Assembly: GCF_009768975.1 (NCBI RefSeq)
Contig: NZ_CP035733.1
Coordinates: 2,462,001 to 2,526,000 of the forward strand
Source of the DNA: Sphingorhabdus lacus
GTDB taxonomy: Bacteria > Pseudomonadota > Alphaproteobacteria > Sphingomonadales > Sphingomonadaceae
Direction of reading: 5' to 3'
Length of the DNA: 64,000 bases
Of this stretch, positions 1 through 64,000 are shown in pieces. A model generated the notes under the pieces. The model saw only the letters and a program-made list of their open reading frames with translations, made no database searches and was not told where the DNA came from. Within the stretch, counting starts at the first letter, position 1, and each line of letters opens with the position of its first letter. The position numbers and the translations under genes were made by a program.

Positions 1-188
1 ATACCCGAGCAGAAAGTACCACCCGCGCCGGTAATGATCCCGGCGTTCAGGCTTTTGTCGGCATCGAGTTGCTCCATCGCCGCCGCAATACCCTGCGCAA
101 CCGCCTGATTGACGGCGTTCTTAGCTTCGGGCCTGTTGATCGTGATAATCAGGACGCCATCTTGCGCCTGGGTCAAAACTTCAGACAT
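1..188 (-). CDS. Enoyl-CoA hydratase/isomerase (crotonase family), N-terminal part
   Basis: The 62 visible codons begin MSEVLTQAQDGVLIITINRP and continue with EAKNAV and GAGGTFCSG. This is the usual crotonase N-terminus: a beta strand with the INRP signature, then the start of the oxyanion-hole strand. Crotonases hydrate or isomerise acyl-CoA thioesters in beta-oxidation or related pathways. The gene runs off the window edge, so the catalytic residues and substrate cannot be judged. It lies 65 bases downstream of an acyl-CoA dehydrogenase on the same strand, which suggests a shared acyl-CoA degradation operon. A GGAGGT-like ribosome binding site precedes the ATG. Confidence 0.85.
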   Translation of the reverse strand, partial: MSEVLTQAQDGVLIITINRPEAKNAVNQAVAQGIAAAMEQLDADKSLNAGIITGAGGTFCSG

Positions 189-253
189 GTTTACCTCCAA
201 TTGGTCAGGGCAGCCTTGAGCGGACTATCGTCATGGCTGCGGGGTAGGCGCAA

Positions 254-1465
254 TCACCGCCCTTTGGGCAGTCCCAGCACATGTTCTCCGATGATATTCT
301 TCTGAATCTGGCTGGTGCCGCCGCCAATGGTGGCGGAAAAGCTGTTCAGATAGGAACGGTGCCAATAACCGTCGTCGACCGCATTCTCATCGCCGACATA
401 ATAGCCCGCGCGGTTCCCCTGAAACTGCAACGAGAATTCGGTCAGCTCCCGAACCAGCTCGGTGCGGGCAAGCTTGTTCATCAGGGCGAGCCCCATCGGC
501 CGGTCACTGGTCAAGGGCGCCATGCGGCGGCGCTGGTTGTTCAGGTTCAGCGCTTGAATGTCGATCATATATTCGACCAGCTTGTCACGCATCACGGGAT
601 CGTCGAGCACCGGCTTGCCACCCCGTTTTGCCGTGCGGGCGAAATCGACGATGCTCATCACATCCATTTCCTTGACGAAATAACCACCCACCGGATTGAC
701 CTTCGCGCCGCGCTCATATTCCAGCGTTTTCATGGCGACCATCCAGCCTTGTCCCTCTTCGCCGACAAGGCCCGATGCAGGGATCCGCGCGTCGGTGAAG
801 AAGCATTGGGTAAAGCCATATTCACCGGTCAGTTTTTTCAGCCGCCGTGTTTCCACGCCGGGAATCTTCATCGGCGCCAGGAAAAAGCTGAGCCCTGCAT
901 ATTTGCTCGGGCCATCATTCGAGGTCCGTGCGAGCAGGATCATATAATCCGCGCGGTCACCTAGCGAGGTCCAGATTTTCGATCCGTTGATCACATATTC
1001 GTCGCCATCCCGCACAGCCTTGGTCTGCGCGGAGCCGAGATCGGAGCCATGCTCGGGTTCGGAAAAGCCCTGACACCAGATTTCCTCCGCGCTCAGCATC
1101 GGCTTGATATAACGGCGCTTGTCCTCTTCCCGGCCGATGTCGAGCAACAGAGGTCCGGTCCAGCCATTGGCAATCGCGTTGATCATGATCGGCGCATCAT
1201 GCGATTTCATGATACGCGTGGCGATCCGCTGATATTCGGGATGCATGCCATAGCCACCATATTCGGTGGGCCAGCTCATGCCGAAATAGCCAGCCTCATA
1301 CACCTTGCGCTGCCATGCGCGCAGAAAGTCGAACTGCTGGTCGGTGGACACTTCCATAAAGGTCAGGGGCAGCATGAATCCGGGATCGCGCACTGTATTC
1401 TCGGCGAACCAGGCGTCGCATTGCTTTTCGAAATCCGCAAGTTCTTGGGGGCTTGGTTTGCTCAT
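254..1465 (-). CDS. Acyl-CoA dehydrogenase family protein
   Basis: This 403-residue protein has the length and layout of a FAD-dependent acyl-CoA dehydrogenase. The N-terminal helical domain includes WPTEYGGYG. The middle beta domain holds the flavin signature GFSEPEHGSDLGS near residue 135. The C-terminal helical domain ends with GGTSQIQKNIIGEHVLGLP. It should oxidise an acyl-CoA to the enoyl-CoA and pass electrons to electron transfer flavoprotein, which is encoded in this window at about 45.4-47.1 kb. The insertion-rich C-terminal half (YYVGDENAVDDGYW) is of the type seen in FadE-like enzymes of steroid and terpenoid degradation gene sets; the substrate is unknown. It is likely co-transcribed with the downstream crotonase. 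Confidence 0.9.
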   Translation of the reverse strand: MSKPSPQELADFEKQCDAWFAENTVRDPGFMLPLTFMEVSTDQQFDFLRAWQRKVYEAGYFGMSWPTEYGGYGMHPEYQRIATRIMKSHDAPIMINAIANGWTGPLLLDIGREEDKRRYIKPMLSAEEIWCQGFSEPEHGSDLGSAQTKAVRDGDEYVINGSKIWTSLGDRADYMILLARTSNDGPSKYAGLSFFLAPMKIPGVETRRLKKLTGEYGFTQCFFTDARIPASGLVGEEGQGWMVAMKTLEYERGAKVNPVGGYFVKEMDVMSIVDFARTAKRGGKPVLDDPVMRDKLVEYMIDIQALNLNNQRRRMAPLTSDRPMGLALMNKLARTELVRELTEFSLQFQGNRAGYYVGDENAVDDGYWHRSYLNSFSATIGGGTSQIQKNIIGEHVLGLPKGR

Positions 1466-1545
1466 GGCTGATTCCTCTCTGCATGTTTAATTGCGCGATT
1501 AAATTCGGGATTGCAAGCAGCGTTTTGCGCCTCCATTCCGAAAAA

Positions 1546-2676
1546 TCAGAGCCGCTTGAACGGCCCCATTTCGCCCAGAAACTCGATCTCGCGTTCCATG
1601 GCGTGTGTCTCGCGCTCCAGAAAATCGGAAACCGCCGAACGAAAGCCGCCATTGGCAATATAGTGCGCAGAATAGGTCGGGACCGGCTCATAGCCCCGCG
1701 CCAGCTTGTGTTCGCCCTGCGCCCCAGCTTCGACACGCGGCAGACTATGCGCGATCGCATAGTCGACGGCCTGATAATAGCAGAGCTCGAAATGGAGAAA
1801 GGGGACGTCACGGGTGCAGCCCCAATAGCGGCCATAGAGGCACTCGGGACTGGCGAAGTTCAACGCACCGGCAATGGGCGTGGCGCCATCATAGGCAAGG
1901 AACAGGATAATGCTGTCCTTCATGCTGTCGCCAATGATATCGAAAAAGGACCGCGTAAGATAGGGTCGCCCCCATTTGCGTGCGCCGGTATCCTGATAGA
2001 AAACCCAAAAGGCGTCCCACATTTCGGCGGTGATATCCGCCCCCGAAATTTGCTCGATCCGAACAGATGCCTGCGCCGCCGCCCGTTCCTTGCGGATTGC
2101 CTTGCGTTTGCGCGAAGACAATTCGCCCAGAAAATCGTCAAAACTGCCATAGCCGCGATTTTGCCAGTGGAATTGCGTACCGATGCGCACAAGCCAGCCC
2201 GCCGCGCGATAATAGTCCAGCTCGGACTCGTCGACAAAGGTCGCATGGGCCGAGGACAGACCATTTTGGTCGACCACGGTTTCGGCAGCCGCCAGCAGCG
2301 ATGCCGCATGCAGCGGATCGCGCATCATAAGCCTTGGACCCGGCACCGGCGAAAAGGGCGCCGCTATTTGTAGCTTTGGATAATAACGTCCGCCCGCCCG
2401 TTCGAAGGCATCGGCCCAATGGTGGTCGAACACATATTCGCCCTGGCTATGCGTCTTCAGATAAGCAGGTAGTGCCGCCGCAGGGGTGTCCTCCGTATCC
2501 CGGATAACGATAGGGGCGGGCGACCATCCCGTACCCGGGCCAACGCTACCCGATTCCTCAAGCGCCGACAGGAAGGCGTGGCTGACAAAAGGGTTGCCGC
2601 GCGGGTTGAGCGCATCCCAAGCGGCAGGCGCGACATCGCTAACCCGGCTCAGCAGTTCGGCAGTAACCTCAGACAT
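1546..2676 (-). CDS. FemAB/GNAT-fold protein of the DUF482 (COG3146) family
   Basis: From the chosen ATG (MSEVTAELLSRV) the protein has 376 residues, as usual for the DUF482 group annotated as GNAT-like or peptidoglycan-related acyltransferases. Family hallmarks include FVSHAFLSALEESGSVGPGTGW near the N-terminus, SSRKRKAIRKERA in the middle and YGRYWG with FELCYYQAVDYAI in the C-terminal half. An open frame extends 87 bases further upstream, but it would read into an intergenic palindrome, so the later start is preferred. The biochemical role of this family is not established. The next gene downstream is the acyl-CoA dehydrogenase, about 80 bases away. Confidence 0.85.
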   Translation of the reverse strand: MSEVTAELLSRVSDVAPAAWDALNPRGNPFVSHAFLSALEESGSVGPGTGWSPAPIVIRDTEDTPAAALPAYLKTHSQGEYVFDHHWADAFERAGGRYYPKLQIAAPFSPVPGPRLMMRDPLHAASLLAAAETVVDQNGLSSAHATFVDESELDYYRAAGWLVRIGTQFHWQNRGYGSFDDFLGELSSRKRKAIRKERAAAQASVRIEQISGADITAEMWDAFWVFYQDTGARKWGRPYLTRSFFDIIGDSMKDSIILFLAYDGATPIAGALNFASPECLYGRYWGCTRDVPFLHFELCYYQAVDYAIAHSLPRVEAGAQGEHKLARGYEPVPTYSAHYIANGGFRSAVSDFLERETHAMEREIEFLGEMGPFKRL

Positions 2677-2690
2677 AGCCCACCCAAAAC

Positions 2691-2768
2691 CGTTCGCATC
2701 GAGCGCAGTCGAGATGCCATGAGGGAGTGCGCGCCTTCCGGGTGTCTCGACTGCGCTCGACACGAACG
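2691..2768. repeat. Intergenic inverted repeat (sphingomonad-type palindrome)
   Basis: The left arm at 2691-2717 (CGTTCGCATCGAGCGCAGTC and onward) and the right arm at 2741-2768 (GGTGTCTCGACTGCGCTCGA and onward) are near-perfect reverse complements around a loop of about 24 bases. The core TCGAGCGCAGTCGA is itself close to palindromic. The element fills the gap between the RidA gene and the DUF482 gene. It looks like a REP/BIME-like dispersed element; no transposase is adjacent. Confidence 0.75.
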
Positions 2769-2784
2769 GAAATGAAGGGCGCCA

Positions 2785-3246
2785 TTAAATCGCGCGCACC
2801 TTTACAACACAGTCGATTTCCACGGTCGCATCGCGCGGTAGGACAGGCACCGATACCGCTGCACGCGCGTGTTTTCCGGCATCGCCGAACACCGCCTCCA
2901 TCAAGTCGGACGCGCCGTTTGCGACCTCCGGTTGATCGGTAAATTCGGATGTCGATGCAACAAAGACACCCAGTTTGACGATCCGCTCGACACGGTCCAG
3001 ATCCCCGCCCAGCGCTTTTTTGATCTGCGCGATCAGCATGATGCCGCACGCCCGGGCGGCGAGTTGGCCATCGGCCAAACTGCGCGCATCGCCAACCTTT
3101 CCGGTAATCACCTTGCCGTCGACAAAGGGCAATTGCCCGGACACATAAAGCATCCCGCCCGCGTCGACCGTCGGTACATAGGACGCGACCGGAGCTGCAG
3201 GTTCAGGCAGGATGATGCCCAATTCGGTGAGTTTTTCTTCAATCAT
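2785..3246 (-). CDS. RidA/YjgF family protein
   Basis: The 153-residue protein has the YjgF fold signatures GGMLYVSGQLPFVDGKV near residue 30 and ARAAVSVPVLPRDATVEID near the C-terminus. The arginine that contacts the substrate carboxylate in deaminating RidA proteins (first R of ARAAVSVP) appears conserved. RidA proteins hydrolyse reactive enamine/imine intermediates in the cytosol. At 153 residues it resembles the longer Rid subfamily rather than canonical RidA of about 128 residues. Its start overlaps the end of the upstream HAD-like gene by 4 bases, so the two are translationally coupled. Confidence 0.9.
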   Translation of the reverse strand: MIEEKLTELGIILPEPAAPVASYVPTVDAGGMLYVSGQLPFVDGKVITGKVGDARSLADGQLAARACGIMLIAQIKKALGGDLDRVERIVKLGVFVASTSEFTDQPEVANGASDLMEAVFGDAGKHARAAVSVPVLPRDATVEIDCVVKVRAI

Positions 3247-3890
3247 GACAATCCCTTTTCCAAAGCAGGTGCGGCTTCATTTGCCACCAGTTTCTCCCGG
3301 ATCCAATGCTCAGCGTCCGCCCATCGGTCCAAACGTGCATGCGCGGCCTTGGAAGACTTCACCCTCTCCCACAATAAAGGCTCCCCGACAAAATGCAGCC
3401 GCCAGACGTCGGGAAAAAGCTCCCCGACCGAATCATGCTGGTGCCCCAGATCATCGACGAAGACCGCTACGCTCGGTTTATACTCGTCCAATATGCGGCC
3501 GAGCGCCTCGCCCTTGCCGCCCTGATTTGTGTAGACAGGCGCCGTGATACCCACCGCCTTCAACTGCGCTGCGCGCGGTTCGGCACGATGGTCGAGCAAA
3601 TTGGTCAATATCACCACATCGGCAACTTCGTTTAGCCGGTTAACCGCAGCCACCGCCCCGTCAATCGCCTGTTGCCGGTGCATTTCCGTATCGAAAAAGC
3701 CGTTGAGCAAGTCCCAGACCTGTCCCCGTTCGACAACGGTGCCGTCATGCTTGTGGCGCAAGGCCTCCCCCCAATCCCCATGGACGAGGTCGAAATGGAT
3801 ATGATGCGCTTCGTCCAGCCAGTCACGAAACGGAACAATCATATGCAACAGCACTTCGTCGCAGTCCGAAATCAACAAAGGCTTGCTCAT
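3243..3890 (-). CDS. HAD-like hydrolase of unknown substrate
   Basis: This 215-residue protein shows haloacid dehalogenase-type motifs. Motif I is DCDEV at residues 9-13, with the two aspartates of DxD. Motif II is VILTNL near residue 95. The acidic motif is FVDDLGHQHDS near residue 144. Motif I has DE where most phosphatases have DG(T/S), so this is an atypical member. It sits in a minus-strand operon of three genes that each overlap by 4 bases (DUF3572 protein, this gene, RidA). The context suggests a housekeeping role, but the substrate cannot be inferred. Confidence 0.75.
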   Translation of the reverse strand: MSKPLLISDCDEVLLHMIVPFRDWLDEAHHIHFDLVHGDWGEALRHKHDGTVVERGQVWDLLNGFFDTEMHRQQAIDGAVAAVNRLNEVADVVILTNLLDHRAEPRAAQLKAVGITAPVYTNQGGKGEALGRILDEYKPSVAVFVDDLGHQHDSVGELFPDVWRLHFVGEPLLWERVKSSKAAHARLDRWADAEHWIREKLVANEAAPALEKGLS

Positions 3891-4156
3891 ATTTCCAATT
3901 CCTCACGGGCTTTGACCAAATGGGTCGGGGGCACACCGATGACCTCTGCGCAGGCAATCAGGTCGGGCTCATACGCCTCCAGAAAAGAGAGTATGGCCGC
4001 TTGAGTCCCGCGGTGGTGGATTGAGGTGCGCAAGCCTTCCGGTGTCAGGCCCGTGAGCGCGAGCAACCGGTCGGCGCGCGACGTGTCCATCAACGCCCAA
4101 GCCAAGGCCTGGAACGCCAGACTCGACGCTTCTAACTTGCTATTTGTTTCGTGCAT
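3887..4156 (-). CDS. DUF3572 family protein
   Basis: This 89-residue all-alpha protein matches the small DUF3572 family of alphaproteobacteria, with AFQALAWALMD near the start, the RLLALTGLTP loop and AAILSFLEAYEPDLIACAE in the centre. No function is known for the family. It is divergent from the divK-like gene with 53 bases between the starts, and it is the first gene of a three-gene operon with 4-base overlaps. Confidence 0.75.
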   Translation of the reverse strand: MHETNSKLEASSLAFQALAWALMDTSRADRLLALTGLTPEGLRTSIHHRGTQAAILSFLEAYEPDLIACAEVIGVPPTHLVKAREELEI

Positions 4157-4209
4157 GGCTTTGGCTTAAGCGAAGCATCGGTCGAACGCAAAGCGGGAAA
4201 AGGGCGCAC

Positions 4210-4575
4210 ATGTCAAAAAAGGTGATGATTGTTGAGGACAATGAATTGAACCTCAAGCTTTTCACCGACCTGCTGCGTGCGCACCAGTTCACTGTTGAAG
4301 GTGTGCGTGATGGGCGGCTGGCGTTGGAACAGGCCCGGATGTTCGCGCCGGATCTCGTGATCATGGACATCCAGTTGCCGCATGTCAGCGGCATCGACCT
4401 GATCGAGGCCATGCAGAAGGACCCTGTTCTTTCCGCAATTCCGGTGATGGCCGTCACCGCCTATGCCGGTAAAGGCGACGAAGAGCGCATCCTGCAGGCA
4501 GGCGCGCGCGGTTATCTGTCAAAGCCAGTATCTGTGATGAAGTTTCTGGAAGCTGTCCGGGCTATTATCGGTTGA
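4210..4575 (+). CDS. divK: DivK-like single-domain response regulator
   Basis: The 121-residue protein is a receiver domain with no output domain. The acidic pocket (VEDNE near residue 9), the phospho-acceptor Asp53 in IMDIQLP, Thr in AVTAYAGKG and Lys in SKPVS are all present. Sequence and length match DivK, the cell-cycle receiver that in Caulobacter relays between PleC/DivJ and CckA. The ATG at 4210 is preferred over an upstream in-frame start because it gives the usual DivK N-terminus MSKKVMIVEDNELN. In Caulobacter pleD follows divK; here the next gene is an unrelated antiporter on the opposite strand. Confidence 0.88.
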   Translation: MSKKVMIVEDNELNLKLFTDLLRAHQFTVEGVRDGRLALEQARMFAPDLVIMDIQLPHVSGIDLIEAMQKDPVLSAIPVMAVTAYAGKGDEERILQAGARGYLSKPVSVMKFLEAVRAIIG

Positions 4576-4586
4576 TCCCGATGCCT

Positions 4587-5660
4587 TTACGGCACGATGG
4601 TCGTAAACAGATAGACCGCGAAAATCAGCAGATGCACTGCCCCTTGAAGTACCGTCGTCTTGCCGGTGCCAAGCGTCAAGGTGGTGACGACCAGAGTCAG
4701 GAACAGCAACACCATTCCCTTCATGTCCAATCCCAGGGCGATCGGTAGGCCAACCATCAAGGACAGCGCGGCAACGGCAGGAATCGTCAAGCCGATCGTC
4801 GCCAACGCAGACCCTAGACCGAGATTGAGGCTCGTCTGAAGACGGTTGGCCAGAGCCGCCCGAACCGCAGCCACGCTTTCCGGTAGCAAAACAAGCGCCG
4901 CGATAATCACCCCCACAACCGCACGCGGGGCACCGGCCGAGGCAACCGCTGCTTCGATTGTTGGCGCCAGTGTTTTGGCAAGCAGCACCACAGCGCCCAG
5001 ACAGGCGAGCAACGCGACAGCGGAAAACACCGTTTGCGCGTTGGTAGGCGGGTCGGCATGGATATCCTCATCCGCCGCCAGTGTCTTGGCGGGCAAGAAA
5101 TAGTCGCGGTGGCGCACGGTCTGCACGGCCACGAAGGTTGCGTAGAGCAGGAAAGAAACAATCGCCACAAAGCCCAGTTGCGAAGGGGAATAGACCGGCC
5201 CCGGTTCGCTGACGGTGAAATTGGGCAATACGAGCGTCAACACGGTCAAGGCGCAGAGCGTTGCGAGCGACGCACTCACACCGGTCTGTTTGAAACTTTG
5301 CTCTTTATGCACGATTGCGCCGAAAAATATGCAAGCGCCGATCAGGCCGTTGAGGATGATCATTACCGCTGCGAAAACGGTATCGCGCGCTAGGCTCGCG
5401 GCATCAGGACCTGCGGCTGACATGAGGGTGATAATCAGGCCGAGCTCGATTATTGTAACGGCAATGGCGAGCAAAAAGGTGCCGAAAGGCTCCCCTACCC
5501 TGTGCGCGACGAGTTCTGCATGGTGCACAGCGGCCAATACGGTGGCAATCAGGACCACTGCCAGAAGTCCGGCTGGCAATGTCATGCCAACCGCCGCCGC
5601 AATCAGTAGCCAGGCCAACACAGGTGCGGCCCAGGTCCATTGGTGAATTAATTTGTGCAT
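4587..5660 (-). CDS. Calcium:proton antiporter (ChaA/CaCA type)
   Basis: The 357-residue protein is almost entirely hydrophobic, with about eleven predicted membrane segments in two homologous halves. The first half carries AIAVTIIELGLIITLM near residue 68. The second carries LVLLPESVAAVRAALANR near residue 257, the two acidic alpha-repeat regions of the CaCA superfamily. Such proteins exchange Ca2+ (or Na+/K+) for protons across the inner membrane. It is convergent with divK, with only 11 bases between the stops. The ion specificity is inferred from the family. Confidence 0.85.
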   Translation of the reverse strand: MHKLIHQWTWAAPVLAWLLIAAAVGMTLPAGLLAVVLIATVLAAVHHAELVAHRVGEPFGTFLLAIAVTIIELGLIITLMSAAGPDAASLARDTVFAAVMIILNGLIGACIFFGAIVHKEQSFKQTGVSASLATLCALTVLTLVLPNFTVSEPGPVYSPSQLGFVAIVSFLLYATFVAVQTVRHRDYFLPAKTLAADEDIHADPPTNAQTVFSAVALLACLGAVVLLAKTLAPTIEAAVASAGAPRAVVGVIIAALVLLPESVAAVRAALANRLQTSLNLGLGSALATIGLTIPAVAALSLMVGLPIALGLDMKGMVLLFLTLVVTTLTLGTGKTTVLQGAVHLLIFAVYLFTTIVP

Positions 5661-5716
5661 CCGGGATATGATGTAGACGCAAGCCCGTCATGCGCAAGGG
5701 CGCGAGCGATATGAAT

Positions 5717-5740
5717 CAAAAAGGGCGCCCGAAGCGCCCT
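5717..5740 (-). terminator. Rho-independent terminator of rpmG
   Basis: On the minus strand, AGGGCGC (5740-5734), the loop TTCGG and GCGCCCT (5728-5722) form a 7-bp stem followed by a run of five T. It lies about 30 bases after the rpmG stop codon. Confidence 0.85.
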
Positions 5741-5771
5741 GATCGATTACCACTACAAGCAGCTATAAAGC

Positions 5772-5939
5772 TTACTTGATTTTGGCTTCCTTGAACTCGA
5801 CATGCTTGCGCACAACGGGATCATATTTGCGGAACGTCATCTTTTCGGTGATGTTGCGCGGGTTCTTCTTGGTGACATAGAAAAAGCCAGTGTCAGCAGT
5901 GCTGAGCAGCTTGATCTTGATCGTGGCTGGCTTCGCCAT
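5772..5939 (-). CDS. rpmG: 50S ribosomal protein L33
   Basis: The 55-residue basic protein starts [20 protein letters not shown] and continues with YVTKKNPRN and [17 protein letters not shown], the standard L33 sequence. It lacks the zinc-ribbon CxxC pairs of the C+ form, so it is the zinc-independent type common in proteobacteria. It is a single-gene unit ending in a strong terminator. The 228 bases upstream, up to the divergent gene at 6168, hold no other recognisable feature. Confidence 0.95.
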
Positions 5940-6167
5940 GGCCCATTCCTTCGTGTTCGAATTTCGTTAAAAACAGCGGCAGCAATGACGCGGCCCGTTC
6001 ACAGACGCGCGCCTTTGCGGATTCGCGCGCCTAAAGTCAAGCCTTGAGTCGGGTTCTGGCCAGATTCTGGCCCATATGAATGTCATCTGCGATCAGGACC
6101 ACAGTTTCACGACTTGTTAACCATGTTGGCGCAAACTGCCTTTATCACGGCGCATAGGGGCTTTGCC

Positions 6168-6503
6168 ATGGAAATGGATCATGATCGGCAAATGCTGATT
6201 CGCGCAGAATTGAGCGATTTGCTGGAAGCTCTTCGCTTGACATCGTTCGATACCAACCCCCTGCAATTCCTCGTCCGCCTTGAAGCCATCCGCAAGACGG
6301 CAACGGTCCACCAGTTCGCGACGGTTGCCGAGATTGCCAGCGTATTCGAAGCCACAATGCAGCGTGTTATTGATCATGGAGGTGGCGATTCGGTGGTCAG
6401 CAGCTTTACCGGCATATTGGAAGATGCGATTGGTTGTTCGCAACTCAGCCCTTCGGTGACGCAATCGCTGTTGGCATCGGTGGCTGTTCGCCTCCCCAAC
6501 TGA
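6168..6503 (+). CDS. Hypothetical small helical protein
   Basis: The 111-residue protein from the ATG at 6168 is preceded by AGGGG at a good ribosome-binding distance; an upstream ATG at 6123 has no such site. The sequence is acidic and looks all-helical (AELSDLLEALRL, RLEAIRKTATVHQFATVAEI). The helix pattern is vaguely like a histidine phosphotransfer domain, but no HxxKG motif is present. It is not recognised as a named family. It lies between rpmG (divergent) and a membrane transporter 60 bases downstream on the same strand. Confidence 0.6.
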   Translation: MEMDHDRQMLIRAELSDLLEALRLTSFDTNPLQFLVRLEAIRKTATVHQFATVAEIASVFEATMQRVIDHGGGDSVVSSFTGILEDAIGCSQLSPSVTQSLLASVAVRLPN

Positions 6504-6563
6504 CGCCGAACAGGCCGATATCTTTTTCTCCAGATTTTAATCCCCCGATGCTAGTAGCATGCC

Positions 6564-7130
6564 ATGGACGCACTGCTTTCCACATTCCTGTCCGTCTTTC
6601 TCGCCGAAATGGGCGACCGGACACAGATTCTGGCGGCTGCGCTCGCGTTGCGCTACCATAAAAATGGCGCGATCCTCGCCGGACTTGCGCTTGCGACCTT
6701 ATGCAACAGCGCCCTTTCTGCCGCAGGAGGTTCCGTTATAGATCAGTGGATCAGCGAAGCGCCGGTCAAGCTGTTTGCCGGCCTCGCCTATATATTTGCC
6801 GGTGCCGGAATGTTGATGTGGCGGCGCACAGTTGACCCGCTGACAAACTGGAAATTACCCGCTTTTCTCACCGCCTTTTTGGGATTGTTCATTCTCGAAT
6901 TCGGAGACAAGAGCCAGTTCATCATCGCGGCGCAAAGCGCGCGCACGCCCTATTGGGGAATGGCGCTTATAGGTGGCTTTACGGGGATCATGGCAGCGAC
7001 CATCCCGGCTGTCCTGCTGCGCGAACGCCTCGCGCAAATTGTGCCTCTCAAGCCCATTCGCTGGATCTCTGGCGGACTATTGTTGCTATGGGGTTTCATG
7101 CTGGCAACGCAGGCGTTCGGGATCTCTTAA
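6564..7130 (+). CDS. UPF0016/GDT1-TMEM165 family divalent cation transporter
   Basis: The 188-residue membrane protein has the duplicated signature of the UPF0016 family: AEMGDRTQ near residue 15 and EFGDKSQ near residue 112, each an E-x-G-D-[KR]-[ST] motif inside a membrane helix. About six membrane segments are visible in two three-helix halves. Family members move Mn2+ or Ca2+ out of the cytoplasm (GDT1, TMEM165, bacterial MneA-type proteins). I saw no yybP-ykoY-like manganese riboswitch in the 60 bases upstream. The next gene is dps, which links this spot loosely to metal and oxidative stress. Confidence 0.85.
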   Translation: MDALLSTFLSVFLAEMGDRTQILAAALALRYHKNGAILAGLALATLCNSALSAAGGSVIDQWISEAPVKLFAGLAYIFAGAGMLMWRRTVDPLTNWKLPAFLTAFLGLFILEFGDKSQFIIAAQSARTPYWGMALIGGFTGIMAATIPAVLLRERLAQIVPLKPIRWISGGLLLLWGFMLATQAFGIS

Positions 7131-7231
7131 GCGACTCCGTCACTCTGTCTGAACGACAGGCTCCGATGGCAAGAGGGAACCAGCCCCTCTATACTGCGTT
7201 CAATCAAAGAACCCCGATACGGAGATTGTAA

Positions 7232-7696
7232 ATGGCAGAAGGTGATAACAGCAAAAAGGCATTGGCCGACGCCCTGAACGGGCTGCTTGCAGATTATTAT
7301 GCGCTCTATCTGAAGACGAAAAATTTTCACTGGCATGTCACCGGCCCGCATTTCCGTGAATATCATCTGCTGTTCGACGAACAGGCCACCGAATTGATCG
7401 CAACGACCGACCTTGTAGCCGAGCGCGTGCGGAAATTGGGCCAGGATACCTTGACCTCGATCGGCGCCATAGCGGGCAAGCAGCGTATAAAGGATCATGA
7501 TTCCACGTCCACCGATGCCGCCAAGATGTTGAAGGAGCTGCATTCGGATAACGAGACTTTGGTGAAAGCGCTAAAGGAAGCCAAAGACCTCGCCGAAGAG
7601 GCGGGCGACAATGCGACCGACGGGCTGCTCGACGATTGGACGGATCAGGCAGAGCAACGCGCATGGTTCCTTGCGGCGACCATCGGGAAAGCCTGA
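7232..7696 (+). CDS. dps: Dps family DNA-protecting ferritin-like protein
   Basis: The 154-residue protein has the Dps ferroxidase pattern. KNFHWHVTGPHFREYHLLFDEQ (residues about 30-51) carries the iron-ligand histidines and acidic residues, followed by DLVAERVRKLG. Dps forms a dodecamer that oxidises and stores Fe2+ with H2O2 and protects DNA. The N-terminus is short with only a few lysines, so direct DNA binding is uncertain. A GGAG ribosome binding site precedes the ATG, and a strong bidirectional terminator follows. Confidence 0.92.
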   Translation: MAEGDNSKKALADALNGLLADYYALYLKTKNFHWHVTGPHFREYHLLFDEQATELIATTDLVAERVRKLGQDTLTSIGAIAGKQRIKDHDSTSTDAAKMLKELHSDNETLVKALKEAKDLAEEAGDNATDGLLDDWTDQAEQRAWFLAATIGKA

Positions 7697-7711
7697 CCTT
7701 TTTTAAGCCAT

Positions 7712-7752
7712 AAAAAAGGCGGGTGAAGCTTTACGCTGCACCCGCCTTTCTA
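7712..7752. terminator. Bidirectional terminator between dps and the cold-shock gene
   Basis: AAAGGCGGGTG (7715-7725) pairs perfectly with CACCCGCCTTT (7739-7749) across a 13-base loop. An A-run lies on the left and T-rich sequence on the right, so the hairpin can end both convergent transcripts. Confidence 0.85.
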
Positions 7753-7768
7753 TAAATTTGCGTTCGGC

Positions 7769-8545
7769 TTATTCGGAAAGCGCGCTGAGGTTAGCCGCCG
7801 AAAATTTGCCACGACGATCAATCTCGATATCGAACGATAAACGATCGCCCTGCGTCACCTGACCCATGCCCGAGCGTTCCAGGGCCGAGATGTGCACAAA
7901 CACATCTTCGCCGCCGTCATCGCGCTGCACGAATCCAAAACCCTTCATGTCGTTGAAGAATTTCACAGTGCCATTGGCGCGTTCGCCGGTCGATTCGCGC
8001 TGTGGTCCACGAGGGGCCGAATCACGATCGCCACCACGGAAACCACCACCTTCGCGGGGGGCACGATCGCGGTCGAAACTACGTTCAGGACGCGGTGCGC
8101 GCTCGGGTACGGCGATGGGTTCGCCATCGATGACCAGATCGGTCGCAGACACCTTGCCACCACGATCCACCAGCGTGAATTCGAGCGGCTGCCCTTCGGC
8201 CAGACCGGAAAGACCGGCCTGCTCAACAGCGCTGATGTGCACGAACACATCATCGGGGCGGTCATCCACCTGGATGAAGCCGAAACCCTTTTGGCCATTG
8301 AAAAATTTGACTATTCCCTTGCCGGAGCCAATGACCTGCGCGGGCATCGGGGGTCCGCCGGCACCACGACGGGGTCCGCCGAAGCCGCCACCGCCACCTG
8401 CGCCGCCGCCGAATCCGCCACTAGGACGTCCGCCGCCAAAATCACTCTGGAATGGAGGGGGTGCCCGGTAGCCATCATAGCTGTCATCCCCAAAACCGTC
8501 TCGTTTGTCCCGGCCACGGCCGTTACGCTTGCGATCAAAACCCAT
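7769..8545 (-). CDS. Protein with two cold-shock domains and glycine/arginine-rich linkers
   Basis: The 258-residue protein has two cold-shock domains. The first begins GKGIVKFFNGQKGFGFIQ near residue 74 and the second begins NGTVKFFNDMKGFGFVQ near residue 192. Both keep the RNP1 (KGFGF[IV]) and RNP2 (DVFVHIS) motifs. The N-terminal 70 residues are rich in Gly, Arg and Tyr, and the linker is rich in Arg, Pro and Gly, as in disordered RNA-binding regions. It probably acts as an RNA chaperone. About 200 bases separate its start from the divergent rnd gene, room for the long 5' leader typical of cold-shock genes. Confidence 0.88.
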   Translation of the reverse strand: MGFDRKRNGRGRDKRDGFGDDSYDGYRAPPPFQSDFGGGRPSGGFGGGAGGGGGFGGPRRGAGGPPMPAQVIGSGKGIVKFFNGQKGFGFIQVDDRPDDVFVHISAVEQAGLSGLAEGQPLEFTLVDRGGKVSATDLVIDGEPIAVPERAPRPERSFDRDRAPREGGGFRGGDRDSAPRGPQRESTGERANGTVKFFNDMKGFGFVQRDDGGEDVFVHISALERSGMGQVTQGDRLSFDIEIDRRGKFSAANLSALSE

Positions 8546-8762
8546 GTCTTCGTACTTGCCTTCTCACCGCCCAAAACAAATTAGTCTATGCAGTCGAGGG
8601 CGCCAGTCCTGCACATCACAAGCGCGGCCCTTCCTGATCGCGCAAGCCCAAGCTATATCCCATTAAAAGATTACGCGATAGCAAATATTACGTGCCCTAT
8701 TCCGGCGCACAGAATCGCAGTTTTATTTGCGTTGACGGGCATGGTCGGGCAAGGGACCAGTC

Positions 8763-9380
8763 ATGAGCGTATATTTGCATGAAGAAGACTTACCCGCGGA
8801 CGTTTTGGCTGCGGGACCTGTTGCTGTCGACACCGAAACAATGGGTTTGATCACGCCGCGCGACCGGCTGTGCCTGTTGCAGATTTCGGATGGCAAAGGG
8901 GACGAGCATCTCGTCCGTTTCGGCCCGGATAGCGATTACGCCGCGCCGAATCTGCGCGCCGTTCTGGCTGACCCGCAACGGTTGAAGCTGTTCCACTTCG
9001 CGCGATTCGATCTGGCCGCCATTTCGCATTATCTGAATGTGACGGCCGCGCCGCTGTTCTGCACCAAAATCGCATCGCGTCTGACGCGGACATATACCGA
9101 CCGGCATGGCCTCAAGGAACTGGTGAAGGAAATGCTGGCGACGGACATTTCCAAGCAGCAGCAGTCCAGCGATTGGGGCGGCCCTGCCTTGTCCGAGGCG
9201 CAGAAGGATTATGCGGCAAGCGACGTGCGCTATCTGCACCGTCTGCATGCCGAATTTGTCGTCCGGCTGGAACGTGAAGGCCGGATGCAGCTGGCTCAGG
9301 CCTGTTTCGACTTCCTCCCCCACCGCGCCGAACTGGATTTGGCGGGATGGCCGGAAATCGATATATTCGGGCACAGTTAA
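8763..9380 (+). CDS. rnd: Ribonuclease D-type 3'-5' exonuclease (short form)
   Basis: The 205-residue protein contains the DEDDy exonuclease motifs: VAVDTETMGL (Exo I, DxE) near residue 21, FHFARFDLAAI (Exo II) near residue 77, and SDVRYLHRLH (Exo III, with YxxxD-type spacing) near residue 153. It lacks the C-terminal HRDC domains of E. coli RNase D, as is usual in alphaproteobacterial short forms. It should trim the 3' ends of structured RNAs such as tRNA precursors. It is immediately upstream of lptC (24-base gap), so the LPS transport genes may be read from its promoter. Confidence 0.85.
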   Translation: MSVYLHEEDLPADVLAAGPVAVDTETMGLITPRDRLCLLQISDGKGDEHLVRFGPDSDYAAPNLRAVLADPQRLKLFHFARFDLAAISHYLNVTAAPLFCTKIASRLTRTYTDRHGLKELVKEMLATDISKQQQSSDWGGPALSEAQKDYAASDVRYLHRLHAEFVVRLEREGRMQLAQACFDFLPHRAELDLAGWPEIDIFGHS

Positions 9381-9404
9381 GGTTCGAAGGCGTTTAACGC
9401 TCCT

Positions 9405-10040
9405 ATGTCCGAACTGGCCGATCTTGAACGCACACAAAGGCAACGTTGGGCCCTGCCCGGCGGACGGCATGACCGGCTCATCCGTTTCCTGCGCGTCGGG
9501 TTGCCGAGCATCATCGGGATATTGCTCGCCGTGCTGGCGTTCAGCCCGTTCGCCGGCACCCAGGAGCTCAGCTTTGTCTTGAACAAGGATGAAGTCAGTC
9601 TTTCGCGCGAACGCATGCGGCTTATCGAGGCGCTCTATCGCGGTGAGGACAGCGAGGGCCGGCCTTTTTCGCTTCGCGCCGGTAGCGCCGTGCAGAAAAC
9701 ATCTGCCGAACCCGTGCTGGACATGACATCCCTATCCGCCCGCATCCTTTTGAAAGACGGACCTGCGTCTATTTCAGCGCAGCGGGGTTCCTACAATCTC
9801 AACCGCGAAACCATGCGTGTGAATGGACCGCTCGCCGTCACCTCGCCCGACTATAATATGGTCGCGAGCAATGTGGAGCTGTCGCTGAAAGATAAGACCA
9901 TGCAAAGTTTCGGCGCGGTCAGCGGACGGACAAAAGTTGGTACATTTGAGGCAAAGCGGTTGAAGGCCGATCTGGAAACCCGGGTCGTGCGGCTCGATGG
10001 CGGCGTCCATTTGCGTATCAACCAGAATGCGATTAAGTGA
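9405..10040 (+). CDS. lptC: LPS export ABC transporter periplasmic protein LptC
   Basis: The 211-residue protein has a cytoplasmic N-terminus of about 28 residues, one membrane anchor (FLRVGLPSIIGILLAVLAF) and a periplasmic beta-jellyroll-type domain. It matches LptC, which receives LPS from LptB2FG and passes it to LptA. Its place directly upstream of lptA and lptB confirms the call. The sequence has diverged from the E. coli protein, as is usual for alphaproteobacteria. Confidence 0.88.
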   Translation: MSELADLERTQRQRWALPGGRHDRLIRFLRVGLPSIIGILLAVLAFSPFAGTQELSFVLNKDEVSLSRERMRLIEALYRGEDSEGRPFSLRAGSAVQKTSAEPVLDMTSLSARILLKDGPASISAQRGSYNLNRETMRVNGPLAVTSPDYNMVASNVELSLKDKTMQSFGAVSGRTKVGTFEAKRLKADLETRVVRLDGGVHLRINQNAIK

Positions 10041-10047
10041 GGCCGTA

Positions 10048-10578
10048 ATGAACACACGCTCTTTCATGACAGGTCTTTGCACGGTACTCGGCGCGGCGGC
10101 TATTTTGTCTACCGCATCCTCGGCGCAATCCATCCGCAACCACAACAGCAACGCCCCCGTTGATTTCACGGCCGGCTCGCTGGAATTGCAAGACCGCGCC
10201 GACCGGGTTGTCCTGGCAGGTGGCGTTACCGTGACGCAGGCGGGACTTGTGCTGAAATCAAGCCGCCTGACCGCAGCCTATTCGAGCAATGGCGGAGGCA
10301 CCGATGTCGAGCGGCTCGACGCCACCGGGGGCGTCACGATCACCAAAGACGACCTGCGCGCGACAAGCAATGCGGCGATCTACGACCTAAATTCCAGCCT
10401 GATCACGTTAATCGGCAATGTGAACCTCGTGCAGGGAAGCAACAAGCTGAACGGCGGACGCCTGGTCATTGATCTCAATTCCGGCCGTTCGACGATCAAT
10501 GGCGGTGGCCCTGCCGGAACAAGCACCTCGGGTGGCCGGGTATCCGGCACATTTACCGTACCGCCCCGCAAAAACTAA
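10048..10578 (+). CDS. lptA: LPS transport periplasmic bridge protein LptA
   Basis: The 176-residue protein starts at the ATG at 10048, seven bases after the lptC stop. It has a Sec signal peptide (MNTRSFMTGLCTVLGAAAIL) and an OstA-like beta-jellyroll with repeats such as DFTAGSLELQDRADRVVLAGGVTVTQ and GGVTITKDDLRA. It should form part of the periplasmic bridge carrying LPS to the outer membrane. The C-terminal tail is rich in Gly and Ser. An upstream in-frame start overlapping lptC was rejected because it would bury the signal peptide. Confidence 0.88.
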   Translation: MNTRSFMTGLCTVLGAAAILSTASSAQSIRNHNSNAPVDFTAGSLELQDRADRVVLAGGVTVTQAGLVLKSSRLTAAYSSNGGGTDVERLDATGGVTITKDDLRATSNAAIYDLNSSLITLIGNVNLVQGSNKLNGGRLVIDLNSGRSTINGGGPAGTSTSGGRVSGTFTVPPRKN

Positions 10579-10682
10579 TTGCGCCAAAATGGTCAGGCAT
10601 GAATCATGCCAATTGCATGTTGTCCGCAGACTGGGTAGCTGTTGAAACGATACCACCCGTCAATTGCGGACTATGATTTGAT

Positions 10683-11462
10683 ATGGACAGCATAACAGCA
10701 GAGCGCCCGGCCGCGGATGCGAACATTTCAGAAAGCGTACAGTCGGGACTGGGCGTGGTCTCCATTGCCAAAAGCTATGACAAGCGCGCCGTCCTCACCG
10801 ATGTTTCGCTTTCGGTCGCCAAGGGCGAGGTCGTGGGCCTTCTTGGGCCGAACGGTGCGGGTAAAACCACCTGCTTCTATTCCATCATGGGTCTCGTCAA
10901 ACCGGATAGCGGACGCATAACATTGGATGGCGCCGACATAACTGGCCTGCCCATGTACCGCCGGGCGATATTGGGGCTTGGTTATCTGCCTCAGGAAACC
11001 TCGATTTTCCGAGGCATGACCGTCGAGCAGAATATCAGCGCCGTCCTCGAAATGGCCGAACCGGACGCCAGCGCCCGTGCGGCACGGCTGGAAACCCTGC
11101 TGGATGAATTCGGACTTGGCCGGTTGCGCAGCGCACCCGCCATGGCGCTTTCGGGTGGTGAACGGCGGCGGTGCGAAATTGCACGTGCACTCGCAGCCAA
11201 CCCGTCGATCATGCTGCTCGATGAACCTTTTGCAGGGATCGACCCCATTTCGATTTCGGATATCCGTAATCTCGTAAAAGACCTCAAAACACGCGGCATT
11301 GGCGTTCTGATAACCGACCATAATGTGCGCGAAACATTGGAAATTGTTGACCGCGCCTGCATCATCTATGGCGGACAAGTCCTGTTTTCAGGCTCGCCGG
11401 AAGCGCTGGTCGCCGACCCCAATGTGCGCCGTCTGTATCTCGGCGAGAGTTTTGCGATGTAA
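10683..11462 (+). CDS. lptB: LPS export ABC transporter ATP-binding protein LptB
   Basis: The 259-residue ATPase has Walker A GPNGAGKT near residue 57, a Q-loop in LPQETSIFRGMTV, the signature motif LSGGERRR and Walker B MLLDEPFAGIDP followed by the DHNVRETL switch. PQETSIFR and FAGIDPISI are typical of LptB. An N-terminal extension of about 20 residues precedes the ABC core. LptB powers LPS extraction with LptF and LptG, which are not in this window. rpoN follows, the classic alphaproteobacterial order. Confidence 0.93.
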   Translation: MDSITAERPAADANISESVQSGLGVVSIAKSYDKRAVLTDVSLSVAKGEVVGLLGPNGAGKTTCFYSIMGLVKPDSGRITLDGADITGLPMYRRAILGLGYLPQETSIFRGMTVEQNISAVLEMAEPDASARAARLETLLDEFGLGRLRSAPAMALSGGERRRCEIARALAANPSIMLLDEPFAGIDPISISDIRNLVKDLKTRGIGVLITDHNVRETLEIVDRACIIYGGQVLFSGSPEALVADPNVRRLYLGESFAM

Positions 11463-11515
11463 TGGCATGCGCTCATGCAGAATTTCCAGCCATCCCCAGT
11501 CTGAATAACTAGCCT

Positions 11516-13006
11516 GTGGCATTAGCGCCCCGCCTCGACCTACGCCAAAGCCAATCGCTGGTGATGACGCCGCAGTTGCAGCAGGCGATCAAGCTTTTGG
11601 CGCTGTCCTCAATGGAGATCGAGGCGTTCATCGCCGAAGAGGTGGAGCGCAATCCGCTGCTCGAAACCGGAACCAGCGAGATTCAGGCGGAAAGTCCACC
11701 GGATGACTTTACCGCATTGCCCACCACCGAGAGCGGCGATCGCAGCAGCGACGATGTTTTGGGCGGCACGGATATGGCCGCTTCGGAAGCATTGGACGTC
11801 GATTTCGGCGCGGAAACCTTCCACCATGATGGCGTTGCCGATAGCGTTGGGGGCGCAGATGGCATGCTGGGCCTGTCCGGTGGAAACACGGCCAGCAGCT
11901 TCGACGGGGAAGGTCCCGATTTCGATAGCTTCGCCGCCGCCGATATCAGCCTGCGCGAACATTTGATGGCGCAAGCCGGGGCAAGCCTTTCGGGTCGCCT
12001 GCTGTTTCTGGCGCAACAGATTATCGAGCAGATCGAGCCAACCGGCTATTTGGGCGCGGACCTTCTGGCGATGGCACACCGGCTGGGCGTCAGCATGGCC
12101 GAGATGGAAGAGGCGCTGACCGAAGTGCAGCGTTTCGATCCCACTGGTGTCGGCGCACGCGACCTTGCGGAATGCATCATGCTGCAAGCCAAAGAAGCGG
12201 ACCGTTATGACCCGTGCATGGCCAAGCTGATCAACAATCTCGATCTGGTTGCCAAAGGCGCCTTTGACCAGTTGAAGCGCATGTGCCGCGTCGATGACGA
12301 AGATTTGCGGGACATGATGATCGAGCTGCGCAGTTACGATCCCAAACCGGGCTGCCGTTTTGAAAGCGAAAGCAGTGTCGCTGTTACCCCCGATATCTTT
12401 GTAACCGCGCGCGGGGCGGGATGGGCCATCGAATTGAACAGCGCGAATTTACCCCGCCTGCTGATCAACCGGACCTATGTTGCCGAACTGGGGCAGGACA
12501 AAGCGACGAAGGCGTGGCTCAACGAATGCATGGCCGACGCCAATTGGCTGATCAAGGCCATGGACCAGAGGCAGCGGACGATCATCAAGGTCGCAACCGA
12601 AATAGTGAAGCAACAAGACGGTTTCTTTCGTGGCGGCGTGGCGCATCTCAGGCCGCTGACCCTGCGCCAGGTTGCCGACGCCATCGAAATGCATGAATCG
12701 ACGGTCAGCCGGGTGACCAGCAATAAATATCTGCATTGCGACCGGGGTTTGTTTGACCTGAAATATTTCTTCTCCTCCGGGGTCCAGTCCGCCGATGGCG
12801 ACGGGGTTTCTGCCGAAGCGGTCAAGAGCCATATCAAGACACTCATCGATGGCGAGGGTGCCAAAATCCTGTCGGACGATACGTTAGTCGATCTGCTCAA
12901 CGCCAAAGGCTTCGACATTGCGAGGCGGACTGTCGCCAAATATCGCGAAGCCATGGGGATCGGTTCTTCGGTGCAGCGGCGGCGGCAAAAGAAAATGGGG
13001 CGGTGA
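11516..13006 (+). CDS. rpoN: RNA polymerase sigma-54 factor
   Basis: The 496-residue protein has region I (QSQSLVMTPQLQQAIKLL), an acidic region II rich in Asp and Gly, the core-binding domain, the HTH and the C-terminal RpoN box ARRTVAKYRE. The start is GTG at 11516; it places region I four codons earlier than any ATG, and the stop of lptB is 54 bases upstream. Sigma-54 transcribes from -24/-12 promoters with enhancer-binding activators. The genes that usually follow, hpf and ptsN, are absent here; a flippase gene follows instead. Confidence 0.95.
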   Translation: MALAPRLDLRQSQSLVMTPQLQQAIKLLALSSMEIEAFIAEEVERNPLLETGTSEIQAESPPDDFTALPTTESGDRSSDDVLGGTDMAASEALDVDFGAETFHHDGVADSVGGADGMLGLSGGNTASSFDGEGPDFDSFAAADISLREHLMAQAGASLSGRLLFLAQQIIEQIEPTGYLGADLLAMAHRLGVSMAEMEEALTEVQRFDPTGVGARDLAECIMLQAKEADRYDPCMAKLINNLDLVAKGAFDQLKRMCRVDDEDLRDMMIELRSYDPKPGCRFESESSVAVTPDIFVTARGAGWAIELNSANLPRLLINRTYVAELGQDKATKAWLNECMADANWLIKAMDQRQRTIIKVATEIVKQQDGFFRGGVAHLRPLTLRQVADAIEMHESTVSRVTSNKYLHCDRGLFDLKYFFSSGVQSADGDGVSAEAVKSHIKTLIDGEGAKILSDDTLVDLLNAKGFDIARRTVAKYREAMGIGSSVQRRRQKKMGR

Positions 13007-13013
13007 CAGGCCC

Positions 13014-13028
13014 TAGGGTCGGGACCTA
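13014..13028. promoter_or_regulatory. Short palindromic box (first copy)
   Basis: TAGGGTCGGGACCTA is a near-palindrome in the 72-base gap between rpoN and the flippase gene. The same 15-mer with one change occurs at 60139-60153. The role is unknown: it could be an operator or a fragment of a dispersed element. Confidence 0.35.
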
Positions 13029-13078
13029 TTAATAGCGCTTGCCATAGAGGGAAGTCGCGGCGTAGCGGGGCGCCACCA

Positions 13079-14752
13079 ATGACAGATACAAAAACGGACG
13101 ACGAAATCTCCGCACGCGATGTGGCAAAAGGCGCAGGCACCACCCTGCTCGCCCGGTTGGGCGGTGTGCTCGAAGTCGTCGCGCAACCGCTCTACATCTG
13201 GCTTTTCGGATTGGCAGGCTATGGATTTTACGGCGCGCTGTGGGCCGCGACAAATCTGACGCAGAATGTAGCGGATTTGGGAACCACCGGGGCGATGCAG
13301 CGCGTCATCCCGCAAGCAACATCCGCGCAAAAGGAGGCTGCCGCCTTACGCGCCGCTTTAATCCTTGGCGTTATACCCTGCATCCTCATTGCGATCACCG
13401 TATTCATTCTCGCAGAACCGGTTTCGAAATTTTTCAACGCCGACGCCCGCGATTCCGCACAGGCAACCGAGATCATTCGCCTGTTCATCTGGGCGCTTCC
13501 GCTCTGGTCCTTTGTCGAAGTCGCAACATCGGCCCTGCGTGCGCGCCGCATTTTTGGCGCGGAGATCCGGCTGCGCCTGTTCTGGGAACAATTGATCCGC
13601 TTGCTGGTCGTCGTCAGCCTGTTCTTTGCGGGCTGGTCGACACGGGCGCTTTATATCGGCCACCTAATTTCTTTGGGCGCAACCTGCCTTTTATGCGTCC
13701 GCCTTTTGGCAAAGAATTTCGAATTGCGGCTGATGTTCAAAGGTCCGCTGGTCGACGACATGTTTCACGCCACACTGAAGGCAGGATTGGCCGTTCTTCC
13801 GACCAACATTGCCTTGCGGATATTCGGCGACGGCCCTGCCATTGCCCTTAATGCAATCCTGCCGGGTGCGAGCGGCGCGGTGGCGACAAGCCTCTATATT
13901 GTCGCGCGCAAAATATCGAGCCTGGTGCAATTGGTGCGCACCGCCTTTGCCTATGTGCTGGCACCCCTGGCGTCGGCCCTTTCCAAAGATGGAAAGGAGA
14001 AAGTATCCTCCATCTATGGTTTTTCGACGCGTGTCCTTGTGACGCTGGCGCTCCCGTTGGCCGCCGTTCTGGGCGCGATGGGCCCGACAATCCTGCCGGT
14101 CTTTGGTCCGGGTGTCGAACAGGCGCTCATCGCGGTCTGGATTTTGCTTGCCTCGCGTGCCTTTGAAGCCGTGTGCGGCGCAGCGGCACCGATCCAGCAG
14201 GTCGTGTCGGCCCACCGGCACCAACTGGTTGGCAGCATCACCGGCGTGGTATTGGCGTTCGTCATCGGGGGATATTTCACACCGCAATATGGTCTGAACG
14301 CTATGGCGTGGGCCGTTGCGATCGGCCTTGCAGCCGCGTCCGCCATACCCATGATCCAGCTCAATCTACATGACGACCTCCACCCGTTCGAGCGGCCCTT
14401 CCTGGCGGTTCTTTTGAAGGCATTGGGCGTTGCCATTGCCGGATCGCTCCTGATCGTGGCGATCCAGTTCGTACCTCTGCTCGCGCAAAGAGTGCTTTTC
14501 GCCGGCCTAGTGCTGGTGGCCTTTGCCTTCGCGCCCCGCGTGGCTATCGGACTGGCGTTTGTGGGGCTTGCTGAATGGGTTATCGAGACGCAGTTTTCCT
14601 TGCCCGCCCAATTGCTTTCGCGTCTGGTGACCATTGTCCTGATGTTGCCGGTCGTCATCGGCACATTGTGGCTATCCCTGCGCCTTGCCCTGCCCGAGGC
14701 AGACCGCCGCGCCATTGGCGACAAAACGGCCCGCAAATTACGTCTGGTTTGA
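13079..14752 (+). CDS. Oligosaccharide/lipopolysaccharide flippase (MOP superfamily)
   Basis: The 557-residue protein has about 14 predicted membrane segments and resembles Wzx-type polysaccharide biosynthesis exporters of the MATE/MOP superfamily. The N-terminus VAKGAGTTLLARLGGVLEVV and the segment GFYGALWAATNL fit the family. It should move a lipid-linked sugar across the inner membrane; the substrate is unknown. Its 3' end overlaps the convergent nucleotidyltransferase gene by 15 bases. It is longer than most Wzx proteins (about 420-480 residues), with the extra length as C-terminal membrane helices. Confidence 0.82.
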   Translation: MTDTKTDDEISARDVAKGAGTTLLARLGGVLEVVAQPLYIWLFGLAGYGFYGALWAATNLTQNVADLGTTGAMQRVIPQATSAQKEAAALRAALILGVIPCILIAITVFILAEPVSKFFNADARDSAQATEIIRLFIWALPLWSFVEVATSALRARRIFGAEIRLRLFWEQLIRLLVVVSLFFAGWSTRALYIGHLISLGATCLLCVRLLAKNFELRLMFKGPLVDDMFHATLKAGLAVLPTNIALRIFGDGPAIALNAILPGASGAVATSLYIVARKISSLVQLVRTAFAYVLAPLASALSKDGKEKVSSIYGFSTRVLVTLALPLAAVLGAMGPTILPVFGPGVEQALIAVWILLASRAFEAVCGAAAPIQQVVSAHRHQLVGSITGVVLAFVIGGYFTPQYGLNAMAWAVAIGLAAASAIPMIQLNLHDDLHPFERPFLAVLLKALGVAIAGSLLIVAIQFVPLLAQRVLFAGLVLVAFAFAPRVAIGLAFVGLAEWVIETQFSLPAQLLSRLVTIVLMLPVVIGTLWLSLRLALPEADRRAIGDKTARKLRLV

Positions 14753-15544
14753 CTGTTTCCGGTTGAGCCGGATTTCCAATGCCTGCCGGTGGTCATCCGG
14801 CTTGTCGACATCAATGGCGGCCTCGGGTGTTGCCAAGGGCACAAGCCGGGCTTTCAGGCCCAGTCTATTGCCCGCCTGCCGTAGTGCTTCACCCAGCCCT
14901 ATGGTGCGCGTTAGCGCCCGCACGGCCAGCCACGGGCCGAAGTGCAGAAAAAGCTTCCAAGCCGTTTTACGATCCTGTTCCGCACGCGACCAGAGTTCAA
15001 GCGCGGGCAAGCATTTTACCGACTGCAACGCAAACAGGTTGGCCCCGGACCAATAGCCATCCGCAAATTTCAGCCATGTCCTTTTGTTCGATGGGTAGCG
15101 CTCAATCAGAATAGAGCGCTCCACCATGCCCACGGCAACATCGGCGTCGCCTGCATCGGTGATGAACGCAGACAGCAGATCCGCTTCAAGCAAGGGATGG
15201 TCGGCTGTGGTCACCAAGATCGGAAAGGGTAAGCCGCTGGTTCCGGCCAATTCTGCAATACTGCTGGAGATACCCGCGCTGCTTTGGCGCAAAACCGCCC
15301 CACCGCCCTGTTCGACAGCGTCAAGCAGAGCGTCGGTGTTCTGGGCGATCACCATGATTTGGCGCACGGCAGGGGTGGCGTGCAGCGCCTTCAGCACGTG
15401 GCTCAGCATTGGCAGACCATCAAAGTCGATCAGCGCTTTGGCTGAAACACCAAAATGGGCCGCAAGCGCGTCGCCCTTGGGTCTGCTACCCGCCAGAACG
15501 AGCGCGGACCAGCCTGTGTGGCCCTGCGCTAAAGGGGATGTCAT
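14738..15544 (-). CDS. MobA-like nucleotidyltransferase (NTP_transf_3)
   Basis: From the ATG at 15544 the protein has 268 residues. It begins with a nucleotide-binding strand (WSALVLAGSRPKGDAL), then KALIDFDGLPMLSHVL and the metal-binding region VTTADHPLLE. These are the motifs of the MobA/IspD-like nucleotidyltransferase fold, although the usual GGxSxRM loop is replaced by GSRPKGD. It probably activates a sugar or polyol phosphate with CTP or GTP. Position beside a flippase, an ICMT-like enzyme and a kinase suggests a role in making a surface lipid or glycan. A 48-base upstream extension of the frame is less likely. Confidence 0.75.
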   Translation of the reverse strand: MTSPLAQGHTGWSALVLAGSRPKGDALAAHFGVSAKALIDFDGLPMLSHVLKALHATPAVRQIMVIAQNTDALLDAVEQGGGAVLRQSSAGISSSIAELAGTSGLPFPILVTTADHPLLEADLLSAFITDAGDADVAVGMVERSILIERYPSNKRTWLKFADGYWSGANLFALQSVKCLPALELWSRAEQDRKTAWKLFLHFGPWLAVRALTRTIGLGEALRQAGNRLGLKARLVPLATPEAAIDVDKPDDHRQALEIRLNRKQSNQT

Positions 15545-15623
15545 GATTTTGCCCCATTGTTGTTCAAAGGGAACGTCCTCTTCTAAAAGCATCGAGTTAG
15601 GATTGTTGGTGTATCAACAGGAA

Positions 15624-16340
15624 ATGGCCCGCAGCGGCAAGTCGCTATTCTTCATTCGCGGCACATATATCTACACAATTATAGCGATTTCGACGTTGAT
15701 CGCCTTTTTAACCCGCGATATCGGCCCCTTTGCGACGGCGCAAGCCGACTGCGCCTGGTTCTGGGTCTCGTTCGCCGTCGCCAGCGCTGGCGCCATTGTC
15801 CGCATCTTTACCAGTGGTTGGGCAGCGCTCGGCACATCGGGACGCGCAAAGGTCGCCGCTGAAGCTGCCGAACTCAACACAACCGGACCTTATTCGCTGG
15901 TGCGCAATCCGCTTTATGTCGGCCGCATCCTGAATTTTACCGGACTTGCCATGTTGTCGGGAAGCTGGGTCTTCGGTGCTCTGGTATTTCTACTCGCCAT
16001 TTTGGTTTACGAGCGGATTTCGGTTTATGAAGAAGAGTATTTGCGCGACAAGTTCGGTGAAGCGCATGCCGCTTGGGCCGCGCATGTCCCGGCCCTGCTT
16101 CCGCGCTTGTCGGGTTGGGTCTCGCCCAAATATCCTTTCTGGTGGAAACGTATGATTTGGCGCGAACAGAATAAGCTGTTCCTGCTTGCTACCGGTGTGT
16201 TTCTCACTTGGTTTGCCCGCACCGGTTTTGATGTCGCGGCACTGAACGGCAACTGGGTTATGGCCTATGCCGCCCTGGTCGTCCTTCGCTTCATCATCGG
16301 CGGATTGAAAATGATCGGGTTCTTTAAAGAGCTGAGCTGA
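15624..16340 (+). CDS. Isoprenylcysteine carboxyl methyltransferase (ICMT)-like membrane protein
   Basis: The 238-residue protein has four to five membrane helices and the ICMT/PEMT signature: GPYSLVRNPLYVGRIL near residue 88, then an amphipathic EEEYLRDKFGEAHAAWAAHVP region. Bacterial members methylate membrane-associated carboxylates or lipids; their substrates are mostly unknown. The start is uncertain: GTG at 15609 has an AGGA six bases upstream, while ATG at 15624 has only a close AGGA. It is divergent from the nucleotidyltransferase, and its stop overlaps the start of the kinase gene by one base. Confidence 0.75.
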   Translation: MARSGKSLFFIRGTYIYTIIAISTLIAFLTRDIGPFATAQADCAWFWVSFAVASAGAIVRIFTSGWAALGTSGRAKVAAEAAELNTTGPYSLVRNPLYVGRILNFTGLAMLSGSWVFGALVFLLAILVYERISVYEEEYLRDKFGEAHAAWAAHVPALLPRLSGWVSPKYPFWWKRMIWREQNKLFLLATGVFLTWFARTGFDVAALNGNWVMAYAALVVLRFIIGGLKMIGFFKELS

Positions 16341-17035
16341 TGGCGTCGCTTGCCCCGCTGATTGCGGTTATCGGATGCGACGGGTCGGGCAAGTCCACTT
16401 TGGCCGAGGCGCTGGTCGCCGACTATAGCGCCCGTCGTCCTGTGGCCTATGTTTATCTCGGGCTCAAATCGGGTGCGATGGGCGAGGCCATCAAACAGTG
16501 GCCAATTATCGGTGGCTGGCTGGAGAAAAAGCTGTCGAAACGGGCGTCACAGGCGCGCGATACGAAGCAGAAAATCCCCGGTGTAGCGACGGCACTCGTC
16601 ATTTATCTGCTTTCCACCGTACGCTTGCGCCGCTTCCGGCAGACGCTCGCGCATCGCCGCGCGGGCCGGCTTGTCATTACCGACCGCTATCCGCAGGTGG
16701 AAGTGCCGGGCTTTTACGATGGCCCGGGTCTTTCAGCCGCAAAGGCAGGCAGCAGCTTTATTGCATGGCTGTCTCGGCGCGAGCGGGCCAAATATGAATG
16801 GATGGCGGCGCATTTACCGACGCTGGTGATCCGCATCAACATCGACATCGAAACGGCCCTTGCGCGCAAACCGGACCACGCCCGTGATTTGCTGGAAAAA
16901 AAGATTGCCGTGACGCCTGTGCTCACCTTTGCAGGCGCGCCAATCATCGAACTCGACGGGCGGGAACCTTTTGCAACGGTCAAAGCGAAGGCAACGGCAG
17001 CAATTGACGCCGCGCTTGCGTCAGGCGGCGCGTAA
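16340..17035 (+). CDS. Thymidylate-kinase-like P-loop kinase
   Basis: The 231-residue protein has Walker A ([10 protein letters not shown] near residue 11) and an ITDRYP motif near residue 111, the DR(Y/H) substrate-binding region of thymidylate-kinase-like enzymes. It does not match tmk itself in the substrate-binding loops, and the central segment ([20 protein letters not shown]) is basic. It may phosphorylate a sugar, nucleoside or lipid-head-group precursor. It begins on the last base of the ICMT-like gene, so the two are coupled. Its 3' end overlaps the convergent chemoreceptor gene by 15 bases. Confidence 0.72.
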
Positions 17036-18667
17036 ACGGTCGAGGAAATTCCGGCTTGCCTCGCGCAGGGCACCGGCCCTGCTTTGCAGATCGCCCATCA
17101 CCAACTGCATCTCGTCGGCGACTTCACCGACCTGAACCGCGGCGACATTCACTTCCTTGCTGAATTCACGCACATGCTCGGCATCTTGCGCCGCATGATG
17201 GGCGTGGCCGCTAATGTCGCGGGTGGCTGCCTGCTGTTGCGTGATAGCGACCGCGATATTGTTGGCGCCCTGCTGCACTTGAGACAGCTTATGGGCAACC
17301 GAACCGACCATGCGCGCGGCGTTGTCCATCTGATCCTTGATCGTCGTCACCGTCGTGGTGACAGACCCGATGGCACCATGGGTCTGGTTGGCAAGGCTTT
17401 TCACTTCCTGGGCTACAACCGCAAAACCACGTCCCGCATCACCTGCGCGCGCAGCTTCAATCGTGGCATTCAGCGCAAGCAGGTTAGTTTTTCCGGCAAC
17501 GTCCTGGATCATGGCCGCAATCTCGCCGACCTTTTCCGCTTCACCCGCAAGATGCGCCATTACGCCGCTGCCTTGCTTGCTGCTTTTGGTTGCGGCTTCG
17601 GATGCCGTGACCTGGTCATGAACCTGATGGGAAATGGCGTCCGAAGATTCGCTCAACTGCCGGGCGGCCGCGGCAACCATCTGGATCGCCCCGCTCATGT
17701 TAGTTGCCATGTTAGCCATAGCATCAGTCCGCTCCCGCGTCTGCGTACCGATGGCCGCCAGTTGCTGTGAGGATTCACCCACCGCGCGGACCGCCGATTC
17801 CATCACATCGATAATGGCATGCACCGAATGTTCAAATTCGCTGGCCAGCGCCGTCATGGCCTGACGCTGTTCCTGATCGGCGCGCAGACGCTCTTCTTGG
17901 CGCACCGCGCTCGTATTACGACGCTCGGCTTCCAACGCCTCCAGTCGTTCCTGCTCCGCTGCAAAGAAGCGTTCCTGTTCGCGGGCGAATTTCTGCGCAT
18001 CGTCCAGAGATTGCATGAACGATCGCCATTGCATCATTGCAACGCGGTGCAAGGAGACGCCGAACAAGGCAATGCCGGCGTAAAAGAACCACGGCATGTC
18101 CATTCCGGAATAGCTCGCGGATATCGTGCTGCCTATCGTCATCACGGACAGCCACATGACCATTGCGGCCGGAAGGCATAGATAGATGAGCGCACCGATG
18201 GCAATAAGCCCGAACGTCATCGCGCTGCCGACAAGAATGCCGATATCCTGATGATAGCTCCACACATCGGCGAGCAACAACACCCAGCTAAAGGCTTCGA
18301 TGGTTACCTGAAGGACGAACAGACGCCGCAAAAACAGCAAATAGGTCCCGTCGGGATCATGCTGGCTATCGTAATTCTTGATCCGGACATGGACGCGATA
18401 TCCGACGATGGCGGCTATGCTATAAAGGGGCGCGGCATATTGTGCGTAATGCGGTTGGGCGCCGCCAAACCACAATATGGCGAGCGCAGGCCACATGGTG
18501 ACCAGCCCCGATATGAATGCCGCGACGTGCGACCGACCGGCCGCCTGCAGTTGCGCTACCATCAAATCTCGATTTTGCGAGTTGGCTGAACGACGCAATA
18601 TTGCCCACTCACCTGTCAAATCGGTGAAAAAGGCAAACATGTCTTTCAAATGGTGCAATTCGCGCAT
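17021..18667 (-). CDS. Methyl-accepting chemotaxis protein with a six-helix membrane N-terminal domain
   Basis: The 548-residue protein has six predicted membrane helices (about residues 48-66, 80-95, 117-135, 142-163, 165-183, 192-208) and no sizeable periplasmic domain. A charged coiled coil (225-270) and an MCP signalling domain follow. The conserved hairpin tip lies at about 387-429 and contains [18 protein letters not shown] and [17 protein letters not shown]. It should contact CheA/CheW in the cytoplasm and sense through the membrane or an internal cue. No che genes are near. A CtrA-like site lies about 50 bases upstream. Confidence 0.88.
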
Positions 18668-18715
18668 GCAAGGTTTCCGACGGATATTTCCGCCATTCGC
18701 CTTAACGCCGAATGG

Positions 18716-18730
18716 TAAAGCAGCCGTTAA
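18716..18730 (-). promoter_or_regulatory. Candidate CtrA binding site upstream of the chemoreceptor gene
   Basis: The minus strand reads TTAACGGCTGCTTTA, that is TTAA-N7-TTTA, one base off the alphaproteobacterial CtrA consensus TTAA-N7-TTAA. It lies about 50 bases upstream of the MCP start codon. Motility and chemotaxis genes are common CtrA targets, but such short sites also arise by chance. Confidence 0.35.
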
Positions 18731-18745
18731 CCATAGGCAGCGGGA

Positions 18746-19627
18746 TTATTCGCCTTTGATGAAAGCGACGCTGTCCGCGAGTACCGGAGCTTTGGACCGA
18801 AACGGCCGGGCAATCGCCATGATGATATCGGCATGATCGACTTTCGGATAAATTTTCAACTTCGATTGGCCGCCAAGTTCCGCCATCCTCGCCTCCAGCG
18901 CCTTGCTGTTACGCGGTTTGACGACTGTATCTATATCGCCGGTGAGCAGCAGCAGCGGCGGCGCATCGGCGCGGGCATAATGTATCGGCTGGGTTTCCTT
19001 GAGATCCGGCCAGTGGCCGAGCGCGATCTTGGAGGAATCGGTGGTCAGGGGAAGAAAGTCATAAGGTCCGGCAAGGCCGATGACGCCCTTGATTGACGTG
19101 CTGTCCAGCTTTTGGGCTGCAAGCCATTGCGGATCCAGGGCAGCCATCATGGCAATATGTGCCCCGGCGCTATGCCCCATCAGATATATGCGGCCCGCAT
19201 CACCCCGATAGGTGCCTATATTCGTTTGAACCCACGCAATCGCCGCAGCGGTGTCTTCGACGAAAGCCGGAAACCGGACTTTAGGTGTTTTGCGATAGTC
19301 GGCGACAACGGTCACAATACCGCGTGCTGCGAAGGCACGGCCTAGAAAGCCATAGCCATCACGTTCCCCGTCGCGCCACGCACCGCCGTGAAAGAAGAGC
19401 AGAACCGGATAAGGTTTATCCGCTACTTCAGTGGGAATATAGACATCCAGCTTTTGCCGCTCATCGGGGCCATAGGCGATGCCTACCGAAGCCTTGCCCT
19501 GATATTCCGTTGCGCCAGGCGCAATCCGGTCGACCAGATCAAGTTTTTGCGGATCGGTTTTGGACCAGAACCAAAGGCCAATGGCAGCGATCAGGACCAG
19601 AAGGGTGAGGAGGATTGCTTTTATCAT
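18746..19627 (-). CDS. Alpha/beta hydrolase (esterase/lipase type) with N-terminal membrane anchor
   Basis: From the ATG at 19627 the protein has 293 residues. It opens with an N-terminal hydrophobic segment (MIKAILLTLLVLIAAIGLWF). The catalytic domain has the oxyanion motif FFHGGAWRDG, the nucleophile elbow GHSAGAH and a C-terminal His in VDHADII. It belongs to the hormone-sensitive-lipase/carboxylesterase group and is probably anchored on the periplasmic side. An in-frame ATG at 19636 is an alternative start. Longer frames would run into the rpsI terminator and are rejected. The substrate is unknown. Confidence 0.82.
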   Translation of the reverse strand: MIKAILLTLLVLIAAIGLWFWSKTDPQKLDLVDRIAPGATEYQGKASVGIAYGPDERQKLDVYIPTEVADKPYPVLLFFHGGAWRDGERDGYGFLGRAFAARGIVTVVADYRKTPKVRFPAFVEDTAAAIAWVQTNIGTYRGDAGRIYLMGHSAGAHIAMMAALDPQWLAAQKLDSTSIKGVIGLAGPYDFLPLTTDSSKIALGHWPDLKETQPIHYARADAPPLLLLTGDIDTVVKPRNSKALEARMAELGGQSKLKIYPKVDHADIIMAIARPFRSKAPVLADSVAFIKGE

Positions 19628-19664
19628 GCGCCCCATGTGCCTGTCGTGGCCCTCGGGCACAATG

Positions 19665-19694
19665 AAAAAAGGCGGCCCCCGAAAGGACCGCCTC
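19665..19694 (-). terminator. Rho-independent terminator of rplM-rpsI
   Basis: On the minus strand GGCGGTCC (19692-19685), the loop TTTC and GGGGGCCGCC (19680-19671) form a stem followed by six T. It lies about 50 bases after the rpsI stop. Confidence 0.85.
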
Positions 19695-19742
19695 TTTGTT
19701 TCCAACAGGCCGGGACCTTGACGGCCCCGTGCGTTGAAATTC

Positions 19743-20228
19743 TTAACGCTTCGAGAACTGGAAGCTCTTACGTGCCTTGGCCTTACCGTATTTCTTACGT
19801 TCTACGGTACGGCTGTCACGGGTCAGGAAGCCTTCGGCCTTGACCGCGCTGCGCAACAGAGGCTCATATTTCGACAAAGCTTGGGCAATACCGTGCTTGA
19901 CGGCGCCAGCCTGGCCCGAAAGACCACCACCCTTAACAGTCGCGATGACGTCATACTGGCCGGTACGCTCGGTCACGCCGAACGGTTGGTTGATGACGAG
20001 ACGCAGCGAAGGACGTGCGAAATAGACTTCCTGGTCACGGCCGTTGACAACGATCTTACCAGTGCCGGGCTTCAGCCAAACGCGCGCAACGGCGTCTTTA
20101 CGACGGCCGGTAGCATAGGCACGACCCTGCGCGTCAATTTCCTGTTCACGGATAACTGCAGCGATCTGGGCGGGTGCTTCGGCGCCCAAGGTTTCGAGAT
20201 CAGCGAGTGAATTTGCGGTATCGGACAT
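19743..20228 (-). CDS. rpsI: 30S ribosomal protein S9
   Basis: The 161-residue protein has an acidic N-terminal extension of about 30 residues followed by the S9 core: [37 protein letters not shown] and the basic C-terminus [19 protein letters not shown], which reaches toward the P-site tRNA. The extension is usual in alphaproteobacteria. Its ATG overlaps the stop codon of rplM by one base, the standard rplM-rpsI operon. Confidence 0.97.
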
Positions 20229-20707
20229 TATGCACCCACCTTGTTCTTGCGGTTCATGGAAGCGACGTCGAGCGTCTTGGGCTGCTGGCCATCGTGCGGA
20301 TGCTCGGTGCCATTGTAGAGGTGTAATGCGCGCATCTGGGCACGGCCGAGAGGTCCGCGGGGAACCATGCGCTCGACAGCCTTTTCAAGAACGCGCTCAG
20401 GAAACTTACCTTCCAGCACCTTTGCAGCAGTGATACCCTTGATACCGCCTGCATAGCCGGTGTGCCGGTAGTAGACCTTGTCGCCCAGCTTTTTGCCGGT
20501 GAACTGCACCTTGTCGGCATTGATAACGACAACATGGTCGCCGCAATCAACGTGGGGGGTGTAGCTTGGCTTGTGCTTGCCGCGCAGGATGTTGGCAATG
20601 ATCGACGCAACGCGGCCGACAACCAGACCTTCGGCATCAATGATATGCCATTCCTTCTGGACGTCCTGCGGGCGGATCGATTTCGTAACTCTGGATAGCG
20701 TTTTCAT
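20228..20707 (-). CDS. rplM: 50S ribosomal protein L13
   Basis: From the ATG at 20707 the 159-residue protein starts [20 protein letters not shown], then [34 protein letters not shown] and MVPRGPLGR, all L13 hallmarks. A longer open frame upstream is not used because it lacks the family N-terminus. It is the first gene of the rplM-rpsI pair, and the 178-base gap upstream to cutA must hold the promoter. Confidence 0.97.
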
Positions 20708-20885
20708 CGCTAATCGAACCTTTCGGAATTTGTAAAACGAGGACCAGAATCGCAAGGAAACTGGTCGCGAAGCGGCGCTAATGACGATGAAGCGTCCAAT
20801 AGTCAAGCAAAAGCAGGGGTTTTACGGAAGGTATAATAATACCTCCCTGCCACTCCGGCGGTCGAAAACGAACTGCCAAGACCGG

Positions 20886-21221
20886 CTATGCCGTCTCTGA
20901 TGCGACCCATTCGGCATAGGCAGGTAAAGCACCTTCACTCGACAAGCGCAGGACGGCGGGGACCTTGTAGCGGTGCAGCGCCGCGATGCGCTGCATGGCG
21001 GCCTCGGCTTTGGCGGGGGAGGTTTTGAACAACACCGGATGTTCTTCCTTCGCCTCAATCTCGCCTTCCCAACGGAAATGCGAGATCACCATCGGGAAAC
21101 GATTTGCGCAGGCGATCAGGCCTTCGGACAAGAGTTTTCGACAAACATCATGCCCCTCGCCCGCAGTCGGGAATACCGCGTAGATTACAGCGACGTCGTT
21201 GTTGGCGGCCTTATGTGCCAT
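20886..21221 (-). CDS. cutA: Divalent-cation tolerance protein CutA
   Basis: The 111-residue protein from MAHKAANNDVAVIYAVFPTA matches CutA1: LLSEGLIACANRFPMVISHFRWEGEIEAKEEHPVLFKTS in the centre and the trimer-forming strand VPAVLRLSSEGALPAYAEWV at the end. CutA1 forms stable trimers and binds metal, but its physiological role remains unclear. The start codon lies inside the last codons of ctaA (11-base overlap), so the two are co-transcribed. Upstream in-frame ATGs also exist (21239, 21266). Confidence 0.88.
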   Translation of the reverse strand: MAHKAANNDVAVIYAVFPTAGEGHDVCRKLLSEGLIACANRFPMVISHFRWEGEIEAKEEHPVLFKTSPAKAEAAMQRIAALHRYKVPAVLRLSSEGALPAYAEWVASETA

Positions 21222-22272
21222 GATCGCGACCGATGACATGGGCACCCCACACCGTAGCCGCCACAAGCAGCGCGCCTACGGCTTGGTGCGAAACAGCGAG
21301 CACGATGTTAACGCCGGTAAGGACCGTCGCAATGCCCAATAGGATTTGCACGCCAAAGGCGCTGTGAATGGCGATAGACGCAGGACGCGCCCCCGCCGCT
21401 TTGGTTCTGCGTGCAAGCATGATCAATGCTATTACCGCAACCCATGCCCACCAACGGTGCACAAAGTGGGTTAAGAAGGGATCGTTCACGATGGCATAGA
21501 AGGTGCCCTTTGTTGTATCGATACCATCCGGCACAAACCGGTCGTTCATCAGGGGCCAACTATTTGAAACATAACCGGCATTCAGGCCCGCAACCCATGC
21601 GCCGAACAGCAATTGGACGAATAAAATGGCCAAAACGGCCAACGCAAATCCGGTAAGCTTTGCCGGTTTCGCAGCCGGATTGCGTGCAAGCGCCTTTAAA
21701 TCAAGTGCCGTCCAGACCAGACCGCCCAAGATAAACAACGCCGTCAGCAAGTGCACCGCCAAGCGATAGTGGCTAACGTCGGTACGTGCGGTCAAACCCG
21801 ATGAAACCATCCACCAACCAATGGTTCCTTGCAATCCGCCAAGCGCGAGCAAGGCCAGCAGCCGGGGCTTATAGCCTTCGGGAATGGCGCGCCTGGCCCA
21901 GAACCAGGCAAGCGGCAGAGCAAAGGCCAGTCCGATCACCCGGCCGAGCAATCTGTGCACCCATTCCCAGAAATAGATGAATTTGAATTGGGCCAGCGTC
22001 ATGCCGGCCGGACCGTTGATTTCGGTATATTCGGGGATCTGCTTATATTTCTCGAACTCCGACACCCAGGCCGCTTCGTTCAAGGGGGGCAGCGTTCCGG
22101 CAATGGGCTTCCATTCGGTGATGGAAAGGCCCGATTCCGTCAGCCGCGTAATGCCGCCGACCACCACCATCGCAAACACCAGCAGGGCGACACATATCAA
22201 CCATTTAACCAACGCATCGGGGCGGGTGGTCGTGGGAAGCGCAAGATTTTCGGCGGCCAAGGTGTTCTGCAT
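21211..22272 (-). CDS. ctaA: Heme A synthase (COX15/CtaA)
   Basis: The 353-residue membrane protein has eight helices and the heme-ligand histidines of the COX15 family: WEWVHRLLGRVIGLAFALPL near residue 108, HYRLAVHLLTALF near residue 172, FVHRWWAWVA near residue 271 and SHQAVGALLV near residue 329. LTESGLSITEWKPIAGTLPP is the typical first periplasmic loop. It oxidises heme O to heme A for cytochrome oxidase assembly. It is the type 2 (longer) form found in alphaproteobacteria. Confidence 0.95.
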   Translation of the reverse strand: MQNTLAAENLALPTTTRPDALVKWLICVALLVFAMVVVGGITRLTESGLSITEWKPIAGTLPPLNEAAWVSEFEKYKQIPEYTEINGPAGMTLAQFKFIYFWEWVHRLLGRVIGLAFALPLAWFWARRAIPEGYKPRLLALLALGGLQGTIGWWMVSSGLTARTDVSHYRLAVHLLTALFILGGLVWTALDLKALARNPAAKPAKLTGFALAVLAILFVQLLFGAWVAGLNAGYVSNSWPLMNDRFVPDGIDTTKGTFYAIVNDPFLTHFVHRWWAWVAVIALIMLARRTKAAGARPASIAIHSAFGVQILLGIATVLTGVNIVLAVSHQAVGALLVAATVWGAHVIGRDHGT

Positions 22273-22409
22273 GCGCGCCGATATGCGCGGACGTGAAGAT
22301 TAAGACAAGTGCGGCAACGGGACGACGCATTGCTTTTTAAGCGTCGGTAGTTGCAGAATCTGTCTTACCCGGCATGCAGGAAGAAAATCGGCGGGCGAAA
22401 CGCGGCCCT

Positions 22410-23771
22410 CTATGGACGCGACATATAAGCATCCAATGTTTCGTGGTAATGCCGGATGCGGCTTTCCTGATAACGGGCCAGGGTGACGCCGGGCTTTTTG
22501 GAGGCGCGCAGCCCTTTTTGAATGCGCATGAGATTATCCGTATCTTGATCAGCAACCATGGCGGCCGATCCCAATTCCGGCGCATCAGTCCATTTTTGGT
22601 CCGATCCCAGCATATTAAGTTTCGCAGGTTCGGGATGCGAGCCATCCGGTGCCTTCGAGAACAGAAACATGATTTCCATGATCGAGGTTTCCGGATCATC
22701 GCCATTGGGCCGGAAACGATATGTGATCGGCAAAGCCTGTCCGCCCCATGGCACCATGTTCGGGAACAGGAGATATTCGATGAGATCGAGAGATTCGCTG
22801 TCGGACAAGGCCGACATGTCGCGGCCCGAGCTACGCGAAATTTTCTCGCGCGCACGTTCCGCCAATTTGCCGCGCGCCGTTTCACCCTCGCCCACTTCGA
22901 TGGGTTTCCCGGCAAAGAACGGAACATCCCTGCGCATTTCCTCGATCGTACGTTCAGCAGGAACGCCTTTCATGGAAGGCGAAGGAACGCCCTGAACGCT
23001 GATCATGCGGCTGACATGGCGGATATCGGGCCACACATCATATTGCGTGTTCGTGTCGCCATAATAGCCCATGACCTGAGGATGCGCGATGCTGACATGA
23101 TAGGCTTCCACAAAAGCTTCCATTGCCAGCTTCCAATTGCACGGCATGATCTTGCCAACATGCGCCGCTACATAGCGGTCCTCAAGATCGAAGGCCTCAA
23201 AATGTTCGGGTAGATTTTCAAGATAATTTTCAAGCGGCTCGCAATCAGGATCGAAATTGACGAATACAAATCCGCCCCAAATACCGACTTTCGCTTCGGG
23301 CAGCCGCATTTTGTCCTTGTCGACATGGGGAAAGTCCCATTGTCCGGGTATAATGGAAAGGCTTCCGTCCAGCTTCCATGTCCAGCCGTGAAATGGACAA
23401 CGCAACTGGTTTACGCAGCCACCTTCAGTGCGCAGCAGCGTGCCCCGGTGCAGGCATGAATTGACATAGGCGCGAATTTCATCAGGCGCCGTCCGAATAA
23501 CAATCAACGAGTCATGGACAATTTCATAAACGATGTGATCGCCGACATTGGGAATATGCTCGACCCGGCATGCCAGTTGCCAGCATTTGCGCCACACCTT
23601 CTCGACTTCCAAATCGTGCCACTGCTTGGAGAAATAGCGCTCGCTGGAAACGTCGGACATATCCTGCCCTTGCGCAGGGGATTCCTCTCGCAAAATGGAA
23701 GGCGCCGGATTGATATCCTGTTCAAACACTTCCTGTACCGAGGGTCCGGGCCGCCGTGCGATGATATCCAT
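22410..23771 (-). CDS. Rieske [2Fe-2S] aromatic-ring-hydroxylating oxygenase, alpha subunit
   Basis: From the ATG at 23771, preceded by GGGGGAG, the protein has 453 residues. The Rieske cluster ligands are Cys106, His108, Cys125 and His128 (C-x-H-x16-C-x2-H). The mononuclear iron site has His225 and His230 in EAYHVSIAHP, with the acidic ligand expected near SLDLIEYLLFPN. It resembles alpha subunits that oxidise aromatic or steroid-like compounds. No beta subunit, ferredoxin or reductase gene is adjacent, so it depends on partners elsewhere. It is divergent from a DUF3237 gene. Confidence 0.9.
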   Translation of the reverse strand: MDIIARRPGPSVQEVFEQDINPAPSILREESPAQGQDMSDVSSERYFSKQWHDLEVEKVWRKCWQLACRVEHIPNVGDHIVYEIVHDSLIVIRTAPDEIRAYVNSCLHRGTLLRTEGGCVNQLRCPFHGWTWKLDGSLSIIPGQWDFPHVDKDKMRLPEAKVGIWGGFVFVNFDPDCEPLENYLENLPEHFEAFDLEDRYVAAHVGKIMPCNWKLAMEAFVEAYHVSIAHPQVMGYYGDTNTQYDVWPDIRHVSRMISVQGVPSPSMKGVPAERTIEEMRRDVPFFAGKPIEVGEGETARGKLAERAREKISRSSGRDMSALSDSESLDLIEYLLFPNMVPWGGQALPITYRFRPNGDDPETSIMEIMFLFSKAPDGSHPEPAKLNMLGSDQKWTDAPELGSAAMVADQDTDNLMRIQKGLRASKKPGVTLARYQESRIRHYHETLDAYMSRP

Positions 23772-23818
23772 AGTCTCCCCCATTGCTGCTCTTGGTGGCA
23801 AATGCTAGCGTGATGCCA

Positions 23819-24280
23819 ATGGATCATCTGGCGCACAAGCATTTAGTCACCCTCACCCTGGATGTCGATTTCCGGTCTATGCTGGTCATAGGACCAACCC
23901 CGGGCGGGCATCGCCGGATCGCGCCGGTCACGGGTGGCCATTTTTCGGGCGAACGGCTGAATGGCACGGTTTTACCGGGAGCAGACTGGGTCATAAATCG
24001 CAGCGATGGCGTGATGGTCATCGATGTTCGCCTCGCCCTGAGAACGGATGATTCAGCTTTAATCTATCTGTCCTATCAGGGCCGCTTTCTGGCGCCTGCC
24101 GAAGCGATGTCGCGCTTCTCAAAGGGCGAATTGCTTGAACCCGAAGAATATTCCCTTGCCATCGTCGCAAAATTTGAATGCGGCGAAGACCGCTATGCTT
24201 GGCTCAACAACGTTGTGGCAGTCGGAACTGGCGAGCAAACAGCCACTGGCCCCGTCTATTCACTGTTCGAAATCGGCTGA
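23819..24280 (+). CDS. DUF3237 family protein
   Basis: The 153-residue protein from MDHLAHKHLVTLTLDVDF matches DUF3237: GGHRRIAPVTGGHFSGERLNGTVLPGADW near residue 24 and DVRLALRTDDSALIYLSYQGR near residue 66. These are small beta-barrel proteins of unknown function, often near aromatic degradation genes. An alternative start at 23813 adds two residues. The 47-base divergent spacing from the Rieske oxygenase suggests co-regulation and perhaps a role in handling the oxygenase product. Confidence 0.78.
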   Translation: MDHLAHKHLVTLTLDVDFRSMLVIGPTPGGHRRIAPVTGGHFSGERLNGTVLPGADWVINRSDGVMVIDVRLALRTDDSALIYLSYQGRFLAPAEAMSRFSKGELLEPEEYSLAIVAKFECGEDRYAWLNNVVAVGTGEQTATGPVYSLFEIG

Positions 24281-24302
24281 TCAATCCATCATTCTTCCAA
24301 AT

Positions 24303-24320
24303 GATATGTTGTAACGTGCG
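24303..24320. promoter_or_regulatory. Candidate Zur box upstream of the MerC-domain gene
   Basis: GATATGTTGTAACGTGCG matches the ideal alphaproteobacterial Zur-type palindrome (GATATGTTATAACATATC) at 13 of 18 positions, with the left half nearly perfect. It lies 26 bases before the ATG of the MerC-domain gene. A Fur-family gene of Zur type is 2.8 kb downstream. The assignment is by eye only. Confidence 0.4.
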
Positions 24321-24346
24321 CCGAATCGGTATAGAGCGGCCTGCGA

Positions 24347-24712
24347 ATGACACAGGTTTGGACAAAATGGCGTTGGGACGGGCTCGGTTTGAGCATTGCT
24401 GGCCTGTGTCTGGTCCATTGCCTCGCGACATCCGTACTGCTGGTATTTCTGGCCTCGGCGGGCGGTCTGCTGCTCGATCCGGTTATCCATGAAGCTGGCC
24501 TTTTCCTTGCGATTCTCTTCGGTATGCTCGCCTTGGGCAAGGGCTTGTGGGACCACGGCTTTGTCATGCCCGCCGCTATCGGCGCTTTAGGCATTGGCAT
24601 GATGGCTGGTGCACTGACCATTCCGCACGGAACGACCGAGATACTCTGGACGGTCATGGGCGTTGCCGTTCTGGCGCTTGGCCACGACCTTAATCACCGC
24701 GCGTCGCACTAA
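24347..24712 (+). CDS. MerC-domain small membrane protein
   Basis: The 121-residue protein has four membrane helices and the MerC pattern, with a cysteine pair in the first helix region (GLCLVHCLATSVLLVFL, C-x4-C) and the LGHDLNHR tail. MerC proteins of mer operons import Hg2+, but many chromosomal MerC-domain proteins are not linked to mercury resistance, and no mer genes are present here. A Zur-like site just upstream suggests zinc-responsive expression. Confidence 0.78.
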   Translation: MTQVWTKWRWDGLGLSIAGLCLVHCLATSVLLVFLASAGGLLLDPVIHEAGLFLAILFGMLALGKGLWDHGFVMPAAIGALGIGMMAGALTIPHGTTEILWTVMGVAVLALGHDLNHRASH

Positions 24713-24727
24713 GGCATAATTACCGCG

Positions 24728-25612
24728 CTAATTCCCCCCGCTGACTAATGCGGCAAATGTCGACAGCACCCAGTTATGGACGACCCGGATCGATGGCTGA
24801 TGCTGCAAATCGCGGTGCACAATCAGCCAGGGGTTTCTTGGCGGCGGGGCATGGGTCGTCGGGACTTGCACCAATTCCTGTTCCCTTTGCGCGATGGCAA
24901 CAGGCAACAGGGCAATCCCAGCACCGCTTATCGCAGCGGTCATGAGCGCCCGGGTACTCCCTGTCCTGAGGGCTACAGAAGTTCGTAGTCCCATCTCCTC
25001 CATCCAGATAAGTTCGGGCAATCGACCGTAGCTGTCATCATAGATGATCAAGCGTTCGCGTACTAAATCGATGTCTGACGGTTGTCTTTTGTCCAGATAT
25101 GCGCGCGCCGCAAAAAAGCCGAGATGCAGCGGAGGCAGTTTGCGCATTATCAAACTTGCCCCTTCGGGCCGGGACATCCGGACAGCGATGTCGGCATCGC
25201 GCCCCGCGAGGCTGACAACATCTGCCTGCGATTGGAGATGTACAGGAAAGTCTACGCCTTGCGTCCATAGGGCCGGCAAAGCGGGCGCGAGTACGTCCGA
25301 AATTACAAATTCGGTAGCGGACAGGCGGACCGGGAGATTCCCGCCTTCGCTTCGCAAACCATCCGCCAGCCTGTTGACGCGGGCAAGTTGCTCGGCAATC
25401 GGCTCCGCCGTCTTAGCAATCAGTTCGCCAAAATAGGTGAGCGTGGTTCCCTTGGCCTGCCGGTCGACGAGGCGGAGTTTGAGGGCATTTTCCAGCTATT
25501 CAATGCGGCGCGAGATTGTCGATATGGCGACTCGGCGTCTTTTTGCGGCCGCACTTAATGACCCCGCCTGCCAAATGGCGATGAGATCATCGAGGTCACG
25601 CGGATCAAGCAT
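24728..25612 (-). pseudogene. LysR family transcriptional regulator interrupted by an in-frame amber codon
   Basis: The frame encodes a 294-residue LysR protein but contains TAG at 25496-25498, between RRIE and LENALKLRLVDRQ. The HTH (DLDDLIAIWQAGSLSAAAKR, then STISRRIE) is upstream of the stop and the effector domain (from LPVRLSATEFVISDV) downstream, all in the same frame. The expected residue is glutamine (R-I-E-Q-L-E-N-A-L is the LysR pattern), so one CAG to TAG change explains it. The gene is divergent from the YdhR-like and alcohol dehydrogenase genes. Suppression, reinitiation or a sequencing error are alternatives. Confidence 0.8.
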
Positions 25613-25644
25613 GTTTTGCAATAATGGACATCTGTTTTGCAATA
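25612..25644. promoter_or_regulatory. 12-bp direct repeat in the LysR divergent promoter region
   Basis: TGTTTTGCAATA occurs at 25612-25623 and again at 25633-25644, 21 bases apart (two helical turns). The first copy abuts the LysR start codon. LysR regulators often bind repeated half-sites between divergent genes, so this is a plausible autoregulatory operator. Confidence 0.45.
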
Positions 25645-25704
25645 TCGCGCATTTAAACTGCCCGGGCAATGGTGAAGATAGCGGCATTGAAAAGGAGATT
25701 TTGT

Positions 25705-26088
25705 ATGCGTCGTCCAATCCTTTTACTGTCTGCGCTCTGCCTCTCGCTCAGCGTCAGCACCCACGCTGTTGCGCAAGATCAAGCTTCGCCCCCACCGGTC
25801 GCCACAATCGTCACGATTAAAACCCCCGCCAGTATCAGCCGGCCAATGCTGGAGGTCGAATTCAAACGTGCCGTACCGATTTATGAAAAGATTCCGGGAT
25901 TGATTCGCAAATATTTTATCGCTGATGCCGAACAATTTGGCGGCATGTATCTTTGGAAAGATCGCGCATCGGCAGAAGCCTGGTACAGCAGCGCATGGCG
26001 CGCCAAAGCCAAGTCGCTTTATGGAAGCGAGCCCGAAGTCCGCTGGTTCGATGTCCCCGTCCAGATCGAAAACGGCAGCGAGCGCTAA
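25705..26088 (+). CDS. Secreted YdhR-like (monooxygenase-fold) protein
   Basis: The 127-residue protein starts at the ATG at 25705, preceded by AAAGGAG. It has a signal peptide ending near THAVAQ, then a ferredoxin-like domain with VEFKRAVPIYEKIPGLIRKYF and GGMYLWKDRASAEAWYSSAWRA. The latter pattern is that of YdhR/antibiotic-biosynthesis-monooxygenase-like dimeric barrels. The family rarely carries a signal peptide, so the exported form is unusual. Its stop overlaps the start of the alcohol dehydrogenase gene by one base, showing an operon. Confidence 0.75.
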   Translation: MRRPILLLSALCLSLSVSTHAVAQDQASPPPVATIVTIKTPASISRPMLEVEFKRAVPIYEKIPGLIRKYFIADAEQFGGMYLWKDRASAEAWYSSAWRAKAKSLYGSEPEVRWFDVPVQIENGSER

Positions 26089-27113
26089 TGCGCCAACTGA
26101 CTTTCCTGGCCCCCAAGCATTTTGAATGGCGCGATGTTCCATCGCCGAAGCTTCAGCATGATCGGGATGCCATTGTTCGCCCGCTCGCCGTCGCGCGCTG
26201 TGACCTTGACCTCTACATTGCCACGGGCGTGGTTCCCTTTCCGGGACCTTTTGCGTTCGGGCATGAAATGGTGGGCGAAGTGGTGGAGGCCGGAAAGCTC
26301 GCCAATGTCGTTCCTGGACAGCGGGTCGTTGTACCGTTTCAGATAAGCTGCGGTTCCTGCACATCCTGTCGGCGCGGCTTCACTGCATCATGCGAGTCGG
26401 TACCCCCTTACGCTGCGTTTGGGCTGGGGGGTGGCCGAGTTGAATATGGCGGCGCTTTGTCGGATGCCATCCGTGTACCTTATGCTGACTTCATGCTGGT
26501 TCCCCTGCCGCAGGGCGTTGACCCCATCCATGCGGCAAGTGCAGCCGACAATATTCCCGACGGCTGGCGCGCGGTCGCGCCACAATTGGCCCAATATCCC
26601 GGCGCCAGCGTGCTAATCGTCGGAGGGTTGGCCCAGAGCGTCGGTCTATATGCTGCTGGCGCCGCCGTCGCCTTGGGGGCGGGGCGCGTGTTGTATCTGG
26701 ACGACAACCAGGCCAATTGCGAACGGGCAAGGCATATGGGAGCCGATTCGGGACCGATGGCCTTGGCCGCCGGGCGGGAGCCTCAAGAGCTTTTCGACAT
26801 CGTTGTCGAAGCCGCGGGGACTTCCGATGCGTTGGCATTTGCCGTTCGGTCGTGCCGTCCCAATGCCATTTTGACGAGCGTCGCCATGCATTTGGAGCCG
26901 ACCACGGCTGTGCCCTTGTCGCAAGCCTATTATCGCGGGCTGACATTCCACACCAGCCGGGCGAGCGCGCGTACCTGGCTACCGGATGTGCTGGATTGCA
27001 TGGCGTGCGGTAACTTGCATCCTGAGCATGTGACCCATTCCGTAATGCCCTTTGCCCAAGCCGCCGAATGCATGACGGATCGAGGCCCGAAGATCATCTT
27101 CACTCCCGACTAA
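26088..27113 (+). CDS. Zinc-type alcohol dehydrogenase (medium-chain dehydrogenase family)
   Basis: The 341-residue protein has an N-terminal GroES-like domain with GHEMVGEVVEAG and the structural zinc cysteines (CGSCTSCRRGFTASC). A Rossmann domain follows (VLIVGGLAQSVGLYAAGAAVALGAGRVLYLDD). The acidic residue after the last strand (DD) suggests NAD preference. The substrate-side Cys is in VARCDLDL. The substrate is unknown. It is coupled to the YdhR-like gene and was presumably controlled by the broken LysR gene. Confidence 0.87.
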   Translation: MRQLTFLAPKHFEWRDVPSPKLQHDRDAIVRPLAVARCDLDLYIATGVVPFPGPFAFGHEMVGEVVEAGKLANVVPGQRVVVPFQISCGSCTSCRRGFTASCESVPPYAAFGLGGGRVEYGGALSDAIRVPYADFMLVPLPQGVDPIHAASAADNIPDGWRAVAPQLAQYPGASVLIVGGLAQSVGLYAAGAAVALGAGRVLYLDDNQANCERARHMGADSGPMALAAGREPQELFDIVVEAAGTSDALAFAVRSCRPNAILTSVAMHLEPTTAVPLSQAYYRGLTFHTSRASARTWLPDVLDCMACGNLHPEHVTHSVMPFAQAAECMTDRGPKIIFTPD

Positions 27114-27158
27114 GACCCTGTGCTTGCTTATGTGCCCGTGAACGCCTAAATTCGCTAG

Positions 27159-27617
27159 ATGGCAGCACATCATCATCACGAACATGAAGGCGCATCGCTT
27201 ACCCATGCGGCGCAGGCCGCACTTATCGACGCGGGCGAGCAGTGGACAGAAATGCGCGCGGACATTTTCGATGTCTTGGCGACTTTTGAAAAGCCGGCCT
27301 CGGCCTATGACATCGCCGACCTCGTTTCCCAAAAGCGCGGCAAGCGTGTTGCACCCAACAGTGTGTACCGCATTTTGGACCTGTTCGTGGCGACCAACCT
27401 CGCCCGCCGGGTCGAAAGCGCCAACGCCTATCTGGCCAATTCCCATCCCGGCTGCCTTCACGACTGCATATTCCTGATCTGCGATAATTGTGGCACGGCG
27501 ACACATATTGATGACGACAAGCTGACCAATAATGTCCGCGCCGCCGCCGAAGGTGCCGGTTTTGCACAGGTGCGTCCGGTTATCGAAGTGCGCGGCAAGT
27601 GCGCTGATTGTGACTGA
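27159..27617 (+). CDS. Fur family regulator, Zur-like
   Basis: The 152-residue protein begins with a His-rich segment (AAHHHHEHEG), then a winged-helix DNA-binding domain (PASAYDIADLVSQKRGKRVAPNSVYRIL) and a dimerisation domain. The latter has the structural zinc cysteines CDNCG and CADCD and the HPGCLHDCIFLIC metal region. The pattern fits Zur rather than Fur or PerR. It should repress zinc uptake genes when zinc is plentiful. A Zur-like box upstream of the MerC gene at 24.3 kb is a possible local target. Confidence 0.82.
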   Translation: MAAHHHHEHEGASLTHAAQAALIDAGEQWTEMRADIFDVLATFEKPASAYDIADLVSQKRGKRVAPNSVYRILDLFVATNLARRVESANAYLANSHPGCLHDCIFLICDNCGTATHIDDDKLTNNVRAAAEGAGFAQVRPVIEVRGKCADCD

Positions 27618-27650
27618 CAGGCCTAAATTTACCCGCTATCACATTAACCC

Positions 27651-29588
27651 ATGACCCATGTTCCAGACACGCCGTTGCTCGACACGGTAAAAATACCCGC
27701 CGATCTACGCGGACTTCAGGTTTCGCAACTTCGCCAACTGGCCGACGAGCTTCGCGCTGAAACTATTTCCGCCGTTTCGGTAACAGGTGGACATTTGGGG
27801 GCCGGACTTGGCGTTGTGGAGCTGACCACCGCCATCCATTATGTGTTCAACACGCCCGACGACCGTCTGATCTGGGATGTTGGCCATCAATGCTATCCGC
27901 ACAAAATTCTCACCGGACGCCGCGACCGGATCCGCACATTGCGGACGGGTGGCGGGCTTTCGGGTTTCACCAAGCGCAGCGAAAGCGAATATGATCCATT
28001 CGGCGCCGCGCACAGCTCCACGTCGATTTCCGCCGCCTTGGGCTTTGCTGTCGCAAACAAGATGGCCGGCAAACCTGGCAAGGCAATCGCGGTAATCGGC
28101 GACGGCGCGATGAGCGCAGGCATGGCCTATGAAGCCATGAACAACGCCCAGGCAGCGGGCAACCGGCTGGTCGTCATTCTCAATGACAATGACATGTCGA
28201 TTGCACCTCCGGTCGGCGGGCTATCGGCTTATCTTTCGCGTCTTGTATCCTCCAGCGAATATCTGGGGCTACGCAGCCTCGCGAGCAAGCTGGCCCGGAA
28301 GCTTTCGCGCCGTATCCACAATGCTGCGGCCAAGGCAGAAGAATATGCCCGTGGCATGGCCATGGGCGGCACCTTGTTTGAAGAGCTGGGCTTTTACTAC
28401 GTCGGCCCCATCGACGGCCACAATCTGGATCAGCTCATTCCCGTTCTCGAAAATGTCCGCGACAATGCGGAAGGCCCCGTGCTGGTCCATGTCGTCACAC
28501 AAAAGGGTAAGGGCTATGCCCCTGCCGAAGCGGCGGCTGACAAATATCATGGTGTTGTCAAATTCGACGTCATCACCGGCAAGCAGGACAAGGGCCCAGG
28601 TGGCGGCCCACCTGCCTATCAGAATGTGTTCGGTGAAACCTTGGCCAAGCTTGCCGATACGGATCCAACCATATGCGCGATCACAGCCGCCATGCCCTCG
28701 GGCACGGGCGTCGATAAATTCGCGCAGGCGCATCCCGACCGCAGCTTTGACGTCGGCATTGCCGAACAGCATGGCGTCACCTTTGCGGCAGGCCTCGCAG
28801 CGCAGGGCATGCGTCCCTTCTGCGCGATTTATTCGACCTTCCTGCAACGCGCCTATGATCAGGTCGTGCATGACGTGGCGATCCAGAACCTGCCCGTGCG
28901 CTTCGCCATCGACCGCGCCGGTCTGGTCGGCGCCGATGGCAGCACACACGCGGGATCGTTCGACATCACCTATCTCGCGACCCTGCCCAATATGGTCGTC
29001 ATGTCACCCTCGGACGAAGCCGAACTGGTCCACATGACCTATACCGCCGCATGCTATGACAGCGGACCGATCGCTTTCCGCTATCCACGCGGAAACGGGA
29101 TCGGCGTCCCCTTGCCCGAAGTTCCCCAGCGCCTTGAAATCGGCAAAGGCCGCGTGGTGCGGGAAGGCAAGAAGGTTGCGATTCTCTCGCTGGGCACCCG
29201 ATTGGCCGAGGCGCTCAAGGCTGCCGATACGCTGGACGCCAAGGGCCTTAGCACCAGTGTCGCCGACCTGCGCTTTGCCAAGCCGCTTGACGAAGACCTG
29301 ATCCGTCACATGATCGCTACGCATGAAGTGGTGGTAACGGTGGAGGAAGCGGCCGTAGGCGGTCTCGGCGCCCATGTCCTGACGCTGGCGAGCGATCTGG
29401 GTTTGATGGACACCGGATTGAAGATCCGCACGATGCGCCTGCCGGATATCTTTCAGGAGCATGACAATCCGCAAAAGCAATATGACGAGGCTGGCCTGAA
29501 CGCGCCGCAGATAGTCGAAACCGTACTAAAGGCCCTGCGCCACAACAGCGCGGGCGTTGAAGTAGAGGAAGCCGGGGTAAGGGCGTAA
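27651..29588 (+). CDS. dxs: 1-deoxy-D-xylulose-5-phosphate synthase
   Basis: The 645-residue thiamine-diphosphate enzyme has [16 protein letters not shown] near residue 45, the TPP motif [19 protein letters not shown] near residue 150 and the catalytic pyrimidine-binding region [17 protein letters not shown] near residue 367. The transketolase C-domain follows. It condenses pyruvate with glyceraldehyde 3-phosphate in the first step of the MEP isoprenoid pathway, which feeds carotenoids and quinones. It is 33 bases downstream of the Zur-like gene and may share its transcript. Confidence 0.96.
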
Positions 29589-29603
29589 TCGCCCTTCCCT
29601 ATT

Positions 29604-30038
29604 TTAGCCGGGAATAACCGCCTGTGCGGTTTGACCGTCGCCCTCGGGGGCGGCGATGATGTCGCGGGTGATCGAGCCTTTGTTCACCGTATTTGTCTGG
29701 GGATCACCCACTGACGAACGGATACCCATTTCAGCCGCACCGGGCGTAGTCGATATAGCGCGTTCTGCAGCCGAACGTTGTGCCGCGCCGCCAAACATCG
29801 CCTCAAGAACCTGCTCCTGACCGGCCTCTGTCGGGCGGGCCGCGACGGCTGGCGTTGGTTCAAGCGCGAAATCGGGGGGCACAACCAGGGGTGCCGCACG
29901 ACCGGTTGCAGGCGCTGCCACCTGATTGCCGCGAATATCCCAATCCCACAGCGCCTGTCCTGCCTGACTTACCGAAGCGCAGCCGGACAGGGTTACCATT
30001 GCGGTTGCGCAAAAGGCCAAAATCAGTTTCTGTTTCAT
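29604..30038 (-). CDS. Lipoprotein with partial similarity to the adjacent DUF3035 (BamF-like) protein
   Basis: The 144-residue protein has a lipoprotein signal peptide (MKQKLILAFCATAMVTLSGC) with lipobox LSGC at Cys20. The core VVPPDFALEPTP then EQVLEAMFGG matches the adjacent gene's [12 protein letters not shown] and [11 protein letters not shown] longer C-terminal tail (SSVGDPQTNTVNKGSI) is additional. I read it as a diverged tandem copy of the upstream lipoprotein. It is the last gene of the ileS-lspA run and lies 24 bases after its paralogue. Confidence 0.75.
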   Translation of the reverse strand: MKQKLILAFCATAMVTLSGCASVSQAGQALWDWDIRGNQVAAPATGRAAPLVVPPDFALEPTPAVAARPTEAGQEQVLEAMFGGAAQRSAAERAISTTPGAAEMGIRSSVGDPQTNTVNKGSITRDIIAAPEGDGQTAQAVIPG

Positions 30039-30062
30039 ATAATCAGTCCTTCAGGGCGCGGA

Positions 30063-30314
30063 TTAGGGCCGGGGAGCGGGCGCTGTGCCGCCAAAGAGCG
30101 CATCGAGAACCTGTTCCTTGATGTCACCATCTTGCGGGCGCGGCGCATCGGGCGTCGGCGCGGGCAGAGTGAATGTGGCAGGCACTTCAATCGGCTTGGA
30201 ACGGGTGACCGCAAATTCATCAGGCCGTTGACGGTCCAAAATGCCCGTCGAACCGCACCCCGAAAGGGTGGTCAAGGCGAAGGCCACGACCGTCAGGATA
30301 AGTTTCCGCTTCAT
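30063..30314 (-). CDS. DUF3035 lipoprotein (BamF-like)
   Basis: The 83-residue lipoprotein has signal peptide [20 protein letters not shown] with lipobox Cys20, then the DUF3035 signature [21 protein letters not shown] and a short LFGG tail. In alphaproteobacteria DUF3035 proteins are associated with the Bam outer-membrane assembly complex (BamF), and the gene commonly follows lspA. The start overlaps the lspA stop by 4 bases. At 83 residues it is shorter than many BamF proteins. Confidence 0.78.
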
Positions 30315-30844
30315 ACTCTCTCCACTATGTCCGCGCTGCTTGCGGGTTCCTGAACGGGTGCCTTTTCGCGCATCAGGAAAGCACGGGCAAGTAATATCAG
30401 CACGCCAAAGGTTATGGCGGCATCGGCTAGGTTGAAAATGTAGAAAGGACGGAACATTCCGAAGTGCAAATCGGCATAGTCGACGACATAGCCATAGCGG
30501 ACCCGGTCGACGATATTGCCAAGCGCACCGCCCAGAACAAGCGCAAGCGCAAGCATGTCGCCGCGCAGTTTTTCACGCCACATCCAGATCGCAACCCCAC
30601 CCGCAATCGCCGCGGTCAAAGCGACCAGCGCCCACCGCTCGGCATCGCTGTCGGCGGTCAGGAAGCTCATCGATACGCCGCGATTTTCGGCATAGCGCAG
30701 GTCGAAAAAGGAAATGATGTGGATCACGCCACGGCTTTGCAGCTGCAACGGGCCGAGCATGATATATTTCACAATCTGGTCAGCGATGAAGACAAGACTG
30801 GCAAGCATGATGCCCTGCAGGCGAAATTTGGAATGGGGATTCAT
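30311..30844 (-). CDS. lspA: Lipoprotein signal peptidase (signal peptidase II)
   Basis: The 177-residue protein has four membrane helices and the two catalytic aspartates in the signatures [23 protein letters not shown] (near residue 110) and [13 protein letters not shown] (near residue 138). It cleaves prolipoproteins after diacylglyceryl transfer; both genes just downstream encode lipoproteins. Order ileS-lspA-bamF is the usual one, although here 214 bases of inverted repeats separate lspA from ileS. Confidence 0.95.
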
Positions 30845-30894
30845 GATCGTCCCTTAACGCGCGAACCTTAAGCCGTCACCCTCAAACCCCGCAT

Positions 30895-30970
30895 CGTCAC
30901 CCTGAACTTGTTTCAGGGTCTTAATTCTGCACCGTTGAAAGTAAGATCCTGAAACAATTTCAGGATGACG
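30895..30970. repeat. Inverted repeat of the CCTGAA-TTTCAGG type
   Basis: CGTCACCCTGAACTTGTTTC (from 30895) and its partner ending GAAACAATTTCAGGATGACG (to 30970) are imperfect reverse complements around a spacer of about 24 bases. Each arm is itself a small hairpin (CCTGAAACAAGTTCAGG type). This class of dispersed palindrome is frequent between sphingomonad genes. Confidence 0.75.
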
Positions 30971-30982
30971 GCGAATGAGAAA

Positions 30983-31054
30983 TCTTCGCGTCTTCGCGTC
31001 TTCGCGCGAACCAAATACATATTGTTCGCGCGAAGACGCGAAGACGCGAAGAAG
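30983..31054. repeat. Long perfect inverted repeat made of TCTTCGCG units, next to the ileS stop
   Basis: The left arm from 30983 (TCTTCGCGTCTTCGCGTCTT and onward) and the right arm ending at 31054 (its exact reverse complement) pair over 29 bases with a loop of about 13. Within each arm the 8-9-base unit is tandemly repeated. It lies 5 bases after the ileS stop codon and may act as an mRNA-stabilising or terminating hairpin. Confidence 0.8.
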
Positions 31055-31058
31055 ATTT

Positions 31059-33827
31059 TCAGCCATTGACCACATCCTCGCACCGGGCGCAGAGTGCCCC
31101 GTCTTCGGTAACCTCGGGCAGATGCCGCCAGCAGCGCCCGCATTTATGGTTGGTGGTTTTCCGTGCAGCAGTTTCGGTGCCTTGATGAACGGCCGAAACG
31201 ATAAAGACCTCGGCCAAATCGACATCGCCGAAATCACCATTGTAGGTGTATTCGACTTCCAGGCTTGAACCGACAATTTTTTCCCGGCGCATAGGTTCGA
31301 TCTGTTCGGTGGCCACCATGCGTGCCGAACGGATGCTCTCCCATTTTGCGGCAAGCGTTTGGTCGGTCGCGGCAGGAACCTCCGGCCAATCCGAAAAATG
31401 CACGCTATCCACATCCGGACCAAAGCGGGTCTGCCACACTTCTTCGCTGGTAAAAACCAGCACAGGCGCGATGTATCGCACCAGTGCGTGGAACAGGATG
31501 TCGAGCACCGTGCGATAGGCCATCCGCTTGGGATCGGTCGGGGCATCGCAATAGAGGCAATCCTTGCGGATATCGAAGAAGAAGGCCGATAGGTCTTCAT
31601 TGGCAAAATCGGTCAGCAGGCGCACATAGCTGTTGAAGTCGAAGTCATTGACCGCGACTTTCAGCTTCGCGTCCATATCGGCCAGCAGATGGAGCATGTA
31701 GCGCTCCAGTTCCGGCATGTCCGAAACGGCGACCTTTTCAGCATCCGAAAATCCGTCGAGCGCGCCGAGCAGATAGCGGAAGGTGTTGCGCAACTTGCGA
31801 TACTGGTCCGACACGCCCTGCAAGATTTCCTTGCCGATCCGGTGGTCCTCGGTGAAATCCACGGTCAGCGCCCACAGCCGAAGTATGTCCGCGCCGCTAT
31901 CGCGCATCAGGTCCAGCGGGTTGATCGTGTTGCCGAGCGACTTGGACATTTTCATGCCCTTTTGGTCCATCGTAAAGCCGTGTGTCAGCACCGCATTATA
32001 TGGCGCACGCCCGCGCGTGCCGCAGCTTTGCAGCAGGCTCGACTGGAACCAGCCGCGATGCTGGTCGCTGCCTTCGAGATAGAGGTCGGCGGGCCATTGC
32101 AGGTCGGGCCAGCGACCGCTTTCCAGCGTAAACACATGCGTACAGCCCGAATCGAACCAGACGTCGAGAATGTCGGTGACGCGTTCATAATCGGCGACAG
32201 CGTAATCGCTGCCCAGATATTCCTGTGCGCGATCCTCGCTCCACGCATCCACGCCCGATTCCCGCACACCGGCGACAATCCGCGCATTGACGGCGGGGTC
32301 GTTGAGATATTGCCCCGTCTTCCGGTCGACAAACAAAGTGATCGGTACGCCCCACGCACGCTGACGGCTGAGCACCCAGTCGGGACGGCCTTCGACCATC
32401 GCGGTGATGCGGTTCTGTCCCTTTTCCGGCACCCAGCGTGTTTGCGAAATCGCGGTCATTGCCTTTTCGCGCAAGGTTCCATCCGGCATGGCCTTGTCCA
32501 TCGGCACGAACCATTGCGGCGTGCAGCGGTAGATGACCTTGGCCTTCGACCGCCAGCTATGCGGGTAGCTGTGCTGGTAATCGGCAGACGCCGCAAGCAG
32601 CCCGCCCGCTTCACGCAGCGCCGAGCAGATGGGTCCGTCAGGCGCATTGAATTTGGGGTTGATGACGCTGCCCTCACCGCCCAGCCAGAGCCAGTCAGCG
32701 CGATATTTGCCGTCGCCCTCGACCGCAAAGACCGGATCGATACCATGCGCCTTGCACAAGTCGAAATCGTCCTCGCCATGGTCGGGCGACATATGGACCA
32801 AACCGGTACCGCTGTCCGTGGTAACAAAATCGCCGGGCAGCATGGGGCGGGGCTTGGCAAAGAAGCCGCCGAGATGGTGCATCGGGTGACGGACGATCGT
32901 TCCGGCTAGCATTGAGCCGGGGAAGTCGTTGACGATAACGTAGCCAAGTTTTTCGGTTGAATTGAGGCCCATCCGATGCGTCGCGTCATTAAACCGATCC
33001 GCAGCAATCAATAATGACGGTCCCTCACCGTCTAGTGGGGCCAATAAATTGTACTCAACATCAGGCCCATATGCGATCGCCTGATTAACCGGAATCGTCC
33101 AGGGCGTCGTCGTCCAGATCACCGCATGCGCGCCGACCAGTTCGGGGATCGGGCTTTCGACAATCTCGAACGCCACATCAATCTGGGTCGAGGTGATATC
33201 TTCATATTCCACCTCGGCCTCGGCCAAGGCGGTCTTTTCGACCGGCGACCACATGACGGGCTTGGCACCGCGATAAAGCTGGCCGCTTTCGGCGAACTTC
33301 AACAGTTCCGAAACGATGGTTGCCTCGGCCTGGAAATCCATGGTCAGATAGGGATTGTCCCAGTCACCGTTGATGCCCAGCCGCTTCAGCTGCTCGCGCT
33401 GGGTATCGACCCAATGCTGCGCATAGGCCCGGCATTCGGCGCGGAATTCGACCGGATCGACATCATCCTTGTTCAGCTTTTTCTTGCGATATTGTTCCTC
33501 GACCTTCCATTCGATGGGCAGACCGTGGCAATCCCAACCGGGAACATAGGGCGCATCCTTGCCGAGCAATGTCTGCGTCCGGACGACCGTATCTTTCAGG
33601 ATATGGTTCAGCGCATGGCCGATATGCATGTCGCCATTTGCATAAGGCGGGCCGTCATGCAGGATGAACTTTTCACGGCCGCTACGGCGGTTGCGCAGCT
33701 CTTCATAGAGGCGCTGTTCCTGCCAACGGGCAAGGATCACCGGTTCCTTCTGCGGAAGGCCAGCCTTCATGGGGAAATCGGTCTTCGGCAGGAAGACGGT
33801 ATCGCGATAGTCTATAGCTTCTGTCAT
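31059..33827 (-). CDS. ileS: Isoleucine-tRNA ligase
   Basis: The 922-residue class I synthetase has the HIGH motif in PYANGDMHIGHALNHIL, the editing domain, the KMSKS motif in KGMKMSKSLGNTI near residue 618 and a C-terminal zinc finger (CGRCWRHL then CARCEDVV). It charges tRNA-Ile and edits valine. It belongs to the bacterial type with the C-terminal zinc site. Upstream lies a GDPD gene rather than ribF directly. Confidence 0.97.
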   Translation of the reverse strand: MTEAIDYRDTVFLPKTDFPMKAGLPQKEPVILARWQEQRLYEELRNRRSGREKFILHDGPPYANGDMHIGHALNHILKDTVVRTQTLLGKDAPYVPGWDCHGLPIEWKVEEQYRKKKLNKDDVDPVEFRAECRAYAQHWVDTQREQLKRLGINGDWDNPYLTMDFQAEATIVSELLKFAESGQLYRGAKPVMWSPVEKTALAEAEVEYEDITSTQIDVAFEIVESPIPELVGAHAVIWTTTPWTIPVNQAIAYGPDVEYNLLAPLDGEGPSLLIAADRFNDATHRMGLNSTEKLGYVIVNDFPGSMLAGTIVRHPMHHLGGFFAKPRPMLPGDFVTTDSGTGLVHMSPDHGEDDFDLCKAHGIDPVFAVEGDGKYRADWLWLGGEGSVINPKFNAPDGPICSALREAGGLLAASADYQHSYPHSWRSKAKVIYRCTPQWFVPMDKAMPDGTLREKAMTAISQTRWVPEKGQNRITAMVEGRPDWVLSRQRAWGVPITLFVDRKTGQYLNDPAVNARIVAGVRESGVDAWSEDRAQEYLGSDYAVADYERVTDILDVWFDSGCTHVFTLESGRWPDLQWPADLYLEGSDQHRGWFQSSLLQSCGTRGRAPYNAVLTHGFTMDQKGMKMSKSLGNTINPLDLMRDSGADILRLWALTVDFTEDHRIGKEILQGVSDQYRKLRNTFRYLLGALDGFSDAEKVAVSDMPELERYMLHLLADMDAKLKVAVNDFDFNSYVRLLTDFANEDLSAFFFDIRKDCLYCDAPTDPKRMAYRTVLDILFHALVRYIAPVLVFTSEEVWQTRFGPDVDSVHFSDWPEVPAATDQTLAAKWESIRSARMVATEQIEPMRREKIVGSSLEVEYTYNGDFGDVDLAEVFIVSAVHQGTETAARKTTNHKCGRCWRHLPEVTEDGALCARCEDVVNG

Positions 33828-33860
33828 GTCGAAAGCGCCCTTAGCGCAACAAATTGCCTT

Positions 33861-33888
33861 TCGTCACCCTCAACTTGTTTCGGGGTCC
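33861..33888. repeat. Single arm of the CCTGAA/TTTCAGG-type dispersed palindrome
   Basis: CGTCACCCTCAACTTGTTTC followed by GGGGTCC matches the left arm of the repeat at 30895 with a few changes. It sits in the 65-base gap between ileS and the GDPD gene. Confidence 0.55.
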
Positions 33889-33892
33889 GATT

Positions 33893-34882
33893 TCACTTCT
33901 TCAGCGCGGGGCCAATGCCCCAAATATCCTCGATCCAGATATAGCCGTTAAAGGTTCCGGCAATCTTGCCGAGCTGGTGCACATCGGTCAGGCCTTCATT
34001 GGACTTCCCGCTTTCATAGGGGCCCATTACGATGACCTTTGCCCCCACCGATTCCATGCGGGCGATCAGGCGGTTGGGCCAGCCCCACATGATCCACTGG
34101 TAATTGATCGGAATGACGAGCACCCCATTGTGGCAGCTTTCCGGAATGACCCCGGTCCAGCCATAGGCGACATAATCCTTCGTGCATTTCTGCGCCTCGC
34201 CCTTCAGGTCGAAAGCCCAGTTTTTCGGCGCCAATTGGCGGATGCGGGTGACAGGGCCGGTTGCACCATAAAAGGCATCGCCCAATTTTTCGTAATCCCG
34301 GCCCGAGGCCTTCAAGATGGCAAAAAGCTGATCCGCTTCTCCTGCATCCTTGGATTTGAAATTGAACAGCAAAGGACGCGACGGCAGCGCGGCAAGCGCT
34401 TCCTCGACGGTCGGAATTTGCCCTACGCCCTTGCCGCGCAGCGGGAATGTCTTGCCGCCATCGGCCGTGTACCCATAACCAATGTCGAGCGCCTTGAGTT
34501 CGGCAAGTGTCAGATCGCGCGTCTCGCCCTTGCCATTGGTGCGGCAATCCACGGTCCAGTCATGGAACAGCACCATTTTGCCGTCCTTGGTCGGCGCGAC
34601 ATCAATTTCGACCAGATCGCCGCCCAATCCCGCCGCCATCTGAATCGACGGCACGGTGTTTTCAAACACCTCGTGATCGGGCGGGTTGATGAAGCGGGCG
34701 GTGCAGGTGTCGCGGCCAAAGGCGGCGCGCTTGTCATAGAGATGATAGACGCCGCGATGGGCAATCAATTTGGGTTTGCCGACAGGCGCAGGTGCAAGCC
34801 AGCTCGAATTCAGCAACGACAGCGCGACGAGGATAAGAGCAACAACCCCCAATATACGCTTTTTGGTACGGGATAGTTTCAC
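33893..34882 (-). CDS. Glycerophosphodiester phosphodiesterase
   Basis: The 329-residue protein has an N-terminal membrane anchor (RILGVVALILVALSLL) and a GDPD TIM-barrel. The barrel carries LIAHRGVYHL (catalytic HR), then DLVEIDVAPTKDGKMVLFHDWTVDCRT, with the acidic metal ligands and second catalytic His. It hydrolyses glycerophosphodiesters to glycerol 3-phosphate, probably at the periplasmic face. It lies between ribF and ileS, which are neighbours in many proteobacteria, and is bracketed by repeat elements. Confidence 0.88.
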   Translation of the reverse strand: MKLSRTKKRILGVVALILVALSLLNSSWLAPAPVGKPKLIAHRGVYHLYDKRAAFGRDTCTARFINPPDHEVFENTVPSIQMAAGLGGDLVEIDVAPTKDGKMVLFHDWTVDCRTNGKGETRDLTLAELKALDIGYGYTADGGKTFPLRGKGVGQIPTVEEALAALPSRPLLFNFKSKDAGEADQLFAILKASGRDYEKLGDAFYGATGPVTRIRQLAPKNWAFDLKGEAQKCTKDYVAYGWTGVIPESCHNGVLVIPINYQWIMWGWPNRLIARMESVGAKVIVMGPYESGKSNEGLTDVHQLGKIAGTFNGYIWIEDIWGIGPALKK

Positions 34883-34911
34883 CGTAAACTCCTCCCTTTA
34901 TCCTTCTTCTT

Positions 34912-34975
34912 TGAGTCTTCGTGTCTTTGTGTGAGCAAAAATTATCTCACACGAAGGCACAAAGAACACAAAGAT
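34912..34975. repeat. Imperfect inverted repeat with GTGTCTTTGTG units
   Basis: The left arm GAGTCTTCGTGTCTTTGTGT (34913 onward) and the right arm CTCACACGAAGGCACAAAGA (34947 onward) are imperfect reverse complements. The pattern parallels the TCTTCGCG-unit hairpin at 30983. The element ends just before the ribF stop codon at 34978. Confidence 0.6.
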
Positions 34976-34977
34976 TA

Positions 34978-35910
34978 TCAATTGCCCAATATTGCGCGTG
35001 CCTGATCACAATCCGCCTGCATTTGCGCCATCAGCGCGTCCATGCTGTCGAACTTGGCCTCCCCGCGAATATATGCATGAAATTCGACTTCTATTATTTG
35101 CCCGTACAAATCCTCCGAAAAATCGAAGAAATGTGGTTCCAGTAATTCCTTGGGCGGATCAAAGCTGGGGCGGATCCCGAGATTGGCAGCACCGTCGAGT
35201 ACGCGACCGTCGGGCAAGCGGCCCTTGACCGCATATATGCCGTAACGCGGGCGCAGATAATGCGCCATGTCGATATTGGCGGTCGGAAAACCGAGCAGGC
35301 GGCCATTTTTATCGCCATGCTGCACCACGCCTTCGACGGCAAAGGGTCGGGTCAGCAGGCGGGTCGCCGTGGCGCAGTCGCCAGCGCGCAAGGCATCGCG
35401 AATGCGGCTGGAGGAAATGACGCCTTCCTTGTCCATCACCGGACCCATCGCCGTCGCGTGCAATCCGTGATCCGCTCCCAGCTCGCGCAGGACCTTTATG
35501 TTGCCGCCACGGCCTTTGCCAAAGGTGAAATCCTCACCCGTCACCACACCCGTCAACCCGAGCCGCTTCACCAGCAGTTCGACAATAAAATCCTGGGCGG
35601 TGGTCGCGGCCAGGGCAGCGTCAAAATCAAAGACCAGCATCGCATCCGCGCCCGCCACTTCGAAAAGCCGCTGCCGCTGGTCGAGGGTCGTCAACCTAAA
35701 CCATGGCGCTTCAGGGGCAAAGAAACGCACAGGGTGCGGATCGAAGGTCGCGATAATGGCGGGCTTTCCGGCTGCTCTGGCCTGTGCAATCGCCTCGCCC
35801 GCTACGGCCTGATGGCCCAGATGGAAGCCGTCAAAATTGCCCAGCGCCATAATGGCACCACGCAAGGCATCGGGCATGACATCATGGGCAGACAGGCGCT
35901 TTATGGTCAT
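34978..35910 (-). CDS. ribF: Bifunctional riboflavin kinase/FAD synthetase
   Basis: The 310-residue protein has the N-terminal FMN adenylyltransferase domain (MALGNFDGFHLGHQAV with the GxFDGxHxGH motif, then GEDFTFGKGRGG) and the C-terminal riboflavin kinase domain (LLGFPTANIDM, the PTAN motif). It converts riboflavin to FMN and FAD. The start overlaps the stop of the upstream dipeptidase gene by 4 bases. Confidence 0.95.
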   Translation of the reverse strand: MTIKRLSAHDVMPDALRGAIMALGNFDGFHLGHQAVAGEAIAQARAAGKPAIIATFDPHPVRFFAPEAPWFRLTTLDQRQRLFEVAGADAMLVFDFDAALAATTAQDFIVELLVKRLGLTGVVTGEDFTFGKGRGGNIKVLRELGADHGLHATAMGPVMDKEGVISSSRIRDALRAGDCATATRLLTRPFAVEGVVQHGDKNGRLLGFPTANIDMAHYLRPRYGIYAVKGRLPDGRVLDGAANLGIRPSFDPPKELLEPHFFDFSEDLYGQIIEVEFHAYIRGEAKFDSMDALMAQMQADCDQARAILGN

Positions 35911-37094
35911 GGTGTGGCGGGTAACTCTGCCAAGGGCTTCAGTCCGGCCTTGATGACGCGCAGCGCATTTTCACCCATTACCGCCCGAATTTCTTCAGCC
36001 GTGAAACCTTCATCCAGCAGGGCCTGCGTGACCTGCTCCAACTGGGATGTATCGAAGCGTACGGTAGTCGCCCCGTCATAGTCGGATCCCAGGGCAACAT
36101 GGTCGATGCCAACCAGATCGCGCACATGCTTCATGGCTTTTGCGGCGGCGCGCGGGGATGTGTCGCAAATGGCGGCATCCCAATAGCCGATGCCGACGAC
36201 CCCTCCGGTTTTCGCCACGCCGCGGATTTCATCGTCGGTCAGATTGCGGTTGACCTTGCACGTCGCCTGCACGCCGCCATGGCTGGACACCACGGGGCGC
36301 TTGGCCATGGCAAGTATCTCCGCGACGCCGGCATGCGACAGGTGGGCGATGTCGACGATCATGCCCCTGGCCTCCATCCACTTTACGACGTCGCGGCCAA
36401 AGGGTGTCAGCCCGCCTTTTTTCAGGCCATGCATCGATCCGGCCAGTTCATTGTCGAAAAAATGCGTCAATCCCGCCATGCGAAAACCGGCGGAGTAAAG
36501 GCGATTGAGATTGGACGCCTTGCCTTCCAGATTTTGCAGCCCCTCGATCGTCAGCATCGCACCGACAGGACGCGAGTCTTTCGACCGCAGCGCTAGCAGA
36601 TTGTCGAGTTGCTCCGATGTGTTTACCGCCAGCAAGGCGCGCTTCGATTTCGCGACCGCTACATCCCGCTTATGCGCATGATATAACGAGCGCTCGACCA
36701 GCGAGTTCCACGTCTTCATCGGCTGCAACTGCGCAATGGTCAACAGGGTGATATTATCGCTGTCGGCGCCATTGCCGTCATAATTCTGGTTCTTGGGCGT
36801 CTTGCTGACCGACGAAAACAGCTGCAGCGCGACATTGCCATCCTGCAAGCGGGGGACGTCCATATGCCCGCGCGATGCACGGTCATTCAGGTCGCGGTTC
36901 CACATCAACGTATCGCTGTGCAGATCGACAATATTGAGTGTCTTGTGGAGCGCCTTGGCCTCTTCGCTCACCTTGATCAGCGGCTTGCCGTCAATCTGGT
37001 TCATCGCGCCTTCGACATAACCGGGGGCGACCCCGAAAAAGCCGATGGCGGCCGCGCCGATCAGTGCCAGCGGAATCCAGACCCGTTTACGCAT
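35907..37094 (-). CDS. Membrane dipeptidase (peptidase family M19)
   Basis: The 395-residue protein has an N-terminal signal/anchor, then the M19 metal motif VDLHSDTLMW (HxD) near residue 57, the bridging Glu region MLTIEGLQNLEG, the His motifs DIAHLSHAG and SSHGGV, and DHVALGSDYDGA near residue 335. M19 enzymes are zinc dipeptidases, here probably periplasmic. Its ribosome binding site region is a run of ten G on the coding strand. It is translationally coupled to ribF downstream. Confidence 0.9.
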   Translation of the reverse strand: MRKRVWIPLALIGAAAIGFFGVAPGYVEGAMNQIDGKPLIKVSEEAKALHKTLNIVDLHSDTLMWNRDLNDRASRGHMDVPRLQDGNVALQLFSSVSKTPKNQNYDGNGADSDNITLLTIAQLQPMKTWNSLVERSLYHAHKRDVAVAKSKRALLAVNTSEQLDNLLALRSKDSRPVGAMLTIEGLQNLEGKASNLNRLYSAGFRMAGLTHFFDNELAGSMHGLKKGGLTPFGRDVVKWMEARGMIVDIAHLSHAGVAEILAMAKRPVVSSHGGVQATCKVNRNLTDDEIRGVAKTGGVVGIGYWDAAICDTSPRAAAKAMKHVRDLVGIDHVALGSDYDGATTVRFDTSQLEQVTQALLDEGFTAEEIRAVMGENALRVIKAGLKPLAELPATP

Positions 37095-37111
37095 TTTCTC
37101 TCCCCCCCCCC
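37095..37111 (-). promoter_or_regulatory. Ten-guanine tract at the ribosome binding site of the dipeptidase gene
   Basis: On the coding strand the sequence upstream of the ATG at 37094 is ten G followed by AGAGAAA. The G-run occupies the Shine-Dalgarno position, 7 bases before the start. Homopolymer tracts of this length are prone to slippage, which would change the spacing or strength of this site. Confidence 0.6.
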
Positions 37112-37118
37112 GAAAAAG

Positions 37119-37610
37119 TCAGACGCGCCGCACCAGCGTGACAAAGTCATGTGCGGGAACCTTGCCCTCTGCGGGATGGCTGTCGCGGGCGACCTCTTGC
37201 CAGTCCTTTGTATCAAATGCGGGCATCATCGTATCGCCCTCGGGCGTGATCGCGATTTCGGTGAGTTCGATACGGTCGGCCAGCGACAGGAACAGGTTAT
37301 ATATCTCGGCTCCGCCTATGACGCAGACATGGGGGCCATTGGCGCGCTTCAGTGCCTCTTCAACCGAATAGACCGGTTCTGCGCCTTCTTCTTCCCATGA
37401 TTTGTCGCGGGTCAGCACAATATGGCGGCGGCCCTCAAGCAATCCGGGCAGGCTGTCGAAGGTCTTGCGGCCCATAATCATCGGGCGGCCTTTGGTGATC
37501 TGTTTAAAGCGGCGAAGGTCGGCCGGGATATGCCAAGGCATCCCGCCATCGCTCCCGATGACTCCATTGGCGGCGCGGGCGAGGACAAGGATGATTTCGG
37601 GGTGATTCAT
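37119..37610 (-). CDS. folA: Dihydrofolate reductase
   Basis: The 163-residue protein has the DHFR signature VLARAANGVIGSDGGMPWHIPADLRRFK, the NADPH-binding GRKTFDSLP and the GGAEIYNLFL segment near residue 99. The catalytic acid is Asp27-equivalent (PADLRRF). It reduces dihydrofolate to tetrahydrofolate and is the trimethoprim target. No thyA gene is adjacent. It lies between purK and the dipeptidase gene with gaps of 24 bases on both sides. Confidence 0.95.
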   Translation of the reverse strand: MNHPEIILVLARAANGVIGSDGGMPWHIPADLRRFKQITKGRPMIMGRKTFDSLPGLLEGRRHIVLTRDKSWEEEGAEPVYSVEEALKRANGPHVCVIGGAEIYNLFLSLADRIELTEIAITPEGDTMMPAFDTKDWQEVARDSHPAEGKVPAHDFVTLVRRV

Positions 37611-37634
37611 ATCCCCCGCTTTGCCGACATTTGT

Positions 37635-38705
37635 TTATCTATACAAGCGGGTGACGTGACCAATTTTACGTCCTTCCCGTGCTTCCGCCTTGCCGTAGAG
37701 ATGCAAGTTGGCCGCGGGGTCACCCAAAAGCTGTAACCAACGCTCGCCATCCTTGCCGATCAGGTTCTGCATTTCGACCCGCTCGGCAATTGTTGCCGTG
37801 CTGCCTAGGGGTAATCCGCAGATGGCGCGGATATGGTTTTCGAACTGGCTGGTCTCGGCGCCCTCGATTGTCCAGTGGCCGCTATTGTGGACGCGCGGGG
37901 CGATTTCGTTGAACAGCGGGCCTTCCCCGCTGGCAAAAAATTCCGCAGTGAATACGCCTACATATTCCAGAGCATCGGCCACCGCCGCCGCCATGACCCG
38001 TGCCGCCGCCTGCTGGCTTTCAATCAAGGGACCTGCAGGTAGGGTGGAGGTCGCCAAAATGCCGTTTTCATGCGCATTGCGCGGCGAATCCCAAAAGCGG
38101 ATTTCGCCGTCGGCGCTGCGCACCAGCACCACCGAGAATTCGGCGTCGAACTGGACCATGGCCTCGGCGATCAGCGGCTGACCGCCCGCCCGCCGCCATG
38201 CGCTGGCGAGGTCGCTTTGCGCCGAAACGCGGACCTGGCCTTTGCCGTCATAGCCCATGCGGATTGTCTTCAATATCGCCGGTGTCCCCACAACGGCCAC
38301 TGCATCTTCCACTTCGATTTCGGACCGCGCGACGGCAAAAGCAGCAGTTTCGCCGCCCAGTTTGCGCACGAATTCCTTTTCCTCGACTCGGTCCTGCGCC
38401 ACTTCCAGCGCCTGGATCGGCGGGTGGATCGGGACGGTATGGGCGATTGATCTGAGCGGCTCCACCGGCACATTCTCAAATTCGAATGTGACGACATCGC
38501 ACGCGTCGGCAAAGGCCTTGAGCGCAGCCAAGTCGTCATATTCCGCGATGGTGCAGTCAGCCGCCACTTCACAGGCCACATTATCGCCGGGCGGTGCGTA
38601 GATATGGCAGCGGTAGCCAAGCTGTGCCGCCGCCATCGCCAGCATGCGGCCCAACTGGCCGCCGCCCAATATGCCGATTGTCGAACCCGGGGGTAATGCG
38701 GTCAT
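37635..38705 (-). CDS. purK: N5-carboxyaminoimidazole ribonucleotide synthase
   Basis: From the ATG at 38705 the 356-residue ATP-grasp protein starts [22 protein letters not shown], with later hallmarks [47 protein letters not shown]. It carboxylates AIR to N5-CAIR in purine synthesis, the substrate for PurE encoded just upstream. The start codon overlaps the purE stop (ATGA). Confidence 0.95.
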
Positions 38706-39190
38706 TCGGGTGTCTCGGCCACCGATGCGGTCTGCGCCGCGCGCCATGCGTCCAGCCGTTCGGCGAGCTCGCTATCTTCGTTGGCCAGCATCGCCGCTGC
38801 CAGAAGCGCCGCGTTTGTGGCGCCTGCCTTACCAATGGCAAGCGTGCCGACGGGAATTCCGGCGGGCATCTGCACAATCGACAGCAGACTATCCATACCG
38901 TCGAGGGCCTTGGACTGTACAGGTACCCCAAGAACCGGAAGGCGCGTCATGGATGCAGCCATGCCGGGCAAATGCGCTGCGCCGCCTGCCCCTGCGATAA
39001 TGCATTTCAGACCGCGGGCCGCTGCACCCTTGGCATAATCGTAGAGGCGGTCAGGTGTGCGGTGGGCCGATACGACCTTACATTCATGCGGCACGTGCAA
39101 TGCGGCCAGTGTCGCCGATGCTTCGCGCATCGTTTCCCAGTCCGAACGGCTGCCCATGATTATTCCGACTAGAGGTTGCGCTTCACTCAC
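38702..39190 (-). CDS. purE: N5-carboxyaminoimidazole ribonucleotide mutase
   Basis: The 162-residue protein starts at a GTG at 39190, preceded by GGGGGAAC at the right distance; no ATG fits the family N-terminus. It has [34 protein letters not shown] and [15 protein letters not shown], the class I PurE motifs with the catalytic His (SAHR). It acts with PurK in the same operon, with a 4-base overlap. Confidence 0.95.
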
Positions 39191-39363
39191 CTGTCGTTCC
39201 CCCGACCATAAGAAGCATCCGCCCTTAGCGTGGGAGCAACGCAACCGCAATTGTGAATGGACAGGACGTTTCGCAGCGGGCCGAGGTCCAAATAGGATGT
39301 AAACTCATGCTTTTTTGAGGGAAATTTGGTTGAGCGGAAAAACAATAAAAGATACCCCGGGTC

Positions 39364-39981
39364 GTGCAAATATCGGGGATTGCTCAATTGGACGAAAAAG
39401 CCCGCAATTTGACGGCGACAGGCGATTCAAGATCCGCGACTGATCTTGCGCGCGAAAATGCCGCATTGAAGGCGCGGGTCGCCGAACTGGAACGTCTGGT
39501 TGCCTGCGACACATTAACACCGCTTTTCAATCGCCGCCATTTCATGGAAGAATTGGACCGGTGGTGCTGGCGCGCGCATCGCTATGGCGGCCATTATGGC
39601 TTGCTCTACATCGACGTCGATAATCTGAAATCGGTCAATGATCGCCACGGCCATCTTGCGGGCGATGTTCTGCTGACCAGCATTGCCAAAGCCCTATTGG
39701 GCACGGTCCGCCGTTCCGACCTGATCGCGCGGATTGGTGGCGACGAGTTTGCGATATTGCTCGACAATATTCAGGAAAACGAGCTTGCCCGCAAAGCGGA
39801 TCGCGTGGCGGCAATGGTCGGAAAGCTCAAGATTCCGCACGATGGCGCACAACTGGCACCCAGCATTTCAGCAGGTTATGCCGTCATAGAACCGGGGGTT
39901 AAGCCGTCCGAACTGCTGCTGCGTGCCGACCGTTCCATGTATGCGGCCAAGCAGGCCAAAGAAGGCGGACGCGCCGATTAG
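39364..39981 (+). CDS. Diguanylate cyclase (GGDEF protein) with coiled-coil N-terminus
   Basis: The protein (205 residues from GTG at 39364, or 197 from TTG at 39388, which has a better GGGGA site) has a short coiled coil ([20 protein letters not shown]) and a GGDEF domain. The active-site motif GGDEF is at residues 125-129, and the inhibitory I-site RxxD (R116-D119) is kept. It should make cyclic di-GMP. It has no receiver or membrane domain, so regulation would be by dimerisation or a partner. The 3' end overlaps the convergent gpmA by 4 bases. Its product could affect the Nfr-like locus at 52-56 kb, but that link is only inferred. Confidence 0.85.
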
Positions 39982-40661
39982 CGGTCGGACAAATAATAGC
40001 GCTCGCCTTGCAGCGCGGCGTCAAGTTCATATACGATCGGCTGCCCCGTCGGTATTTCAAGCCCGGTGATATCCTCGTCCGAAATACCGGACAGATGCTT
40101 GACCAATGCCCGTAAGCTATTGCCATGCGCAGAAATGAGCACTGTCTTGTTGGCTTTCAATTCCGGCACAATGGCGCTTTCCCAATAGGGAAGAACGCGC
40201 GCGATCGTGTCTTTCAGGCTTTCGGTATTCGGGATGGCGATACCCGCATAGCGCGGGTCAGACGACAGGTCATAGGCGGAACCGGCCTCCAGTGGTGGCG
40301 GCGGAATATCGAAACTGCGACGCCAGATATGCACTTGATCCTCACCATGTTTGGCGGCAGTCTCTGCCTTGTCGAGGCCCGTCAATCCGCCATAATGGCG
40401 TTCGTTCAATTGCCAGTTTTTGGTCACCGGAACCCAAAGCCGACCCATGGCTTCCAGCGCCAGATTGAGCGTTTTGATCGCGCGGGTCTGGACGCTGGTG
40501 AAAGCGACGTCGGGGGTAATGCCCTTTTCCTTCATCAACTCGCCGGCTGCCCAAGCTTCCGCTGCACCCTTTTCGGTTACGTCGACATCCCACCAGCCGG
40601 TGAAACGGTTTTCCAGATTCCACTGTGACTGGCCGTGACGGATGAGGATGAGTTTGGGCAT
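39978..40661 (-). CDS. gpmA: 2,3-bisphosphoglycerate-dependent phosphoglycerate mutase
   Basis: The 227-residue protein has the catalytic [28 protein letters not shown]-terminus (phosphohistidine in RHG), [10 protein letters not shown] near residue 83 and [13 protein letters not shown] near residue 180. This is the dPGM family, which interconverts 3- and 2-phosphoglycerate in glycolysis and gluconeogenesis. Confidence 0.95.
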
Positions 40662-40729
40662 AGATGATCCTTCGGTCTTGATTCGGTTCTGCCTCTAGCG
40701 TCGGGGGATGCAAGGCACAATCATGCCGA

Positions 40730-41185
40730 TCAAAGCGACAAGGTCATGAAACGGCTGAACGGATCTTCGACATAGTCCCCGAAGGGTGGGCAATATTCGA
40801 AGCCGTGCGCCTGATACATGCCGATAGCGGGGACAAAAGCCTCGGATGAACCTGTCTCCAGACTCAAGCGCTGATATCCACGCTCCCTTGCTTCCGAGAT
40901 GATGTGCGTCAGCATCGCGGCCCCCGCACCCTTGCGCAAATGGTCGGCATGGGTGCGCATCGATTTGATTTCGCCATGATCGGGCGACAATTCTTTCAAG
41001 GCGCCGCACCCCATCAAAGCGTCATCGTCCCACACGGACCAAAAGGTCACGTCGGGCGCGTTGAGCCCGTCAAAATCGAGGAAATGGCAACTGTCCGCAG
41101 GCGAATTTGCCAGCATGCCGGCAAAATGGGTTTCGAGAAGGCTGCGAATTTCAGGACCGGAAAGATCGTCTTCGATGATCCGCAT
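40730..41185 (-). CDS. GNAT family N-acetyltransferase
   Basis: The 151-residue protein from the ATG at 41185 has the GNAT core: ALKELSPDHGEIKSMRTHADHLRKGAGAAML (motif A with R-x-x-G-x-G/A) and LSLETGSSEAFVPAIGMYQAHGFEYC (motif B). These enzymes acetylate small molecules or protein amines with acetyl-CoA; the substrate is unknown. The GFEYC-PFGDYVEDPFSRFM tail is typical of a YedL-like subgroup. It lies 9 bases after the M14 carboxypeptidase gene and is probably in the same operon. Confidence 0.85.
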   Translation of the reverse strand: MRIIEDDLSGPEIRSLLETHFAGMLANSPADSCHFLDFDGLNAPDVTFWSVWDDDALMGCGALKELSPDHGEIKSMRTHADHLRKGAGAAMLTHIISEARERGYQRLSLETGSSEAFVPAIGMYQAHGFEYCPPFGDYVEDPFSRFMTLSL

Positions 41186-41194
41186 TGCCAATGG

Positions 41195-42331
41195 TCACAC
41201 CATTTCCGCCAGAGTTGCCAGACATTCCCGCGCGAGCAATTTGCACCGTTCGGGCGACCAGCCCTGTTCGGGATCATTGCCGTGGACGGTATCCTTATAA
41301 GGCATCTCCAGCGTCATCGACACACAGCCATGGCTTTTGCCGAAACGTTCCGCGAGCTGATTGGTAGACATGGTCAGATTGGCTTTGCCCGGTGCGGCAA
41401 TTGAATAACCCAATTTGGTTTGGAAGTCCGGCGTGCGGTCCGCAAGGCGGTGGATATAGCGTTTATACCGCTCGCCCTGATCATCGGTCCAGGACGGAAT
41501 TCCTTCAAAACCAGCCATGAAGGCTGCCGGAATCGCCTCATCACCATGGATATCCATGGCCCAGTGCACGCCACTTTCGTCCATGGCGTTCCGGATTCCC
41601 AAAACCTCCGGACTTTTTTCAAGGCTCGGCGTAGCCCATTCGCGGTTCAGGTTCACACCGGCATAGTTTGTACGCAAATGCCCGCGGCAACTGCCATCCG
41701 GATTCGCGTTCGGAACAATGTGAAGGCGGCATTTTTCGAGCAGGACCCGCGTATGCGGGTTGCTCAAATCGGTCAGCATGTCCAGCGCACCTTCCATCCA
41801 CCACTCGGCCTGGCTTTCGCCGGGATGCTGACGTGCATAGAGCCAGACCTGAATATCCCCCGAGCCCATTTCGAGGCAATCGATCGGCTGTCCTTCCAGA
41901 CTATGGCCGAGGCAGCGATAGGTGACGCCTTCGCATCCCGCTGTTTCCGAGACCAGATCATGGTGGCGTTCCATGCTGTACGGCGCAAAATAGGCAAACC
42001 AGACAATTGCGCTCGCCGGTGTATAGCGGATAGTCAGCGTCCCGCCATCTTCACCCTTGTCATAGCTGCTGTCTGCGCGGCCCCAATAGTCCCGGTCTTC
42101 GGAGACGCAGGCGCGATAATCGGGCCAGCCACCGGGATAGGCACTGCCCTCCAGTCCGGTGATCCGCAGCGTCAGTTCTTCACCGGCCGTGCAGGCGACG
42201 CGGAAGTGGAACCATTGGGCAAATTCCGATTCCCGGTCTTTGCGGATCGAGAGATTGGCGGAATTTTCCTGAATGGAATGAACGATGATATTGCCGCTAT
42301 CGAACGCAGCATTGATGTCGGTGATGGGCAT
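41195..42331 (-). CDS. M14-type zinc carboxypeptidase, cytosolic carboxypeptidase-like
   Basis: From [14 protein letters not shown] the protein has 378 residues. An N-terminal beta domain (FAQWFHFRV, then [19 protein letters not shown]) precedes the catalytic domain. Zinc ligands lie in [13 protein letters not shown] (H..E) and [21 protein letters not shown] and the C-terminal Glu region TLEMPYKD complete the active site. This matches the M14 cytosolic carboxypeptidase (CCP-like) group found in many proteobacteria. Its natural substrate in bacteria is unknown. No signal peptide is present. Confidence 0.85.
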
Positions 42332-42344
42332 AGATGTTCCTTGA

Positions 42345-42938
42345 TTATGGAACGCGGATAGTCTCACCGGACACACCGGGGAAGCCCTTAAACATCGCTT
42401 CCGCCAATTTTGCAGCCGCGATGCCCGGCTGGGCTGCAGGCGAACCGACTTTCGCAATCTGGCTTGCTTTGCCTTCCCAGATGACGAGTTTGTCGCTGCG
42501 CCGCAGGAGGCGCACCGCAAGTGTCGTTTCGACCTGTGCGGAGGCGCCCCCGCCCAGATTGATGCCGACGCCGACGCCTAATCCCGAACCAAAGCTGCCC
42601 GTCGAACCGCCCACACCTACGGAAACAGGCGAGCGGCGTTCGCGTTCGAGCGTGACGACCCCGTAGCGGATTTCAGCCACGATATCGGAATCGGCATTTT
42701 TTTCGGAGTAGCCGACACGCTGCAATTCCCGCGCGACCGCCGCCAGATAGGGGGACGCCGCGAGGCTTTGGCCCTGATCGGTTTCACCCGCCAAAACCAC
42801 TGAAACGGATCCAGTGCCATAAACGACACCTTCGGATGCACGGTTGAATCGGGTAACCTCGACGGGGCCGGTCGGTACAACGCAGGCAGACAGCAGCGCC
42901 AGCGACAGCAGGGGTAAAAGGCGATTTCGTGTATTCAT
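42345..42938 (-). CDS. DUF4136-type lipoprotein
   Basis: The 197-residue protein from the ATG at 42938 has a lipoprotein signal peptide ([16 protein letters not shown]) with lipobox Cys in LSAC. The body resembles DUF4136: [14 protein letters not shown], then VEIRYGV-like strands and a glycine-rich segment ([23 protein letters not shown]). The family has no known function and is placed in the outer membrane by the lipobox. It lies 13 bases upstream of the M14 gene and may be co-transcribed. Confidence 0.75.
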
Positions 42939-43092
42939 GATGCACTCCTTACGCCGCGCATCCTTGATGGCAAGCGATGTATGGCGAATGAATCCGCAAA
43001 AATCGGCCAATGATGCTTGACTTTGACCGGTGTCGCCCATAGGAGCGCGCCTTCATTTAAAGCTTTATGCACAGAAAAACGGGTTAATTCCG

Positions 43093-43218
43093 ATGAAGAT
43101 CGTCAATTCTTTGAAGTCACTCAAGGGCCGCCACCGCGATAACCGCGTGATTCGCCGTCGTGGCCGCGTCTATGTGATCAACAAGACCAACCGTCGCTTC
43201 AAGGCGCGTCAGGGCTGA
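43093..43218 (+). CDS. rpmJ: 50S ribosomal protein L36
   Basis: The 41-residue basic protein [20 protein letters not shown] continues with [21 protein letters not shown]. It is the zinc-free (C-minus, YkgO-like) form of L36, without the CxxC pair. This is the standard L36 of most sphingomonads. It is a single-gene unit followed by two hairpins. Confidence 0.93.
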
Positions 43219-43225
43219 ATTGGTC

Positions 43226-43296
43226 CTGCCTGCACCGCGCAGGCAGATGGTTCCAGCAAAACGCCGCTCCGAATCCGATTCGTGGGCGGCTTTTTT
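43226..43296 (+). terminator. Tandem hairpins ending the L36 transcript
   Basis: CTGCCTGC (43226-43233) pairs with GCAGGCAG (43239-43246). A second imperfect hairpin, GCCGCTCCGAAT with ATTCGTGGGCGGC, ends at 43290 and is followed by TTTTTT, a typical intrinsic terminator. Confidence 0.75.
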
Positions 43297-43323
43297 GTGC
43301 CTGAAATCTAGGGAATGGCGAAT

Positions 43324-43935
43324 ATGACACAGATTTCAACGGTAGTTTTTGATGTTGGCCGGGTGCTGTTCGAATGGGATTTGCGGCATTTGTTCGCCAA
43401 GCTCATCCCCGATTCGGAGGAACTCGACTGGTTTCTGGCGCATGTCGTGACGCCCGAATGGCATTTCCAGCATGATGCCGGCCGTCCTTTGGCGGACATG
43501 ACGGCGGAGCTGACTACGCAATATCCGCACTATGGCCCCTTGATTGAAGCGTACCGCACGCGGTTCAACGAAACGATTCCCGGACCCGTACCCGGTTCGT
43601 TGGACATCGTGCATGACTTGGCCGCGCAAGACGTGCCACTGTTCGCCATTACCAATTTCGGAGCCGAGTTCTGGGATATGTTCCGGCCCACACAGCCGAT
43701 CTTCGACCTATTTGGCGACATCGTCGTTTCTGGGGTCGAAAAACTCGCGAAACCTGATCCGGCAATTTATGCGCTCGCACTGGAACGCTTTGGCCTACAG
43801 CCGGGTGAAGCAATCTTCGTCGACGACAATCATGCCAATGTCGTCAGCGCGCGAGCCAACGGCTTTGCCGCGCATCATTTCACCGATGCCGGCACACTCC
43901 GAGCCGAACTGGTGGGCTTGGGGCTATTGCAATGA
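43324..43935 (+). CDS. HAD superfamily phosphatase (YihX-like)
   Basis: The 203-residue protein from the ATG at 43324, with AGGGA at the right distance, has motif I VFDVGRVLFEWD, motif II AITNFG, motif III Lys in KLAKPDPAIY and motif IV FVDDNHANV. These are the hallmarks of HAD subfamily IA, closest to glucose-1-phosphate phosphatase-like YihX proteins. The exact substrate is unknown. An alternative ATG at 43315 is too close to the ribosome binding site. Confidence 0.87.
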   Translation: MTQISTVVFDVGRVLFEWDLRHLFAKLIPDSEELDWFLAHVVTPEWHFQHDAGRPLADMTAELTTQYPHYGPLIEAYRTRFNETIPGPVPGSLDIVHDLAAQDVPLFAITNFGAEFWDMFRPTQPIFDLFGDIVVSGVEKLAKPDPAIYALALERFGLQPGEAIFVDDNHANVVSARANGFAAHHFTDAGTLRAELVGLGLLQ

Positions 43936-44090
43936 ATAGGTGTCGATAGAGCCGACCAACCATGATGCCTTGAGCCGTAGCGGCGCAGGCATGTGCCATT
44001 AGAAAAACTTGTGTGCCAAACCCTTCCATTCCCTGCTTGTCTGTGCTTTAGAGCCTGCGACTCTGCCACCTGGAAGGACGCATTTTTCCC

Positions 44091-45299
44091 ATGAATATCC
44101 ATGAATATCAGGCCAAGGAACTGTTGGCGAAATTCGGTGTCGCGGTGCCCAAGGGCATTGCCGCCATGTCGGTCGAAGAAGCCGTCGCCGCCGCTAAGCA
44201 ACTTCCGGGTCCTCTCTATGTCGTTAAATCGCAGATTCATGCGGGCGGACGCGGCAAGGGCAAGTTCAAGGAACTGGGTCCGGATGCCAAGGGCGGTGTC
44301 CGTCTGGCGTTCAATCTGGATGAGGTTGAAGCCCATGCCAAGGACATGCTCGGCAATACGCTGGTGACCGTGCAAACCGGCGAAGCGGGCAAACAGGTCA
44401 ACCGTTTGTACATCACCGATGGCGCCGACATTAAGCAGGAATTCTATCTGGCGCTGCTCGTTGACCGTGCCACCAGCCGCATCGCGGTGGTCGCATCGAC
44501 CGAAGGCGGGATGAACATCGAAGATGTCGCACATGACACACCTGAAAAGATCCACACCATCACCATCGACCCCGCCTCTGGTCTGATGCCCCATCATGGC
44601 CGCAGCGTCGCCAAGGCGCTTGGCCTGACCGGCGATCTGGCCAAGCAGGCGCAGACCGTTCTTGCTGGTCTCTATGCTGCGTTCATCGGCACCGATGCCG
44701 AGCAGATCGAGATCAATCCCTTGGCAGTGTGCGAAGGTGCCAATGGCGACGAACTTCTGGTTCTGGACGCCAAGGTCGGCTTTGATGGCAACGCCATGTT
44801 CCGCCACAAGGATCTGGCCGAACTGCGCGACTTGACCGAAGAAGACCCCGCCGAGGTTGAAGCTTCCGAATATGACCTCGCCTATATCAAGCTCGACGGA
44901 AACATCGGCTGCATGGTCAATGGTGCCGGTCTTGCGATGGCAACAATGGACATCATCAAGCTGAACGGCGAATTCCCCGCCAACTTCCTCGACGTTGGCG
45001 GCGGCGCTTCCAAGGAAAAGGTAACGGCAGCGTTCAAGATCATTCTGAAGGATCCTGCTGTAAAGGGCATTCTCGTCAATATCTTCGGCGGTATCATGAA
45101 ATGCGACATCATTGCGGACGGTATCGTCGCCGCCGCGAAGGAAGTGAACCTCTCGGTTCCGCTCGTCGTCCGCCTCGAAGGCACCAATGTGCAGCAGGGC
45201 AAAGACATACTTGCCAATAGCGGCCTTCCCATCGTTTCGGCCAATGATCTGGGCGACGCAGCGGAGAAGATCGTGGCGCAGGTGCGCAAGGCGGCTTGA
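44091..45299 (+). CDS. sucC: Succinate-CoA ligase (ADP-forming), beta subunit
   Basis: The 402-residue ATP-grasp protein starts [20 protein letters not shown] and contains [26 protein letters not shown] and [17 protein letters not shown], all SucC hallmarks. It makes succinate plus ATP from succinyl-CoA in the TCA cycle. In most bacteria sucD follows; here the next gene is etfB after a 127-base gap, so the alpha subunit must be encoded elsewhere. Confidence 0.96.
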
Positions 45300-45340
45300 T
45301 CGCCGCCAAACCGCATTTGAATGGAAAGATAAGAGGCCAC

Positions 45341-45362
45341 TTGACGTTCACGTAAACGTCAA
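45341..45362. promoter_or_regulatory. 22-bp palindrome upstream of etfBA (MerR/LiuR-type operator candidate)
   Basis: TTGACGTTCACGTAAACGTC followed by AA is identical to its reverse complement at 20 of 22 positions. It lies 65 bases upstream of the etfB start and contains a TTGACG that could be a -35 box. The pattern resembles the ACGT-rich sites of LiuR-like MerR regulators, which control branched-chain amino acid and acyl-CoA catabolism genes. Confidence 0.6.
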
Positions 45363-45426
45363 GCATAGGCGCAACAGATTTGGCGGGCATTCACTCGTCA
45401 TGTGAGTCGGTAAGGAAGGATGAGCT

Positions 45427-46173
45427 ATGAAAATCATCGTCCCCGTAAAGCGGGTCATCGATTATAATGTGAAGCCGCGGGTAAAGCCCGATGGCAGCGG
45501 CGTCGACTTGGCGAACGTGAAAATGAGCATGAACCCGTTTGACGAAATCGCGGTCGAAGAAGCTCTTCGTTTGCGCGAAAAGGGCGTAGCGACCGAAGTT
45601 ATCGCTGTGTCGGTCGGTCCGGACAAGGCGCAAGAAACCTTGCGCACCGCGCTCGCCATGGGTGCAGACCGTGCGATCCTGGTAGTTGCTGAAGATGTCG
45701 AGCCTCTGGGCGTTGCCAAAATCCTCGCCAAGATCATGGACGAAGAGCAACCCGGCCTTGTCATTTTAGGCAAGCAGGCGATTGACGACGACAGCAACCA
45801 GACCGGCCAGATGCTGGCCGCGCTGACCGGCCGTCCGCAGGGCACCTTTGCAAGCAAGGTCGAAGTCAGCGGCGATACGGTCAGCGTAACCCGCGAAGTC
45901 GACGGCGGACTGGAGACTGTCAGCCTGAAGACCCCGGCGATTGTCACCACCGACTTGCGCCTGAACGAACCACGCTATGCGTCGTTGCCGAATATCATGA
46001 AGGCTAAGTCCAAGCCGCTCGCGCAGAAAACCCCTGCCGATTATGGCGTCGACGTCGCTCCGCGGCTGAAGACCCTGAAAGTCACCGAACCGCCTGTACG
46101 TAGCGCCGGTATCAAGGTTGCCGATGTCGACGCGCTGGTCGCGAAACTCAAGGAAATGGGAGTAGCAGCATGA
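45427..46173 (+). CDS. etfB: Electron transfer flavoprotein, beta subunit
   Basis: The 248-residue protein starts [23 protein letters not shown] and contains [38 protein letters not shown] and the signature [25 protein letters not shown] beta binds AMP and pairs with EtfA to carry electrons from acyl-CoA dehydrogenases to the quinone pool. It overlaps etfA by 4 bases. A palindrome in the 5' region suggests regulation with acyl-CoA catabolism. Confidence 0.96.
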
Positions 46174-47099
46174 GCATCCTCGTTTTTGTAGAGCATGATA
46201 ATGCGTCGTTGAAGGACGCAACGCTGGCTGCGGTAACCGCCGCGGCCAAGCTGGGCGAAGTCCATGCGCTGGTCGCAGGTTCCGGCTGCGGCGCCGTGGC
46301 TGAAGAAGCTGCAAAGATTGCAGGCGTCACCAAGGTCCATGTTGCCGACGACGCGGCTTATGCCAACCAGCTTGCCGAAAATGTCGCGCCGCTGATTGCG
46401 GGCATGGCTGATCATCATGACGCTTTTGTCTTTCCGGCAACGTCGAACGGCAAGAACATCGCCCCGCGCGTGGCGGCCCTGCTCGACGTGATGCAGATCA
46501 GCGATATCCTCTCGGTCGAAAGCGCCGATACCTTCACGCGCCCGATTTATGCCGGCAACGCGATTGCCACTGTGCAGTCATCGGATGCCAAGAAGGTCAT
46601 CACCGTGCGCGGCACCGCCTTTGCTAAGGCAGACGCTACCGGTGGTTCGGCAGCAATCGAAGCCGTATCGGGCAGCGGTGATGCCGGTATCTCGACCTTT
46701 GTTTCGGCCGAGATCGCCAAGCAGGAACGCCCTGAACTGACATCGGCCAAGATCATCGTATCTGGCGGCCGTGCGCTCAAGGACTCGGCGACCTTCAACG
46801 AAGTCATCCTGCCGCTGGCCGACAAACTCGGCGCAGGCGTCGGCGCCAGCCGCGCAGCTGTTGATGCGGGCTATGTCCCCAACGACTATCAGGTCGGCCA
46901 AACCGGCAAGATTGTCGCACCAGAAGTCTATATCGCGGTCGGCATCTCCGGCGCGATCCAGCATCTGGCAGGCATGAAGGATTCCAAGGTGATCGTTGCG
47001 ATCAACAAGGACGAAGATGCCCCCATCTTCCAGGTCGCCGACATCGGTCTTGTGGCCGACCTTTACACCGCGGTGCCGGAGTTGGTCAGCAAACTCTGA
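46170..47099 (+). CDS. etfA: Electron transfer flavoprotein, alpha subunit
   Basis: The 309-residue protein has the ETF alpha FAD-binding signature near the C-terminus ([20 protein letters not shown] and [21 protein letters not shown]), with [20 protein letters not shown] before it. It forms the FAD-bearing half of ETF with EtfB. Partner dehydrogenases include acyl-CoA dehydrogenases such as the one at 254-1465. A strong terminator follows. Confidence 0.96.
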
Positions 47100-47126
47100 T
47101 TTTTTATGTTCTGCGATGAATTGAAC

Positions 47127-47156
47127 GGGGTGGCCAGAAATGGCCGCCCCTTTTTA
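47127..47156 (+). terminator. Rho-independent terminator of etfBA
   Basis: GGGGTGGCCA, a GAAA loop and TGGCCGCCCC form a 10-bp stem followed by TTTTT. Confidence 0.9.
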
Positions 47157-47191
47157 TTGCGCCTGTCCCGCGACTCCGATAGCTTCTTGCT

Positions 47192-48091
47192 ATGCTTCGA
47201 AAAATCTCCACCTCGCTCGTGCTTTTCGCTTACGCAACGTCAGCCATGGCCGATACGCCCAAGGGGCCGCTAAGCTTGAAACCGACATCCGCGTGGCATG
47301 TCGACTATGCCGATGACCGCTGCCGCCTGGCGCGGCAGTTCGGGGCAGGCGACGACCTGGTCTTTGCCTTTTTCGACCGCTATGGCCCGGAGGAATCCTT
47401 CCGCCTGACCCTCGCCGGAAAGCCGATGCGCGTTTCGTTGGATCAAGGTGAGGCTTCCGTACAATTCGGGCCCGCCGAAGGCGAACAGAAATTTGCCTTT
47501 TTCAAAGGCAATCTCGCCGAACGAACAGCGATCGTCTTTTCGAGCGGAGAGCGGATCGGGCCGGTGACGTTTGATGAGCGCCAAAGGCTGGACCGTGCAA
47601 AGCCTGAAGACCCCCGAATAGTCGAGCCGATCAGCGCGGAGCGGAAAAAGGCCGTTCGCTTTTTGAAAATCGGAAGACCGCTGCGCAACGAGGTCATTCT
47701 CGAAACAGGCTCCATGAACGGACCGCTGAAAGCGCTCGACACCTGCATCGATAATCTGATGACGGTCTGGGGGATTGATGTGGAACGGCACAGGACGTTG
47801 ACCCGGTCGGTTCGTCCTGCCAACAATCCCGGCCAGTGGATCGTTGCCGCAGACTATCCGTTAAACATGCTTTCGGCGGGGCAACCTGCGATCATAGAAT
47901 TCCGGCTGAGCGTTGGTGCAGACGGCAAGGCAACATCCTGCCACATCCAGTCCACGACCCGGCCCAAGGAGTTCGACGCAGCCGTCTGCAAATCAGTCAT
48001 GCGCCGTGCGCAATTTGTGCCCGCCTTGGATCGCGATGGAAAAGCTCTCGCATCCTTTTACCGCAATCGCGTGCGCTTCCAGATTCCTTGA
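47192..48091 (+). CDS. Secreted protein with C-terminal TonB-like domain (copy 1)
   Basis: The 299-residue protein has a Sec signal peptide ending near SAMA. An N-terminal domain follows, with TSAWHVDYADDRCRLARQFGAGDDL. The TonB-like C-terminal fold runs from about residue 215 (PAIIEFRLSVGADGKATSCHIQ, then FDAAVCKSVMRRAQFVPA). It lacks the membrane anchor and proline-rich spacer of true TonB, so it is not expected to energise outer-membrane receptors. It is a paralogue of the convergent gene at 48141-48995. Function is unknown. Confidence 0.75.
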   Translation: MLRKISTSLVLFAYATSAMADTPKGPLSLKPTSAWHVDYADDRCRLARQFGAGDDLVFAFFDRYGPEESFRLTLAGKPMRVSLDQGEASVQFGPAEGEQKFAFFKGNLAERTAIVFSSGERIGPVTFDERQRLDRAKPEDPRIVEPISAERKKAVRFLKIGRPLRNEVILETGSMNGPLKALDTCIDNLMTVWGIDVERHRTLTRSVRPANNPGQWIVAADYPLNMLSAGQPAIIEFRLSVGADGKATSCHIQSTTRPKEFDAAVCKSVMRRAQFVPALDRDGKALASFYRNRVRFQIP

Positions 48092-48140
48092 TTTTAGAAT
48101 ATCCAAGTCAAACCGCGATCGATAATAGTAGACGCGTGTT

Positions 48141-48995
48141 TCAGTCGGGCAGGCTCCAACGAACCCGGTTGATATAGTGCGACGCCGTTGCGGTTCCATC
48201 AGCTGCAATTGCGGGTTTAAATTTCGCGCGCTTCATCATGAGGCGGCAAGTGTGTTGATCTAATTTCGGCGTCTTGCTTGAAATGATCACAAGGCATTTG
48301 GTTGGCAATCCTGCTGCATCGATATCGAGCTTGAAGGAGACAATACCCGAAATCCCGTCACGTAGCATGTCATCGGGATAATCGAGTATGTTAGCCCATT
48401 CTTCAGGGTTCATTCTCGGTTCGGCTAAAGACACAAGAGATCGCATCTGCGGGCCATCAATCCCCCAACCTTTCAACAAATCGTCATGGCAAGTTTCCAT
48501 CGCTTTGAGCGCCGCCGGAAAATCGTCTATCTTGAGTTTGACGCGGTAATTTTCATCCGACGTCACAAACAGTTCCTGGTTCTTGGGACCGGCCAAAATG
48601 GGTATCAGATCTCCATCATACCAGCGCAGAATCCGTTCTTTGCGGTTTGGGATATCTCTATTTTCGCCCTTAAAACTTTGCGTAGAGTTTTGGGGAGAGA
48701 TGGTGATCTCGATATCAACGCCCGTCGACTGCTTCGGGATGGAAACGCCTGCGAGCATAATATCGTAATTCGTGAATGATGTACCCCTCGCCAGCCGGAA
48801 CAGGATCAAGTCCTGGTCGGTGCCAAAATTTCGGGTCAGCCGACACTCGCGCTCCGCATATTCAACCTTCCATTGCGAAGTCGGGCGCAATGCTTCCAAG
48901 GCAACAGCCTGGGTCTGGGCCTGTGCGACTGAAAAGGCGACGGCACCCGTAATCCAAGACGCAAGAAGCATCTGAACTATTGTTCTAGCGATCAT
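48141..48995 (-). CDS. Secreted protein with C-terminal TonB-like domain (copy 2)
   Basis: From MIARTIVQMLLASW the protein has 284 residues, with a signal peptide ending near SVAQAQ. The domain plan is the same as copy 1: TSQWKVEYAERECRLTRNFGTDQDL in the N-terminal domain and VSFKLDIDAAGLPTKCLV then HTCRLMMKRAKFKPAI in the TonB-like domain. Starts at 49001 and 49037 are also possible. The two paralogues are tail to tail with 49 bases between their stops, so they are an inverted, diverged duplicate pair. Both keep paired cysteines that could form disulfides in the periplasm. Confidence 0.73.
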   Translation of the reverse strand: MIARTIVQMLLASWITGAVAFSVAQAQTQAVALEALRPTSQWKVEYAERECRLTRNFGTDQDLILFRLARGTSFTNYDIMLAGVSIPKQSTGVDIEITISPQNSTQSFKGENRDIPNRKERILRWYDGDLIPILAGPKNQELFVTSDENYRVKLKIDDFPAALKAMETCHDDLLKGWGIDGPQMRSLVSLAEPRMNPEEWANILDYPDDMLRDGISGIVSFKLDIDAAGLPTKCLVIISSKTPKLDQHTCRLMMKRAKFKPAIAADGTATASHYINRVRWSLPD

Positions 48996-49108
48996 AAACA
49001 TGCTCCAAATAGCCCATTGCCGCATTGCCTTCGACATTATGAGGGCCTCCTAATCTACTTATGATGACTCCCCTTGCGCGCCAAGGTTAAATACCCGAAG
49101 GGCGGCGC

Positions 49109-49918
49109 ATGACCACTCTCGCGATCATCGCCACGCTTAACTACCATCTCCCACAGGCCGCCGATGTGTTGCTTGCCGTGGAGGCGATTCCGATGGCGGA
49201 CCAGCGTTTGCTGGCCGACCTCCTGAAGGTCAAAGGCGATTGTTCGCCGTTGACAACGATAGAAGGGATGGACGGTCTTGGCCGCAGGACATGGCTGCAT
49301 GCGGAAGGGCGGATCGACATTGTCTATACCGCAACAGTCGCCATCGATCGCGCGCCGATGGCCATTGCCGGACTGGATACGGTTCCGCATGCCGAACTGC
49401 CGCCTGCCTATATCCAATATCTGATGCCCAGCCGCTATTGCCCGTCCGACCGGCACGAAAATTTCGTCACCACGCGATTCGACGGCAAAAGCAAAGGCGA
49501 CCGGATCCTGCAGATGGCGGACTGGATTTATACGAATATCGAATATGCGCCGGGCTTTTCGGGCACGGGGTCGACCGCGACCGATACCTTCATTTCGCAT
49601 CGCGGTGTCTGCCGCGATTTTGCCCATCTGCTCATTGCCTTTGCCCGCGCGGCAGATGTGCCTGCGCGTATGGTATCCTGCTATGGTCTGGGCATAGATC
49701 CGCCCGATTTTCACGCCGTCGTCGAAGTCTATCTGGAGGGGCGCTGGCATCTGATTGATCCGACTCGCCTTGCGCCGGAAGAGCATCTGGTTCGCATTGC
49801 TGTCGGACGTGATGCCACCGATATCAGCTTCATGACCATCTTCGGAACCGCCAACCTGATTTCGCAAAGCGTGAAGGTTGAGGAAAGCGGTGCGGGATCC
49901 GGCGATACCTCTTCTTGA
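49109..49918 (+). CDS. Transglutaminase-like cysteine protease domain protein
   Basis: The 269-residue protein has a transglutaminase-like core with the catalytic triad Cys168 (HRGVCRDFAH), His202 (DFHAVVEVYLEG) and Asp217 (WHLIDPTRL). The N-terminal 110 residues form the beta domain usual for this bacterial group. No signal peptide is seen. Such proteins are thought to act as proteases or amide-modifying enzymes, and some are linked to cyanophycin or peptide metabolism. The target is unknown. It is convergent with the DUF885 gene, with 4 bases between them. Confidence 0.83.
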   Translation: MTTLAIIATLNYHLPQAADVLLAVEAIPMADQRLLADLLKVKGDCSPLTTIEGMDGLGRRTWLHAEGRIDIVYTATVAIDRAPMAIAGLDTVPHAELPPAYIQYLMPSRYCPSDRHENFVTTRFDGKSKGDRILQMADWIYTNIEYAPGFSGTGSTATDTFISHRGVCRDFAHLLIAFARAADVPARMVSCYGLGIDPPDFHAVVEVYLEGRWHLIDPTRLAPEEHLVRIAVGRDATDISFMTIFGTANLISQSVKVEESGAGSGDTSS

Positions 49919-49922
49919 GGCA

Positions 49923-51236
49923 CTAGGGCAGCAAGTCCGCCGGTTGCGTCGGTTCGCTCAAGATTTTTTCCATCCGTCGCCAGCGTGTAGCCGAGTCCGG
50001 ATTTCCCCGCTCGACATAGTTGCGCACCAGATCTTTGCCCCAGCCATAGTTGATAACATAGCTGCGATAATGGTCGGTGAAGCCCACGGACTGTTCGGCC
50101 CGGGCGGGCGAGAGCAGCAGATATTTCTGGGTGAGGCCCAAGGCTTGGGTGCGATCTATCTCTCCATCAAGATACATTTTGGCGATGGTTAGCCGCGCGC
50201 CGGACAAGGCTTCGGTCATTTGTTGCATTTTCCAAAAGGCTTCGGCCGTTTTGGGGTCAAGCCCGGCGAGAGGATACAGAACATCCCGCTCGAATGCCAA
50301 GCGTTCCGGCCCCGGAAAAGCGAGGTCGATGCCATAATTAGCGCTACCTTCGGACAGGACGCTGGTTGGGCTATAGAGCGGGTTGACCTCATATTCGTTC
50401 CACCCCTTGGCACGGGCCAGACGTTCTTCCACCAGCAAATTGAGCACATGGTGGCCTGGATATCCCTCGTGACAGCCAAGGTCGACGGCACGGCTGATCC
50501 GGATGGGCAGGTCGGTGTTGATCTGGATCAGGCTCTTATAATTGCCCTTGTAATAATTATAGCCCGACCATGTCTTGCCGGTCACAAATTCCATTGTGAA
50601 AGTTTCGCCCGTGGGCAACGCGATATGCTGCGCAGTTCGACGCTTGCATTCGGCGATTGCAGCGTCGAACACCGGCTGCAGCTTGTCTTTCGGGATAATG
50701 TAGCGGTCATTGAACGCATCGACACGCGACGCCAAGGTCCCGTCTCCGGGGATCAGCTTTTCCAGATCGGCCAAAAGCGCGTCATAATGCGCAAGAGGCT
50801 TGAGATCGGGAATGGTCGCAAATTGTCCCTTGGCTTCATCATTGAACCGGAACTTCTTTCCTTGCAGCATTTGGAGACGCGTTTCCGCCGCGACCAGCAT
50901 TCCCCTCAGCGCAACGGCCCGGCGACGTTGGGCGTCGCTCTTGATGGACGGCAAAGCCTGATCGATCTTCACAGTCAACGCACGCGCGTCGGCCAACAAG
51001 GCATCAAGACTCCGCGGGTTAGCCTTCGCCGCCTCTTGCAGGGCGGCCGGGCCATAATAGGCATCGACATATTCCGCCTCATGCGTGCCGGCTTCCAGTG
51101 TTAGTTTGATATAGGCATCCGCGATTTCGCTAATGGCCGTGCTGGTCGCTACGGGCGACGCTATCGGCTGGGTGCTAGTGGACGCACATGCCGGAATGAC
51201 CAGCATCAGCGGCAGAAGCAGGGCGCGATATTTCAT
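49923..51236 (-). CDS. DUF885-family lipoprotein, probable zinc peptidase
   Basis: The 437-residue protein has a lipoprotein signal (MKYRALLLPLMLVIPAC, lipobox Cys17). The DUF885 metal motif HEGYPGHH is at residues 256-263, and the acidic partner is expected in the VLSEGSANYG region near residue 302. DUF885 proteins resemble M32-like zinc metallopeptidases. The lipobox puts it in the periplasm or outer membrane. Its ATG overlaps the nhaA stop by 4 bases, so it is translationally coupled to the antiporter. Confidence 0.83.
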   Translation of the reverse strand: MKYRALLLPLMLVIPACASTSTQPIASPVATSTAISEIADAYIKLTLEAGTHEAEYVDAYYGPAALQEAAKANPRSLDALLADARALTVKIDQALPSIKSDAQRRRAVALRGMLVAAETRLQMLQGKKFRFNDEAKGQFATIPDLKPLAHYDALLADLEKLIPGDGTLASRVDAFNDRYIIPKDKLQPVFDAAIAECKRRTAQHIALPTGETFTMEFVTGKTWSGYNYYKGNYKSLIQINTDLPIRISRAVDLGCHEGYPGHHVLNLLVEERLARAKGWNEYEVNPLYSPTSVLSEGSANYGIDLAFPGPERLAFERDVLYPLAGLDPKTAEAFWKMQQMTEALSGARLTIAKMYLDGEIDRTQALGLTQKYLLLSPARAEQSVGFTDHYRSYVINYGWGKDLVRNYVERGNPDSATRWRRMEKILSEPTQPADLLP

Positions 51237-52453
51237 TCGGATTCTCCGGATTTGCTGAATTTGGGGGCCGCGAAGCGTAACAGGGCGTAGCCGCAGATGG
51301 CCGACAAAAGCGAGCCCATCAACACCCCGATTTTAACCGCATCTCCTTGGGCGGGATCAGTAAAGGCGAGGCCGCCGATAAAGAGGCTCATCGTGAAACC
51401 GATGCCGCACAGCAGGGCGACACCATAGACTTGCGTCCAGTTAGCGTCCTTGGGTCTTATGGCAATCCCCAGCTTTACCGCCAACCACACGCTGCCAAAT
51501 ATGCCCAATTGCTTGCCGACGAATAGGCCGAGGGCGATACCCAAAGGCAAGGGTGCCATAAGCGAAGCAAGTGTCACCTCATCCAGCGAAACGCCGGCAT
51601 TGGCGAAGCCGAATATGGGCACAATCGCAAAAGCCACCGGTTTTGCCAGTGCATGTTCCAACCGGTGCAAAGCCGAATCCTCTGCATCGGGTGCAGCCAA
51701 TGTACGCCGGAACGGTATGGCGAAGGCGGCAAGAACGCCCGCAATGGTGGCATGCACACCGGACAGCAGGGTCGCGTACCACAGCAATGCCGCTAGTATC
51801 AGATAGGGCCAAAGCGCATTCACCTTGAACCGGTTGAGCGCCAGCATGGCCAGCCACAGAACGAGGGCGGCCAGAAGCGCCGTCAGGTTCAACTCGGCGG
51901 TATAGAAAAGCGCAATGATCGCCACCGCACCCATGTCGTCGACAATCGCCACGGTCGTCAGAAACAGTTTGAGCGAAGCAGGTGCCCGGCTGCCCAAAAG
52001 GGCAAGCACGCCAATGGCAAAAGCGATATCTGTCGCGGCCGGTATCGCCCAACCGCGCACGAGCTGCGGGTCGCTTCCCGCAAAGCCGAGATAGATTGCC
52101 GCTGGGACAATCATGCCGGCTGCGGCAGAGATAACGGGAAGTCGTCGATCCGACCAGGTTGCCAGATGCCCGTCGACAAATTCACGTTTGATTTCCAAGC
52201 CGACGAGCAGGAAGAAAATCGCCATCAGTCCGTCATTGATCCACAGATGGACCGTCATCGGGCCCAGCTTGGGCGTCAGCTCCGGGCCGACAACGGCATG
52301 GATGAGATGGAAATAATCTTCGGCGAAGGCGGTATTGGCAACAAGCATCGCCAACGCCGCCGCCACCATCAGCAATATCCCGCCGGCAGCTTCGCTGGCG
52401 AGAAACTCCCGCAGTGCGGAACGCCCGCTGCTCTTTTGATCGCGCTTTGTCAC
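51233..52453 (-). CDS. nhaA: Na+/H+ antiporter NhaA
   Basis: The 406-residue protein has twelve membrane helices and the NhaA hallmarks: FFLLVGLEIKREFVDG near residue 61, the paired aspartates of the ion site in TTVAIVDDMGAVAIIALFY near residue 167, and a cytoplasmic pH-sensor-like helix region near PIFGFANAGVSL. It exchanges two protons for one sodium ion. It is the first gene of a two-gene unit with the DUF885 lipoprotein. Confidence 0.95.
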   Translation of the reverse strand: MTKRDQKSSGRSALREFLASEAAGGILLMVAAALAMLVANTAFAEDYFHLIHAVVGPELTPKLGPMTVHLWINDGLMAIFFLLVGLEIKREFVDGHLATWSDRRLPVISAAAGMIVPAAIYLGFAGSDPQLVRGWAIPAATDIAFAIGVLALLGSRAPASLKLFLTTVAIVDDMGAVAIIALFYTAELNLTALLAALVLWLAMLALNRFKVNALWPYLILAALLWYATLLSGVHATIAGVLAAFAIPFRRTLAAPDAEDSALHRLEHALAKPVAFAIVPIFGFANAGVSLDEVTLASLMAPLPLGIALGLFVGKQLGIFGSVWLAVKLGIAIRPKDANWTQVYGVALLCGIGFTMSLFIGGLAFTDPAQGDAVKIGVLMGSLLSAICGYALLRFAAPKFSKSGESE

Positions 52454-52530
52454 TGCCTATGCCTATGCAATTCCCGCCCCTGCTTGGCAAGCTAATCGGC
52501 CAGAATCACGCAATTTCCTTGCTTTTTAGC

Positions 52531-52555
52531 TTTTACATAGTTTAGCTATGTTAAA
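52531..52555. promoter_or_regulatory. 25-bp dyad upstream of the LuxR-type gene
   Basis: TTTTACATAG and CTATGTTAAA are reverse complements at 9 of 10 positions, separated by TTTAG. The AT-rich dyad sits about 50 bases upstream of the GTG start of the LuxR-type gene. It is a good candidate operator for that regulator or for another dimeric protein controlling the Nfr-like operon. Confidence 0.5.
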
Positions 52556-52604
52556 TGGCTAAATTGATGAAACATCTCCCTTTTTTTATATCAGGATTGC
52601 CGAG

Positions 52605-53075
52605 GTGACACACCCTTCACGCGCTGATTTGTCAGATGGGCAGAAACAATGCCTCCGGCTTGTAGGTCAACATCTGACGTCCAAGGAAATCGCCCGTAAA
52701 CTCGGCATCTCCCATTTCACCGTTGACCAAAGGCTGGATTCAGCCCGGCGCAAGCTGAATGCGCACAGCCGGAAGGATGCCGTCCGCATTTTCATGGCCA
52801 TGGAACAGGAAAGTCTATCCGAGCCGCTCGTATACGAACCGTCGGATATTGCTGCGGAGCGTGAAGTCCATATGCAGAACCCACCGCCCGAGGGGAGGAC
52901 AGGGATATTTGCCTTTGCGGCATCACGGATATCCGTGCCGCCGATTGGGGGGAAACGGCATCATCTGCCGAAAAGGGAAATATTGGTTCAATCGCTCAAC
53001 ATCGCATTTTTCAGCACGCTCCTGATTGCTTTGGTCGTCATCATCCTCACCGGAACACTTCGCTTGTTTCGATAG
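52605..53075 (+). CDS. LuxR-type HTH regulator with C-terminal membrane anchor
   Basis: The 156-residue protein (GTG start) has an N-terminal LuxR/GerE helix-turn-helix (LSDGQKQCLRLVGQHLTSKEIARKL then SHFTVDQRLDSARRKL, residues 9-58). A linker follows, then one membrane helix near the C-terminus (SLNIAFFSTLLIALVVIILTG, about 130-150). There is no receiver or ligand domain. The topology is a cytoplasmic DNA-binding domain tethered by its tail. It opens a same-strand run of five genes ending with an outer-membrane-type protein. Confidence 0.8.
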   Translation: MTHPSRADLSDGQKQCLRLVGQHLTSKEIARKLGISHFTVDQRLDSARRKLNAHSRKDAVRIFMAMEQESLSEPLVYEPSDIAAEREVHMQNPPPEGRTGIFAFAASRISVPPIGGKRHHLPKREILVQSLNIAFFSTLLIALVVIILTGTLRLFR

Positions 53076-53125
53076 GACGTCTCCAACAGGTGCTGCGATG
53101 CCGGGCATGACATGGGAGAATGTTC

Positions 53126-53464
53126 ATGGTGAAATATGACATCCGGTCTGCGCAGCAACTTGCCGCCGATATCCGGTCCGCACATGGCGCGATCGACGCC
53201 GCACTTGCCGATCTGGCGACGCTAACCTGTTCGGTCATCAACACGTGCCGGTCATCGGATGCCGCTCCCGCAGAGACGCAGGCAGCCATCGAGAAGATCA
53301 CGGCGGGCCTCGTGAAAATGGTGGATGCACGCGATGGATTTGTGCGTGCCCACCGCGAAATTGCCATCGCGCAAAGCAAGAGCAACTTGAAGGAAACCAA
53401 TTTCGGCTGTGTCGGAACCGGTCCCCTGACCGCGCCCGCCGGTCTGCACGTGGTCGGCAGCTAA
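53126..53464 (+). CDS. Hypothetical small helical protein in the Nfr-like operon
   Basis: The 112-residue protein from the ATG at 53126 (GGGAGA ribosome site) is mostly helical: MVKYDIRSAQQLAADIRSAH, then DAALADLATLTCSVINTCRS and AAIEKITAGLVKMVDARDGF. Two or three cysteines are near the middle and end. It has no signal peptide or membrane segment, so it should be cytosolic. I do not recognise a family. Spacing of 50 bases from the LuxR-type gene and 30 bases to the next gene supports an operon role. Confidence 0.6.
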   Translation: MVKYDIRSAQQLAADIRSAHGAIDAALADLATLTCSVINTCRSSDAAPAETQAAIEKITAGLVKMVDARDGFVRAHREIAIAQSKSNLKETNFGCVGTGPLTAPAGLHVVGS

Positions 53465-53494
53465 GCCAGCCGAACCGCGTCCCGTTTCCGGCCC

Positions 53495-53950
53495 ATGGAC
53501 ATATTGCAGGCAACATTTCTGGGCGGCCTCTTTCTGTGTCTTGCGTACGCCGCGCGGTTCGGCGGTCGCACGGGACGGGCTGGCGCCGTGATATTTGCCG
53601 CAGCAACATTTTTCACGGCGCTTGGCGCAGCGGCCAAACCGGATTGGGCGGGCACCTCCTATGCCGTTTTGGCGACGGATGCCGCATGCCTAATCGCCCT
53701 CGTCCTTCTGGCATGCAACAGCAGCCGCTATTGGCCGATTTGGGCAACCGGATTCCAGATCGTGGCGGTTGCGACCCATGTCGCGACCCTATGGATCCCG
53801 GACATTGTGCCGATAGCCTATCAGGCTCTGCTATCTTTCTGGAGCATTCCGATACTCGGCGTGATGGTGGCGGGGACATGGCTCGATATGGTGCAGCCGG
53901 ATGTTATGCGTTCTCCGGGTCCGGCGACCCAAAAGGGCAAAGGCCCATGA
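53495..53950 (+). CDS. Four-helix membrane protein in the Nfr-like operon
   Basis: The 151-residue protein has four predicted membrane helices (about residues 5-20, 28-45, 60-78 and 85-105, with a further weaker one near 118-134) and a short polar tail. The sequence is not recognised. It overlaps the start of the glycosyltransferase gene by 4 bases (ATGA), so the two products are probably made in fixed ratio and may interact in the inner membrane. Confidence 0.65.
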   Translation: MDILQATFLGGLFLCLAYAARFGGRTGRAGAVIFAAATFFTALGAAAKPDWAGTSYAVLATDAACLIALVLLACNSSRYWPIWATGFQIVAVATHVATLWIPDIVPIAYQALLSFWSIPILGVMVAGTWLDMVQPDVMRSPGPATQKGKGP

Positions 53951-55335
53951 CGCCGCTTTTCAGCTGGATACAGCATTTGCAGCATGAATTGCTTCTGTTC
54001 GGTGCCTTCTGGTTTCTGGTCGGTGCAGTCGACGATCTGTGCATTGACCTGCTGTGGTTCGGGCACCGGATGCGGTCGTTCCTGCGCCGGTCCGGCAGGC
54101 AAGAGGACCGTGCCGCGCCGCTGGATGACCATGGATCGTTGATGGCCATCTTCGTTCCCGCATGGGCCGAGGAGGCGGTTATCGGGACGATGCTGCTGCA
54201 TTGCCTCACCGCTTGGAGAGACAGCCCATGCCGCTTTCGCATTTATGTGGGATGCTACCCCAATGACCGGGATACGGTTCTCCGTATTCTGGAAGTTTCG
54301 CGAACCGCGCTTCAGATCCGTCCCGTGTTGCTGCCGCATAAAGGGCCGACGACGAAGGCCGACTGCCTCAATCATCTTTGGGCTGCGCTATTGGCCGATG
54401 AAATTGCGGAAGGTTTCAGCACAAAGGCCATCATCCTGCACGACGCGGAAGACGCCGTGCACCCGGGCGAGCTTGACCTGTTCCATCGTCTGATCCCGCA
54501 CTATGCCGCCGTGCAACTGCCCGTGATCCCCGTTCGGGCGCCCGGATCGCGCTGGGTGAGCGGCCATTATTGCGACGAATTTGCTGAATCGCATGGCAAG
54601 ACCATGGTCGTGCGGCAGGCCCTTGGCGCGCATCTCCCGCTTGCAGGGGTCGGCTGCGCCATTGATCGACATATGCTGGAGCGCATCGCGGGTCAGGCAA
54701 ATGGCCAGCCATTTGACCAAAGCAGCCTGACCGAGGATTATGAGTTAGGGCTGACAATAGGCAGGCTGGGCGGCCGGACGATCATGGCCCGGACACGCGG
54801 ACGCGATGGGCAGTTGATTGGAACGCGATCCTGCTTTCCGGCCACCTTGTCGACATCCGTCCGGCAGAAGACACGATGGCTTACCGGCATCGCCTTTGCA
54901 GGCTGGGACCGGCTGCGCTGGAACGGCGGTCTGGCCCAGAAATGGATGCTGCTGCACGACCGGCGCTCGATCTTCGCCGCAGCCGTGATGCTTGCCGCCT
55001 ATCTGGGAATGGCGGTGGCGGGCTTCACAGCGTTACTGGGGAAGGCGCATTATCTCGAACCAGAGCCGATCTCGGCTTCGCTGACATCGCTGCTCATTCT
55101 GAATTCCCTTTTCCTTTTCTGGCGACTGGCCATCCGTGCCGCTTTTGTGGCTTCGGTCTATGGACCTGCCGAGGCCATGCTCTCTATTCCGCGCAGTCTG
55201 GTGGGCAATATGATCGCCATCTTGTCGGCTCGCAAAGCCGCTTTTGGCTATCTACGCCACTGCCTTGGCGCACCTCTTTCCTGGGACAAGACCGAGCATC
55301 TGGTCGTCCCCGTGCCGCAACATTTGCAGGTCTGA
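53947..55335 (+). CDS. NfrB-like processive glycosyltransferase (GT2), lacking the MshEN domain
   Basis: The 462-residue protein has an N-terminal membrane helix, a GT2 catalytic domain and about three C-terminal helices. Catalytic features are IILHDAEDAVHPGEL (DxD-like), SLTEDYELG (TED) and RQKTRW (Q-x-x-R-W), the pattern of processive synthases such as cellulose synthase. Overall it resembles NfrB of E. coli, the inner-membrane glycosyltransferase of the N4 glycan receptor system, but that protein is about 745 residues and has a C-terminal c-di-GMP-binding MshEN domain. This one stops after the last membrane region. Confidence 0.8.
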   Translation: MTPLFSWIQHLQHELLLFGAFWFLVGAVDDLCIDLLWFGHRMRSFLRRSGRQEDRAAPLDDHGSLMAIFVPAWAEEAVIGTMLLHCLTAWRDSPCRFRIYVGCYPNDRDTVLRILEVSRTALQIRPVLLPHKGPTTKADCLNHLWAALLADEIAEGFSTKAIILHDAEDAVHPGELDLFHRLIPHYAAVQLPVIPVRAPGSRWVSGHYCDEFAESHGKTMVVRQALGAHLPLAGVGCAIDRHMLERIAGQANGQPFDQSSLTEDYELGLTIGRLGGRTIMARTRGRDGQLIGTRSCFPATLSTSVRQKTRWLTGIAFAGWDRLRWNGGLAQKWMLLHDRRSIFAAAVMLAAYLGMAVAGFTALLGKAHYLEPEPISASLTSLLILNSLFLFWRLAIRAAFVASVYGPAEAMLSIPRSLVGNMIAILSARKAAFGYLRHCLGAPLSWDKTEHLVVPVPQHLQV

Positions 55336-55336
55336 C

Positions 55337-56356
55337 ATGCGCGGACGTCAGTTCGGATTTCTGGCCCTGTTGGCCGGGTTCTGGTGTGCGGGCCGGATTA
55401 TGACCGCGCAATCCGTTCCCGCATCGCAGCAAGCGCCCAAACTCAAGACGGTCGCTGCACAGTCCCCATCGACGACAACCCCGCAACAGCTCCACCGCGC
55501 CACGCCCACACCCTCTCCGGAGCGCATAGCCCGATCTGCAGGGCATCGCCTGCCGGTCACACCGATCTCGGCCTTGTCACCGATATCGGCGCATATCATC
55601 CCGCCATCGACAGCGTTGGTAACGGCACAAGCAACAACCCCATGGCAAGGCCCCGCGACATCATTCGCTCCCACCGCGCCATCGGGGAATACACAGGTAG
55701 AGCAGCCACGCGTGCTACATGTCTACGGCTACAGCTTTTTCCGCAAGGCATCCGCTTCCGGCCTGACCGCTCCCGGGGCGCAATATGGCGGCAGCCAGAG
55801 CGGATTTGTTGCGACATGGGACATTGTTCCGCCGCGCCGAGGCCGCGACATGTTCCGCATTGCCCTTTTGGCGCGCGCGGCGATTGCGCATGGCAAAACG
55901 CCCGACCGTGAGCTTTCCGCCGGTATCCGTTTGCAGCCGCTGCCCCGCTTGCCCGTTTCGCTTTCGGTCGAACGCCGTTTCCGGCCTACGCGCGCCGATG
56001 CCAATGCCGCTTATCTTGCAGGGGGCACATCGCTTGCCCTGCCCCGTGCCTTTCGGATGGACGCCTTTGCGCAGGCCGGAATAGTTTCGGGACCTGCGGC
56101 AGGTCCCTTTTTCGATTTTTCCGCGCAAGCGGACCGCAAATTTGTTCAATATCGAACAGGCACAGCGCGGGCCGGAGCCGGCCTGTGGGGCGGCGGCCAA
56201 AGCGGTGTGTTCCGTATTGATGTCGGCCCGACGGTGCGCACCGACATCGCAATCGCCAGAACAAATCTGCGCCTTAGTGCCGATTGGCGCATCCGCATTG
56301 CGGGCGACGCTGCACCTGCCAGCGGACCGGCGATGACATTGTCCACCAGTTTCTGA
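55337..56356 (+). CDS. Outer-membrane-type protein resembling the C-terminal domain of NfrA
   Basis: The 339-residue protein starts one base after the glycosyltransferase stop. It has a signal peptide (RQFGFLALLAGFWCAGRIM), then a Pro/Ser/Thr-rich linker of about 115 residues. A beta-rich domain follows with YGGSQSGFVATWDI and LSAGIRLQPLPRLPVSLSVERRF, a pattern I associate with the NfrA C-terminal barrel. It ends in a Phe, as outer-membrane proteins do. E. coli NfrA is about 990 residues with TPR repeats; none are seen here. It probably exports the glycan made by the upstream enzyme. Confidence 0.68.
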   Translation: MRGRQFGFLALLAGFWCAGRIMTAQSVPASQQAPKLKTVAAQSPSTTTPQQLHRATPTPSPERIARSAGHRLPVTPISALSPISAHIIPPSTALVTAQATTPWQGPATSFAPTAPSGNTQVEQPRVLHVYGYSFFRKASASGLTAPGAQYGGSQSGFVATWDIVPPRRGRDMFRIALLARAAIAHGKTPDRELSAGIRLQPLPRLPVSLSVERRFRPTRADANAAYLAGGTSLALPRAFRMDAFAQAGIVSGPAAGPFFDFSAQADRKFVQYRTGTARAGAGLWGGGQSGVFRIDVGPTVRTDIAIARTNLRLSADWRIRIAGDAAPASGPAMTLSTSF

Positions 56357-56408
56357 GCGGCGGTCTTTATCCCCGGTCCAAAACGGGTTAGGGTCTCCGC
56401 CATCACAA

Positions 56409-57323
56409 ATGGATATCTATCTTCCCATCGCCAATTTGTCCGTCAATGCCCTTGTCATCATCCTGCTGGGTGGTGCGGTCGGCATGCTGTCGGGAATGTT
56501 TGGCGTTGGCGGTGGTTTCCTGACCACGCCGCTGCTGATCTTTTACGGCATTCCACCCACGGTCGCGGCGGCGTCTGCCTCTACGCAGGTCACCGGAGCA
56601 AGTGTTTCAGGTGTCTTTGCCCATATGAAACGCGGCGGTGTCGATTTTCAGATGGGCGCGGTGCTCGTGGTCGGCGGCATGTTCGGGACAGCCGCCGGGG
56701 CCGCAATATTCGAGATATTGGAGGCGCTGGGTCAAATCGATACCGTCATCAATATTCTCTATGTCGTCATGCTGGGTAGCATCGGCGGACTGATGGCAAA
56801 GGAAAGTCTGGGAAGTGTGCTGGCGGTGCGGGCCGGCAAGCCCCGCCCTGCCGCCAAACGCCGCCACCATCCGCTTGTTGCCAGCCTACCGATGCGGTGG
56901 CGTTTCTACCGTTCGGGTCTCTACATCTCACCGCTGGCTCCGCTGATCCTGGGCTTTGTAACTGGTATCATGACCATGCTGCTCGGCGTCGGTGGCGGCT
57001 TCATCATGGTTCCCGCAATGCTCTATCTGTTGGGCATGGGGGCGCAGGTGGTGGTCGGCACATCGCTGTTCCAGATATTGTTCGTCACCATGGCATCGAC
57101 CATGATGCACAGCCTGACCACCAAGGCGGTGGATATCGTCCTTGCTGTCTTTTTGCTGATCGGCAGCGTCACCGGTGCGCAGATCGGCGCCCGTCTGGCG
57201 CAGCGTATGCGGCCCGACTATCTCCGCCTTTTGCTGGCGGCCATCGTCCTGCTCGTCGCGCTTCGCATGGCACTGGGTCTGGGATGGCGGCCCGATGAGA
57301 TTTACACGGTGCAGGCGCTATGA
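56409..57323 (+). CDS. TauE/SafE family sulfite exporter-like permease
   Basis: The 304-residue protein has about eight membrane helices and the duplicated TauE motif: LLGGAVGMLSGMFGVGGGFLTTPLL near residue 17 and FVTGIMTMLLGVGGGFIMVPAMLYL near residue 180. Family members export sulfite, sulfoacetate or other anions. Its stop overlaps the start of a TIGR02186 gene by 4 bases; this pair is conserved in alphaproteobacteria. Confidence 0.9.
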   Translation: MDIYLPIANLSVNALVIILLGGAVGMLSGMFGVGGGFLTTPLLIFYGIPPTVAAASASTQVTGASVSGVFAHMKRGGVDFQMGAVLVVGGMFGTAAGAAIFEILEALGQIDTVINILYVVMLGSIGGLMAKESLGSVLAVRAGKPRPAAKRRHHPLVASLPMRWRFYRSGLYISPLAPLILGFVTGIMTMLLGVGGGFIMVPAMLYLLGMGAQVVVGTSLFQILFVTMASTMMHSLTTKAVDIVLAVFLLIGSVTGAQIGARLAQRMRPDYLRLLLAAIVLLVALRMALGLGWRPDEIYTVQAL

Positions 57324-58084
57324 AATGGATCGTGGCGCTGGCGTTGATGTTCCTGCCCCTCTCGCTTTCGGCGCAGGCGGTACCCAAATTGGTACCCGAT
57401 GTGTCGCAGAGACAGATCAACATCCAGTCCGGCTTTACAGGGGCCGAATTGCTGCTTTTCGGGGCCATCATATATCCACGCGGCGTTGCACCCGAAGGCC
57501 AGGTCGATGTCGCCGTCGTGTTGCGCGGCCCCGCCCGGCCGATCACCTTGCGTGAAAAGCAGAAGATCGCCGGCATCTGGATTAACGCGGATAGCAGCGA
57601 TTTCCGCTCGGTTCCGGTCTATTATGCAATCGCCTCCTCCCGTCCGCTCCGCAATATTGTCGACAGCAAAACCGCCGCCATTTACGAATTGGGCCTCGAT
57701 AAGCTGCAGCTTTCGCCCAGCGGCGAAGTGGACGCGAAAGAACAGCGCCGTTTCAGCAATGGCCTTGTCGACTTGAAGCAGCGCAACGGGTTGTTTCGTC
57801 AAGAGGCCGGATCGGTCGAAATCACGGATCAGGTGCTTTATCGCGCCCGCCTGAAAATCCCGTCCAGTGTTCCAGTAGGCACCTATGTCGCCGAAACGCT
57901 GCTGATCCGGAACGGGCGGGTGATTGTGGCCGATGACAATGTCGAGGTGCGTGTGCGCAAGACAGGTTTCGAACAACTGATCACCGTTCTGGCGCAGGAT
58001 TATTCCCTGTTCTACGGGGCCATGGCGGTCCTGGTGTCGCTGCTTCTGGGCTGGTTTGCAGGCTATATCTTCCAACGCATCTGA
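57320..58084 (+). CDS. TIGR02186 family transmembrane protein
   Basis: The 254-residue protein has a signal peptide ending near SAQA, a large periplasmic beta domain (FTGAELLLFGAIIYPRG, VAVVLRGPARPITLREKQK) and a C-terminal membrane anchor (YGAMAVLVSLLLGWFAGYIF). It matches TIGR02186, a family found next to TauE/SafE permeases and thought to help in sulfur compound export. It is coupled to the upstream permease gene. Confidence 0.87.
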   Translation: MKWIVALALMFLPLSLSAQAVPKLVPDVSQRQINIQSGFTGAELLLFGAIIYPRGVAPEGQVDVAVVLRGPARPITLREKQKIAGIWINADSSDFRSVPVYYAIASSRPLRNIVDSKTAAIYELGLDKLQLSPSGEVDAKEQRRFSNGLVDLKQRNGLFRQEAGSVEITDQVLYRARLKIPSSVPVGTYVAETLLIRNGRVIVADDNVEVRVRKTGFEQLITVLAQDYSLFYGAMAVLVSLLLGWFAGYIFQRI

Positions 58085-58128
58085 TACGGCCTATTTTGGC
58101 TAAATCAGCAAAAAGTGCGGGGCCCGAT

Positions 58129-58146
58129 AGTAAATAAATCTTTACT
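58129..58146. promoter_or_regulatory. AT-rich dyad upstream of the HerA-like gene
   Basis: AGTAAA (58129-58134) and TTTACT (58141-58146) form a perfect 6-6-6 dyad about 45 bases before the HerA-like start. It may be an operator or chance in an AT-rich promoter region. Confidence 0.25.
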
Positions 58147-58189
58147 TTCTAACTCTACAGTCGGCCCGATCATAAAGGGCATTTCGACC

Positions 58190-59926
58190 ATGGATATTAG
58201 CGGAAATCACCAGTTTTCATCGGCGCAACCCCTCGACAGCGCGGGCATGGCGACGGCACAGGCAGGCCCCGTCGCAATGGCACCGGCCGCCCGCGAGGCA
58301 GCCACGCACGTCCCGACAAACGGTCCGGCATTGCACCATATCGGTTTCGTTATGGAAATTGCTGGGTCCAGTTCGCAGGTCACGCTGGATTCCGGCGTGC
58401 TCAACGAGCTGATGGCGCACAGCGATCCCAGCATTGCCATGGCCGGGCAGGTTGGCAGTCAGATCAAGATACGCGTCGGCAGCACCTGGCTGCTGGCAAG
58501 CATCCGGACCCAGAAATTGCACGAACGTGAACAGGGAGTCATCATGGCCGCCGTGGATTTCCTCGGCGAAGGCGATGAAGAAAAATTGACGGGGAAAATC
58601 TATAATTTCCGCCGTGGTGTGACCCGCTATCCCGTTCCGGGCAGCGAAGTTTACGCTGTCTCCAGCTCGGATATGAAGCAGGTGTATGCCGCCGATGCCC
58701 GCGCGCATGTCGAAATCGGCACCGTTTTCCCTACCAAGGATATTCGCGGCGCGCTCTATGTCGACGCGATGCTCGGTAAGCATTTCGCGCTTCTGGGATC
58801 AACCGGTACCGGTAAGTCCACCAGTGCGGCCCTGATCCTGCATAAAATATGCGATATCGCGCCCGAGGGCCATATCGTCATGATCGACCCGCACGGCGAA
58901 TATTCCGCCGCGTTCAAGAACAACGGCGCGCTGTTCGACGTCAACAACCTCGCCATGCCCTATTGGATGATGAACTTTGCCGAACATTGCGAAGTCTTTG
59001 TGACATCCACCGGGGACGACAAGCAGATCGACAGCGACATTTTGGCCCGCTGCCTGTTGCAGGCCCGTTCGAAAAACCGGATTGCCGAAAGCATCGGCAA
59101 GCTGACCGTCGATGCCCCGATCCCCTATCTGTTGTCGGATCTGACCAACATCATCCAGACCGAAATGGGCAAATTGGACAAGGCGACAAACAGTGCGCCG
59201 TTCATGCGTCTGAAGGGCAAGATCGAGGAACTGAAAGCCGATCCGCGCTATAACTTCATGTTCTCCGGCATGTTGGTGGGTGACACCATGGCCGATTTTG
59301 TCGGCAAGATTTTCCGTCTGCCATCGGGCGGTAAGCCCATCTCGATCATCGACGTGTCGGGCGTTCCGTCCGATATTACGTCAACAGTGGTCGCCGTTTT
59401 GTCGCGCCTTGTCTTTGACTATGCCATCTGGTCGCGCAACGAACCGCAGCGTCCCATCTTGCTGGTCTGCGAAGAAGCCCACCGTTACATTCCGTCCGAC
59501 CGCGTGTCCAAAGCCAGCGCCGTACGCTCGATCTTGGAGCGTATCGCCAAGGAAGGCCGTAAATATGGCGTGTCGCTGGGCCTCATTACGCAGCGTCCGT
59601 CCGACTTGGCCGAAGGTGTGTTGTCGCAGTGCGGCACGATCATCTCGATGCGTCTCAACAACGACCGCGACCAGGCCTTTGTCCGCGCAGCGATGCCCGA
59701 AGGTGCACGCGGCTTCCTGGATTCCATCCCCGCGCTGCGCAACCGCGAATGCATCATTTGCGGTGAAGGTGTGAGCATTCCCATCCGCGTCGCTCTCGAC
59801 AATCTCGAGGAAGAAAAGCGCCCGGCATCGGAAGACCCGCTGTTCAGCCAGTTGTGGCAGGAAACCGGCGGCGAAAGCGAGATATTGGAACGTGTCGTCA
59901 GAAGGTGGCGCGCCCAGGGCCGGTAA
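58190..59926 (+). CDS. HerA-like DNA translocase/ATPase (DUF87), orphan
   Basis: The 578-residue protein from MDISGNHQFS has a HAS-barrel-like N-terminal region. Walker A is GSTGTGKST at 203-211, Walker B is PILLVCEEAHRYIP near residue 422, and sensor-like segments such as ITQRPSDLAEGVLSQCGT follow. It resembles HerA/FtsK-type hexameric ATPases. In archaea HerA works with the nuclease NurA; here no nuclease gene is adjacent, and the downstream gene is a convergent beta-helix protein. A GTG at 58115 would add 25 residues but lacks the family N-terminus. Confidence 0.85.
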   Translation: MDISGNHQFSSAQPLDSAGMATAQAGPVAMAPAAREAATHVPTNGPALHHIGFVMEIAGSSSQVTLDSGVLNELMAHSDPSIAMAGQVGSQIKIRVGSTWLLASIRTQKLHEREQGVIMAAVDFLGEGDEEKLTGKIYNFRRGVTRYPVPGSEVYAVSSSDMKQVYAADARAHVEIGTVFPTKDIRGALYVDAMLGKHFALLGSTGTGKSTSAALILHKICDIAPEGHIVMIDPHGEYSAAFKNNGALFDVNNLAMPYWMMNFAEHCEVFVTSTGDDKQIDSDILARCLLQARSKNRIAESIGKLTVDAPIPYLLSDLTNIIQTEMGKLDKATNSAPFMRLKGKIEELKADPRYNFMFSGMLVGDTMADFVGKIFRLPSGGKPISIIDVSGVPSDITSTVVAVLSRLVFDYAIWSRNEPQRPILLVCEEAHRYIPSDRVSKASAVRSILERIAKEGRKYGVSLGLITQRPSDLAEGVLSQCGTIISMRLNNDRDQAFVRAAMPEGARGFLDSIPALRNRECIICGEGVSIPIRVALDNLEEEKRPASEDPLFSQLWQETGGESEILERVVRRWRAQGR

Positions 59927-60138
59927 GGCGGCTTCGCCTTGCGCAACTGCGCAACGGCAACCCGATGCCACATGGTTGCAATGTTGGATAAGATTTTGCA
60001 GCAAGGCTGCGCCTGCCGAAGGGCAGGACGCGGCTCTTTGAACTGTTGAATATCCTTACGGAGTCCGCCTGATTGTCCGTTAATTTAACGCAACAAAGGA
60101 TACAGTTTCGCCCCTCGTTTGCGTATCTTTTGTATCTT

Positions 60139-60153
60139 TAGGGTCAGGACCTA
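60139..60153. promoter_or_regulatory. Short palindromic box (second copy)
   Basis: TAGGGTCAGGACCTA differs at one position from the box at 13014-13028. It lies in the 230-base gap between the convergent HerA-like and beta-helix genes, close to the stop codon of the latter. That gap also holds a small hairpin (AAGGCGGCTTCGCCTT) just after the HerA stop. Confidence 0.35.
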
Positions 60154-60156
60154 AGT

Positions 60157-61089
60157 TCAGCGGCGCTCGAACGGCTTCAGTCCGCGTCCCAGCCGGTTGC
60201 CACCCAACGCGATACGATCACCCGACCAGTCGGCTAGAAAAGTTGTTTGCCGGTCCACCCCGGGGGCGATGCTGGCTTCATTGGCATTAATGGCGAGGCC
60301 AGCGCTTGTCTGCTGACGGCCTTCGGGGGCGACGGTGATAAAGGCGCTGTAATTTTCCTTGCTCGCCCCTTGCACAAAAATATTGCGAACGATGCTGCCG
60401 GTTGCCCCGTTGGGCAAGTCGATCATGTAATTGGTTTCCTTGCCGCGCGTGTCGTCAAAGGCATTGTCGCTGATGGTCACCTGCGCCGCCCGGCTTTTGA
60501 CATAATGCCCGCCATTGCCGCGTTCAAACCGGCTGTTGGTCACCGTTAGCGAGCCATAGCCGCCAATATAAATGCTGTGCGCGCAGCTCAGCCCCCGGTC
60601 GCAGCGTCCCAATCCAGAAAAGGTCGACTGGTCGATGCGGATCGAGGCCGAACGGTCCTCCGCAGTCAGGATGCCCTGTTCGCTATTCCGGAAGATGGCC
60701 CGCGTGACGGTCAGGTCGCCTTTTTCCAGGCGTATACCCGCACCATTGGCATCGGGCACGCGCATATTCTGGAAAATAATGCCGTCGACACTTGCGGCTT
60801 GCCCGCGCAGCACAAGCGCGGCCTTGCCTTCACAGGTCGCGCCGTCGAACACCACTTGCCCCGGAACTGCCGCGCGGAACGCGATCACACCCGCCGTCTG
60901 GATGGCGCATTGCCGATAGCTGCCCGGCGCGATGATGATGGTCCCTTCATCCTCGCCGATCGAATCCACGGCTTTTTGCAAAGTTGTATAGCTCCGTCCG
61001 GTTTCGGCATTCTGGAACGGTGCGGACGACTGCGCCGTGGCTGGAACTGCGCTGAGCAGGCTGATGAGCAGAAGCTGGGTTTTTCGCAT
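60157..61089 (-). CDS. Secreted right-handed parallel beta-helix protein
   Basis: The 310-residue protein has a signal peptide (MRKTQLLLISLLSAVPATAQ) and a beta-helix with repeated coils, such as GAGIRLEKGDLTVTRAIFRNSEQGIL and SLTVTNSRFERGNGGHYVKS. The pattern is that of right-handed beta-helix (NosD/pectate-lyase-like) repeats. Such proteins bind or cleave polysaccharides, but no catalytic residues of a known lyase family are obvious. It is convergent with the HerA-like gene. Confidence 0.78.
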   Translation of the reverse strand: MRKTQLLLISLLSAVPATAQSSAPFQNAETGRSYTTLQKAVDSIGEDEGTIIIAPGSYRQCAIQTAGVIAFRAAVPGQVVFDGATCEGKAALVLRGQAASVDGIIFQNMRVPDANGAGIRLEKGDLTVTRAIFRNSEQGILTAEDRSASIRIDQSTFSGLGRCDRGLSCAHSIYIGGYGSLTVTNSRFERGNGGHYVKSRAAQVTISDNAFDDTRGKETNYMIDLPNGATGSIVRNIFVQGASKENYSAFITVAPEGRQQTSAGLAINANEASIAPGVDRQTTFLADWSGDRIALGGNRLGRGLKPFERR

Positions 61090-61179
61090 AGCCTAAGCCT
61101 CATATCCGAGACGGCCCTGCTGAACCAGCCGGTTAACCAAGGCGGCAGGGCGCCGTCCCTTTGGGGGACAGCGCCACCT

Positions 61180-63798
61180 TTAGATGTTGAGGTTCGGCCG
61201 CAACCAGCGTGTCGCCGTGTCCATATCGACACCGCGGCGCGCCGCATATTCGGTCACCTGATCTTCGCCGATGCGCGCCACGCCGAAATATTCGGCCTGC
61301 GGATGACCAAAGTAAAAGCCGCTGACGGCTGCCGTCGGCAACATCGCAAAGCTTTCGGTCAGCGTGATGCCGGTCTTGTGCGTTGCATCCAGCAGGTCGA
61401 ACAAAATGGGCTTCAGGCTGTGGTCAGGGCAGGCCGGATAGCCCGGCGCAGGCCGTATTCCGCGATACTCTTCCCGAACCAGCGCCTCATTTGTCAATTG
61501 CTCGTCGGGCGCATAGCCCCATAATTCCTTACGAACATGCTGGTGCATCCGCTCGGCAAAGGCCTCGGCCAGCCGGTCGGCGAGCGCCTTCAGCATGATG
61601 TCGGAATAATCGTCGATATGCGCTTTAAATTCGGCAAGCTTCGTGCCGATGCCATGGCCCGTCGTTACCGCGAAGCCGCCGATCCAGTCGCCGTCCGGGC
61701 TGATGAAATCCGCGAGGCACATATTGGCCTTGCCCTCCCGCTTGGCAATTTGCTGTCGCAGGAAGGGCAGGCGGATATGCTCTTCGGTGTCTTCGCAATA
61801 GACGACGACATCGTCGCCATCGCGCCAACAGGGCCAAAGCCCGGCAACGCCTTTTGCCCGCAACCATTTTTCATTGATGATGCGGTCCAGCATGGCTTGC
61901 GCATCTTTGAACAGGTTGGCGGCGCTTTCGCCGACAACCTCATCGGTCAATATCGACGGATAGGTGCCGTGCAATTCCCACGCCCGGAAAAAAGGTGTCC
62001 AGTCGATATAGTCCCGCAGGTCGGCCAGGTCCCAGTCATCAAAGACATGGACGCCCGGTTGACGCGGTGGGGCAGGCTTCAGGCTTTCGTCGATTTCAAA
62101 CCCATTGGCACGCGCTTCATCCAGCGTCGCCAAAGGCTTGGCGGTCTTACCGGCACGCGCATCGCGGATATGGCTATATTCGGCACGCGTTTCGGCAACG
62201 AATTTGTCGGCCATGGTGTCGCTGACAAGAGTTCCGGCAACACCCACCGCGCGGGAGGCATCGAGAACATGAATGACCGGACCGGAATAGACCGGCTCGA
62301 TACGCAGCGCGGTGTGGGTCTTGGACGTGGTCGCCCCGCCGATCATCAGCGGCATGGTCATACCCGCCTTTTGCATTTCCTCGGCGACCGTGACCATCTC
62401 GTCCAGCGACGGCGTGATAAGCCCTGAAAGACCGATCATATCGGCGTCATTTTCGACCGCGGCTTTCAGGATTTCTGACCAGGGAACCATGACGCCCAGG
62501 TCCACAATCTCGAACCCGTTGCACTGCAGGACGACGCCGACGATATTTTTGCCGATATCATGGACGTCACCCTTTACGGTCGCCATGACGATCTTGCCCT
62601 TGCCCTTGGAATTCTCGTCCTTCTCGGCCTCGATATAAGGGAAAAGATGCGCCACAGCCTTTTTCATGACGCGCGCCGATTTGACGACCTGCGGCAGGAA
62701 CATTTTGCCGGAACCGAACAGATCGCCGACAACATTCATGCCGTCCATCAATGGGCCTTCGATGACCTCGATCGGGCGGCCACCGGCCTGTTTGATGGCC
62801 AGACGCGCCTCTTCGGTGTCGTCAACGATATGGGCGTCGATCCCTTTGACCAGTGCATGTTCGAGCCGCTTTGTAACCGGCCAACCGCGCCATTCGGCCT
62901 CGGCTTTTTCCTGCGCCACATCGGTGCCGCGGTATTTTTCGGCCAGAGAGATCAGCCGCTCGGTCGCATCGGCATCACGGTTGAGAATGACATCCTCACA
63001 CGCAACACGAAGCTCGGGGTCAATATCATCATAAATGTCGAGCTGGCCGGCATTGACAATCGCCATGTCCAGTCCGGCCGGGATCGCGTGGTAGAGAAAG
63101 ATCGAATGCATTGCCCGGCGGACAGGCTCGTTACCCCGGAAGGAGAAGGAAAGGTTCGAAAGACCGCCCGAATAATGGGCGTGCGGGCACAAGACCCGCA
63201 GCTCTTTGACTGCTTCGATGAAGTCGACACCGTAATTATTATGCTCTTCGATACCGGTGGCGACAGCAAAGATATTGGGGTCGAAAATGATGTCCTCGGG
63301 CGGAAAGCCGGTGCCGACCAATAGCTCATAGGCACGCTTGCAGATTTCGACTTTTCGTTCCTTGGTATCTGCTTGGCCCTTTTCATCAAAGGCCATCACC
63401 ACAACTGCGGCGCCATAGGCCATGCACAGACGCGCATGCTGCAGGAACTGCTCTTCGCCCTCTTTCATTGAAATCGAATTTACGATGGGCTTGCCCGAAA
63501 CGCATTTGAGACCCGCCTCGATCACACTCCATTTTGAACTGTCGATCATCAGCGGCACGCGCGCAATGTCAGGTTCGGCTGCGATCCGCTTGATAAACGT
63601 CGTCATCGCTTCATGCGCGTCGAGCAGACCTTCATCCATATTGATGTCAATAATCTGGGCACCATTTTCGACCTGATCGCGCGCCACTTCGACGGCGGCT
63701 TCATAATCGCCAGCGAGGATCAATTTCTTGAACTTGGCGCTGCCAGTAACATTTGTGCGTTCGCCGATATTGACGAACCGGGAGGAGGACGGGGTCAT
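61180..63798 (-). CDS. metH: Cobalamin-dependent methionine synthase, folate/B12/activation part
   Basis: The 872-residue protein begins with the pterin-binding domain ([17 protein letters not shown]), then the cap region and the cobalamin domain with D-x-H-x-x-G as DVHDIG at 411-416. It ends with the AdoMet activation domain ([22 protein letters not shown]). It lacks the N-terminal homocysteine-binding domain, which is encoded by the separate gene upstream. Together they methylate homocysteine with 5-methyl-THF. The split is common in sphingomonads and related alphaproteobacteria. Confidence 0.95.
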
Positions 63799-63813
63799 GA
63801 TTTCTTTTCTAGT

Positions 63814-64000
63814 TCAAGCGGCCATGATGAAGGGTTCGAGACCAGCTAATCTGGTCAAGACAGGGGGCTGTGGAATGTGTCTTGGCGCACGGTCTTCGAC
63901 GGCCTTGGCTATGGCAGCAATGTGCGCGGGCGTTGTGCCGCAACATCCGCCCACCACATTGACCAGACCGTCGTCAAGCCATGCTTCGATCAAGGTCGCG
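63814..64000 (-). CDS. metH: Homocysteine S-methyltransferase domain of methionine synthase, C-terminal end
   Basis: The last 61 codons are visible. They contain [20 protein letters not shown], the zinc-binding GGCCG[ST]TP motif of the homocysteine methyltransferase domain, and end EPFIMAA before TGA at 63814. This is the first half of the split MetH; its stop lies 15 bases before the start of the second gene. The gene continues beyond the window. Confidence 0.92.

Follow-up and report, generated by a model that had tools for sequence, protein, structure and literature searches.

Among described glycan systems, the closest to the locus reported here is the NfrB-NfrA-YbcH system of Escherichia coli, the N4 glycan receptor system (PMC8669469, PMC8669472). 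According to PMC8669469, 1,705 of 1,841 NfrB homologues, some in alphaproteobacteria, carry an MshEN domain, so that NfrB forms lacking MshEN have been seen before. A second point of reference is the NF011307/PRK14716 model "glycosyl transferase family protein", which names a glycosyltransferase only and is silent on its partner, exporter and regulation. On the regulatory side, ToxR and CadC are membrane-tethered one-component regulators, in which a DNA-binding domain is joined to one membrane helix.

The window analysed in this work is a 64-kb stretch of Sphingorhabdus lacus DNA, part of one 3.46 Mb contig, and it contains five consecutive genes, here designated A, B, C, D and E (+ strand, 52605-56356; Table 1). 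We propose, with moderate confidence, that D-E is a pared-down, NfrB/NfrA-like pair of synthase and exporter, and that the A-B-C cassette standing in front of it in Sphingorhabdus and the sister group of that genus probably sets its expression.

Gene organization and the conserved D-E pair

The intergenic distances are 50 bp (A-B), 30 bp (B-C) and 1 bp (D-E), and C and D overlap by 4 bp; the coordinates thus confirm the preliminary description of five tightly spaced, same-strand genes with a 4-base overlap and a 1-base gap at the last two junctions. Judged by D, the nearest named relative is Sphingorhabdus contaminans (81%, locus L026). The complete set of five genes is found side by side in 20 of the 80 relatives fetched, more than chance would give; ORF clustering identified 19 of these, and the other is L038, whose C appears by tblastn. 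The core of the inverted repeat upstream of A, ACATAG-N5-CTATGT, was searched in five relatives and found in L026, and was absent from L001, L002, L003 and L005.

Table 1. Coordinates of the genes, protein segments and other elements, numbered within the window
Feature	Position	Strand	Description
Inverted repeat TTTTACATAG-N5-CTATGTTAAA	52531-52555		upstream of A; possible operator
Gene A	52605-53075	+	156 aa, GTG start; LuxR/GerE-type HTH and C-terminal hydrophobic segment 131-149; cassette gene 1
Gene B	53126-53464	+	112 aa; small, soluble-looking, undescribed family; cassette gene 2
Gene C	53495-53950	+	151 aa; membrane helix bundle; cassette gene 3
Gene D	53947-55335	+	462 aa; NfrB-related GT2 synthase without MshEN; NF011307 above cut-off
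Gene E	55337-56356	+	339 aa; exporter candidate: N-terminal membrane segment, disordered linker, 12-stranded barrel
E residues 4-25	55346-55411	+	predicted helix within conserved segment G3..W16..R20 (AF2, alignment)
E residues 26-126	55412-55714	+	Pro-rich linker (AF2, mostly pLDDT <50)
E residues 127-338	55715-56350	+	twelve-stranded barrel domain (AF2, fold comparison, hhalign)
TauE/SafE-family neighbour gene	56409-57323	+	next to D-E in 67/80 fetched loci
Alph_Pro_TM (TIGR02186) neighbour gene	57320-58084	+	adjoins TauE-like gene

An NhaA gene lies behind the five genes on the opposite strand, and the TauE-like and Alph_Pro_TM genes lie on the far side of E. By ORF clustering, the TauE-like, Alph_Pro_TM and HerA-like ATPase genes (56409-59926) follow D-E in 67, 53 and 56 of 80 sphingomonad loci, respectively, a synteny block for which no reason is known. 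A terminator-like stem with a T-run is found at 56089-56107 within the E reading frame, and such matches are not commoner than in shuffled sequence. Elsewhere in the window, a convergent pair of paralogous genes encoding exported proteins of ~300 aa (47192-48091 and 48141-49037; cluster c33) recurs close to the same locus in other Sphingorhabdus genomes.

D matches Pfam Glyco_tranf_2_3 (E 2.3e-35) and shares 34% identity with E. coli NfrB over residues 6-451 (BLASTP, E 4e-76); no useful BLASTP similarity was detected to PgaC (E 0.38) or BcsA (E 8.1). With 534 bits it passes the NF011307 cut-off of 431 and shares that subfamily, and with 278.9 bits it stays below the cut-off of 1170 set for the NfrB equivalog NF008411. 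The motifs HDAED at 165 (the acidic motif, identical to that of NfrB), TED at 262 and QKTRW at 307 are present, and DAED, TED and Q..RW are invariant in all 81 aligned D proteins. The MshEN profile PF05157 matches E. coli NfrB (3.8e-14) and gives no match in D, which stops where NfrB goes on into MshEN. Judged by its sequence, D is an NfrB-related GT2 synthase without the MshEN domain; both the GT2 assignment with D-x-D, TED and QxxRW motifs and the relationship to NfrB, as put forward in the preliminary description, are borne out.

The search covered 249 genomes from the family-level group to which the window belongs; D was found in 227 of them at a threshold of E <= 1e-40 (205 above the model cut-off), and gene E in 223. 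Both genes are carried by 220 genomes, D alone by seven, E alone by three and neither by 19, a division read from match lists in which a few genomes were assigned by absence among the positives. Because 220 of the 249 genomes carry both genes and 19 neither, D-E is a conserved core. E is present at 74 of 80 D loci and is missing at L006, L009, L011 and L015, and also at L060 and L077, both located at contig ends. Two matches above cut-off to WecB-type epimerase were found in the S. lacus genome, neither adjoining D-E.

The barrel and the N-terminus of E

The AF2 model of E contains an N-terminal helix, a linker of ~100 residues without structure and twelve strands (Table 1), in agreement with the beta-rich character noted previously. 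When the E profile was aligned with the NfrA C-terminal barrel, hhalign gave 92.3% (E 5.5e-7) and, in a second comparison, 95.9%, against 4.7% at most for reversed and block-shuffled controls; against single NfrA-type sequences the values ranged from 0.6 to 59%, one NfrA sequence giving 6%. PgaA (0.1%) and BcsC (0.3%) showed no useful similarity to the profile. The proposed likeness of E to the NfrA C-terminal domain thus holds between profiles, but the corresponding family PF13283 (NfrA_C), named as a check, is matched nowhere in the S. lacus genome nor in 37 E homologues. TPR families, found in NfrA, are likewise absent from E and its 37 homologues. Fold comparison places the E barrel nearest to autotransporter barrels, FapF, PcoB and KdgM, and not to polysaccharide exporters.

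As in the E. coli Nfr system, the gene of a GT2 of the NfrB type, its catalytic motifs unchanged, is followed directly by that of a predicted outer-membrane barrel, here one with profile similarity to the NfrA C-terminal region. The differences are that D has no MshEN, that E is 339 aa in length with neither TPR nor a PF13283 match, and that the genome has no match (0) to PF14488, the YbcH family; "shortened" was an apt description of this Nfr relative.

The N-terminal region of E is conserved. Residues R2 to S26 align without gaps in 37 homologues, with R20 in 37/37, W16 in 36/37 and G3 in 35/37, and the motif is retained in the E proteins of split genomes, in which E lies apart from D. In 3/37 homologues an A-x-A sequence lies among the 16 residues that follow R20, and a linker of 104-196 residues (median 123) separates R20 from the barrel. 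In the signal region of the Alph_Pro_TM proteins from the same loci, taken as a control, residues 2-18 reach at most 57% identity per column and A-x-A is present in 25/54; the comparison is rough, since the stretches searched were not equally long. Signal peptides seldom keep an invariant arginine at such a position, and for this reason we infer that the segment is a retained anchor. The gap-free alignment, the invariant arginine and the scarcity of signal-peptidase-like sites together suggest a possible inner-membrane anchor for E, with the barrel placed in the outer membrane.

E could instead be an outer-membrane protein of the usual kind, its signal peptide cleaved off and its N-terminal tail disordered, which would make it a pore and not a tether; we give this reading a little less than even weight. 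Its single N-terminal hydrophobic stretch looks like a signal peptide, and the barrel ends in F (34/37) or Y (2/37; the remaining row is cut by a contig end), a C-terminal residue that is the usual signature of outer-membrane proteins. The conservation of R2 to S26, unlike that of the Alph_Pro_TM signal region, and the rarity of A-x-A after R20 argue against cleavage.

The A-B-C cassette and its attachment to D-E

A carries a GerE HTH (E 1.7e-11) and a single hydrophobic segment near its end, as expected from its earlier assignment as a LuxR-type HTH protein with a C-terminal membrane helix. It resembles regulators of the ToxR/CadC type in joining a DNA-binding domain to one membrane helix, and differs from them in having a LuxR-type HTH at the N-terminus and the helix at the very end, and in that C always, and B nearly always, accompanies it. 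Profile searches assigned B to no family above the cut-off. C is a membrane helix bundle, as had been described, although "four-helix" is approximate because its AF2 model (mean pLDDT 85.8) has five helices (3-22, 24-47, 51-75, 79-100 and 106-133); D62, W80, W83 and H95 are invariant, and fold comparison gave no clear match.

C-like proteins were detected in 143 of 249 genomes (57%), mostly away from D. A closer look was taken at 73 C loci (the 30 top-scoring matches, 40 picked from further down the list, the second copy in the S. lacus genome, and the genomes G301 and G302). A lies upstream of C on the same strand in 73/73, and B lies between them in 69/73 by a distance rule and is visible in the gene order of two more. 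A MarR-like winged-helix gene (W) stands behind C within the distance rule in 23/73, and RadC-like (JAB) reading frames, recognized by eye, directly follow C at several other loci including L123-L131, sometimes before W. The second S. lacus copy, A2-B2-C2-W, is on contig C1 (15308-17137, minus strand; L118 3309-5138) and adjoins a RecX-like gene. A-B-C is thus a general cassette, not specific to D-E, and the earlier designation of A, B and C as the operon's own regulator is not supported, as the cassette occupies many other sites, has a second copy in this genome and is missing from most D-E loci.

The cassette stands in front of D in Sphingorhabdus and Parasphingorhabdus. A or C adjoins D in 29 of 81 D rows and neither does in the other 52 (51 or 52 of 80 fetched loci); because most D-E pairs have no cassette alongside, it is not needed for the pair. 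Mapped on the D tree, the cassette label requires four changes, against a mean of 24 after shuffling (0/500 shuffles as low). In G301 and G302, the genomes to which L011 and L015 belong, A and C precede D near NhaA, B and E being absent there, and E lies elsewhere after its own A-B-C, which groups in the tree with the second S. lacus copy. Four genomes of the L011/L015 clade were searched for E, which was found in two and was not found in two smaller assemblies.

A single clade for all 29 D-adjoining cassettes was rejected on the concatenated A+B+C tree (p-AU 0.006); on a tree of C only, from which two long rows and duplicate copies of D loci were left out, one origin at D was not rejected (p-AU 0.143). 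Grouping the freshwater and Parasphingorhabdus cassettes was not rejected (p-AU 0.163), and grouping the freshwater cassettes with those of L006, L009, L011 and L015 was favoured, the tree constrained to this clade being 21.15 log units better. From the A+B+C rejection and the last two results, the best fit is either two separate attachments of the cassette at D or a single one followed by a swap, a soft result because the quick tree missed a better one. Repeated attachment to D-E is likely, not proven.

Alternatively, the cassette could be an independent unit of regulation or stress response, commonly followed by RadC-like and MarR-like genes, that came to lie beside D by rearrangement, D-E only sharing its transcript. 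This would accord with the predominance of C away from D, the company of W or RadC-like frames, the detached second copy and the lack of correlation with D-E: of the 19 genomes that have neither D nor E, 10 carry C, close to the overall 57%, and C stands beside D in four of 249 genomes among the matches listed, two counts that weigh against our preferred reading. We nevertheless consider it less likely, since the linkage is kept in two D clades that differ in their outer neighbour (NhaA or an MFS gene), a single clade of the 29 cassettes is rejected on the A+B+C tree, and a cassette also precedes E where E is separated from D.

A proposed two-membrane export route

In the synthase-exporter reading, D in the inner membrane would polymerise a nucleotide sugar, UDP-ManNAc being the best guess by analogy, and the glycan would leave through the E barrel across the outer membrane. 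The N-terminal membrane segment and long linker of E probably do the work of the scaffold by holding the barrel to D, and D, having no MshEN, would escape c-di-GMP gating of the NfrB type, which is consistent with the different regulation suggested in the preliminary description. A-B-C in front of D-E probably sets D-E transcription, A binding DNA as a membrane-tied HTH protein that may be released or activated by C, a putative membrane sensor or anchor, with B as a possible helper linking the two. That D-E instead make a periplasmic or lipid-linked glycan, E serving as, e.g., a channel or adhesin, is improbable: the fold neighbours of E and the genomes with E alone (3/249) or D alone (7/249) are in its favour, and the near one-to-one co-occurrence and adjacency of D and E and the profile similarity to NfrA speak against it.

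More tentatively, and with considerable doubt, E might be one polypeptide fixed in both membranes, in which an anchor docks on D via the invariant W-x3-R face, the 104-196-residue linker crosses the periplasm and a 12-stranded pore lies in the outer membrane, replacing the TPR scaffold and YbcH, with A-B-C as a plug-in membrane signalling unit attached more than once. A limited literature search found no polysaccharide exporter resembling such an E.

Three points are new here: a minimal pair spread across the family, a cassette of general occurrence and a possible anchoring of E in two membranes. Knowledge of this synthase family comes nearly all from E. coli, where c-di-GMP switches the synthase on; D-E appears to be a form with neither that switch nor the scaffold, present in 220 of 249 genomes of a family of mostly environmental bacteria, and would offer a smallest functional set with which to study the passage of a glycan through the envelope. 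A-B-C is an undescribed regulatory unit, carried in over half of the 249 genomes, and its position at a putative glycan operon provides a starting point for finding what it regulates. If E does bridge both membranes, it would represent a new way of building an export channel.
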